Shown here one piece after another: positions 1-64,000 of a stretch of DNA of 64,000 bases. Under the pieces are notes generated by a model. The model had not been told where the DNA came from, did not search any database, and saw only the letters and a list, made by a program, of their open reading frames with translations. Position 1 is the stretch's first letter. Each line of letters starts with the position of its first letter. The position numbers and the translations under genes are program-made. Source of the DNA: Agelas oroides (taxonomy: Eukaryota > Porifera > Demospongiae > Agelasida > Agelasidae); assembly GCA_949130485.1 (NCBI GenBank), contig OX422199.1, positions 7,508,015-7,572,014 of the forward strand, written 5' to 3'.

Positions 1-326
1 TTGCCTGTTTAGATAGACCGGCCGTCTGTGGCTTCTCGGAGAGTAAGCAAGGATAGAGAAGGCTGACACACAGCCCATCTGCCTGCTGCTGATAGTAAGC
101 CACCAGGTCCAGTATTGTCTCAAATGTGACACGGCGGGTCACAAAGAAAGTTCCATTCTCAAGCCTTTTGATGCGATAGTGCCTGACTCTTTCCTTGTCA
201 CGGATCGAGAGGGAATAGTCCCCTGGTGTTGTCTCGCTGTCTCGGACAAGGTAGGAACCATACTGGTTGAAGAGCATCATGAGCTGTTTCTCAGCCTCCA
301 CACGTTTAATCTTGCCAAAGAACCAC
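1..326 (-). CDS. Src-family tyrosine kinase A, SH2 exon (partial)
   Basis: This exon encodes an SH2 domain, which binds phosphotyrosine peptides and holds Src-type kinases in the inactive fold. Translated on the minus strand it begins WFFGKIKRVEAEKQ, carries the phosphate-binding loop SYLVRDSE, and ends near [13 protein letters not shown], where the SH2-kinase linker of the neighbouring gene also lies. The kinase domain must lie beyond the left edge. The acceptor is a CAG at 327-329 and the exon starts in phase 2, as in the two neighbouring Src genes. It closely resembles the SH2 of gene B at 1059-2223, so the two are tandem duplicates. I see no SH3 exon between this exon and gene B (327-1058). 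It therefore either uses the SH3 exon at 2687-3018 by alternative splicing, lacks an SH3, or is a decayed copy. Confidence 0.9.
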
Positions 327-1058
327 CTGTGTGTGTGTGGTAAGGCATTGTATACATTTAGTTCTACAACATCTTCAACACAAGAACAATCAAGCACTAC
401 GTTTACACACACATTTACACGTGACATCAGATCCAGAAAGAGAAAGCCAACATAAGGAAGTAGTTACCCTGAAGTTCATATCAGTTGAGGAACACAATAT
501 GGAGCACCCTTATCATACAAAGTATATTGCAGAGTTACTTATCACTGGCTCACCCTATTTTCTGGGTGAAGGTAATGTATACAGTTACAGTTCCAATAAA
601 CGCCACCTTGTGCGCCACATTTGGCAATGAATACCTTTGGTAATGGCAATACCCACTCAAGTGCATTATTAGCATTCTGTGCCGCAGTTATGTGTCATAG
701 CTAGGATTATATGTCGGTCAATACAAGATACGGTAGCGGCGAACTTGAGCGCATGTACACACGGTAGACGTCGAGTCATGTATAGATATAATAAATGTAA
801 AATGCGGTACAATTTAACTCACTACAGATGTGCTAAAAATTTGGCAGCAAATAAATTATGGCAATGCCATGATTGCCCCAAGTGATAGGCTGAGCTAACC
901 TTCTGAGTTAAAAAACACTACCCACAGACAGACAGAAACAAGCAAAAACATGCGTAGTTTTTTTAGGTACAAAACACACTAATGTAGAAGCTTTTTTAGT
1001 TGAAGGCTTTTTGGAAGGATAAACACGGAGCTTGTGGATTGGAGTCAAAGTCAGGTAG
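327..1058. other. Non-coding spacer between Src A SH2 exon and Src B stop
   Basis: This 730 bp stretch is AT-rich with frequent stops on the minus strand. I looked for an SH3 exon (ALYDY-like motif, the WW pair, YIPSNYV) and for a myristoylation start (MG with cysteines) and found neither. It would be intron if Src A shares the upstream SH3 exon of Src B. Confidence 0.6.
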
Positions 1059-3018
1059 TTATTGTCTGAGTTGTTCTGGCTCTCGATAGCCACCGTCCTC
1101 AGTTACAAAGAACTCTTCTAGCTGCCACTGAAGTGTCTCGAATGTTGGTCGGTTTGCTGGCTCCTCACGCCAGCAGTCCAGCATGATATCATGCAACTGC
1201 TTAGGGGAGTTCGGAGGGCAGCCCATGCGGTATCCCGTCTGTATCTTCTCTAAGACTTCTGCATTGGTCATGCCGGGGTAGGGAAAGCGACCGTAGGTGA
1301 CGATCTCGTAAAGCACAACGCCAAACGACCATACGTCTGATTTGATGGTAAATCTGTTGTACATGGCAGCTTCAGGGGCTGTCCACTTGATGGGGAACTT
1401 GGCTCCTGTGTGGGCCTCGTAAATGTCTTCATCGATCACACGGGCCAGGCCAAAATCAGCTACCTTACAAACTAGGTGTTCACTGACCAAGATGTTTCTT
1501 GCTGCGAGATCTCGGTGGATGTAGTTTTGACACTCGAGGTAAGCCATGCCAGTTGCCACTTGTGCCGACATGTCAACTAGCTGTGGAAGCTTCAGCGACC
1601 GACCTTCCCCTCGAAGGTACTCCAAGAGACTACCATGCTTCATAAGCTCTGTCACAATGTAAATAGGTTCCTCGCGCGTGCAGACAGCATACAGTTGGAT
1701 CAGTTTCGGATGTCGGAGGCTCTTCATCAGTGCAGCTTCCTGCAGAAACTCAGATGGAGACATGGTTCCTGGTTTGAGTGTTTTCACAGCTACATAGGTG
1801 GAATTGTTCCACAATCCCTCCCAGACCTCACCAAACTGCCCTGCCCCCAGCTTCCGAATCAGTCGAATCTGTTGCCGGTCAATCTCCCATTCTTCATTTG
1901 CCTGTTTAGACAGACCGGCTGTCTGTGGCTTCTCAGTCAGGAGGCACGGGTATAGGAGCTGGCAACAGAGACCATCTGCTTGCTGTTGGTAGTAGACGAT
2001 AAGCTCTTGAATGTTGAGGAATGTGGCTCTTCTTGTGACAAAGAATCCACCATTGTCCATCCTTCTGATACGATAGTGCCGGACTCTCTCATTGTCACGA
2101 ATCGAGAGGGAGAAATCCCCTGGGGTTGTCTCGCTGTCTCTGACAAGGAAAGAGCCAAACTGGTTGAAGTTCATCATGAGCTGTTTCTCAGCATCAACAC
2201 GCTTGATTTTGCCCAAGAACCATCTGAGAGGAAGAAGAAGAGTGGACGCTATCAGCACTACGGCTGATGCAGTATTAGTAGAGGGGTGACCCAACACAGT
2301 GGTTGGGTGTTTAGTAACACTTGAGAGGGTATTGCCATCATTCACACCAAACGAAAGCACAAACCATTAGAATTTTGAAAGTAGCAGTTTTATGCAACCC
2401 TATACAATGCAGCCCTATTGGCCACTCAGAGTTGCCACCAGTGAGGGCTTCAAAGGGAGCCAGGATGTACAGTGGTCACTTTGTAGTTGTTGGGCTCGGT
2501 GACCTAATGCCCTCTAATCCTGTGTGTGTGTGTACACACACACAGCGAGTCCCGTTCCCACACTAATGTACACGGAAATAAGATAAAACGGTTGACTTAT
2601 GTTGCTCCCACCCTCTCTTGTTGACCCCATCCCTACCTCTCACTCCGCTTCCAAACTCTCCACACACAGTCTCGCTATAAACTCACTCTTCAGCGTCTAG
2701 GCTCTTCCACTCTGCGACATAGTTGCTGGGTATGTAGCCCTCCTTGCCCGTGTCTTTCGACTGAGCAAACCACCAGTCTCCCTCGTCGGTGCTAATGATG
2801 TACATGAGGTCGCCCTTCTTGAAACTCAGGTCGTCATCCGTCCGACTGTCGTAGTCGTACTTGCCCACGTATACGGGGTACTTGGGTGGGGGTGGGGGTG
2901 CTTTGTCTTGTGGCGGAGGGCTAGGTAGCGCCGTGTTTGCTGGAGGTCCTGCCAGGGCCGGCTGGTCAAGAGGCTTGTCCAGTTCCCCTCTCACACATAC
3001 TGGACAGTGGTTTCCCAT
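1059..3018 (-). CDS. Src-family tyrosine kinase B (SH3-SH2-kinase), complete
   Basis: Cytoplasmic tyrosine kinase of about 498 aa in two coding exons, 2687-3018 and 1059-2223; the join gives GAA-GAA-TGG (E-E-W). The start is ATG 3018, giving MGNHCPVC: Gly2 suits myristoylation and Cys5 and Cys8 could be palmitoylated. A proline-rich stretch (residues 48-60) precedes the SH3 ([13 protein letters not shown] ... YIPSNYV). Exon 2 holds the SH2 (FLVRDSE) and a full kinase domain: glycine loop GAGQFG, lysine in [17 protein letters not shown], activation-loop Tyr in EDIYEAH, APE, and a C-tail Tyr in DGGYREPE at the Csk-site position. All regulatory features of Src are therefore present. One exon for SH2 plus kinase suggests intron loss compared with the many-exon vertebrate genes. 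The family is certain; the one-to-one vertebrate orthologue (Src, Fyn, Yes) is not assignable. Confidence 0.95.
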
Positions 3019-4338
3019 GGTTGTTCTCCGGTTTTCAAATCTGGCGGCTGAAACTGTTCCCACGCACAAAGTCTAAAGCAGGTATATACCATAGGGAGAC
3101 GGTTCGTGGTCAACTTGCAGTGATTCCAGAACTCCCGCGCAATGTCTACGACACTCGAGACGACAGTCTGGCGTTGGCTTCGTTGCTCCGAGCAAACTTT
3201 GAACTGCCACTGGCACTGCACTGGCCTTCGCCTTCGATTCTCTGTAGAGCGCGCTTGTGATGACCAACCCAAGTTACCGTAATTTCAATTAATCGCATAC
3301 AATAGGAAAAATTTCCGCTGGCCCGTCTCCAGTTACGTCATGATACACAAATACAACTCACGTGATCACCTCCGCTTTGATATAATGGTGCCATGGCAAC
3401 ACATTTCTGTTTGGGGTAGTTAGCAAGGTCACGTGTTTACTAGTTCAGTGACATGGGAGGGAGGTTCAGGAACTGGCCTGTCATGAAGTAAATGGCCCCT
3501 AAAGTAGGTGGTCCGGCCCATTTACTCTGGAGCAATTGGTCCCCCAGGCAATATACTCCGGAGTAGCTGTTCCCCCAGGGATCACTTACTCCGCAGTAAT
3601 GGATCCCCGCTTGAAGTAAATGGTCCCCCACTCACACCCTGAGCTTATATTTGGTGTAAATGTTCCCTAAGGCTCAAGTAGAGTCTACACGTATTCACTA
3701 TCCATGTGAATAAGTGTAAAGGTGATGGATGTACAACTTTAATGCTAAACATATTCGACTCCTTTATGGTCCAATCATCAAAGCTATCTGGTTACGGTAA
3801 AGTTGAGGCATGAATGATGCAGCATCTGACACAATTTACACACAAATGTACTTTAGAACACTTTTTCTCCACTTGTTGGGACATTAGTTGGGACAAAAGC
3901 CATGTAGGATACACAGGACAGTGCACGATTGCAAGAAGAGGGGTAATTTACTTCAGAGGAGGACCATTTACTCCGAAGTGGCCTATCCCAGAGCCAGGTC
4001 GTTTTACTTTATGACAGACACAATGAAGGAACAAGTACACGACTCAAAAATTACAGTATAAAAATCTGTGAATGCATAATACAGGTGGACACACAGCGCT
4101 ACCATAGCTAGACACACACATCATGTACACAGAATGAGATTTCACAACACAGTTCTATATGACCACTGTTCATAAATACAGGTGTGCAAAAATAGTGTCG
4201 TATGTATACCTTATCGATTATAATAGATAGATGCTAGTACTGTATTGGAATAAAATTCTGCCCATTTGAATCAAAATTAACTGTTGGAGAGTGGATAACA
4301 CAGAGGATGATGTACACACAACTCAGAGAATGGCCCGA
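3019..4338. other. Spacer between Src B start and Src C stop
   Basis: It contains the presumed Src B promoter next to 3018 and a probable small inverted-repeat element at 3479-4016. I see no coding exon. Confidence 0.5.
3479..4016. mobile_element. Probable MITE-like element with GTAAATGGTCCCC motifs
   Basis: The ends are inverted: tgtcatgaagtaaa at 3479-3492 and tttactttatgaca at 4003-4016. The left half carries several degenerate copies of a motif made of an AT-rich core (ttactccg, gtaaatgg) followed by GGTCCCCC. The right end carries the complement (ggaccatttactccg). No transposase is encoded. I could not define a target-site duplication, so the exact borders are uncertain. Confidence 0.5.
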
Positions 4339-7300
4339 CTATAAAACATCGCCAGCATGATGATACTGTCCTGTATCCAGCACAAAAAAGTCTTCTAACC
4401 GCCACTGGAGGGCCTCAAAGGTCGGACGATCCATTGCGTTTTTCTTCCAGCAGTCCAGCATGATTTGGTAGAGGCTCTCAGGTGTGTTTGGGGGGCAGGG
4501 CATGCGGTACCCTCGTTCCAATTGCTGCAACACCTCTGCATTGGACATACCTGGATAGGGGATCCGTCCAAACGTCACCAGCTCTGTGAGCAGGATACCA
4601 AATGACCACACGTCTGATTTGATGCTGAATCTGTTGTACAGAGCGGCTTCAGGGGCTGTCCACTTGATGGGAAACTTGGCTCCATCATGAGCATTGTATT
4701 CATCATCTGCTATCAGCCGCGCCAGACCAAAGTCAGCAACCTTGCAAATATTGTTGTCCCCAACCAGGATATTTCTTGCTGCGAGGTCTCGATGTATGTA
4801 GTTATGTAGCTCCAAGTATGCCATGCCAGACGCTATCTGTGCCGCCATGTCAATCAGCTGAGGAAGCCTCAAGCTCCTTCCCTCCCCCTGTAGAGTGTCC
4901 AGCAGACTCCCTTTAGACATGAGCTCAGTGACAATCAGTAGGGGCTCCTCCTGCGTGCACACAGCATACAACTGCACCAGTTTTGGGTGGCGAAGCTTCT
5001 TCATAATGTGTGCCTCTTGGAGGAACGCCTGTGGCTGCATTGTGCCCGCTTTCAGCGTCTTGATGGCAACAGGAGTCGTGTTATTCCACAGTCCCTCAAA
5101 CACTTCTCCAAACTGCCCCGCCCCCAGCTTACGTACCATGGTGAGCGACTCACGGGGAATCTCCCACATATCTTTGACCTTGTGCGAGAGATCGATCTGG
5201 GGTTTTTCTAGCTGTGGACAGGCGTGGAGCAGGTTCACACACAGCCCATCACTGTCATGGGTGTAGTATTCAACCAGTTCTTTCAGTGTGTTGAACACAG
5301 CGCGTCGTGTGATGAAAAACCCACCCTCATCAAGGCGGCGAATGCGATAGTGCTTGACAGTGTCTCCATCCTGGATTGACAGGGAGTAGTCTCCTGGCTT
5401 GCTCTCACTTTCTCTCACAAGGAACGTCCCACGCTTCAGGTGTGCTCGCAGGAGTTTCTCTGCTTCAGCACGTTTTATGGGGCCAAAGAACCAGCTGTGT
5501 GTGTGAGAGTTTGTGGTATACAAAAATAGAAGGTTCAGTACCACATGTAGATGTACCCCTCTACATACCACAACCCCCCCACACACACACATGCACACAT
5601 TCAGCAAGGGGAGAGCATATGTCTAAGCGGGCAGCTAGGATGATCCAAATCTTTCACATCTTTTTCTCAATTAACTCCACAATGACTTGCTACAATTTTC
5701 ATAATGTCAACAGGCTAATGAAGGGGGTGGGCCCACAGGGTACAGTGGGTACTATGTGTGCTAGGCCCACTGGCTACATAATATCACCCACAGGGTACAA
5801 TGAGCATTGTATCCTGTAAGGTGGAGATTAAACCCAATGCAACAAGCAATAGACTCCACGCCAAGAGTGACCCCCTCCTTCCATTCAGTGTGGTCACAGA
5901 AGAGTGACCCTGACTACTGTTGTGGGCGTGTCCTTATAAGGCAATGTCTTTACATCTTGATTAGCGGCTGTCCATGCTATGAATCTGGTTTGTTACACAG
6001 GAAATGCCTAGCCTCACTCGTGAATATGATCACACTATCTTCTCACAGAGGAAGCCACAGTGTGGGGGAGGATGCAGAAGTAACAACACTTATGGAAAGT
6101 GGGGATTCACTTGACCAATGGGATACAGGTTACCATGGAAACAACACAACCCTGAATACCAACACCCTCTCCCTCTCACAACATCTCCCCATACACCATA
6201 AACTGTACTGCTGATAGGGAAGATTGGCAAGCAACATTACATGAATGTTAGTGGGCGTGGCCTACACAAACGGTCTGCACCAGACCCTCCACTGTACCCA
6301 CATTAGCAATAGTGATTAGGAGCAGAAGGATTACGGTCCGTGAGTGAGCACAGAACTGGTATCTTGCAAGTTCAGAACTTGTTGACGACAATCATCGTAA
6401 CTTTGGAGAGCGAATTTATGATTTCTCATCAGAGCACACCAATTTTCACTGTGACACAATGTCATGTCCACCCTCCTAAACAGCAAGCGCATCAACTCAT
6501 GACCTCTAAGAGCCCAGCAAGAGTGGGGTAGCATGTACAGGGGACCTAGCAAGAGTGGGGTAGCATGTACGGGGGACCTCTAAGAGCCCAGCAAGAGTGG
6601 GGTAGCATGTACGGGGGACCTCTAAGAGCCCAGCAAGAGTGGGGTAGCATGTACGGGGGACCTCAAAGAGCCCAGCAAGAGTGGGGTAGCATGTACAGGG
6701 GACCTCTAAGAGCCCAGCAAGAGTGGGGTAGCATGTACGGGGGACCTCTAAGAGCCCAGCAAGAGTGGGGTAGCATGTACGGTGGACCACTAAGAGCCCA
6801 GCAAGAGTGGGGTAGCATGTACAGGGGACCTCTAAGAGCCCAGCAAGAGTGGGGTAGCATGTACGGGGGACCTCTAAGAGCCCAGCAAGAGTGGGGTAGC
6901 ATGTACGGTGGACCACTAAGAGCCCAGCAAGAGTGGGGTAGCATGTACGGGGGACCTCTAAGAGCCCAGCAAGAGTGGGGTAGCATGTACGGGGGACCTC
7001 AAAGAGCCCAGCAAGAGTGGGGTAGCATGTACAGGGGACCTCTAAGAGCCCAGCAAGAGTGGGGTAGCATGTACGGGGGACCTCTAAGAGCCCAGCAAGA
7101 GTGGGGTAGCATGTACGGTGGACCACTAAGAGCCCAGCAAGAGTGGGGTAGCATGTACGGGGGACCAGTGACTTCCGAGGAGTATGGCAACAGCAAAAGG
7201 CATTTGTAGCAGTTCAAGAATGTGTTAGTGAAAGAGCAGGAGGCCAGACAAGGAAGGAAGGGAACATACCCGAGCAATGACACACCACATTCTGCACATT

Positions 7301-8754
7301 CCATTCCTAACACAAAACTGTTGAACAATTGCTTGTTAATCCTCAGCCTACAAGTGGAGTGGAAGTGCCCTACACAGTGAACACTTGTGAACTAAATATT
7401 CGTTTTCATACCCTCAAGCTCTGCTCACCACGGAGGTGAACTCCAATTCTGCTAGTGGGATGGTAAGTGTGGGTGGTTCCTAGATGGTAGCATTTACAAA
7501 CACAGGCCTTTCAGTACGCCTGCCAGTAGGAGGGTGAATAGGGGTCAGTACTCCCCACACGCACACCCCACACGCACACACAGACAGAGATAATGAGACA
7601 TGTGTCTCTCCCTCAACCTGAGCTTTCGACAGGTGTGCGCATTGTTGACAACCAATGGACCAGAAAACAAGCTTGCTTGGAATGCAATAACGGTTTATAC
7701 CGCCCTCCAGTACTGTCCCGAGAAAGAGACACAATTCTGAATCCAGTACTCAGAAATCCTGGCTAGACACTGTCCCAGAGCGAGACAGTACTGTGAGAGT
7801 GGCTGACAGTGGGAGAGTCTTGGTATACGAAACTTCATCCCTCGTTGCTCATTAAAAAAATTGATTTAATTTGTCTGGGTACCAGACTGGAACAGTGAAC
7901 AAAAGGACGACATAGCCAGCATTGAAGCATGCCCATACAGCAGTGAGTGTGTGTGGTGTGTAGTGTGTGTGGTGTGTAGTGTGTGTGTGTGGTGTGTGTA
8001 GTGTGTGAGTGTGTGTGTGTGTAGTGTGTGTGTGGTGTGTGTAGTGTGTATGTGGTGTGTGTAGTGTGTATGTGGTGTGTGTAGTGTGTGTGTGTAGTGT
8101 GTGTGTATACATGTTGCCCTGCATTTCACAAGTTCTCTCTCACATTCCTCAGACCACATCACATGCACATTCCTGACCCAAACACTTGTACCAGACAGAC
8201 AGGTCTGAGTGAACACAGCACATCATGTGAGGGAGGCTGCTGAAATAACATACCAACAAATACACTCTCAGAAGGTAAGATGATAGGGAACACCTGATAC
8301 ACCTCCACCCCAGCCTGGAAGCAGAGACACTTGAAACACAACCCTGCCTGCCAGGGGTTTCAGGCAGGTCAATGGCATCTTGTTTCCGCGTGTGTTTTCA
8401 CACAGAAGCTCAAGAACTATCAGCTACGTACGGCCAGCTGCTTGGCTCCGACAGACCATGGCCAGGGCAGCACACAGTCTCACAAGTCAGCCCACAAGCT
8501 CACAACAGTAAAACTGTGTACCTAGTGTAGCAACCACTGCCAGGAGAGGTCCGATGTGTTGTGACTGAAGTATTGACATGGTGCATGTGTACAACAGTCA
8601 TAACATATACTGCGTCCAGGGTCACACCACTTTGGAGTGGACGGACAAATAGAGAGGTGTGGCAGGCCCTGGTCACTTCATCATACTTACAAACGTGCTA
8701 CACACACACACACTCGCTCGCTCACTTACTCACTCACTCACTCACTCACTCACT

Positions 8755-8785
<31 letters not shown>

Positions 8786-9234
8786 ACACAGACACACACA
8801 GACACACACACACACACACACACACAGACACACACACCCCTTCCCCTGGTAACTCGCACTCACTCTTCCGCTTGAATGGTCTTGTGTTCAGCGACATAGT
8901 TGCTGGGAATGTACCCCTCCTTCATGGTGTCCAAACTGCGCGCCTGCCACCAGTCACCGTCTTGCTTGTCGATAATCTCCAGTCGCTCACCCTTCGCGAA
9001 CGAGAGGTCTTCGTTTGTACGCTGTTCGTAGTCGAACAAAGCTATGTAGATGGGTCCTTGGGGAACGTACTGCCTTTCAGGGAGATGAGGAGGTACGGGA
9101 CTGACAGCAGGGAAGGACTCGGGATGATGACCATTGTAAGGCTGAAAGCCCACTACTTGGCCTGGAAGGTATGCGCTGCCCGCGGCTGTTTTCTGAGGAT
9201 GACGAGGCTCCGGTTGACTCCCCACACACCCCAT
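4339..9234 (-). CDS. Src-family tyrosine kinase C (SH3-SH2-kinase), complete
   Basis: Second complete Src-type kinase, about 508 aa, exons 8864-9234 and 4339-5494. The start ATG 9234 gives MGCVGSQ: Gly2 plus Cys3 matches the myristoyl-palmitoyl signal seen in Fyn and Yes. After a roughly 60-residue unique region come the SH3 ([31 protein letters not shown]), the SH2 ([16 protein letters not shown]), and the kinase with [25 protein letters not shown], activation-loop Tyr in DDEYNAH, APE, and a C-terminal Tyr in DTGQYHHAG. It is more diverged from B than A is. The 3.4 kb intron (5495-8863) is long for this window and holds a 42-bp minisatellite and CA-type microsatellites. Both splice sites are GT-AG and the exon join restores the reading frame. 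Confidence 0.95.
6503..7166. repeat. 42-bp minisatellite in the Src C intron, about 16 copies
   Basis: The unit contains agcaagagtggggtagcatg followed by tac, an ac/gg-variable stretch, ggacctctaagagccc. Copies are nearly identical, differing at cagggg/cggggg/cggtgg and cctctaa/cctcaaa/ccactaa. One early copy is truncated. Because 42 is divisible by three, long open frames exist on both strands, but these sit inside a well-supported intron. Confidence 0.95.
7944..8110. repeat. GTGTG(T)AGTGTG microsatellite
   Basis: An imperfect GT-rich tract with interspersed TAGTGTG and GGTGTG blocks, within the Src C intron. Confidence 0.9.
8700..8838. repeat. CACT and CA microsatellite
   Basis: A run of ctca repeats passes into (CA)n with regular cagaca interruptions. 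It lies directly downstream of the Src C SH3 exon donor, inside the intron. Confidence 0.95.
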
Positions 9235-9594
9235 GGTTCCTATACAACTGCCCTCGTATAACTTCTTCGCTTTTCAACTAGTCAGTGGTTTATAGAAGCC
9301 GGCCAGCGGTTCACACCCTTGAACCAAAAAGCCCGGTGCCATCCCAGCTAACCGGTACGGTACGGTACAGGTACGTAAACTTATATCATGCATAATCATA
9401 GCACGTGACTTAATGGACGGCCGGCCGCGGCGCGCCCGCCCTAGGCCTTACACATAACGCGCGCCGCAGCCTTCCCGCGCTGCCAATATTCAACATGATC
9501 CAGCAGAATCGAGGCTCGAGCAGAATGAATCAATGATTCAGAGGACCCAGGTTGGCTGGCTGGTTCTCTGAAAAAATTCTAATGTGTTGCTGTT
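9235..9594 (-). promoter_or_regulatory. Src C upstream region (presumed promoter)
   Basis: The 360 bp between the Src C start and the stop codon of the next minus-strand gene. It contains a GC-rich block at about 9415-9482 rich in CGCG and CCGG and a short tandem tacgg repeat at about 9353-9368. No TATA box is evident. The assignment rests on position only. Confidence 0.35.
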
Positions 9595-12500
9595 CTAAGT
9601 TCTGTTTGCAGCCAGCACATTTCTGATGATAGGGTTCTGCTCCAGGGCAAGGTGTGCCTCCTCTGCAGTGTATGACCCAGTGGAGACAAGCAAAGCAGCT
9701 GGTACGACCTGCAGAGGAATGGTATAGGCTGAGGGAGGGGCTGGCTGAGGAGGAGGGGAAAGGAAGAGGGAGGAAAAGTGGAGAAATAAGGTACCTTAGC
9801 TTTGGCAGTGGCAACCTGGATGTGCTGAGTGAGGTCAGCGGTCACTGGGAGATGGGTGTGGTCAGGGTCATCATGGATAACTGAGAGGAGGCACTGGAGA
9901 GCTTTCTCGGGTGTCACTCCACTGAAATCCTAATTTGTGTATGTGGGAGTGTGTGTGTGTGTGGGAGTGTCTATGTTGATGGGCTCTGGCAACCTACCTG
10001 TACGATGCCAATAGCACGTCGGAAGAGCTTGCTGTTGCTGTACGGAATTGACAGTATTTTTTGTACTCGGTTATCACACTGTCCACTGGCCACCCAACGC
10101 ACCTGACCCTCAAATCCACCATCTTGTTGTTGAGCACCTTGCCACGAAGAACATGAGCACCTGTGCTTACTGCATTCAGTACCCACTTTACTGCAGCTTC
10201 CAAAAGTAAATTTGATTGGTCAGCACACCACCAATAGTAGGAGAGTGGTTGCCATGGTAATACCACTTGAACATGGCAGTCAAACAGTCTATGGTCAACC
10301 TGTATGTGTGTAAAGAGAGGCTGGCTATTTTAACATGGCAGCAAGAGATGTGTTTTTCCTTCTTCATGGCAAGTACAAGGTGATATCGTGAGGTAGTCTT
10401 ACCTGGACAGTGTGGTCCTGTGATGTCCCAACCAGGATACAGCACTTCCTGCTGCCAGCCAGCCTGTCACACAATTGTCGTACCTCCGAGAATAGAATGG
10501 CATAATCTGAGAGAAGGAGTAACAGAGTTGTTGCCTTATCAGCAATACCCTCGTTCCCAGGCTTCCCACCATTCAGGCAGGTGTCCACCAACGAATGTGA
10601 TATACCCTTGTGTTCTGCACTCTTTTCTGTTACAAATGCCCCAGCTTCTTCTATCTTGTAGATGGACACTACCAGAAAAAGCCCAAAATTCCTAATCCTC
10701 AGGAAGACACATGTTGGCTAGCTTTGTAGGCATGTGTGGGAGGAGAATGAAAATTGAAAAAAGTATGTACCTGTGGTCTTTATAACAAAGATGACACAGT
10801 CAAGGACGGTGAGGTGAGGGAGGGTGGTGGAGGCAAAGTCCTTCCAGCTCAGACAGTATTCCATCCCCTGGTTGGTAATCAAGACAGACATGGTGCTTCA
10901 CCACCAAGCTCTCTCTGCCTTACCTTATGTGAGATATCTCCCTCGAGGTTGCCTAGTGTGTCATAGCCACCTCTCACAAACCCACGAACATCGACAAATG
11001 CTAGAAGGAACAACAGTGGAGAGAGTGGTAGTGATGGTTGTGTAACTTGAGCTATCATTGTTTCTCCAACCAGCTCCAAAGGTTGGTGGACACTCAGATG
11101 CATCAAGGAGAGCCATCAGACCTAGTGACCCCACCCCCAAGTAGTACACATGTCCCCCTGCACAGAGACTAGGAGGTTGTAGGGAAAAGGGATAAGCAGT
11201 TTGGGTGGAGAATGATGTGGGAGAAGTGGATGGACATGAAGGGACATACCACTGTGCAGCTGTCTTCAGAATGGTTGCTATGGCAATGGACTCAAAGTAG
11301 GTGTGTCTGTATGTCAGTTCATAGCTCTGCAGCAGGCTGACTATGGGGCTGAGGAGATGGCATGCGTGTGTGGTGGGAGTAAAGGGGGAGGGGGAGGGGG
11401 GAGGGGGAGGAAGAAGAGCAATATTGCCAAGGGCATTCATACATGGTAGGATGTGGATCGATCCTAAACCTGACCTGGTGTTCTTTCGTGCCAGTCTGCA
11501 GTGGACTGCAGAGAAGATGGTGTCTAATATCATCTTGGTCGCAGTCCCACCCTTCATACGAGTGGAACCAGTGATGCCCTCAGGCTGTGTGTGTGTGTGT
11601 GTGTGTGAGGGGAGGGGGAAGGAGGGATGTGTGGGGACAGTCCTTACAGGAGACCAACTTCAGACTTACTCCAACCACTGGGTTGAGGATAAAACTGTTT
11701 TGCTTCTGCTCCCTCATCTGCTGGGCAACTGTGTGCAATAGTTCCATGCATTATGGGTGGATACTGCACAAGTTCCTGTATTGCTAGTGTAGAGTTTAAT
11801 TCTGTTAAAATTGTCAACAGATGATGACTGCACGTAGAGCCTATATTTACAGTACAGCTTTAGTACACTATTTTACTTGCAACCCATGCAATATAGGCAC
11901 AGTAGCTCCATGGAACAGTAATACTGGACACACCCACAAGAGCATACAATGCATCACCCACCATCAAAGAATGTCTTGTCCCAGTCATTAATGGGAGTTG
12001 ACCTACAGGACACCACGACAGAACTGTCACACCCTTCATGTACGTACTACCCCTCTCCCTCTGCCCTACACACTCACAGTGCTTCCTGGTTGAATCCCAG
12101 CAGCACTGGAATGTAGCGTTCCCTGTATTGTAGACAGTGGTCCAACTGGCCAGCCACAAATGGAGCCTAAAGAAGGAGGTGGAAGGAGAGGGAAGAAAAC
12201 CAGAACGAAAAAAAAAAAAAGGGAGTGGGAAAGGAGGGGCAAGCAGCAGAAGGGGAAAAGAAAAGTAGGAAGAATAGGAGAGGAGGAGAGGAGGAGAGGA
12301 GAGGAGGGGAGGGGAGGAGGGGAGGGAGGAGGGGAGAAGAGGGGAGGGGAGGAGGAGGGGAGTGTAAGTAACAATGACTAAGCTGATGTCTAGTATCCAG
12401 AGATAGAGTTGTCTCCTCACCACTCAAGATCACCAGTCCTCACCCACACACCGTTCATGTCACTCACTCACTCACCGAAAGTCCACAAGTGATTCCTACG

Positions 12501-15500
12501 AACAAGATGGCTCTTTTTCCCTGCACAGTCTGCAGGCCAATTGTCACAAGTGACGGGTCATGCAAATTCACGTAAACTCTCCCACCCTCTACCCCCCACA
12601 CACCTGCCTCCTCATGCACCTACCCACCTCCTCCAAAGCCCTTACACCCTTCCGCCAGCTGTCCTCTGTAGCCTCCACTGACTTCACCAGTGCACTGTCC
12701 CCCCCAGCAACAATGTAGTGGTAACAGGGAGGGAGGCCTAGAGTAGAGAGGTGGTGATTGAAGGTGCGCTGTGTGTGTGGGTAGATGGGATGGTACGTGG
12801 TTGGTGTGTGTGGGTAGATGGGATGGTACGTGGTTGGTGTGTGTGGGTAGATGAGGGGAGGTGTTTCCACTGTGCAACATTGAGTGTTACACATGCATTA
12901 TGCATCACACAACCACTTGGATAAGTTCCAGCATTGTGATGCACACATCACTAAACCAAGAGAGGGAACTCTTAATATTGCTTTTCATGTGGCATGTTAA
13001 GAATGTGGAGGCTAATTGAAACAGAGGGTTAGTGGTTCATCCATCTCTCTGTGCATGTGTGTTGCATGAAACCGCAGACCCATCAGTCAGGGTTGCTAGG
13101 CAGAGTGTGACAGGATAGGGTGGATGCATGCAGTTAGGGTGTGTGGTGGTGTGTGTGTGTGATGGGTTCTCACGGCTGTGATGAATGCCAGCCTGCCAGA
13201 AGTTCCACACCCACTCAAGACCACGGCATTGTGGGCAGGGTCATGCAGGAGTTCACATGCACACTCTATCACACGCTCCATGGTAGCAACTGTGCCACAT
13301 TCATACACCCCCTGTGTGTGGTGTGGTGTGTGTGTGTGTGTGGTGTGTGTGGGTTATTCTACACTAAGGCATACAGACAAGTTGTGTGTTGACTGCATGT
13401 GCAAGCTAACAAGTGGAATAATGCTTTTCTGTGTACATATTTTATGCGATTTCATTGAATCCCACTACAAAGCCATGAGAATTGGTGGTATTTTTCTCTT
13501 TCATCAGAAACACATTTCGTCTGATTGCATTCCACACTTATTACTCAATGCAATGCAGTAAAGCACACCCCCACCACCATTATGCTGGGTCCCGCCCCAT
13601 CTACTTGGGCTGATGTTTGGGTCTTGTGTGTGTACAATAGTGATTTCGTGTACTCAACCTCAGGTCCCCTTGCTGCAGTGCGGAAGCTAGTCGCTCACAG
13701 CACTGGTCCCCTTGCTGCAGTGCTGGAAGCTAGTCGCTCACAGCACTGGTCCCCTTGCTGCAGTGCTGGAAGCTAGTCGCTCACAGCACTGGTCCCCTTG
13801 CTGCAGTGCTGGAAGCTAGTCGCTCACAGCACTGGTCCCCTTGCTGCAGTGCTGGAAGCTAGTCGCTCACAGCACTGGTCCCCTTGCTGCAGTGCTGGAA
13901 GCTAGTCGCTCACAGCACTGGTCCCCTTGCTGCAGTGCTGGAAGCTAGTCGCCAGCTCGCAGCACTGGCACACGACATACTAAGATAACATGTTCTAATT
14001 AGCCATACAGTTTTCCATTGGAAACTCTAGAAATTGCTGGTCAGTTTAGTGTTACACAATTCGTGCATACTCATCATGTATGTAGATGGATATTTTAGTC
14101 TGATTTAGCCGTAAGGTTTTCACCACAACTTTACAAGAGCAGAATCGTCTTTTTGTTCTATGCTCATAGCCTCACCATCCTCCCCCTACACTCTCCCATA
14201 TTATGTACTCTCTACTCACACCCTCACACTCTTCCCTCCACCTCCCATTCTCCCCTCACACCCTACCACCCTTCCCTCAGACCCCACCACATACCCTCAC
14301 ACCCTTCCACTCTCTCCACAAACCTCATGTCCTCCCCATCCAGAGAAGATCTGAGCATCCACTTGCTGCAATAGACGGACTATCTCTGTGTGTGAGATAG
14401 GAGAGAGGGTGAGGGGGTGAGAGAGGAGAGGAAGGGGGAGAAGAAGTGAGGGGAGGCAGTGTACAAGAACATTGGTCAGAATAGCAGAGTGCAATACTAT
14501 ATTTGAAGGTAGCTGAGCATTGGCATTATAGGGTATGTCTGCAAGAATGTGATGGACAATAGATAGCACTAGGTCAGTTCATAGCATGTGAGGGAGTGGG
14601 CAAAAGAACACTTGTAGTTGCTGCTCTTTGGTGTGTAGTGTGACAGGGTTCACTATACAGCTAGCATGTGTGTAATGGAAGACAGACATTTCCCTGAATA
14701 GCTCATAGCTGTGTTTACATGCAGTCTGCCGGAGGGAGGGTGTGTACATGTGCCTACAGCACCGGATTGGTTACATCAAACAGCCCATGCACGGCTGTTG
14801 CCTCTCATTTCTTGCATTTTTGTTTTCATTCATATCTTCTGAGAAGACATTCAATTCACGTCAATTTGTTTGATGGAAGCTATCGATTGACTCAAGAATT
14901 CTAATTATTATTTGGGTATTTCCTGACACAGCTGGTATCTCCACCAGTCTATCTGGGAGATGACCAAGGACGTCAGAAAATTCACATTCTCTGAGAACAA
15001 CTCCCCTGCATGCATCTACTCATGCAAGTAATATAGAGTGTGGCACCATAGATAGGGCTCCCAACGAAAAAATCGAAGGTGCTCCGATTTCAAATCTGTT
15101 GTACTAGAACTAACTATCTATCTGAGATATATAAAAACCGGACTATAAAAGTTGGTGCTGCAAAGCTATTTTCAGTCAATTCGTCTTGGACTTGAAAGGG
15201 TTAAGTGCCAAAAATTGGGCGCAGTTCGGTTCAAGTGACTTTTGAAGCCTCGCTATGAAACTAGTGGTACTGATGGATTTCACTTGATGTATCTTGTGCA
15301 AAAATGCCTGGACCACTCAAGTTTATAGCTGTCAAGAGACTACATTAGCTGTTATTTAATGTTGCAATACATTTCTCCCATAGAAGAATAATTGATAGTT
15401 TGAAGTGACTTTTGAAAAGTAAATTTAGCAAGCACCAGTGCAATTGATTATTTACTATTGGTAGAGTATTAAAATAGCTGGACCACTCGCGTGGATATCT

Positions 15501-15884
15501 GTTAAAGGTATGTTCATATATAATCCCCCATATAAAATCAAAAATCCCATAATGGCCATATTTTGGCACATAACCGTCTGTTCGCTTTATTTATTTTCGG
15601 AAGAACGAAAGTCATAGAAACTATTGTAACTGTAGTTTACAAACAAGGTCACTTGGTTCTTGGATTTCAGCATACTTGAGTCAAGTTCGTTCGCTCTTGG
15701 ATTTTTTGTTGGGACCCAGTATCTATGGTGGCACTATATGCCTTTGACATCCCCGCCACGTGTTATATTTAACAGCCCCGCCCACTCCCCGCGTGCACTC
15801 ACCAATGGGAGTACTGACATCAATGTTCTTAGTGATCTCATTAGGCATCTCAGTGATGGGGATACCACGCGCCAGAGAGGCCAT
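9595..15884 (-). CDS. GCKR: Glucokinase regulatory protein-like, double SIS domain (MurQ family)
   Basis: GCKR binds and inhibits glucokinase under control of fructose phosphates; the fold comes from bacterial MurQ-type SIS proteins. Exons read in phase: 15803-15884, 14324-14385, 13174-13311, 12628-12768, 12476-12529, 12078-12166, 11962-12002, 11670-11728, 11475-11584, 11250-11348, 11071-11168, 10924-11000, 10771-10867, 10403-10506, 10103-10196, 9998-10037, 9795-9929, 9595-9708. One short exon between 10197 and 10402 is unresolved. Motifs: N-terminal GIPITEMPNEIT, SIS1 VVLSGCGTSGRLAF, YHYIVAGGDSAL, GITGSTRMKGGTATK, SIS2 GGHVYYLGVGSLG and ECPPTFGA, then KWVLNAVSTGAHVL and the cap region ending NVLAANRT. 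At least 544 aa, against about 625 in human. The match covers the whole protein, so GCKR rather than a bare MurQ etherase is favoured. Whether it still binds a hexokinase cannot be read here. Confidence 0.93.
12175..12362. repeat. Purine-rich (GGA/GAGG) tract in a GCKR intron
   Basis: Almost pure A/G on the plus strand, including an A13 run and GGAGGGGAGG repeats. It begins right behind the acceptor of the 12078-12166 exon, so on the transcribed strand it forms a very long polypyrimidine tract. Confidence 0.8.
13663..13967. repeat. 43-bp minisatellite in GCKR intron 2, about 7 copies
   Basis: The unit is ggtccccttgctgcagtgct followed by ggaagctagtcgctcacagcact. The first copy lacks a base and the last is degenerate (cgccagctcgcagcact). 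It lies between the second and third coding exons of the GCKR-like gene. Confidence 0.95.
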
Positions 15885-16335
15885 ATCATATCATTGTCCC
15901 CAGAAATGCGAGTGTTGTAAGTGCAGACATTACGTCATACGTTTGCGGTTGTGTTCTTATAATAACTGAACGCATGCAGAGGTTCTGAAGTGTGTAGTTG
16001 CACCGACGTTTGCTGCAGAGCTGCGCATCACTAGAGACGAGACGAGCAATATAACAGAAGGATTGCAGATCTTTACTGCTCACTTGGAAAATCATCACCC
16101 TTTTGGCCACGTGTCTGTGTACAGCACCTGCGAGAGATGGCGCTGCAAGCGTACCTGGCGACGTTGGGTAGGTTTCTAATTGTCTCTGTACAAGTACCAA
16201 GATTGCCCGATATTAACTAATTGTGCGCGGCGATTTACACCTTCGTCTGCGCTAAAGCATTTGTGGTACTATCACCACCTGCTAATGTGATTAATGCAGC
16301 CGGCACTGTATTGTTCACTACTAGCTTTTTTCGCT
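15885..16335. promoter_or_regulatory. Divergent intergenic region, GCKR-like / Ig-trypsin gene
   Basis: The 450 bp between two divergently transcribed genes. A short open stretch starting at ATG 16137 ends at a GTAGGT donor-like site and could be a 5' exon of the plus-strand gene. I cannot confirm this. No TATA element stands out. Confidence 0.4.
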
Positions 16336-19300
16336 ATGCTTGGCAGGTTGCTATGGTTGCTAGTACTACTACTACGCACTCGGCTGCAGACAATAGAACA
16401 CCTGCCATGCAGTATGCAGCTTGCATGGTTATCCAGCTTGCATGGTGGTTCATGCTGCAAATCAAGCCTGCATTGGCCACCATGCATGCTGCTTTGCAGT
16501 GTCATGCATCCAGCATGCGGCATGTAATGTCAATGTCCGTCTGGGTCAACCAATCTTGGAACTCATAGTTGTGCCAACAGAATCCAGGGATACAAAGAAC
16601 ATGGAATGTTCAAAACTTTGGTTCTCCCATTTCCTAATATGGATATAGCATTTTGGTACACCTTTTTGATATGCATTCACAGGCATTCCTTCATTCTCTT
16701 CCTCATTACCCCAGACTGCTGTAAAATTAGCTCTTGTAAAATTGACTTACAGACCACATCAATGCCTGCTTGCTGCATTTTTCTCTTCAATAACTGTTTT
16801 GCCAGTGGATCACTGACTGTTGTATATTTGCAGTGTTCAGCAATGAGTAGCCTTGCTCCCATAGAGCCCCCCCTCCCCCAACCTTCCCTTCCCCCCCAAC
16901 CTTGGCCCCTTCTTGTTTGATGGAGGGAAACTACAAGTGTGGTTTTGATGTGTTTGTGGCTACTGAACTGGACACTGATTTTGGGCAGGTGTACACTTTT
17001 CTAGTTATGTAAATTGCCATATAAGGTAAAATCATTGCACATTACTGGAAGTTTACTATGCGTTGCAGTTTCATCCGATCATTATAATCCCTGTGTTCAT
17101 CTGCCAGGTATCCTCAGCTTTCTTTTGTGTGGAGTCCTCCCAGCATTGGAAGTGCAACCAAGAACCATGCTTATCCCAAGAAGGGGAGAAGGGACACAGG
17201 AATCGAGTGACAACGCTCTTTTTGCCTGCATTGAGGTAGGAGAAAGAGAGGAAATGGGACAGGGATCTGAGCATTAGATAATTGCTGTGTTGGCTGTTCC
17301 ATATATCTTAGGTTCTTCCTGACCGGCGTCCCCGCCGGCCTCGCACGGATGTGGTGTGGCTCAAGGATGGAAATGCTTTAAACATACGCACCCGCAAATA
17401 CCGTAACTATGGCTTGAAGAAACGACTGCTTGTGCGAAATGTTGTGGAGGAAGATGCTGGCATGTATGAGTGCACCTTCTCGCTCAACTCAACCGAGAAG
17501 GGTCGTGCAGAGTTGTGGAGTGAGTGTGTTTGTGTGTTGTGGGAGGTGGAAGTGGGGGGGTGAGATTATTAATCAAGCAGTGATTCCTTGGGTAATACGT
17601 GCCCTGTGGCAATCTGTAATACAAGATAATGTTACACGTATTGCTTTATGTTAATGGCTACGGAACTTTAATTCAATCTAATATGGTCTGGCTGGTTATT
17701 AAGTGAAATGTCTGAACTTCTCCTTCCCATGTGCCCCTCTCTCCTCCACATACAAACAAAACTCTTGGCGTCCAACTTCAAAGTTTCTGTTGCTATGGCA
17801 GCTACTAACAGTGTGTGCAATGAGGCAGTACAGGGAAGCTTGGGGGCTGTTGATGGAATAAATAAGCCATTAACTGGTTCATTGGCTAGCAGCCTAAACC
17901 TTATTAATTATGCAGAAGAAGAGGTCCGGTGAGGGTTGCCGGCTCCATACAAGGGACATCCCTTGCCACTACTATTGAATATAGGGGAGTAACAATTTAC
18001 TCTTGGTTTCATAGCAACCATGGTGTTAGAAATCCCATGGTACTGTCTGCTGTTATCTGCTGTTGCATGTAATTAACAAACCAAACACCTGAAATACATT
18101 CTCTGATAAGTCCTTCCTCCCTCCCCCTTCATCTCTCCTCCTCTCCTCCCCTCTTTCACCTCAGTTGCTCCTCACATCCTGGAGGCACCATATTTCCAGA
18201 ACCTGCCAGCCTCTGGTAATGGGACCGTGGTATGTCATGTGAGTGGACATGAGGGGGGTAGAGAGGTGCAGTGGAGAAAGGCAGGGAGAACCATTGCATG
18301 CACCACCAACTGTTCAGAAGGTCAGCCTAACGTGTGTAATGCTCTGATGTGTACCACATACCTTTGTGTTTTACCCATGTATCCCCACACCTCCCTTATC
18401 CCCCTAACACTCCCTCACCCCCTCATCCTCCCTCACCCCTCACCCCCCCTCACCCCCTGACACTCCCTCACCCCCTGACACTCCCTCACCCCCTCACCCC
18501 CCCCACCAGGCTCCCGCTTCTCTGTCCTTCCCGATGGTTCACTGAGAATCTCAGTGGTGAATCATGGAGACCGGGGTTCGTACGAGTGCCGTGTCAGCAA
18601 CCCGGCTGGACAGCAAACCACAAGTATTGAGGTCACAGGTCAGGTGGACAGTTGATGTGACCCAAGCTGTGTTTGCCTTTACAGTTTATGTACTTCACTT
18701 GCAGTTGGCAACAGCACCTTCCCATCAGCAGAACCTCCCCGACCTAGTCAAGGTGACTACTGCATGACAACCAAACCTAATTACCTGATGCCAGTTCTTG
18801 CTATAGATGGGGACGGAGATAGAGTTCCTCTGGGGTTCACACCTTGATAGAGCAGCAGTCATTTTGGGAAGTTATTCATCTCATTTTTCATGAGGGTTAA
18901 TTAGTTTGACCCAGGTTAATAGACCATGCAGATCACACGGCGCCAGGCCACATGGTCTGTGCACGTTATGAGCATGCACAAGAGAAAGCACACTGGCCCA
19001 GATGCATGTGAGTGTGAAGTGCTAAGAGAGCAGCAGTTTTGTCCCATCCCCCCCATCCATTTGAGATTTAGTGGGGGTAGGAATGATGGTCCTCCAGCGT
19101 GACTAGCGTCATGCTGTGATCAGGTGCTGGGCTAGCCCTGTTTGTACCATTTGGGAAATACTCCATGTCTGTCAACTTGCTGCATGTACCTCTCCCTCCT
19201 TGCATTGGATAGCAGGACCTTCCAACTGTCTTGAGCTGGAAGACATTACCTTCAACTCCACTCCTCCCCTCCCCTCTCCCATCCCCCCTCCCACCCCTTC

Positions 19301-20919
19301 TGTTGTCATGCAGACAGAAGGACAAAAATCCAGTCCAGTTGGAGTACCTGGCCTAGGTGAGCAAGCATGATCAGCCATGCACGAGTACCCCACACTCCAC
19401 CAACCAAAACGCTCTCCCTTACAGCAAAAGTGAAGGCACCGTACTTTACCATGGTCCCTCCACGCTGTGTACAGACTACAGCTGGATATAGCATCGTATT
19501 GAACTGCTCAGCTGGGGGGTTCCCTCCTCCCACAATCAAATGGAGAAAGAATACAGAGACAAGTCCACTCAACACCACACAGGTAGCACTTTGCATATTC
19601 TAGCAGCATACCACAGTAGATCACAGGACACACACTCCCCCTTCAGACCACAGGCAGTGGTATACCACACTTGTCTCAGCTGCCGGATGGTTCTCTGCAG
19701 ATCAACACGGCACAAGTAAAAGATAAAGGTGTTTATACGTGTATCGCCAGGAACAACCTGGGGGAGAAGAGTGCCAGTATGAGGGTGAAAGTGAGGGGGG
19801 AGATGGAGATATGTGGAGTGACAGCAGCAAGTCAAGCAGAAACACGAGAAAAGCGTGTGGTGCAGGGACAAGTCGTGAGTACAGTGCAGGATCATCCTTG
19901 GCAGGTAAGTGACCTACTTGAAACCATTCTCTGCAACCTTGTGGTCACCCGTCACTGTGTGCCCCACAAGGTTCTCATTGAGTACACAAGGTCTCTACCT
20001 GGTGTGGAACAGCTGTGTGGGGGAGCTCTGCTCCGCCCAGATTGGGTGGTCACTGCAGCTCACTGCCTCTATAGCTACCCCAGGTGGCGGTCAGCTGAGG
20101 AACTGAAGCTGAGGGTGGGTGTGTTCAATCGCTCTCAAAATGAACCTTCACAACAGGAAGTTGAGGTACAATATGGGAAGACTTGCCCCCTCACAACACA
20201 CTGTAACTCAACACACACACACTCCCTCCTTCCCCCTCCCCCCCCAACACACACACACACACACTCCCTCCTACATAGGTCAGAGGCTACCTTGTCCACC
20301 CAAACTACAGACATCCAGTGTTTGCTGCTGCCAACCAGCAGCAGTACGACATTGCCCTACTCCGGCTGAAACACCCAGTGAGACTGAGCGACTCTGCCCA
20401 ACCAGTCTGTGTGCCCCCACGTTCCCAGGAGCCTCAGGAGGGTACACTGTGTACCGTGACAGGGTGGGGCCACCTGGAGTATGGAGGAGACTGGTCTCCT
20501 GAGGTACTGCACAAGGCTGAGGTACCACTGGTCTCTTACAGGTGAGCGCCATGACTTGACAGAGGATTCCGCTGGTAACAAGTTTCTTCTCTTCCTCTAG
20601 CCACTGTCGTAGTGCACAGTCTTATGGGAACAGCATCACTCGCAACATTCTGTGTGCAGGCTACCGAGAAGGTGGTCAGGATGCATGCCAGAATGACAGT
20701 GGGGGCCCCCTGGTATGCAGGAAGAGGGGGAGATGGACACTGTATGGAGTTGTCAACTACGGGGAGGGGTGTGGGGCACCACACAAGTATGGACTTTATG
20801 CCCGGGTGACAAAGTTTTCTGAGTGAGTGACTCCGTTTAGTGTGGCACATAGTGTCAGTGGTTTACAAGATCTGTTGGTCTCTTTCAGATGGATCAATGA
20901 CGTTCTGAAAGCACACTGA
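16336..20919 (+). CDS. Secreted protein with three Ig domains and a C-terminal trypsin domain
   Basis: Exons in phase: 17312-17519, 18165-18320, 18510-18638, 18705-18752, 19216-19356, 19425-19582, 19647-19904, 19971-20165, 20279-20541, 20601-20822, 20889-20919, preceded by one ending at 17236 (GCATTGAG before GTAGG). The probable start ATG 16336 gives a signal peptide (MLGRLLWLLVLLLRTRL), but its link to the next exon is not proven. Ig1 has VVWLKDG and EEDAGMYEC; Ig2 has VVCHVSG, VQWRKAG and GSYECRV; Ig3 has VLNCSAGG, IKWRKN and GVYTCIA. A Pro/Ser/Thr-rich linker separates Ig2 and Ig3. The protease has an activation site after EKR (new N-terminus VVQGQ), His in VTAAHC, Asp in YDIALLRL, Ser in NDSGGPLVC, and Asp six residues before the Ser, so Arg/Lys specificity is expected. 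The triad is complete. Family function beyond a secreted, tethered or matrix-bound zymogen is not known to me. Confidence 0.9.
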
Positions 20920-21211
20920 TCCCACCTGGCTATATTCAAGTAGTACTATATATCACTATATTATATAACTAAATGAGCAGCTGATTTGTGATCTACCCCC
21001 AGGGCCCCCTTATCATCAATTATTGCATTATATCACTTCTATATTGCCATCTTGTACGAAATCACTTAAGCCATACCATTTTATCCTCAGTGTATGCCCC
21101 CACTCCAAATGACAACTGATTTGTTTAGTATTCGGTTGATAGTGCAAGCTTTTTAATGAAGCAGATTATGACAAGAAGTTGCTAGCTATGAAACTGGTCC
21201 CAATAACACTG
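20920..21211. other. Convergent intergenic spacer
   Basis: AT-rich 290 bp between the stop codons of the Ig-trypsin gene and NSMCE1. I see no feature in it. Confidence 0.6.
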
Positions 21212-22562
21212 CTAATGTTTCTTTGCTCTGTTGCGTGGTCTCTTCTGCTGGGTGGCTCCACCCTGAGCTGGCCCGTTAAGTGAAGGGGGGGAGGGAACAT
21301 ATTCCTCTTCTGCTAGGGACCAGTCAATTTCAGGAATGTCATGTGGCCAGTTGCCATGGCAACCAGGACATTTACACACCCCTCTACAAGTGCAAGAGGG
21401 AGGAGTATGTGACTGACTGGCTAGACACAAATATTACTGACACATAGCCTTAAACTTATGCCCGCTTGAAATTGCCATGGCATAACTGACCTTGCTCTGG
21501 CAAGCTTTGCAATGCAGTACAGATGCAGTTTGACCTGACAGCGCCCACTGCCACACCACTGACCCTGGCCATGTGTGCAGACAAGATTGTCAGTCGTATG
21601 TAGAGAGTGTTGTGGTGGTGATCACTTACTCTGATCACGGCTTCCTTACAGATGTGGCAGTTGACAACTTCTTCCCCAAACACTTCACTCAAGAAGGGTC
21701 GCAACTCAAGAATGAAGCGAGGGCCTGCTCCATACACTCCCTGGGACTGCCATGTGGACACATGTACACACCAGTGACACTACTGTGGAACAGACGTGAG
21801 ACAGTGCCACCCACCACTTCTGAGAGCCACTTGTCTTTAACGAGGGACTTAAGGAAGGTCTGTGCATCACGTCGTGTAATCTTGCGCTCCATTTGTGCGG
21901 AAGCATTGAGCAGTGCTGTACTCGAAGCAAGACCCTCCCCCTCCACTACTAGTTGCTCCATCTGTAAGAGAGGGATAGACGAGAGGAGAGGGATGAGAGG
22001 CAGAAAGGGAGGAGAAGGATAGACAAGACGAGAGGGAGAGACAAGAGGCAGAAAGGGAGGAGAAGGACGAGAGGCAGAAAGGGAGGAGGAGAGATGAGAG
22101 GAGAGGGATGAGAGGCAGAAAGGGAAGAAATTAACAGAGGGATGGAAGTTCACACCAAATGCTAATTTAAAGTACCCACCACTTTATTAAACAGTTCCAG
22201 CTCAGCTGGGGTGTAGTTAGATGCAATCTTTGCTGCAGGATCCTGGGAGCGGTTGACAAGTGCATACCAGCGGGCAGGTGAGTCTTCCATTGTGGAATGC
22301 ACCAGTTGCATGCCCAGAGAGTCTAGGTGGCGGTTGAGGGTGGAGAGAAACCCGGGGAAGAGGGCAGTGTCACCACGCTCTGATGTGTGTGTGTAGGAGA
22401 TACCTGTGTTGTCGGAGAACCAGTGCCTGACAAAATGGTACCATGCCTACCTTCACAGCTTTGTGCTGCTTTCAAGTACAGTTCCCTGACCTCTCTCTCA
22501 GGCACTGCCCCTCTCGCCATCATGCTCTGAAGGAACAAGCGATGGGAGTCACTCAGTGCCAT
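21212..22562 (-). CDS. NSMCE1: SMC5-SMC6 complex subunit NSE1 (RING-type)
   Basis: NSE1 forms part of the nuclear SMC5/6 complex for DNA repair, pairing through winged-helix domains with NSE3 and carrying a variant RING. Six coding exons: 22451-22562, 22180-22379, 21815-21961, 21630-21740, 21491-21564, 21212-21383, giving 271 aa (human 266). The start ATG 22562 gives MALSDSHRLFLQSMMARG, aligned with the vertebrate N-terminus. Winged-helix signature: MEQLVVEGEGLASSTALLN and FLKSLVKDKWLSE. The RING begins with NCHICKEAVIRGQWCGSGRC, then LHLYCIAKL and CKCPGCHGNWPHDIP. The tail is basic (QQKRPRNRAKKH). The exon 3 donor is ambiguous by four bases (21815 or 21811); 21815 keeps the frame. An upstream 5' exon is possible because CAG precedes the ATG. 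Confidence 0.93.
21966..22135. repeat. GA-rich minisatellite in NSMCE1 intron 2
   Basis: Degenerate copies of gagaggcagaaagggaggag and gagagggatgagaggcagaa alternate over 170 bp. Confidence 0.8.
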
Positions 22563-23015
22563 CTGCGTGGGTGATTGGGAGGGAGAGTCCACACCTTTGT
22601 AAACAGTCTCGTGATGTTTGTCTACATGCAGGCAGGCGGACACGCTATAATGGTACTTCACTATCCATGACCTGTGTTAAAAAGTTACATCAGTATTTTG
22701 TAGACGTACCACGCTTGTGACTTCGCAGTCTCTATATACGACCACCGAGTTCTACTGCTTCCCGCGCGATGTTCCCGCGCTAGTATGACGTATCAGGTCG
22801 ACTTCGAGCTTGGCCAGACTAGTAGCCTCGTTCCCAGTCTTCCGATCCACCATGTACCATAGCCCAGACCCCGCGCGCGCGGCGAGGTATCAGCTGTAAA
22901 AATTAACATGTAACACAATCATTTCGCGACAGTAAACAAAACAAGTCAGCAGTCTGATAATGGAGATAATAACTGTAGTAACTTTGTAAACAGAACATTG
23001 GCACAGCCTGTCTGT
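22563..23015. other. Intergenic spacer between NSMCE1 start and peroxidasin stop
   Basis: Holds the presumed NSMCE1 promoter (CpG-rich near 22755-22790 and 22870-22885) and one solo end of the TAGCCTCG-type foldback family (tagcctcgttcccag at about 22824). I see no coding exon. Confidence 0.5.
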
Positions 23016-26000
23016 CTAGCATTGAGCACAGCACTGTCCAGGAGTCTTTGTGGGGTGGGGGCAGGAGAGAGGGGGGCACACTTGTCTCAAACAGTCTACC
23101 TCTCCTACACTGCAGGAACAGTAAGTGCACTCATCCAGGTGCCACGATGCTCCATTCTCATAGACAGTGGAATTGAATCTACACATATCAACCTGAAGAG
23201 ACACAGCATTGTGTAATTCAGTGCATACTGTATACGACTCTGCATTCTACTGGGGAGCATGCTACAAGAGTGCAAACCTTCTTCTCAAGCTGCATGACAC
23301 GGTCACTCAGGCTCTGGAAGAGGTCCACCATTGTTGCACTCCTCCTCTTCCTCTGTTCTCCTGCATCCTCGCAGACACCTGCAACCATGGACATATGTAT
23401 CAAAATTGCCAGAGCAACAAAAATTCCATGCACACATGCTCACCTCCACACTCTCTCCATAGTGCCAGGTCCACTGTTGGTACACGGTCACAGCTCACGA
23501 ACTGTGACGGGGGCTGCAGAACAAATGCTTTCCTTGGCACCCTTGTGATGTTGTCAGCGTTGTCGCAGATGATCCTAGAAAGGCTCGCTTGCCGCAACTG
23601 AACCAGCTGGTCAGGAGAAAACTGACCTGCTCGCTCATACCAGAACCTGAGAAAGTAGAAGGGGAACAGTCTGCAATGCTTTGCTTGCTTGAAACCTTCT
23701 TAGGCCACTGCTCAGCTTTTCGTCAGTTGCAGTTCAGACATGATGTCTAGGAATGAGGCTACTTTTCTCCAGGATTGCAAGTCATGAGGGAGTACAATCT
23801 TACTCTCCTGTCTTCCCAACCATACTTACATACCTATCCCCAAGACGCAGTCTGCGGAACTGGTCAGCCACAATGCACAGGAATGTTGGCCCCAGCTGGC
23901 TCCCTGGTACAACATCTTCCAACAACCCTCCGACCCAGAGGTCAATCTCATCAGGGTCATCTCCATACACCTCTCTCAGCCGCCCTCGCACTTGTGCACT
24001 GCTGATCTCCCCTCTGAGATCGTCTATTGTTCGAGCTGGTTGGAGGCCACAGAATGCACGCCAGTGGCTGTAACTGCGGAGTCCATGGTCACGCCCCCTT
24101 TGAATGTTGAGTGATGCCAGGTCCAGAGCTACGTCGTGGGCCTGAGCAAAGAGAGCCTCTGTAAGGTTGGAGTTTAGACCCTGCATTGAGGACCGTAGCT
24201 TCACAGGGCTTGCAATTAGCCCCCTAATAAGAGGGTCTATCCCACCCTCCTCGAGGAGTCTGAAAGGGGCAAAGAAGGCATCCTGTAGTTTTAGGGGTCC
24301 AATGGGGAGTGGTGAGTAGTCTGCATCCAGTCGGGCAAATAGAGGCATAATTTGGCTGTGGCCAAACCTGAAAGCTGCCGTTGCAAAGCTGTTTACAATG
24401 GAAGCATCTACTGTTGGATGATAACCGTCGTACATACTGAACATTGCAATTCCTGAAGGCCCCAGGATGTTTGGTAGGTATTCTGTGAACACAATGTTCT
24501 GCCACTCAGCAATGACCGCCCTCCGTGCTTCCTGGTAGAGCTGTTCATCATCCCAGTGATTGTTTAGTGCACTCAGCTCTCTGGCAATGCGGTTGTGTTC
24601 ACGGAGGAACAGAGCATGCATGGACGTCAGGCCAACCTGTTCATTAGCACGCTTGTCCCCAGCCAGGAAACACTCACTGCGATTGGCATGGATGCCAGTA
24701 CTGCACTCAATGAGGGAATCTTGGTCAAAGGGAAGGAAGGGCTGCCCAGTGGGTAGTTGCTGGGTGAGCAGCCTCCCTCCCCCTTTCGGGTCTCGGAGGC
24801 TTCTAGCTGTCTCACTGTCGGAGCCGTACACCTGGGTGCAACAGAGTGATCATGTATCATTGTGTTACATTCCATGCATACAATATGTAATGGCATGTGG
24901 AGTAGAGGAGCTGTAGCAGATGGTACCTGCGAGGCATCGAGGTAGGCAGTTATGGCATTGAGCTGCTGTCTGTGGACAGCAGCTGCCCCCACTAGCAATG
25001 AAGAGGCCCCAGTTCCACAAACAGCACTTGAACGTGTGAAGGGGATACATGCTCTGTGGATGCGTGGATCATCCTCTGGTACGGGAATGGGGAAGCATGG
25101 AGCATCATTGCTGCAAATATCATCACAGCTGACAAAGCCATCACTGCTGAACACAATGTCACTGGGGCTGGAGGGGGCCAGATCTAGATCATGATCCAGA
25201 AATTGCCCGAATTGCATGAGCATGTGTGTGAGGTTCTCGCTGGGCTGCACGGAGTCTGCATGGAGGAGGCCTCGGCTCACTTGCCGAGCACTTGGCTTTC
25301 CTCCAGACCACCCGACAGGTAGTCCAAGCCCATCCTCATATGCAGGTTGCATTAGTCGAAGAAATGGAGTGCTGGCTGCACCCTGCAGGGGCCGGTCCAG
25401 GTTGTTACAAGTCCCATCCAGAGAGCGATAGCGGCTGTGGAAGCAGGAGTCTGAGCAGCTTGCTTCACGCAGATGCTCCATACAACCTGACAAGTGAGTA
25501 ATAAATAACATTCTGAAGTCAGATACTCAGTGCCAATGGTATGCTCTACCTGAGAGGTTCGCCAGCACTGTCAGCTCGCAAGGGGTCAGTTCAGGCACAG
25601 TGGTTCCTGTGGGGACTGCCCCTCCACTCCTGTTCCTCACCATCTCAATCGCCTGCTCAAACACCTCAGCAGCTTTCAGCAGTTCCACCGTGCCTGACCT
25701 TGGGAACTTGAGTCTGCGCAAGAGGGCACTAGGGGATGCTGCCCGGCCCCGCAGTTCCTGCTGGGTGGTGTTGAAAGCAAGGTCTACCCTCTCCCTGGCT
25801 GTCAGCAGCTCATCCTGGGACAAGATACCTGCAGTGAAGGAAGCAATACCAAGTCATGCATGAACAGTGCCAAGCATCTCTACACATGCTTAACCTACCC
25901 ACCGTCACATGTGAGCAGTGGACCAGTCACATTAACCACGGCTTGAGCAGTGTTCTCCCCATTCCCACCAACAGCAATGCAGGTGTACACACCAGAGTCT

Positions 26001-28386
26001 TCTTGTGAGGCATTGTAGATAGTAAGGAATTCTCCTGCTTCAATTACCACAGACGGTGAGAGGGAGAGAGTGTGGCCATCTTTCTCCCAGCGGTAGCTCA
26101 GAGTAAACTGATCGGCAGTGCAATCCAGTGTGAAGGACTCCCCCACAAAAACATGCACACTGATGGGGGATATCAGAAACACAGGTAGCCTGGCACCTGT
26201 GAGGTGTACATAGCAAGTGGAAGTTTAATTTAAGGCTGTACAGGTGCACAAGGTGTTTTGATAACCAAAACAATCAGCTGACCACAGAGTGTAAGCAGTC
26301 AGTCGGAGACCTCCCACCTGACATCATCACACCCCACACACACATCCCATGAACCACACTTCTTTTAACAATTCCCAAAGGTACTAGTAATTAAAAGATG
26401 ACTACATAATCTATTACTATGGTCAACTGTCCATTAGGAGTCACCAGAAAAGAATGTTCTACCACTTACCCCTATACTCAACAGTGATAGTCGCATTGCT
26501 GCTCCCCAAGAGGTTCTCAGCAACACATACATACTGTCCATCCAGTGATGCAACCATGCCTGTAATAACCAGCGTCCCATTGGCAAGCAGCTTGTAGTAA
26601 AGATTAGAGGTCAGTTGCTCTCCATGGAACAGCCAGCTAATGGATGGGGGTGGGTCTCCTGTGACATTACACTGCAGGGAGACCTGGTCGCCCTTGAAAG
26701 CCTCAACCAAATCTTGCGCAGGTCGAGATGATGGAAAGACTGGGGGGGGGGGGGGGGGGGGGTGAGGGGATTTAGTGTTCAAGGTAACAAAATGGAGGAT
26801 GACCATGTTAACTGATTGCCCTCCAACTGACCACAGTTGAAGTCCGCTAGTGGGACGCTCTCCAGTTTTCTTCCTGCAAGAGGCCCTGGGCCTGCACAAA
26901 CCACAGAGCCAGCGGCGGGAGACTTCATGGGAGCAAAGTCCTTCATCCAGGCAGCACTGCAGTCACAACGCAGCTGATTCCCTGTCAGGCGCCTAAAATG
27001 TCATGTGTAATGCATGTCTCTGATTGGTCATAAATGTCATACCACGGCAGAGGTGGTAGCTATTACATCCCCATGTTGGTCAATAGGGCCCATATATGGC
27101 TCTATGGGCCCCAAAGGGTTAAACCATTGTGACATCATAAATTTGACTACAGGTCACCACTAATTGAACTGCAAAGCTTTGAATGTGGCTATTGAACTGC
27201 ACCCACCTTGGGCACATTGCAGGAATCCTATTGGATTACAGTTATAGCCACACATTCTCTGCATTGTATTACTGTTTGTTGCAGTTGTACACTAAAAGCT
27301 TGTGGTATGTACATTCTGTCTCACAAGAAGCCTTAATGGATGATTGTTGGTGCTATCCAATTGCACAGGTTTCTATGCTCACTTACAAATTGGCAAGTGA
27401 TTTAAGACTTTTCATAGCAGTCTGAGGGACTTCTTGGAGCCGGTTATTAGCCAGTAATCTGGACCAAAGAAAGGAAGGGACAAGAAGGGAAGGGGAGTTA
27501 GGGGTATTTTATGAAAGTGTAGTGTACTAACATATACGACTTACAAACTTCTCAGATTTGACATTCCATCAAACGTGTGTTTGTGCAGCTGAGTAATCTG
27601 GTTACCATTGAGATTCCTGCAAGGAACGTTAATTAAAGAACAAAGTAATTCTTGGCTCTCAGGTGGGTGGAAAAGCTGGCTTACAAGGTCTCCAACTTTT
27701 TGAGGTCTTGGAACGTGTACGGCTGCACTTCCCGGATCTTGTTGTTGCTCAGGTCCCTATACAAACATGTGTAGAATGGATCAAATGTTCTACAAGTATG
27801 AACACCCCATGATACTTACAAGTGGTGTAGTTGACGGTTGCCATTGAAGGTATAAGAAGAGATAAATTCCAGACTGTTGCCCCGAATGTAGCTGCAGTAG
27901 AGACAGTAATTGATGTGCTTCTAGGTGGAGCTCATTCCAAAAAAATGTCAATTAATGTTTGAAAGGGCTTACAGGTGAGTGAGGTTGACTAGACCCGCGA
28001 AGGAGCGGCCGTCCAGAAAACGTATGTTATTATTGCTCAGATCACTGTATATGGATGAGAGCATGAATTCAATCAGGCTGGCCGCATCAATTTTACACAA
28101 TAACAAACAACAAAAAAACTAAGAATTACGCTGCGCATGGTAGCTTTTGTATGCATTAGCCAGCCACCATGCGAGTGAGCACAGTACAGTCTCAAACCAA
28201 GCCCACAAACACTCACAGCAACGTCACGCCGCGAGAAATACCCTCCGGCACAGACTGAAACTTTGGCCTGGCGAAGAAACATGAAGCAGTCCTCCCTCCG
28301 CACAGACATCCTTGAGGACACTGAGCGATAGAAGTGCGCAACAGCGCAAGAGAGAAGAGCAGTATGGTAAATCGCAACTGCAACAT
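23016..28386 (-). CDS. PXDN: Peroxidasin (LRR-Ig-haem peroxidase-VWC)
   Basis: Secreted matrix peroxidase; in animals it makes the hypobromous acid that forms sulfilimine crosslinks in collagen IV. About 1190 aa in 16 exons: 28217-28386, five LRR exons of exactly 72 bp (27973-28044, 27820-27891, 27685-27756, 27545-27616, 27387-27458), 26832-26992 (LRR-CT), 26470-26739 (Ig1), 25903-26196 (Ig2), 25550-25828, 24927-25486, 23834-24831, 23444-23646, 23278-23378, 23016-23192. The start MLQLRFTILLFSLALLRTSI is a signal peptide followed by an LRR N-cap (CPQGCLCGG). Peroxidase marks: DGTCNNLDRPLQG, the distal site GQFLDHDLDLAP, the proximal His in FRFGHSQI and NIQRGRDHGL. A heptad-like region carries EQRKRRSATM, a possible furin site, before the VWC (CTYCSCSVGEVDC, CCAQC). 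Only two Ig domains are present, against four in vertebrates. Confidence 0.95.
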
Positions 28387-28570
28387 CACCGATAATTGTA
28401 CATGCACAAGTGAACAGATATGCCTTATTTATATGAGAGGCGCGCTATGGCGTAGGGGCCGGGGAAAGGTTTCCACCCACGTGCGCGCGCGGCGTTTGGT
28501 CAACAAAGTTGATTACTGATAAACAACAACATTCATCGTTATACGCACAGCACTTTTTCTGCTCGGGATA
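28387..28570. promoter_or_regulatory. Divergent promoter, peroxidasin / DsbA-like gene
   Basis: Only 184 bp separate the two divergent start codons. On the minus strand TATAAATA lies at 28433-28426. A start site about 30 bp downstream would fall near 28400, just before the chosen ATG at 28386, which supports that start over in-frame codons further upstream. A GC-rich block (about 28440-28495, with GTGCGCGCGCGGCG) may serve the plus-strand gene. Confidence 0.55.
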
Positions 28571-30495
28571 ATGGCAGGCATTTGCACCGTCCTTGTGCTA
28601 CTTGCGGCCGCTGCTTTCCAGCTGAGTGTTTCACAGACGCCAGTTCCAGCGAAGCCGCTAGGTATGCACAATAGTGGTTGATATGCAAGTGCCAAGAAAC
28701 GCACTCTTGTTTTCCTTCAGGCTTTGTGTACCAAACTACTAGCAACCCAAACATTGTCATCGAAGCCTTCTATGACCAGTGAGTGTCATAACACCACTTG
28801 ATAGACTGAAAGAACCTCACTAGAAACTCTCTATTCTTTCTATAGCCTGTGTGATGAGTCCATGAAAAACTGGCCGGTACTAAAACAAGTACTGGCTGCA
28901 TACAAGGACAAGGGCGTGGCTGGAATTCTGCACATATTCCCATTGCCGTATGTTTATGTGTACTCTGGCTGCTTTGCATGCATGTGAGCTGCTTGAGTTG
29001 TTGCACGGTGGCTTCTGACCTGCTCATGCAGTGCACATGCGACTGAGTCAGAATGACAGCCACCCTCCACACCCGTAACCCACCTCACCCACTCATTAGG
29101 TACCACCACAATGCGTACTTTGTGCAGCAGGCAGGTGTTGTAGTGAGACAGCAGGATCTGGGGAAGTTTGTGGAGTTTGTGGAGTTGATCTTCGCCAACC
29201 AAGACAGTGGGTACCAGCTGCTGTTTACTTTTGCATTAACTATTACCTCACACCCACATGAGTGAGCTAACCTAATAGTGGTTTGTTGAGTGCTATTTCC
29301 TCTGTGGAAGTTGAGGCCAGAGACATTTCTTGGAATCCCCATGTCACCTTATAGATGAGGTAGATATTGTACTATGCGTAGGTGGAGCCTTAAACCATAA
29401 TTGATAATTGTAGATGTTTTGATGCCTGGAACCTTGTTCGCTGACGTAGTTCCTGGAGATCAAGTCTTGTGTTGGTACATGGCACACTATATATACCACC
29501 CACATTTATATGGAACCTATATAGCTATGCTAATATCCACTACGACTTAAGGTCAGCATGTTTCAGCTTGATGGTGTCACTTGGTGCAATGTGCTGTGTT
29601 CTGTGCCAGCAAAGGTTAGAACAAATAAGTCTTTGGGGGACCATGTTCAAAGAAGCGCCTTCTACTTTGAATGACACTTCACTCAAGATGTGTTGTAGAC
29701 ACACTTCTTGAGAGCCGCTCTCAAGAAGTGTGTCTACAACACAGGAAGGATCCCTGATCAATAAGACCTACTAAAGCCAGTGGAACCGTGTGTCACTGGA
29801 TTTGGTCATTAGAGGTAGTGCAAGGAGTTTACACAGGTGGTATCCTCAAGCAGGGTGGTGTATTAGGTATAGCAGTACCATATTTGGTCATGAGCATCAT
29901 CAATACCATATTTGATCATGCCTAATAGTTTTTCTTTTATGCAGTGTTTTTGGCAGGAGCTGTCAATATGACAGAACCTGAGGTGCAGGCCTCCATTGCC
30001 CAGCTAGTTCACATACATCTTGACATCTCCATAGCCAGGTGAGTACATCCATAGCAACTGGAAGTCATCACACCCATAACATATGTAATTGGGGTGAGCG
30101 TGAGCGAGCCCCACACTAGTGAGTTGAATCGAGATGTTTCATCGAATATTATTCCTGAATAAGTGATATTCAATTTTTGTCATAACTTGTTCTACCAAGA
30201 GTTTATTACACTTGGTTCTACCTACCCTGTCCCTCCATTTCCTAGAACCCATTTAGTGTGTGACTTGTCTGTTTTCTTCATGCATGCTCCATGCAGTGTT
30301 ATGGAGGGTTTCAGTGATGCCACAGTGACCATGGATGCTCGCTACGCCTGGAAGTACGCTGCTTCTCGTGGTGCAACTGGCACTCCACAGTTCCTGGTGA
30401 ATGGAGTGCATGTTCCAGATGCCCCTGAATACACAATGGCCCAGTGGGAGCAGTTCATTGACATGTTGCTCACCACTCCCACAACCAAGTGGTGA
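28571..30495 (+). CDS. Secreted DsbA-like thioredoxin-fold protein
   Basis: A 216-aa protein in six exons: 28571-28661, 28721-28778, 28846-28947, 29100-29206, 29945-30038, 30297-30495, all joins in phase. The start MAGICTVLVLLAAAAFQLS is a signal peptide. The thioredoxin fold is recognised by the strand IVIEAFYD followed by the active-site region HLCDESMKNWPVLKQ, then the conserved HIFPLPYHHNAYF and the cis-Pro loop GATGTPQFLVNG. The active site has one Cys with Ser three positions on (C-D-E-S) in place of the second Cys. A similar C-x-x-S pattern exists in plant members of this DsbA-like family, so it is a family feature and not a recent loss. It is probably a secretory-pathway protein; catalysis of disulfide exchange is uncertain with one Cys. 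It shares a short divergent promoter with peroxidasin. Confidence 0.88.
29691..29741. repeat. Perfect 24-bp inverted repeat (hairpin) in an intron
   Basis: The arm tgttgtagacacacttcttg plus agag at 29691-29714 is exactly mirrored at 29718-29741, leaving a 3-nt loop. It sits in intron 4 of the DsbA-like gene. Confidence 0.9.
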
Positions 30496-30816
30496 ACAAC
30501 ATGCATGCCACACGTACTGCATGGTCCGGTTACCAACCGCTGTATATGTTTGTGTGATTAGTATTGGCTACATAGGATATATTGTACATACACACTAGTA
30601 CTGTGCACTATTGTGGAGATGTCTCTAGATTATATAGCATCGAGTTGTACTGCTGTGCAGTCCCACAAATATATTGAATGATATTTATACCTCATAATTA
30701 TCAGCATAATAATATGTAAGCCAAGAACTAATTAGTATCATAAATTAATAGCATAACAAGTCACAAGGTGTCAGTGTCTATAAAACCATTTCATGTTAAT
30801 CTCCTCACTGGTTAAG
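30496..30816. other. Convergent intergenic spacer
   Basis: AT-rich 320 bp between two stop codons. No coding or repeat feature recognised. Confidence 0.6.
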
Positions 30817-33068
<2,252 letters not shown>

Positions 33069-33181
33069 CGTTCTTTTCAACTACAATATCACGCGTTGAG
33101 GTTTGTGGGGCTAGGCTAGGCTATGGCTTTGCGGAAGTGATGTCATAAATTCATTGCAGTTGCTATGGTGATGCGCACAAC

Positions 33182-34519
33182 TTATACGAAATCATGCGCC
33201 AGTTTGCGCACAGTCTCTGCAAACTGTCTGTCCCGGCTGGCCAGTGCGGCATCCACCAGAGCCTGGAAGGTTGCCCCTGAGCCAAGTTTCCTTTTCCATA
33301 TCAGGAGCAGCTGTAACTTCTGTTCACCATAGCTGTGCTTGTCGTGTTGGAGTTCCTGCATCTCTGCCCAGCTGAAACCAAGCGGTGGTGCCAGCCTCTC
33401 CCAGGATGCCAGGTGTTGAGAGCAGGCAAACAGAGCACGCTCAGAGCAGGATGCATTGAGGTCAGACAAACCCTGAGTTGGGAAAGGGATGGGAATATGT
33501 TGGTAGCATGTTGGCTGTGCCAGGTAGTGTTGGTGTTGGGGGATATACCTGAGTTGTTTCACTGGATTGGTCTTCAAATAGTTTGTAGCATCCTGAAGGA
33601 GTCTCCAGAAATACCCTTTGAATGTCCAGTTCACGAAGCTCTATAACTTTAGTAGCCAGTGCAGTCTGCAGGATGTGAGGGGGAGGGATGTGCCCTCCAA
33701 GTGTCCACTTGTGAGTATAGCCTGAGTCTCGGCTGACAGAATGTCCCAGAGACGCACCCACAACTGCTGACAGTCTGGCACACACTGTCGTCACTGACTG
33801 CATGGCTCGAGTGTGGTGGGTTGTGAAAGTGGAAGAGGAGGAGAGGGAAAGTGTGCTGTCTGTTTGGAAGCCCTCCAGACATACCAACAGGTCAGTTCTG
33901 TTCAGAGACTGTAGTAGGGACCGCAGGAGAGAAGTGTCCCGAGGCCCACAGTGGCCCTCCTCCGCCAGGAAGGCAAAAAGCTGGGGAAAGTCTGTCACAC
34001 TTGGACCAGGATACACCCCCAGCAGCCGTAGGCCCATCACACTTCGGCCAAACACTTCAGGGTCACGCTGCAGACCATCAATTACCTGATTCACCATCTG
34101 GAGGTATGCCACCCGCATGGCTGGGTCACTCTGCTGTCCAGAATCTAGTTGAAAGGCATCAATAAATTTATCTTCAAAGCTATGGTTCTCACGGCTAACT
34201 CACCCATCCCTTTGTTGGGCGACGGTTGCTGCAGCTCTTTCCTCATCAACTGAACCAGTTCCTCGTGGCCAGCATTGTACTCAGTACTGAGGCACTCCTC
34301 CAGGGCCTCTAGAAACAGCACCGTGGCATTGCTCCCCCTCCTCTTTACACATACCACAGCCCACTCTATCTGTGCTTGTCCTCCCCACCCCCCAGACAGT
34401 AGCTGGGAGTATTCCTCTCCAGTCAACAGACCTTTCTGTAGGAGGTATGGCCGCAGACTCTCCAGGGACAGATAGCGCACTAGTGACGGCATGAGTCGCT
34501 CAAAAATATCACCACTCAT
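33182..34519 (-). CDS. CARD-DED-death domain protein (three death-fold domains)
   Basis: A 400-aa protein in three exons, 34204-34519, 33549-34144 and 33182-33472, with one death-fold class per exon. Exon 1 reads as CARD: LMPSLVRYLSLESLRPYLLQ, KGLLTGEEYSQLL, then a KRRGSNATVLFLEALEEC helix pair. Exon 2 starts with a DED-like fold: YLQMVNQVIDGL, FPQLFAFLAEEGHCGPRDTS, LLRSLLQSLNRTDLLVCLEG, the last matching the DED pattern LLxxLNRxDLL. About 100 residues of linker, partly Ser/Thr-rich, follow with no recognised domain. Exon 3 is a canonical death domain: LASWERLAPPLGFSWAEMQE, QKLQLLLIWKRKLGSGATFQ, ALVDAALASRDRQFAETVRK. No caspase, NACHT or kinase domain is present, so it looks like an adaptor. 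FADD is DED-DD; I know no standard adaptor with all three. The start ATG 34519 follows a CAG, so a 5' UTR exon is likely. Domain calls are by pattern; CARD and DED are less sure than DD. Confidence 0.8.
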
Positions 34520-34777
34520 TATGGTGTGCCTGCAACAAGCACACATCCATGACTGACATACACATCATGCACATCTCATATCAATTTTGAGCTGCAACAT
34601 ATCATGGTTGATGATGAGTCTGTGTTCTATTACATACCAGAGACTGTCAGCTCCAAGCAACAAGTGCTGAGGGAGGTAGAAAACACCACGTTTAGTCACA
34701 CGTACACGTACACACGGCGACGTCGATCTTGTGGGCGCGTCTTATCCGCAGGCTGGTGCGCACGCCGCGGTCTCGGG
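34520..34777. promoter_or_regulatory. Divergent intergenic region, CARD-DED-DD gene / CUSTOS-like gene
   Basis: The 258 bp between two divergent start codons. The half nearest the plus-strand gene (34700-34777) is CpG-rich with repeated cgtacacg. A 5' UTR exon of the minus-strand gene probably lies here, since a CAG acceptor precedes its ATG. Confidence 0.45.
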
Positions 34778-35978
34778 ATGAGCTCGAGCGGCGAGGACAG
34801 CGGTTCCGAAGAAGAGTTGGCGAAGCTACGCGAAGCTGTAAGTGGAGTACAAGTGCAATCAGCAGAGAAGGATCCGCGGAAACAGAAGAACAAGTAGGTA
34901 CTAATGTATTCCTAGTAATATGCAGTGGTCTAAACTCTGCTACCTGCGACTGTGAAGTGCGGCACTAGGTTAGCTACTGTCAGCACTGAGCTAAGAATTC
35001 TGCACAGCACCAGTAGTTTTTGCTCCCTAGAACTTCTAAGTGTGCCATCCCTGGCAGTGGTGTGTGTGGTTCAGAGCAGGAGGGTGCTCAGTCGTTCCTG
35101 GCACGCAAACTAGCGGAGCTACTGGACAGGTAAACTGCATGCACTTCTGTTTTGACCTATGAGTTTATGTGCTCCCTGGCCCTCCAGCCAGTATGACACC
35201 AGTTCAGCTGTTGCTAGCATCCCTGATGACATGAAACCCAGAGCAGTTCACGGTGCGTGTGCATTGGGCATCCACTAGCTAGTCTCCTTGACTCCTTGAT
35301 GTCCTTCCTCTATAATGTGCAGATGAAGGCATCCGATTACTGCACACATCCAAAGATCCCATTGTTCTTGATAAAGCAATCGCCCACCCTGCTACCCTTA
35401 GGAGGCTCATACCATCTGACAGGTACACATGTCCAGAACTGTTGTTTGTTGCATAGACAGATGGTGCAAGGATCTTCTTTTGTCTGTGACCAGCTAGTCT
35501 TGCAGGCCTAACCCACTTCCGCAAAAGAAGGGCAGGGTCTGGTGAACTGGGTATACAGGCCATGTCCTGCCACACATTGTAGTATTTTGTTACATGACAC
35601 ATTATGTCACTGTTTGAGTAGCAGTCTTGAAAACAGCAAAAGAGAGCTATATATCTTTTCTGCATGCTACTGCAGAAGCTGTAAAAAACACTTCAACTAT
35701 ACTTCTCTGGGAGTGTGCTTACTCTGCAACAAGTAATTCAAGAGTGCATTATTTGAAATCCAGCTAATTGCATTCCGGTGGGACACAGCTTGTATATACA
35801 GTTCACCAGACCCTTCCCTTCTTTTGTGGAAGTGCGAGATTAGTGACCAGCTAGCCACTGCTTTGTTGCACACATCACATGCAGTGAGGAGTCAGAAGAT
35901 GAGCGGCTCCAGGAGGCTGCTGTCGACCCACACACACTCATACCCATATACCACAAGATAGCTGACAGCAGAGACTAG
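34778..35978 (+). CDS. CUSTOS: CUSTOS-like small acidic protein
   Basis: A 157-aa protein in five exons: 34778-34893, 35031-35129, 35188-35252, 35323-35422, 35885-35978, all joins in phase. The N-terminus MSSSGEDSGSEEELAKLREA matches the Ser/Glu-rich start with the (E)ELxxxREA motif of vertebrate CUSTOS (C12orf43). It continues with AQSFLARKLAELLD, DEGIRLLHTSKDPI, and a second acidic motif SEESEDERLQEAAV. CUSTOS is described as a nuclear protein linked to Wnt signalling in Xenopus. The basic lysine-rich C-terminal half of the vertebrate protein is missing; this one ends IPIYHKIADSRD. The assignment rests on order and spacing of three short motifs, so it is probable rather than certain. Confidence 0.75.
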
Positions 35979-36690
35979 AGTTGAGTGGGGGAGGGGACAT
36001 CCCTTGCTAACTTGTGATGGTACATTGTACCTCTTGTGCATGTGACAAATATTGTTAAGGACTAACCGTGCATACAAGTTCATTAACTTAGTGGCACATG
36101 TACCAATGTCAGTGAGGGTGGAGGCTCATTCAGAGCAACATCAGCTAACAATCCTCTCCTCCAGCTCCATCTTCCAATAAATATATGCAGAACATTGACA
36201 TGGCCATGGCCAAACTCGGTGATGCGCTCGAAATACGTAACGGAATAATATTCTAATAATATTCAATTTCTATCCAGGACTGCCACATATGCAGAACAAT
36301 GACATGGCCATGGCCACAATCGACAGCTGGCACAGTTACCTACCTAGCTACTTGAATAGCTTATGCCTAGTCCACTGTTGTAGTCTTGGAACCAGACCGT
36401 CTGCTGGGTTCGTCCACAGACCACACATAGACTCTAGGATCTGAGATATAAATTATACAGCAAGCTAGCCTCCGGGTATATCTGATACCTTTCACCAGAC
36501 GTAATGTTAGTATGTGATAACCAAAATGACTGCTTGTTTTGCTGCTGGATTACTGTTAGTACAAGCAATATTATATAACCACATATGAATATCCATCCTT
36601 TAAAAATTATTATTCCTTTTTTTTTGTCAACCCTAACCGCAACAAGAGGTGTGTGCATCATGTGTTCCTATGACAATGCTATCACCGTAT
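35979..36690. other. Convergent intergenic spacer with a short duplicated segment
   Basis: A 29-bp segment (atatgcagaacattgacatg plus gccatggcc) at about 36182-36212 recurs with one change at about 36287-36317. The first copy follows an AG acceptor and is open for about 30 codons, but no donor or partner exon is evident. No other feature recognised. Confidence 0.4.
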
Positions 36691-39600
36691 CTAGTCCTGC
36701 TTGACAGCACCATAGATACGGCAGATGAAGGTGTAGGTGGCATAGAAACCAACCGTCCCTGTCAACAGCCAGAACCCAACAGTCATGACGAACGTGTAGC
36801 CAAAGTAGAGCATTGTGGGGATCAGGTCCACAATCTCAAGCTGCGAGGGAAGGTGAGGGTGGAGTGAAGGTGGTGTAGATCTTTGACCTCACTCATACTT
36901 AGTGCATTACCTAACTCACCTTGGTATAGTAGTAGATGATGGAATATACCAGAACATAGTAGCTAGCAGAGCCAGACAAGAAAAATGAACGCCACCACCA
37001 ATGATAGTCCTTACAAGAGGGAGAGGGAATTATACGTACATGTAGACGTACCTCTGTTAACAGCAATTCATATCCAGCCCTACTGATAACATGTCATACT
37101 TCCTGCTTGCCTCCCTGCACAGCCATGTTTCCCTGCTTACCTCCCCGCATAGCTGGAAGTATGTCATGACAATGGCCACTTCAGAGCACGCTATCACTAA
37201 AATCACAAACACCAGAAACAGAAACCCAAACAAATAGTAGAACTGGTTTTCCCAGATTGCCTAACGAGGAAGAGAAAAGATGATAAGACAAGAGCTTAAC
37301 TGTATGTATGCGCTTGCACCCGCTCACAGTTAAAATGAAGAACAGCTCCACAAACACAGCACCAAATGGAAGAATGCCAGCAATCAGAGACCTGTGTTTG
37401 AAGGCAGTCAGGATTGGGAGGGGGAAGATTTAAAGGGTGTGCTCTAATTAGGTAAATAGTTGTCAAGTACTCACGCAAGGACAGGGTGGAGGTACCAGAC
37501 CTGCTCAGGAACCTGGCGAGGAATTTGATTGGTTCTTACAGGGTGTTCATAGGGCTGCTTGCGAAAGCCAAAGTAAAAGCCTCCAAGCACGAGGGGGAAA
37601 GAGATTCCAAACCAAAGGCAGAGCAGGGCCATCATCGTGGTGAATGGAACCTGGCATGGTGGGAAGGAAGGAGAGAGGCACACAATTCCTGGCATAGAGG
37701 GAGTCTCTGTACACGACATTTCCTTTTGTAGCCAGAGGATGCTATGACAGATATCCACTTACAGCTCCTGAGGAATGTTCACCCCAGATGAAGAAGTTGA
37801 GGATGAATCCAGTGCCAAACACCACCCCTGGATAGAGCATAGCCGTCTAACATGGAAAGGAAGGAAACATAGTCACATGCACACACTATCAGTCACAAAT
37901 CAACAAGGCTGACCAATGCTGCGGCTTTCTTCCAGTTGGTTCCCTTGAGTGTACGGTACATGCGTGCAGCATGGAAACCACCTATCGCACTGCAGGTATA
38001 TGGAGAAGGTAATTTGGAAGCCATACAAACACATTGTGCGTCTTCTTCTCACCCCATGAACATGAAGAGCACAATAGCAGCTGTCATGAGAGCACCCCTA
38101 CTGGCCGGAGAGAGCATGCCAAACATCGCAAACACTAGAACACGTCAAGAAGAGGGGGAATATAATCAACCAAACCCTTAGAACCAGCCCAGCAGACTAT
38201 CCCTGGCCCCAACCCCTGACTCACCAATGATAATTAGGCCCATGCAGAAGGTCTGTATGCCTGATCCCAGGCAGGCCACCAGGAGGGTAGGGTGAGAGGG
38301 AGGTCGGAACACATCTCCATGGACAAGCTTCCACCCTGTTTCTTCAAGGGCATCATCCTTGCATGGGAGTTTGTGTGAGAATGCATGTGACGGTGGGTAT
38401 GTGGATATGCGGGTGGTCGGTAAGACTAACCAGCTCCTCATCCCTGTTGTATCGAGCGATGTCTCTCCGCAAAGTGCGCACAATGATGAGAGCCAAGATT
38501 CCTGAAGAGTGAAAGCAAAGTCACAAGCGTATTGAGCTCACTGGTCATGTGGCATACCTGACAAGAAGAGGACAATAGCAACTGAGTTGCAGATGGCAAA
38601 CCAGTGGATCTGCACATCACTCATATGTAGGTAGATGTCCCACCGGGAGGCCCATGCTACCTCACTCTCCTGCCAGTGAACACTGTACGAAAACGTCACA
38701 GAGTTTTCTTCTGTGTGAGCGTGTGATGGTGGTGAAGAGGGGGGGAGGGGGAAGAAGGAAAAATTATGCAACAGCTTTGGCCCTCCTTCCAACAAACCAT
38801 GGGAGATGGGAAATGTCACAGGTGGAAAAAAAAACCCATGGAACACTGTAAACATTTGTGTGCTAGCAAGACAGTGCACATGTTCCATTGCTAGGCATTC
38901 ACAGTAAACATGTAACATGCCTATGGAGTATGTGTTGCACTTACTCTTCTTGTGTAGCTCCATGACTTTGGGATCAGAGGGGAAGCTACACTTTCCATCC
39001 TTTAACCTCTGCAGTGACTCTGATGCCACCGTCCGGGGATCAACCTCAAACCCAACAATCCGATACACCTCTCCTTCAGGTCTGGTAGGGGGCAAAGCCA
39101 CTGTGAACTGAGTGCAATGACCTTCACATGCAATGACCTTCACAAGCAAAGAGCTTGGCAATGCATGACTGGCACTAGCTGGAGTGACACTGGCTGGAGA
39201 CGGGGTGCTTACCGCTTGACCCGGTGGTACTTGATGATCATGGTGAGATGGTTGTTGATGAAGGCTTTCTGATGGTGCATGAACCCAACCTTAAATCCAT
39301 CCTCATACTGCAGGTCTCCCGTCTTCAAGTTTCTGAAGACAGTAGCAGCTGGCAGGTTGTCTGCAAGCCTGGCAGGGAGACAGAAAAGTCACACATACTT
39401 CTGAAAGGTTTTCATTCCCAAGCAACTAACCAAGAACTCTGGCATTAGAAACCTCTTCCTAGCTTACATGTGTATGGTGTAGTCTTCCTCTATTCTCTCA
39501 AAGAACTGGATGGACTGCTTCGAGTCAAGAGTAACATCACACAGCACTTTACATACCTCATCTTGCATCACATGCAACTATGCGGGAGAGACCAAGAGGT

Positions 39601-40169
39601 TAAAGCACATTCCATTTCCATTTAAAGCCCACTAACCTGGTATGGCGTGTTTACAATTCTATCACCTCTTAATACTTCCCCTGTGTGCATGGGTAGAGGA
39701 GGGGAGGAGGGGAATCGGGGGACAATAAGTGGTAAAAACCAAAACTATTCACACCCCAGCACCTTACCAAGATTGAGCGACTTATAGTGGACATCACTCT
39801 CTGGCTGGCAGAAGGGAAGGCTGTAATACTCATAGGGTAGTTGGGTTTTCACGCTCGTCATCTTGACTGCCTGTAGACTCACAAGAAACAAGAGACTTAA
39901 CCCCACCAATTCTGTGACTCTTACATGTGTACGATGTTTGGGGACCACCTGGAAGCTTAGCTCCTTATAGGTTGAAAGATCTACCCCCCGTCCCAACTGT
40001 AAGACTACAGGAGACGGGCTTGCTCCTGCGGCAGAGTCCTCACCTTGATCTCCAGCCGACTCTGCTGCTTGTACTCGGTGGGCGCTACGCCGGGGATGTA
40101 GAAGCCGTGTGTGCAGTGCAGGGTCACCAGGGACACAACCAGGATCGCTACGGGTCTGAAGACGGCCAT
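36691..40169 (-). CDS. TM9SF4: Transmembrane 9 superfamily member 4 (nonaspanin)
   Basis: Golgi/endosomal nine-pass membrane protein involved in sorting of membrane proteins. Seventeen exons, 624 aa, all in phase: 40044-40169, 39768-39870, 39637-39680, 39468-39577, 39213-39368, 38945-39081, 38558-38710, 38431-38501, 38225-38357, 38053-38134, 37914-37989, 37763-37846, 37475-37650, 37328-37391, 37141-37260, 36920-37009, 36691-36840. The start [20 protein letters not shown] is a signal peptide, then [12 protein letters not shown]. The luminal part has [17 protein letters not shown]1 follows [45 protein letters not shown], the [20 protein letters not shown] loop and the last TM segments are all present. 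The C-terminus RIYGAVKQD matches the family KxD-type retrieval signal. The VQIHWF and VHGDVFRPP variants favour TM9SF4 over TM9SF2. Confidence 0.95.
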
Positions 40170-40308
40170 ACCTGTATCTGCAGAGCGTATTACTACTAGC
40201 GATCAGCTACTAGAAACTGACTCCACACTACGGTATTCAACATGCGGCACGTTAAATATTTCAGGTTGGCATCGTGTATTTAGATTATTTGGCAATAAAA
40301 ATATGCAA

Positions 40309-43096
<2,788 letters not shown>

Positions 43097-43358
43097 GGCC
43101 ACATCACAGCCCGGAGCCTGGTGTGCATTAACTAGAAATGGCACCTGTGTGGGCGTGGTCTGGCGCCATACACGTGCTGATGTAGAGGGTGAAGACGAGA
43201 CAACATCTGGCACTGTGAGTGTATAATGCTTATGTGCTATTGATTGCCAGCCAGGGATCTTGTACCAACAGTTGCTACACTCTAGAAGGCAGGCATAAGC
43301 ACCTCAACCAAGTCACATTTCATACATGTATGTGTGACCACTACCTCTCTCTCTTCAG
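43097..43358. other. Spacer between PPP1R8 start and the GDH-like copy
   Basis: It would have to hold the N-terminal half of glutamate dehydrogenase if the plus-strand copy were intact, but I find no such exon. The presumed PPP1R8 promoter is here. Confidence 0.5.
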
Positions 43359-44868
43359 GGGTTTGGCAAAGTAGGCATGCATACTTGTCAGTATCTCTGT
43401 CGTGAGGGTGCCAAGCTGGTAGGTGTGATGGAGAGGGACGGCAACATCATGAACAGGCAGGAGGGGATTGACCCAAAGGAGCTCGAGGAATATACGTACT
43501 GGTGTGAAGGATTCATGTGTTGTGCTGTGTGTGTGTGTGTGTGTGTCAGAGCTAATGTCATGGAGGCTGTACTCCACTCAGACCAACGGCACCATTATGG
43601 GCTTCCCTGGAGCCACAGCGACTGAGGAAAACCTGCTGACAGCCGAGTGTGACATCCTGGTTCCTGCCGCAGGAGAACGATCACCGCAGACATTGCCAGG
43701 AATATGAAGGCAAAGGTGAGTGTGGGTGGGTGGTGAGGAGTGAGGGCTGGTGAGGGGTGAGGAGGATGAGTTGCAATCTCTGGTTATGTTATGTATGCAG
43801 GTGATAGCGGAGGGTGCAAACGGTCCCACAACCATTGCAGCCGAGAAGATCCTCTTGGACAGAAAAGTACTAGTGATCCCAGTAAGTATGTATACATACA
43901 TATCTCTCCCTCTCTCTCTCTCATGCATGCCAGTTTCTCTGGTTCTTTACAGGACATGTTTGCGAATGCTGGCGGTGTGACAGTGTTCCCCCCTCCAACT
44001 GACAAGAGTGATGATTGAGACTAGCTCACTCATGGCAGATTCTGGTGTGGGTACAATGAATGTTAATTGGCTAGCGCTGAGTAGTCACCCCTCCCCCCTA
44101 GCTCACTTGGATCCTCATGGCAAATTCTGGTGTGTACAATGGGGATGGACCCCGGCTGGCTCCCCAAGAACTTGCTCTCCAAACTCTTCAGCACACTTGC
44201 TGCAAAGAAAGGCGACCAATCCTCAAGAGGGGCTAACACAAGGGAGTCCCTAGCAATTAACGACTCGTTCTCAGGAGGTGGAAATTTGACTCTCTCTTGT
44301 AACTCCAAGTGAGTCTGCCGTAGCTGACATGGTTAAGATTCTTCAGCCACTCAAAGGCACTAGCCAATTAACGTTCATTGGGATGGTAGCCATTGTGGGT
44401 ACAAGTGAATTTGACAGTTTTGCTTTCCAGGGAAAGTGATTAACATGCACAAATGAATATGATATAACAGAGCGCTAAATTAGCCAAAACAGTGTTTTAT
44501 GTGACTGGTGATCTTCTTGCAGGGTGCCTCAGAAAAGGACATTGTAACTCAGGGCTGGAGTACACTATGGAACGGTCGGCCAGTGTAAGTGTCCCTACTC
44601 ATCTGATTAAGATATGGGCTGGTTTCCAGCAGTGGTGTGATTTGCATCATGACTTAGGAGGCATTATACAGTAAAACCCTAATGGGCTAATCACTGTGTC
44701 ATCATAGACTCTGGAAAAGGGGGTGAATTGAATCTTTTCTCCCTCTAGCAAATTATGAATGCTGTGAGAGAATTTGACCTTGGACTTGACCTGCGTACTG
44801 CTGCATATGTGTGTGCCCTGCAAAAGATCTACACCGTCTACCTTGCAGCCGGCATCACCTTCTCGTGA
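43359..44868 (+). pseudogene. Glutamate dehydrogenase, 5'-truncated and frameshifted copy
   Basis: Only the C-terminal half of an NAD(P)-type GDH is present, with introns retained. Segments: 43359-43495 ([20 protein letters not shown] ... [10 protein letters not shown]), 43566-43715 ([10 protein letters not shown] ... CDILVPAAGE), 43801-43881 (VIAEGANGPTTIAAEKILLD), 43953 to about 44010 (DMFANAGGVTV), 44523-44584 (GASEKDIV ... YTMERSAS), 44749-44868 (QIMNAVREFDLGLDLRTAAY ... GITFS, stop). Lesions: no N-terminal half; a frame change near 43675 (from PAAGE to ITADIARNMKAK); a second near 44546 (from EKDIV to NSGLEYTMERS); and the segment after GGVTV expected to read YFEWLKN is missing. Splice sites remain good. 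It is either a decayed duplicate or a gene hit by assembly indels; the missing 5' half favours a pseudogene. Confidence 0.8.
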
Positions 44869-46572
44869 AATGAAAACTTGTTCTACTATATTTTTGTGCT
44901 AGTGCAGCTATAAAGCATTAGAGACACATGTCTAGACGTTTCCACAGTCTCCTAGCATATCTGTACATGACCTGTAGGAAAACCGTAGTTGTACTAACTA
45001 AACAGAAAGGATTATACACAAGGGGGTACGCTCTCTTGTTTGTGTATAATGAGACGAACCACAACGCCGAGCCTCTGACATGGCGGCGTGCGAGATGATG
45101 TCATTGTATGTCATCGTTTATTGTACTGCAGTCTACTGTGCATGTGCATGTGCAGACTGTCTGCCGAATGGCGGTCCCAGTGAGACCGGGGATCGACTTC
45201 AGACTACCAACAGAAAGCCAGGAAGCAGAGAGCATCGTAGACTCAGACCGTTTCACTTTTGTGCAGCTCATCCTTGAACAAGAAATGTTCATTGGGACAA
45301 CTTGTGTCTTCTGAACTGGATGAAATGGTTGCTGAGATGGAACATGCTGTTAGGGAGCTAAACTCTGTTACTAGGAGACATTGAAATTTGTATTTCATTT
45401 TAGGAGTAATTTTCCTGGAGCCACCATGCTCCGCAGCCTCCACCCCTTGTGGACCACATGTGTATTCTGTGACCAGTCTTTATATCCATTATTGTGATAG
45501 TTTTGTGTTCGTTTTTCAGCGTTTTCTCTTATGTGTGTTTAGCTGTTACAGGTTAGGGTTAGATACCTAGTAAGACATTTAAAGGTTTTCCAGCTACCAA
45601 AATAATTAGATCAGTTTTGTACCCTCCCCTTGTAATCACTGCACCTTCCACTTGTACACAATTAATGTTCCATTAACAATGATCATATCGCTGCATGAAG
45701 AGTGCATGGTGCTAGGCCACTGTGAAGCATGTCTCAACTCATGTTACAACACCGGCAAGGAATAGATGAAAACCTTCATTTATTGGAGATGCAGCATTTC
45801 TGTTTTGGCTGGTGAAGCAAATGTGTAGCCTCGTTCCCAGGCTGTTCCCGCCTCCGTTAGCATTCTGCAAGCGATCAAAAACTGAAGGCAGGAACGAGGA
45901 TATTAAATTGTAGAGCTGCGCAGGCTTAGTCTCGTCCTTCAGACCCTCCCGAAAAAGGGGTCACTCTAAAAGTAGGAACGGGAAATGGGAAGAAGGTACA
46001 CTGCAATTCACTCAGCAAACTGCTGGTGTATGCTTCTGTGGTCAATCAAAGAAGGGGAAACCCCTCATATACACTCAGCACACACTGCAATACTGTTGAT
46101 TGAAGCTGTAGACAGTATGCATTTGACTCTGATAAGTGAGGTGTATGGAAAACTTGGAATGCGCATGCACACAAATTGATCATGCACTTGCTGAAAATTG
46201 GTGATTTTGTGTTGTGCTGATTCACATTATGCCACCATACGTTCCTATGCCTTCACCCTACTATTATGTTCGAGCATATTTGCCAAGGGCTAACCAAAAC
46301 GCAACAGGCCACGCCAAAATGAATGGTAGAGTGCTTGCTTAGATACATGTACCAGGAGTTACATCTGTTCTCACTATTGTACACCACTGTAATTGCCAAG
46401 CACAGTGAAGCGGAGGGAGGCTTGGTAATTGTGTGATGTAGGTGTAGGAAGCATGACGTAGCATAGGAGGCATGACCTAAGCGTAGTGAGGCTAGAGGCT
46501 TGGTAGTCGCATTCTAGCCTCGGCCCCACATGTAATGTCAAATGTATGTCAAACTTTTAGCCCCCAGGGAGC
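44869..46572. other. Gene-poor spacer
   Basis: Apart from the weak candidate at 45080-45386, it contains a partial TAGCCTCG foldback at about 45823-45893 (tagcctcgttcccag ... ggcaggaacgagga) and non-coding AT-rich sequence. Confidence 0.4.
45080..45386 (+). CDS. Possible small gene with a coiled-coil-like end, unrecognised
   Basis: A good acceptor (ttttgtgcag ending at 45267) is followed by an open stretch reading SSLNKKCSLGQLVSSELDEM, then VAEMEHAVRELNSVTRRH and a stop at 45386. It has heptad-like spacing of hydrophobic residues. An ATG at 45080 followed by a GTATGT donor at 45106 would join to it in frame, giving a product of about 43 aa. Another acceptor (ctgcag, 45130) could add a middle exon. 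I do not recognise a family, and this may be part of a larger gene or chance. Confidence 0.25.
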
Positions 46573-46634
46573 TAGTCTCGTGCCCAGACCCAACCCTCCT
46601 CACGTGAGCTGGGTGGGGTCTGGGCACGAGACTA
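46573..46634. mobile_element. 62-bp TAGTCTCG foldback element with 9-bp target duplication
   Basis: An inverted repeat from tagtctcgtgcccagaccc to its complement ggtctgggcacgagacta, flanked on both sides by ccagggagc (46564-46572 and 46635-46643). Confidence 0.85.
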
Positions 46635-46646
46635 CCAGGGAGCTGT

Positions 46647-47140
46647 CATGGTAAAAACGGACCCCCCAAAATTGGTTCCCCCCAGAACTAATTTTTCGAT
46701 AAATAAGGACCCCCCGAACTTAAAATATGGACTCCCTCTGAAAAATTTGGACCACCTCCCACAGATGAAAGAACATAGACCCTGAACATATTTCACTTGC
46801 AAAACGTGGAGCAGTGGCATATCTAGGAGGTTTCCGAGGTTTCTGGAAACTACTCAGGCCCATCAGTTCAGCAGCACGCAATGTACTGTAGTCTCATTCC
46901 CAGCCGCACGCAACAGTCAGTTTCCGCATACATTGTGCCGCTGAGGCGTACTCATGAAAAGCAGTCATTCATTTTTCTAGATATGCAACTGTGAACTCCA
47001 CTAATGTCCTTAGTAGTCACTGATTTTCTTTCGTGTGGCTGGCCTGTAGTGGCAACAAATTTTTCAGAGTGGGTCCAAATATTTCAGAAAATTCGTTCCG
47101 GGGGGAACCAATTTTAGGGGGGTCCAAATTAAGTTACAGG
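46647..47140. mobile_element. Inverted-repeat element with GGACCCCCC motifs
   Basis: The left end has acggaccccccaaaattggt then tcccccc, matched by the complement ggggggaaccaattttaggg plus gggtcc near 47098-47128. Several further ggacccccc and gaccacctcc motifs are iterated inside the left end. No coding capacity. Confidence 0.65.
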
Positions 47141-47204
47141 GGCACATGATCTCCATCACTACTGAGTAAGCTCAAGTTCAACATAGTGCTTGATCATAGA
47201 TAGC

Positions 47205-47715
47205 ACTGTCACGGAAATTTTGGTCCTTTGGTCTGGGGGACCAAAATTCCCGGAAAATTTGGTCCGCCAGACTATTATTTTCAGAAAATATTAGTCCACG
47301 CGTGGAATAATGGTCCGAGCGCAAATACTTCGATGTAAGCACTTCAGTGACACAAGTGTCTGTAGCTATAGTATCAGAAAGCCTGAAGAATAGCTTGGTA
47401 AGCAAAATAAGCTGCTGGAGCTGCTGAATTCATGCAAATAGCGGGTGGTGTGCTTTAATTAGAACGATAGCGTGGCTGACTCGGCTTACCACTACAACAG
47501 CTTAGTTTTGTTTGAGAATTCTCCAGGTGCGTTGAGAGTTACCTAGGCTTACCTTTGTTGATTTGCTGTCGCTTTAGATTCTCTTGTTTGAGAAAAAGGC
47601 CTAAAATGAGCGTCTTCAACCCAGACCAATTTATTAAGGGGCGGACCATATTTTCCAGCAAAAATTTTGGTCCAGGGGACCAAAATTTCCAGGGCCAAAA
47701 TTCAAAGTTGGTGGA
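47205..47715. mobile_element. Inverted-repeat element with GGACCAAAATT motifs
   Basis: The left end ggaaattttggtcctttggt, ctgggggaccaaaattcc is mirrored at 47650-47700 (aaaattttggtccaggggac, caaaatttcc). The subterminal regions carry repeated TGGTCC-type motifs in both orientations. Confidence 0.65.
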
Positions 47716-48224
47716 TGGCTGGTGCAGGCCCATAAACAAGCTTTAATCAGAGAGTCGGTAGACTCTCTATGTAGGGATGGCGCCGACGCGCAATATATTA
47801 TTATACAATTGGATACTTTTGTAAAAAATTTGTTTTTGGTTTGTTTCTATCATGTTCATCTATCATATGCCAGTGTGCTTATTTTGCATGCCAACTACAA
47901 CTGATCATAGGCTACAACCAAGCCATCTGGTGCAGAGAAGGGAGGAACAGCGATTTCTTAGTGGTGCGCACTAAATAGAAAAGCCACACTGAAGCTCATC
48001 AGGACTAGAACGGTTTATATAACGTGCACATACTTTCAAGTAGCCCTACCATCTGTTTCTTCGTCCTTGATGGCAGTGTCCCGAGTGCAGACAGGTGTTT
48101 CGACACGGAGCCGCGACGCACTTGTCCCTCAGCCGGCAGTTCTTCATCCCCTTCAGACAACGCACACGCAGAACGACAAATACCGTTGGCGAATTGGTAG
48201 TTCGGAAGTCTGTAACGGTGTCGG

Positions 48225-48875
48225 AGTGAATAATGTCCCCCCGTGAATAATGTCCCCTCTAGTGAATAATGTCCCCTCTAGTGAATAATGTCCCCCCTCG
48301 TGCATGCGCTTTCAAGGTGGTCTGCGAGCATGGTGGTCTGGCATTTTTATTTGCTAAGTTGAGAGCATTACAACTGGCAGCGGCGGGAACATGCATGGAC
48401 CTGACAACAGCAGCGCGACCCACAATCGGAGGTGAAATACAGCTCTCAAGGATACGCTTTAAAGTCTCGTGTGGCTGGACCCAACTGCGAGACTAGATAC
48501 GCTTAGCCTCGTACCCAGGCCTTCTGGACTTGTGTTTGTCATTCACAGAAGCTTACCTTTCAGGGTTCTTTCCCTGCAAGCGACAAATGCTGGGGTAAGA
48601 ATGTCCAGGGTAAGAGTCTAGCAGACACTGCATAAATCATCCCACTCCACATCTATGCATAAATCGAGTGTGTGCCAAGAACGCCGTACGCATGGCTCCA
48701 TAGTCTCGCAGGCCTGTATGGCTTGTGAGGCCACCGTCCAAATTACTAGTGCATGAATTCCCGCAGATGACAGTTTTCAACCTAGTTCTAGGGGGGACAA
48801 TATTCACTGAGGGGGGACATTATTCACCGGTGAATAATGTCCAGGGGGACAATTTTGGGGGGGACACTGTACACT
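48225..48875. mobile_element. Inverted-repeat element with iterated GTGAATAATGTCCCC motif
   Basis: The left end has four tandem copies of a 19-bp motif around gtgaataatgtcccctcta. The right end carries the complement (ggggggacattattcac) together with one copy in the forward sense. The interior is non-coding. Borders are approximate. Confidence 0.65.
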
Positions 48876-48909
48876 ACGACAACGGTTCTTAATAAGCCCA
48901 ACGATCACT

Positions 48910-48951
48910 TAGCCTCATACCCAGATGGGGAGGAGCCTGGGTACGAGGCTA
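48910..48951. mobile_element. 42-bp TAGCCTC foldback element with 8-bp target duplication
   Basis: tagcctcatacccag faces ctgggtacgaggcta, flanked on both sides by cgatcact (48902-48909 and 48952-48959). Confidence 0.8.
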
Positions 48952-48959
48952 CGATCACT

Positions 48960-51018
48960 AGTACGGGACGGGACTGCATACGCAGCACTGGCCACATAGT
49001 TTCGTACATGCGTGGGCACGTTGCGATCATTATGAGTCCACATTTCCGTACTAACTGGATCCACCATTTCCGGTGTTATGGAGTGACACACTTGCCCTTA
49101 GCCTGCTGCTTTTCCGATCCTTTTCGGTCAACGTGCACACACAATGCCTTTCACTTGCATCTACAAATCGTTAGCAACTTAATTGGTACTTGCGAGGGGT
49201 TAAGGGGACATTACATACTCATAGACTGATTCACTGCTTGTACGTACACACATGCACACATCCAACACAGCTGCTGGAGAGGAAGGAGGACAGGGTGAGA
49301 GCCATAGCAGGCCAAAGAGGGTGAAGAGGACGAGTAAGGACTTGTGTATTTAGCCTCATTCCCAGGTACTAGGCCTTGGCATGTTACGCATGAGAGTAGG
49401 GTGAAAGCATAGGAGCATATGCTGGCAAAAGAAAGAGCTGTAAAGAGCATGATTATGATCCGAAGCTCTACTATAGTGGGAATCCTAGCATTGGAGCCGT
49501 GTGTAACACACATATCAAAGTGCTCCATGCTTTCAATGATTCTCCTCCATTCTGTAAAAAAAAAAGGTTTTAGTAGTTTGGACCTCGAAGAACCAGGCTG
49601 ATCATTGTGCAGGTATATTATGCATAGATATTCGCGGGCGCATAATCAACATTTCAACCCTGGAGGATTTTCGGGCAAATACAACACTTGGAGACACACT
49701 TTAGAAAACAGACTGCTTTGAATGTGTCCAGACTATTTTTTGATAAGGTTGAAGGTCACTCACACAAAATTTGGTCTGGGGACAAAATGTAGTGTTAACT
49801 GGTGAGTGTCCAAAGACTAAGGTTTAGTATACAATAGTATACAAAATTGTGAACTTGAGAGGCCCTCTGCTAACTACAACACAAGCTGTCGCATGCCAAG
49901 TGAAGTCAGACGGACCAGGCCAGTGGGGAACTTGGGATGGTTTTGAGGAGGAATCCGAGGATTACCTCACAGGTTTCCCATGAAGAGTTACGCACCTTTC
50001 AATGGTATGCCCCACCTTGCATATAGTCTCGTGCTCAGACTAGTACTTCTCACCAAGTGCATTTTTCCAGCGGGCGTGAACAGTACGGCCTCAGAACGAG
50101 ACTGCCTTGCATACCTGGGGCGGATGTTGCAGAAACAGGGGGATTTGCCATCAGAATCTTTCCTGAGGGGTTAGTACTAGGTTGGGATTGTCCCCCTCAA
50201 ATGTAATACACATTCTCTCTCATTGTGTCTTGAGAGAATTCTGTGTGAATTCCACAGATACCCATATCTACCTGTCATACACTGTGCATGACAGGGAGGT
50301 ATGGGTATATGTAAGAGATATGTAGGGGGATGGCACGCAGGTTTGTACCCGGCTTGTTCCATTTGGACATGTCAATTCCCCTCCTACCCCTTATTAAGCC
50401 CCAGGTATTGGAGGTAGGGCATACCACTGATACACGCAGGCGCATTACATTGCTGTCATCTACGCTGAAAGTGGCTAAAGTTAGTAATATACATGCTACA
50501 CTTACAGTGGCGGATTTGGCGGCTATAGTAATGTATTTTGCGTACATAACTGCACGAGTCCATCAAATGATTATGCAGCAGTGGCATGCAGCAACAACAA
50601 CCAGGCACAGTTACACACTCACGTATCAGCTCCTTACTGATCTCCAGACGTTTGACTAGGCCTAGAGTTGCTTCGAGATATTCAGTTCGGCCCGAGGGGT
50701 CCGCCACGGCGCGCCTCGGCGTACGAGATTTCGAAATCCACTGGATTTCACGTGTATTTCGGATTTCACAGTGGATTTCTGTTCGGCAATGCGGGTGCAA
50801 GGGTCGAAGCTCAAATAAGGGGCGTGGTCACGCGCTAATGAAGCGGGGCACCCTACTCCACTTGATGCAAGCATTCCTTGTTCCGTCCGTGGTATCTATG
50901 CACGGGGGCTACCGAGACAACATAGTATCTATGGTCCACAGGTGCTGCCAATACTTGCTAAGGTGAGGAGCCGCATGGGCATGTAGCTGTAGTCTCGCAA
51001 GGATTTCTGTTCCGCAGC
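48960..51018. other. Gene-poor spacer
   Basis: No exon with convincing conserved content. A minus-strand hydrophobic stretch at about 49370-49545 (RIIIMLFTALSFASICSYAF) follows a pyrimidine-rich CAG and could be a membrane-protein exon, but nothing supports it beyond that. Confidence 0.35.
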
Positions 51019-51127
51019 GCGATCGGCGCTGCGGACTCCGCAGCGCCGATCGCAATTGCTGTAGTCTCGCAAGCCAGGCCTTTACCGTGACGGTAAAGGC
51101 CTGGCTTGCGAGACTACAACAATTGCG
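51019..51127. repeat. Two adjacent near-perfect palindromes
   Basis: Palindrome 1: gcgatcggcgctgcgga at 51019-51035, a single c, then its exact complement at 51037-51053. Palindrome 2: cgcaattgctgtagtctcgc and 17 more bases (51051-51087), loop tga, then the complement at 51091-51127 with one mismatch. The second contains TAGTCTCG ends. Confidence 0.9.
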
Positions 51128-51139
51128 AGAAAACCCTCT

Positions 51140-51650
51140 GATGAGAACAAATCATATAATGTGTCCAAGGGGGTCAGGGATGAATCACGTAATGTGTTCA
51201 AGTAGTCTCGCAAGCCACACCCTTCGCAGGAGAGAGGAAGGGTCTGGTCACGCTGCAACCATGGAGTTGTCGCCACGACAGAAACTTGTCGTGACCAATC
51301 AGATCCGCGCTCTTCGTAGATCGCATCCGTTGTCATGGAGTACAATTACGTCACAATGTGTTTAGCGGATGTCAGCATCTTATTACCTAACCGCAATGTT
51401 CGATAATTGCGTTCCTCGGCGACAACTCGGTAGTTGCGGCGTGACCAGACCCTTCCTCTCTCCTGCGAAGGGTGTGGCTTGCGAGACTAGTGTTCAAGGT
51501 GGTCTAGGACCGAGCACATAATGTGTCAAAGGGGGTCTAAGACAGAGCACATAATGTGTCCAACTGGGTCTAGGACCTACCACATAATGTGTCCAAGGGG
51601 GTCTAGGACTGACCACATAATGTGTCCAAGGGGGTCTAGGACTACTCTCG
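51140..51650. repeat. Tandem array of about 36-bp units, split by an inserted element
   Basis: The units read cacataatgtgtccaagggg then gtctaggactgac, with drift. Two lie left (51140-51202) and about five right (51490-51650) of the foldback element at 51203-51489. Confidence 0.85.
51203..51489. mobile_element. 287-bp TAGTCTCG-family element with perfect 9-bp target duplication
   Basis: Terminal inverted repeats start tagtctcgcaagccacaccc and continue ttcgcaggagagaggaagg; the right end is the complement, ending gcgagacta at 51489. Exact direct repeats gtgttcaag lie at 51194-51202 and 51490-51498. No coding sequence. Confidence 0.92.
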
Positions 51651-52321
51651 TCCCCAGACCAAATTTTTCTCACGCACCCTGCGGACTCGTCGAAAAATAG
51701 GGTCTGGACACTTTCACTATGAAAACTGGGGCAAGATTACATACGGTGGTCAGTATATTGGGTAATTGTAGGTGTTAATTACATTATCAGCTACCGGCAG
51801 CATTTGCTTTGGCGCCGAAAGACGCCAGCAGCCTGAAGCTCATTAAATATGTAACGCAGCAATGACCTTTGTACTGCGCATGTGCAGTAGCTGTCTATCT
51901 TGTAAGTGCCACTAAAATGGCAGTAGTATATAATAAAATTATTTGATGTGTGAGAAGACAATTGGATACTGCACTCTTGTGCTGTATTTTCACTCACCGC
52001 GGCTCGTGAAAATATGGCCACACACTCGTGCAATATCCAGCCGTACTGCCTTCTCACCCATCAAATCGTTAATTATTTATTAAACCATCTGCAGTTGTGG
52101 CCAGTGAATGTTACAACATTGTTGCTATTGACCAAACCTAGTGTGACAAGATATGTACCCTCCTCCACCAGACCTTACCAACACTCACACCCTTCTATAC
52201 ACACGTTTCCTCTGCCTGTACACTTTCACCCACACCCTCCACCCAACACACCACACCACACCCCCTCCATGCACACACTCTCCACCTCATGCACCCACCA
52301 TCCCACACACACACACACAGG

Positions 52322-53599
52322 CACAGGTCATGTGGTGTTGGCTGGAGACATCCCCACGAGGAATTTTTTTGCTCTCAAGATTGACTCTCAGAGATGATTC
52401 TGGTGAGATGAGTGGAGCAACATGTGAGTCTGCCTCACTTCTCTCCACCTCCCTCTCTTTCCTCCCCTTCCTCCCTCCCCTCCTCCCTTCCTCCCTCCCC
52501 TCCTCCCTCCCCCTCCTCCCTCCCCTCCTCCCTCCCCCTCCTCCCTCCCCCTCCTCCCTCCTCCCTCCCTCCTCCCCCCTCCTCCCTCCCATCCCTCCCC
52601 CTCCCCATCCTTCCTCTCATCCCTCCCCTCCTTCCTCTTCCCCTCCTTCCTGCCTCCCCTCCCTCCACTCCCTTCCCCTCCTCCCTCCCACTCCTCCCTC
52701 CCACTCCTCCCTCCCCTCCCTCCCCTCCTCCCTCTCCCCTCCCTCTCCCATTTCCCTCCACCTTCCTCCATCCTTCCCCTTGCCTCCTCCCAACCCTCCC
52801 TCTCTTCCGTAACCCTACTCCTACTCCCTCCTTCCCCTCCCTCCCCTCTTCCCTCCCCCTCCCTCCTCTCCTTCCTTTTTTCCCTCTCTCCATTAGTCAC
52901 ATCTATCATGGCACTTAAGTCTGTACTCTTCCCCCCTCTCCCCCTCTCCCTCTCTCCCCCTTTACTCACTCCCCCTCTCCTCCCCCTCTTCCCCACATTT
53001 TCAGTTGTCACTTGTATTATTCAAGTGTATACTAGTAGAATATAACTAGTGCTTTTGAACACTAGCTGTGTTCGCAGGCCACTTTCTGTCACTCGGAAAA
53101 CTGTAGACGGCCTGGGAAATATTCCCACAAGTGGTAGAAAGACTGATTCCACATGGGCTCACCTCTCCCCCTCACACAGATGTACGCACTGTGGTACACC
53201 ACAGTACCTGGCTCCACAGATCATCCAGAGACAGAGTCACGGGAAGGAGGTGGATTGGTGGGCACTTGGTATCTCATCTGTGAGATGCTTGTGGGGTAAG
53301 TGGGGATGCGGGTTGTGGAAAGTGGGTGGGTGTGGGGATGTGTGGGCGGGGGTGAAAATTTCATCTTTCCCATTCTCCACATTTCTCTTTCCTCTTTCTC
53401 CTTCATTTCTTCCCCTCCCCTCCCTTTCTGTCCCCCTCCTTTCCTCCCTTTCTCCCTCTCCCTCTTCATCTTCCATCCTCCGTGCTCTAGCTATCCACCA
53501 ATTTTTGATGAACATCTGTTTTGTATCTACAAGATCCCAGAGAGGAAGATTGAATGGCCAAGACAGATCGACCCAAGTGCAAAAGATCTAGAGATGTGA
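52322..53599 (+). pseudogene. AGC-type protein kinase (PKA/PRKX-like) remnant
   Basis: Three recognisable pieces. First, 52322-52395 reads GTGHVVLAGDIPTRNFFALK, the glycine-loop to ATP-lysine part, and then hits a stop. Second, 53178-53297 reads [30 protein letters not shown], then shifts frame to LICEMLVG before a GTAAGT donor. Third, 53491-53599 reads [36 protein letters not shown] and stops where the family continues. The catalytic-loop HRD/YRDLKPEN and DFG segments are absent, the APE motif is APQ, and there is at least one frameshift. A decayed copy is the simplest reading; unresolved exons plus sequence errors is the alternative. Confidence 0.7.
52432..52995. repeat. 560-bp polypyrimidine (CTCC/CCCTCC) tract
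   Basis: Nearly pure C/T on the plus strand with variable ccctcct units, between the first and second kinase-like pieces. Confidence 0.95.
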
Positions 53600-54922
53600 T
53601 ATGAAGGCTTGGGAGCTTGAAGGTGTGTGGGTGCATGAGTATGTGAAGGGGTGTGTGGGGTGTGGGTGAGGGGTGTGTGGGGGAGGAGGGTGGAATGAGT
53701 GGGAGAGGAAGATAGAGGGTGTGTGAGGGAGACGCCGTTATTGAGTGCTCCTCTCCCAAGACGTCAAGGTGGTGATGTACTCGACTTAAAGAGTAAAACT
53801 TGTGTTGCACTCTTGTGTGCATGGCTTGTCCAAGAAAATATACTCTGCTGCCTGCTTAAATCTGTCCTGTGTCTCTCCCCTCTTGCCCCTCTTTCTATTT
53901 TTCCCATCTAGTCTAATTAAGTCTGAAGCATATTCCAAAGCAGCAAGATGTGTGCGTGCCAACAAACTGAACCTACCAATATGCATGGCTTGTGTTGTCT
54001 TAAAATATCCTGCTGTCTGTTGTTTTTCGTGTTTCTCTTCCCTCTTGCCCCTCCCAATTCCCTTCCAATCTCAGCACGGAATACTCCACATCGTAAAGCA
54101 GTCCTCTAAACAGCAAGACTTAGTACAAGACTTCAAGGTACCTAGTGTAGAGATTAACTACATTTTGCCTTCTTTGGCAGAATGCAGGTGTGTGCAGGTA
54201 GGTTAGGAGGTAGCTAAATACTGTGAATGCATATTTAGCATGTTACTTAAGTGCCTGACAAACTGGTGAGGTTTGTACCAGGTGTAGGCTTTGTATGAAT
54301 AGGGTGTAGGTAAATGCACACATACGTATTTTTATTACAATGCAGTTGTGAACATTGTTCACAACTGTGTTAAGTTTGGGGCTCCATGATGCTTTGTATT
54401 GCTTTTGGTTTTTGTAACCAGCATTGTGTTTTGCAGGTGGTACTTTAGCTTTCTTACGTAGAAATAGAAACTGATGCAATTTAGTTTGTGTTTTTGTTTG
54501 TGCAGTTAAGAGCTAATTAGCCCACACTTAGCTATTTTTTAATATTCTGAATTGTATATAATCAGAATTGTAGCATTGCAGGTAAATACCAGTTGCATTT
54601 CAAGGTGCAACTGATTTACAGCTGACTGTCTGCCCCAATAGCACGTAATGTCCATTGTTCTCACAATTTTGTGAGAATTGTAATCATGTATGTATGTTGG
54701 GCAGGTAAATGCTTCCCTTAAGGTAATTACATAGATCTATATCTAGCATGCATCTATCATGGGGGGAAATGGTAGAGCTACTTGTGATGGTCACTGGGAG
54801 GTTTGGAGGTCACATCTGTGCATGGAAACAGTGCTGGGCTTGCGAAAAGATGGTGCCAACCCTATTCTGATTGTATAGTCTCAACTGGCTTTTCTGAAAG
54901 CCATTAACTCACAAAAGACCTT
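53600..54922. other. Non-coding spacer
   Basis: Contains a diverged duplication: a roughly 95-bp pyrimidine-rich segment after gcatggcttgt at about 53819 recurs at about 53983. No gene recognised. Confidence 0.45.
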
Positions 54923-55190
54923 TGCCCCTCTTACCTGTCCCTGTCCCTCTCATCCATGTTCCTGTCCATCTGTCCCTGTTCATATTCCTGTCCCTGTCTA
55001 TCTGTTTCTCCCTGTCCATGTCTCCCTGTCCCTGTCCCTGTCGATCTGTTTCTGTCCCTCTTTCGCTGCCTACTCCTGTCTCTGTTCATTTGTCTTTGTC
55101 CATCTGTCCTTGTCCCTGTCCCTATCCCTGTCCCTATCCCTGTCCCGCTGTCTATGTCTATTTGCCAGTTCCTGACCCTGTCCCCTTTGC
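54923..55190. repeat. Degenerate CTGTCC hexanucleotide repeat
   Basis: ctgtccctgtcc blocks alternate with catctgt and tattcctgtc variants. Confidence 0.85.
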
Positions 55191-55385
55191 GTTCCTACTC
55201 TCCTCAAGCAGAAGTTTCACATAACGCGAATGTTGGAGTATTGTGAGATTACAGCTGATCATTTGCACACATTGGACTGCTCTAAGACGTGACGCAAGTG
55301 CCCTTAGATTTGACGGCAGGAAACCATTTAGCAACTTTATCACTCATTGACTGGGACTACACTCAGACTGGTCCGAAGGATTTTA

Positions 55386-58300
55386 TAAATAGTATAAGCA
55401 GTGATGTGCAATAGTATATACAGTGATGTGCAATAGTATATGCAGTGATGTAATATTGCATGCAGTGATGTGCAATGGTGTATGCAGTGATGTACTATAG
55501 CATGCAGTGATGTGCAATAGTATATGCAGTGATTTACAGCAGCATGCAGTGAATGTGCAATGGTATATGCAGTGTTGTACTGTAGCATTCAGTGATGTGG
55601 AATAGTGTATGCGTGATGAGCTGTAGCATGCAGTGATGTGCAATAGTATATGCAGTGATATAATATTGCATGCAGTGATGTGCAATAGTATATGCAGTGA
55701 TGTAATATTGCATGCAGTGATGTGCAATGGTGTATGCAGTGATGTACTATAGCATGCAGTGATGTGCAATAGTATATGCAGTGATTTACAATAGCATGCA
55801 GTGAATGTGCAATGGTATATGCAGTGTTGTACTGTAGCATTCAGTGATGTGGAATAGTGTATGCGTGATGATCTGTAGCATGCAGTGATGTGCAATAGTA
55901 TATGCAGTGATACATTATAACATCCAGTGATGTGCAAAAGTATATTCAGTGATATGCAATAGCATGCAGCAATGTGCAATAGTATATGCAGTGATGTGGA
56001 ATAGTATATGCAGTGATGTGCAATAGTATTTGCAATGATGTGCAATAGTATATGCAGTGATATACTATAGCATGCAGTGATGTGCAATAGTATATGCAGT
56101 GATATGCAATAGCATGCAGGAATGTGCAGTAGTATACGCAGTGATGTAATATAACTTGCAGTGATGTGCAATAGTATAAGCAGTGATGTAATATTGCATG
56201 CAGTGATGTGCAATAATGTATGCAGTGATGTACTATCGCAGCAGTGATATGCAATAGTATATTCAGTGATTTACTATAGCATGCAGTGAATGTGCAATGG
56301 TATATGCAGTGTTGTACTGTAGCATTCAGTGATGTGGAATAGTGTATGCAGTGATGAGCTGTAGCATGCAGTGATGTGCAATAGTATATGCAGTGATGTA
56401 GTATAGCATGCAGTGATGTGCAATAGTATATGCAGTGATATGCAATAGCATGCAGCAATGTGCAGTAGTGTATGCAGTGATGTAACAACATGCAGTGATG
56501 TGCAATAGTATATGCAGTGATGTAATATGGCATGCAGTGATGTGCAATAGTATATGCTGTGGTGTACAATACTACATGCTGTGATCTGCAATAGTATATG
56601 CAGTGATGTGCAGTAGTATATGCAGTGATATGCTATAACGTGCAGTGATGTGCATAGTATATTCAGTGATATGCGATAGCATGCAGCAATGTGCAGTAGT
56701 ATATGCAGTGATGTAATATAAGATGCAGTGATGTGCAATAGTATATGCAGTGATGTAATATAGTATATCAGTGATGTGTTATAAAATGCAGTGAAGTGCA
56801 ATTGTATATGAAGTTATGTGCAATAGTATATGCAGGGATGTACTATAGCATGCAGTGATGTGCAATAGTATATGTAGTGATAAGCAATAGCATGCAGCAA
56901 TGTGCAGTAGTATATGCAGTGATATGCAAAAGTATATGCAGTGATGTGCCATAGTATATGCTGTGATGTGCAATAGTATTTGCAGTGATGTGCGATAGTA
57001 TATGCAGTGATGTAATATTGCATGCAGTGATGTGCAATGGGTATGCAGTGATGTACTATAGCATGCAGTGATGTGCAATAATATATGCAGTGATTTACAA
57101 TAGCATGCAGTGAATGTGCAATGGTATATGCAGGTTGTACTGTAGCATTCAGTGATGTGGAATAGTGTATGCGTGATGAGCTGTAGCATGCAGTGGTGTG
57201 CAATAGTATATTCAGTGATATGCAGTAGCATGCAGCAATGTGCATAGTATTTGCAGTGATGTGCAATAGTATATGCAGTGATGTGCAATAGTATTTGCAG
57301 TGATGTGCAATAGTATATGCATTGATATACTATGGCATTCAGTGATATGCAATGGTATATGCAGTGATATGCAATAGCCTGCAGGAATGGCAGTAGTATA
57401 CGCAGTGATGTAATATAATATGAAGTGATGTGCAATAGTATAAGCAGTGATGTGCAATAGTATATGCAGTGATATGCTATAACGTGCAGTGATGTGCAAT
57501 AGTATATTCAGTGATATGCGATAGCATGCAGCAATGTGCACTAGTATATGCAGTGATGTAATATAAGATGCAGTGATGTGCAATAGTATATGCAGTGATG
57601 TAATATAGTATATCAGTGATGTGTTATAAAATGCAGTGAAGTGCAATTGTATATGAAGTTATGTGCAATAGTATATGCAGGGATGTACTATAGCATGCAG
57701 TGATGTGCAATAGTAATGTAGTGATAAGCAATAGCATGCAGCAATGTGCAATAGTATATGCAGTGATATGCAAAAGTATATGCATGATGTGCCATAGTAT
57801 ATGCTGTGATGTGCAATAGTATTTGCAGTGATGTGCGATAGTATATGCAGTGATGTAATATTGCATGCAGTGATGTGCAATGGGTATGCAGTGATGTACT
57901 ATAGCATGCAGTGATGTGCAATAGTATATGCAGTGATTTACAATAGCATGCAGTGAATGTGCAATGGTATATGCAGGTTGTACTGTAGCATTCAGTGATG
58001 TAGAATAGTGTATGCGTGATGAGCTGTAGCATGCAGTGGTGTGCAATAGTATATTCAGTGATATGCAGTAGCATGCAGCAATGTGCAATAGTATATGCAG
58101 TGATGTGCAATAGTGTATGCAGTGATGTGCAATAGTATTTGCAGTGATGTGCAATAGTATATGCATTGATATACTATGGCATTCAGTGATATGCAATGGT
58201 ATATGCAGTGATATGCAATAGCCTGCAGGAATGGCAGTAGTATACGCAGTGATGTAATAAGTGATGTGTAATAGTATAAGCAGTGATGTGCAATAGTATA

Positions 58301-61040
58301 TGCAGTGATGTAATATGGCATGCAGTGATGTGAAATAGTATATGCTGTGGTGTGCAATACTAGCTGTGATCTGCAATAGTATATGCAGTGATGTGCAATA
58401 GTATATGCAGTGATGTAATATGGCATGCAGTGATGTGAAATAGTATATGCTGTGGTGTGCAATACTACATGCTGTGATCTGCAATAGTATATGCAGTGAT
58501 GTGCAATAGTATATGCAGTGATATGCTATAACGTGCAGTGATGTGCAATAGCATATTCAGTGATATGCGATAGCATGCAGCAATGTGCAGTAGTATATGC
58601 AGTGATGTAATATAAGATGCAGTGATGTGCAATAGTATATGCAGTGATTTAATATGGTATATCAGTGGTGTGTTATAAAATGCAGTGGTGTGCAATTGTA
58701 TATGCAGTTATATACAATAGTACATGCAGGAATGTACTATAGCATGCAGTGATGTGCAATAGTATATGCAGTGATATGCAATAGCGTGCAGCAATGTGCA
58801 GTAGTATATGCAGTGATATGCAATTGCATGCAGCAATGTGCGATAGTATATGCAGTGATGTGCAATGGTATATGCAGTGATGTACTCTAGCATGCAGCAA
58901 TGTGCAATAGATATGCAGTGATGTAATATAGCATGCAGTGATGTGCTGTAGTATATGCAGTGATGTGCAGTAGTATATGCCGTGATGTGCAATAGTATTA
59001 TGCAGTGATGTGCAATGGTATATGCAGTGATGTACTATTGCATGCAGTGATGTGCAATAGTATATGCAGTGATATGCAATAGCATGCAGCAATGTGCAGT
59101 AGTATATGCAGTAATGTACTATTGCATGCAGTGATGTGCAATAGTATATGCAGTGATATGTAATAGCATGCAGCAATGTGCAGTAGTATATGCAGTAATG
59201 TAATATGCATGCAGTGATGTGCAATAGTGTTGCAGTGATGTACTATAGCATGCAGTGAATGTGTAATGGCATGCAGCAATGTGCAGTATTATATGCAGTG
59301 ATGTAATTAACATGCAGTGATGTGCGATAGTATATGCAGTGATGTGCAATAGTATATGCAGTGATATGCAATAGTATATGCAGTGACGTAATATGCATGG
59401 CACTCAGTGATGTGCAATAGTATATGCAGTGATATGCTATAGTATATGCTATTGCGTGCAGTGATGTGCAATAGTCTATGCAGGGATATGCAATAGCATG
59501 CAGCAATGTGCAGTAGTATATGCAGTGATGTAATATAACATGCAGTGATGTGCAATAGTATATGCAGTGTTGTAATACGGCATGCAGTGATGTGCAATAG
59601 TATATGCAGTGATGTCAATAGTATTTGCAGTGATGTGCAATAGTATATGCAGTGATATACAATGGCATGAGTGATGTGCAATAGTATATGCAGTGATATG
59701 CAATAGCATGCAGCAATGTGCGGTAGTATATGCAGTGATGTAACATAACATGCAGTGATGTGCAATAGTATATGCAGTGATGTAATGTAACATTCAGTGA
59801 TGTGCAATAGTATATGCAGTGATATGCAAGAGTGTAGCAGTGATGTAATATGCATGGCATGCAATAGTGTATGCAGTGATGTGAAATACTATATGCAGTG
59901 ATGTGGAATAGTATATGCAGTGATGTGCAATAGGATATGCTATAACATGCAGTGATGTGCAATAGTATATGCTGTGATATGCAATAGCATGCAGCACTGT
60001 GCAGAAGTATATGCAGTGATGTAATATAACATGCAGTGAATTGCAATAATATATGGAGTTTTGTAATATGGCATGCAGTGATGTGCAATAGTATATGCAG
60101 TGATGTGAAATACTATATGCAGTGATGTGGAATAGTGTATGCAGTGATGTGCAATAGTATATGCTGTGATATGCTATAACATGCGGTGATGTGCAATAGT
60201 ATATGCTGTGATATGCTATAACATGCAGTGATATGCAATAGTATATGCAGTGATATGCAATAGCATGCAGCAATGTGCGGAAGTATATGCATTGATGTAA
60301 TATAACAGTGAATTGCAATAGTATATGGAGTTTTGTAATATGGCATGCAGTGATGTGCAATAGTGTATGCAGTGATGTGCAATAGATATGCAGTGATGTG
60401 CAATAGTATATGCAGTGATAAGCAATAGCATGCAGTAGTATATGCAGTGATGTAGTATAGCATGCAGTGATGTGCTATAGTGTATGCAGTGAGGTGCAAT
60501 ATTATATGCAGTGATGTGCAATAGTACATGCTTAGTGATGTTCAATGGTGTATAGTGATGTACTACAGCATGCAGTGATGTGCAATAGTGTATGAGTGTT
60601 GTGCAGTAGTATATGTAGTGATGTACTGTAGCATGCAATGATGTGCAATTCTATATGCAGTGATGTCCTATAGCTTGCAGTAATGTGGAATGGATATGTA
60701 GTGATGTGCATAGTATATGCAGTGGTGTACTATAGCTTCCTGTCATGAACAATAGTATAAGCAATGTTGTGCTATAGCATACAGTGATGTTCAAAAGTAT
60801 ACACAATGATGTACTATAGCTTGCAGTGATGTGCAATAATATATGCGGTGATGTGGTTTAGTATATGCAGTGATGTGCAATAGTATATACAGTGATGTGC
60901 AATACTATTGCAGTAATGTGCAATACTGTTGTAGTAATATGCAATAGTATATGCAGATATGTACTAAAGTGTGCAGTGATGTGCAATAGTATACGCAGTG
61001 GTGTGCAATGGTAAATGCAGTGATGTACTATAGCATGCAA
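55386..61040. repeat. Satellite A: 20-22 bp units in about 42-bp dimers, with higher-order repeats
   Basis: The base units are tgcagtgatgtgcaatagta(ta) and tgcagtgatgtaatattgca or tgcagtgatgtactatagca, alternating. Longer blocks recur: the segment beginning gatatgctataacgtgcagt occurs near 56625, 57470 and 58520. The 57005-57410 and 57850-58255 stretches are almost identical. Long open frames on the minus strand follow from the lack of stop codons in the unit. Confidence 0.97.
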
Positions 61041-64000
61041 AGTACCAGGGGAATCCCAGAGGGTTCAATCTGTTGGGTGGATACCAAGTGTTTGGGGACG
61101 CAAGGGGAATGCTAGGGGAGTGTATGGGGGTGGATGCCTTCTGTTTGGGGACGCCAGGGGAATGCCAGGGGAACGTATGGGGGTGGGTGCAAAGTGCCAG
61201 GGGAATGTAGGGGAATGCCAGGGGAACGTATGGGAGTGGGTTCAAAGTGCCAGGCGAATGTATGGGGATGTATGCATTGTGCCAGGGGGCACTTTGTAAC
61301 CAGTTCCATACGTTCCCCTGGCATTCCCCTGGGTTTCCATGGCACTTTACACCCACCGCCATACGTTCTCTTGGCATTCCCTGCGTTCCACTGGCACAAT
61401 GCACACATACCCATATGTTCCCCTGGCACTTTGCACCCACCCCCATACGTTCCCCTGGTATCACCCTGCATTCCCCTGGCACTGCACCCACTTCCATAAG
61501 TTCCCTTGGCATTCCCCTGCATTCCCATGGGATCCCCTGGCATTTTACACCCACTCCCATACATTCCCCTGCATCCACCTGGCATTTTGCACCCACTCCA
61601 TATGTTCCCTGGCATTCCCCTACATTCCCCTGGCACTTTGCACCCACTCCCATACGTTCCCCTGGCATTCCCCTGCATTCCATTGCATTCCCTTGGCACT
61701 TCGCACCCACTCCCATACATTCCCCTGCATTCTCCTGGCATTTTGCACACATACCCATACTTTCCCCAGGCATTCCCCTACATTACCCTGGCACTGTGCC
61801 CACTCCCATATGTTCCCCTGCCATTCCCTTGCATTCCCCTGCATTCCCCTGACAATTTGCACCCACTTCCATACGTTCCCCTGCATTCCTCTGCGTTCCA
61901 CTGGCGTTTTGCACCCACTCCCATACATTACCCTGGCATTCCCCCGCATTCCCATTGTACTTTGCACACACTCCTATGCATTCCCCTGGCATCCCCCTGC
62001 ATTCCCCTGGCAATTTTCACCCACTCCCATATGTTCCCTGGCATTCCCCTGCATTCCCCTACATCCCCCTGGCACTTTGTACCCACTCCGATACGTTCCC
62101 CTGGCATTCCCCTGCATTCCCCTGCATTCCCCTGGCACTTTGCACCCACTCCCATACGTTGCTGTGGCATTCCCCTGCATTCCCCTGCATTTGCCTGGCA
62201 CTTTGCACCCACTCCCATACACTCCCCTGGCATTCCCTTGCATTCCCCTGCATTCCCCTGGCACTTTGAACCCACTTCCATATGTTCCCCTGGCATTCCT
62301 CTGCATTACCCTGCGTTCTCTTGTCGTTTTGCACCCACTCCCATACATTCCCCTGGCACTTTGCACCCACTCCCATAAGTTCACTAGCATTCTCCTGAAT
62401 TGCGCTACATTCCCCTCGCACTTTGCACCCACTCCCATATGTTCCCCTGGCATTCCCCTGCATTCCCCAGGCACTTTGCACACCCTCCGACACGTTCCCC
62501 TAGCATTCCCCTGCATTCCCCTGGCACTTTGCACTCCCATATGTTCCCCTGGCATTCCCCTTCATTCCCCTGAATTCCTCTGGCAATTTGCACCCAGTCC
62601 CATACATTTCCATGCATTCCCCTGGCACTTTGCACACATACCTATACGTTCCCCTGGCATTCTCCTGCATTCCCCTGGCATTTTGGACCCACTTCCATAC
62701 ATTCCGCTAGCGTTCCCTTGCAGTTTCCTGCGTCCCCCTGGCACTTTGCACCCACTCCCAAAAGTTCCCTGGCATTCCCCTGAATTGCCCTACATTCCCC
62801 TGGCACTTTGCACCCACTCCCATACGTTCCCTAGGCATTCCCCTGCATTCCCCTGGCTCTGTTCACCTACTCCGATACGTTCCCCTGGCATTCCCCTGCA
62901 TTCCCCTGGCACTGCGCCCACTCCCATATGTTCCCCTGGCATTCCCCTTCATTCCCCTGCATTCCTCTGGCAATTTGCACCTAGTCCCATACATTCCCAT
63001 GCATTCCCCTAGCACTTTGCACAAACACCTATACGTTCCCCTGGCATTCCCTTGCATTCCCCTGGCATTTTGGACCCACTTCCATACGTTCCCCTAGCAT
63101 TCCCTTGCATTTCCCTGCGTTGCCCTGGCACTTTGCACCCACTCCCAAAAGTTCCCTGGCATTCCCTTGAATTGCCCCACATTCCCCTGGCACTTTGCAC
63201 CCACTCCCATACGTTCCCCTGGCATTCCCCTGCATTCTCCTGCATTCCCCTGGAACTTTTCACCCACTCCCATACGTTCCCCTGGGATTCCCCTGCATTC
63301 CCCTGGTACTTTGTACCCACTTCCATACATTCCCCTGGCATTCCCCTGCATTCCCCTGGCACATTGCACCCACTCACATTTACCTGGCATTCCCCTGCAT
63401 TCCACTGGCACATTGCACCCACTCCCTTACATTCACCTGGCATTCCCCTGCATTCCCCTGGCACTTTGCACCCACTCCATTACGTTCCCCTGGGATTCCC
63501 CTGCATTCTCCCTGCATTCCCCTGCATTCCCCTGGCACATTACACCCACTTATATTCCCCTGGCATCCCCCTGCATTCCTGTGCATTCACATGGCACTTT
63601 GTACCCACTCCAATACGTTCCCCTGGCATTCCCCTACATTTCACTGGCACATTGCACCCACTCCCTTACATTCCCCTGGCATTCTCCTGCATTCCCTGCA
63701 TTCACATGGCACTTTGCACTCACTCCAATACATTCCCCTGCATTCCCCTAGCACTTTGCACCCACTCCTATACATTCCCCTGGTATTCCCCTGCATTCCC
63801 CTGGATTCCCTTGGCACTTTGCACCCACTCCCTTTCGTTCCCCTCCTGCATTCCCCTGGCACTATGTACCCACTTCCATACGTTCCCCTGGCATTCCCCT
63901 GCATTCCCCTGGCACATTGCATCCACTCCCTTACATTCCCCTGGTATTCCCGTGCATTCCCCTGGCACTTTGCACCCACTTCATTACGTTCCCTGGGATT
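61041..64000. repeat. Satellite B: (cattcccctg)n + gcactttgcacccactcccatacg units, with inversion
   Basis: A module gcactttgcacccactccca followed by tacgttcccctgg alternates with one to three cattcccctg blocks, giving units of roughly 43-63 bp. From 61041 to about 61288 the array is in the opposite sense (ccaggggaatgccaggggaa). It continues past the window end. Confidence 0.97.

Follow-up and report, generated by a model that had tools for sequence, protein, structure and literature searches.

Death-fold domains pair mostly inside their own class, and the known adaptors FADD (DED-DD) and CRADD (CARD-DD) each combine two of them. The chain described here fits neither of these two-domain plans, as the initial annotation had proposed. 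Unusual death-fold combinations are on record in sponges, amphioxus and cnidarians, going by the parts considered of PMC8195603, PMC2575513 and PMC2246300. The first of these sources, in the portion used, describes multi-death-fold proteins with TRADD-N in a sponge (the NCOA6 clade of Amphimedon), and our chain resembles them in having several death-superfamily domains per chain, an alpha/beta segment following death folds, and lineage-specific mixing of domains; unlike them, it shows no TRADD-N by sequence, and no module comes after its C-terminal death domain (DD). A CARD-DED-DD order is not named in section 10 of that source. We found no such chain in the open-licence PMC papers searched, which is weak evidence.

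The locus lies on the minus strand at positions 33182-34519 of the window, by which we mean the whole 64,000-nucleotide stretch of Agelas oroides DNA that was analysed; the window is situated on contig C17, about 19 kb off the contig's end, in a genome of 259 Mb, and the locus occupies C17:7541196-7542533. The repertoire of death-fold, NACHT and TRADD-N domains in this genome points to an early-branching animal, probably a sponge. Three exons and two short GT-AG introns give a single open chain of 400 aa, and the extent and length given by the initial annotation were correct. Exon 1 (34519-34204, 316 nt coding) starts at the ATG at 34519 and carries the CARD, exon 2 (34144-33549, 596 nt) carries the DED and a segment that is not a death fold, and exon 3 (33472-33182, 291 nt including the stop) carries the DD. 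They are separated by putative intron 1 (34203-34145, 59 nt, GTGAGT...CTAG, phase 1) and putative intron 2 (33548-33473, 76 nt, GTATAT...TCAG, phase 0), and the three exons would be spliced together at these predicted joins. Read in frame, all three exons resemble in codon bias 13 training frames of the same genome, with the other five frames lower; random stretches of the window reached the scores of the exons in 26/2000, 14/2000 and 19/2000 cases. The gene may also have a 5' leader exon, as hinted by two sites upstream of the ATG, one acceptor-like (TTGTTGCAG) at 34530-34531, 10 bases ahead of it, and one donor-like (GTATGT). Elsewhere in the window there is a long minisatellite at 55388-61033, near the contig's end, with a unit of about 22 bases and about 265 copies, located in strongly GC-skewed sequence, and a second array with a unit of about 53 bases extends from 61418 to the window's end at 64000.

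A rival reading is that two or three separate transcripts have been misread as one gene. If intron 1 were retained after exon 1, the reading frame would yield a product of about 125 aa with the CARD alone, and none of the four poly(A)-like hexamers sought was present downstream of the stop. The same hexamers were also absent between the exons, but this is uninformative because the end of the gene has none either, leaving its own 3' end unmarked. Against separate transcripts, no ATG of exon 3 precedes Met 342, in the middle of the DD, and exon 3 therefore needs an upstream exon. The neighbouring genes also leave little room: an ArfGAP gene, likewise on the minus strand, starts at 33068, 114 bases downstream, and a plus-strand gene starts at 34778, 259 bases upstream. 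We consider a misreading of this kind very improbable.

Searched against Pfam, the 400-aa chain shows a CARD first, then a DED and last a Death domain. The CARD (PF00619; 34295-34498, residues 8-75) scored 21.5 bits (E 0.00025) in the whole chain, with a cut-off of 23.9, and 25.2 bits, over that cut-off, with exon 1 alone; it scored 24.1 bits in the genome-wide profile search. The CARD exon matches another CARD locus of the genome with an E of 8.6e-10, and given this paralogue the match is, as judged from sequence comparison, more than chance. The DED (33846-34109, residues ~118-205) gave 26.6 bits against PF01335 in the 400-aa chain (E 7e-06), not reaching the cut-off of 35.9 in an alignment that covers profile positions 36-80 only (45/82), and it took place 39 of 50 in the genome-wide profile search with 28.5 bits. 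The DED motif RxDL is present as RTDL at residue 188, within LLQSLNRTDLL. When the DED was compared with those of two paralogues, L034 and L038, no shuffled sequence scored as high (0/500 for each), and these two DEDs themselves score only 21.6 and 19.4 bits with Pfam. We have called this domain a DED on its homology and not on its Pfam score. The DD (Pfam match at 33227-33409, residues 326-386) reached 38.2 bits against PF00531 in the whole chain, with a cut-off of 22.6, and 42.9 bits with exon 3 alone. These results bear out the initial annotation in reading one protein with CARD, DED and DD from three exons, in its DED-like middle containing LLQSLNRTDLL and in its clear C-terminal DD. The profile searches that it had proposed as a check gave a mixed outcome, with the CARD passing on exon 1 and the DED remaining below the curated cut-off.

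Exon 2 also carries about 100 residues (about 203-304; 33549-33854) for which the order strand-helix-strand-strand-helix-strand-strand is predicted. The modelled topology of this segment is ferredoxin-like, at low confidence (pLDDT 56.1, pTM 0.41), and a single-sequence AlphaFold model of the entire exon 2 had a pLDDT of 38.8. The segment is without significant match in Pfam (best E 0.34). TRADD-N domains hold the corresponding place in some known proteins, and such an identity was convincing by eye and by topology; however, it was supported neither by HMMs built from 5, 6 or 7 sequences nor by hhalign or tests with shuffled sequences. Pfam TRADD-N gave no match at E <= 10 in the 400-aa chain, and three TRADD-N profiles made from sequences of this genome scored 0.0, 1.1 and 0.4 bits against the segment, within the range of shuffles. 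TRADD chains were absent from the 50 matches listed in either of two listings, which proves nothing. TRADD-N is thus a positional guess for this segment.

The absence of sequence resemblance to TRADD-N would suit a relic, a drifting NLR front end whose gene no longer has its NACHT part, and so would the finding that the whole of exon 2 as a query (E <= 0.001) matches nothing in the genome except itself. Yet a drifting sequence agrees poorly with 400 codons free of stops or frame breaks, with GT-AG introns, with a coding bias retained in every exon and with the retained RxDL motif, and we regard a relic as quite improbable.

The relatives of these domains within the same genome suggest the company in which the protein might act. 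Besides the locus itself, the six nearest DD loci are L002, L003, L005, L006, L007 and L008, and in the first five of these a NACHT domain is found in the same or a following frame. L008 has a DD and gave no NACHT by a P-loop motif scan, but the same scan also missed the NACHT domains that Pfam recognises in L002 and L003, and the scan of flanks is for this reason unusable. In L007 (2-2983, minus strand) a death-like domain, recognised by eye and without a Pfam match, and a TRADD-N, also by eye, precede the DD and NACHT; on C8, between 9.32 and 9.68 Mb, there are seven more DD places, their frames about 400 aa long, which may form a cluster of similar genes. In our 400-aa chain no NACHT was among the Pfam families at E <= 10, Pfam found no enzyme or sensor part, and the gene that follows downstream is the ArfGAP. 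Among the loci compared, the domains resemble those of NACHT receptors more closely than those of FADD or of caspases.

The best PDB sequence matches point in another direction, being the DD of CRADD (E 0.00095) for the DD and the DED of FADD (E 0.001) for the DED, as might be expected of a death-receptor adaptor of the FADD or CRADD type with an extra domain. This genome, however, has a separate gene on C26 (L041; 936-2583, minus strand), in which a DED over two frames (46.3 and 19.4 bits) is followed by a Death domain (29.9 bits). FADD is the best match in the PDB (E 0.0025), and as read from its frames this gene is FADD-like. Moreover, among nine DEDs compared, with the FADD-like DED left out, the one in our chain is closest to two receptor DEDs. 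A FADD- or CRADD-type adaptor is consequently an unlikely reading.

L034 (578-5061) and L038 (3-4397), both on the minus strand of C21, have a CARD-DED frame followed by a CARD frame and then by a NACHT frame, an architecture read from frames on one strand. In both, CARD and DED share one uninterrupted frame with a region of unnamed kind after the DED, and our CARD aligns to the first CARD of L034 with an E of 8e-08. The single CARD-DED frame of these receptors speaks against the exon shuffling that the initial annotation had suggested, as does the structure of exon 2 itself, which at 596 nt is not a frame-neutral module because a phase 1 intron precedes it and a phase 0 intron follows. Its observation that exon borders coincide with domain borders stands as far as the introns are placed, between CARD and DED and between the segment and the DD, but exon 2 encodes more than a DED (203-304).

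For a wider view we counted domain places within 5 kb of each other on the same strand, which gives lower bounds. The census took in 50/50 DED places, 98/98 CARD places, 31/32 caspase rows (the second piece of one place being omitted) and 179 DD places (150 scored of 870 candidates plus 29 of 76 other rows). At this distance our locus was the only place with CARD, DED and DD and the only DED-DD pair; CARD-DED neighbours occurred at four loci, namely this one, one on C4 and two on C21, and one further CARD-DD pair was on C3. We do not claim uniqueness, because L041, a DED-DD gene with a DD divided between frames, escaped the census. None of the 31 caspase places compared had a CARD within 5 kb on its own strand, again a lower bound, and this does not favour the earlier proposal that the chain links initiator caspases of both types. 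DED places ahead of a caspase domain were found at two adjacent loci on C15 (957149-962882), which are two tail-to-tail genes on opposite strands, each with two DED places and then a caspase domain.

Since its kin are NACHT receptors and a separate FADD-like gene exists, the best reading of the protein is that of an NLR front end lacking the engine. It would correspond to the signalling N-terminus of the NACHT receptors of this genome, minus NACHT and sensor repeats. Our preferred reading, which we hold to be about evenly balanced between right and wrong, is that the locus is a single gene for a 400-aa connector on NLR platforms, composed of CARD, DED, alpha/beta segment and DD. As for its partners and the direction of signalling, the DD may join DD-NACHT receptors, the CARD may join CARD-carrying NACHT or NB-ARC receptors, and the DED might either co-assemble with receptor DEDs or relay the signal to DED-caspases. 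A more specific form is possible but doubtful, in which the protein is a soluble hub coupling three homotypic codes, so that one shared assembly could be nucleated by DD-NACHT receptors, by receptors of the CARD type and by DED partners, whether receptors or DED-caspases; if true, it would unite a role that vertebrates divide among ASC, FADD and CRADD.

The main rival to the connector is a decoy or brake. Mammalian CARD-only and pyrin-only proteins cap receptor assemblies, and front-end domains copied from an NLR without its NACHT might do the same by occupying the DD, DED and CARD surfaces of the receptors. That the DED and DD are, among the loci compared, most like those of NACHT proteins and that no enzyme or sensor part was found in the chain by Pfam would suit such a function. 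A decoy would, however, need fewer than three different intact domains. Capping and nucleation are not separated by the present results, and we regard the decoy as a tentative reading, rather less probable than the connector.

If the protein is a connector, one protein could have linked classes of receptor in early animals where vertebrates use separate adaptors. The chain also offers a tractable way to test whether adaptors arose from NLR front-end domains released by receptors or whether the reverse took place. Together with the FADD-like gene, the receptors and the caspases that carry DEDs, it places the parts for a direct binding matrix within one genome. In the Amphimedon DISC, according to the part considered of PMC13012725, the adaptor is supersaturable and the receptor and effector are not, and this result offers a ready assay.

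In comparison with known systems, the protein shares with FADD a DED followed by a DD, with RxDL in the DED, but it has a CARD ahead of the DED, places about 100 more residues before the DD, is about twice as long, and occurs in a genome with its own FADD-like gene. It shares with CRADD/RAIDD an N-terminal CARD and a C-terminal DD, the latter also having its best PDB match there, but a DED and the alpha/beta segment are inserted between the two. The closest DDs are those of the DD-NACHT receptors (NLRD) of this genome and of published sponges, as far as the portion used of PMC12909245 describes them, although our protein is without NACHT or LRR. L034 and L038 have a collinear and sequence-related CARD and DED (the CARD being compared with L034 only), with a segment of unassigned kind at the same place after the DED; the present gene differs from them in having a CARD/DED intron where theirs is one frame, in having no NACHT found in its chain, and in carrying a DD where they have a second CARD.
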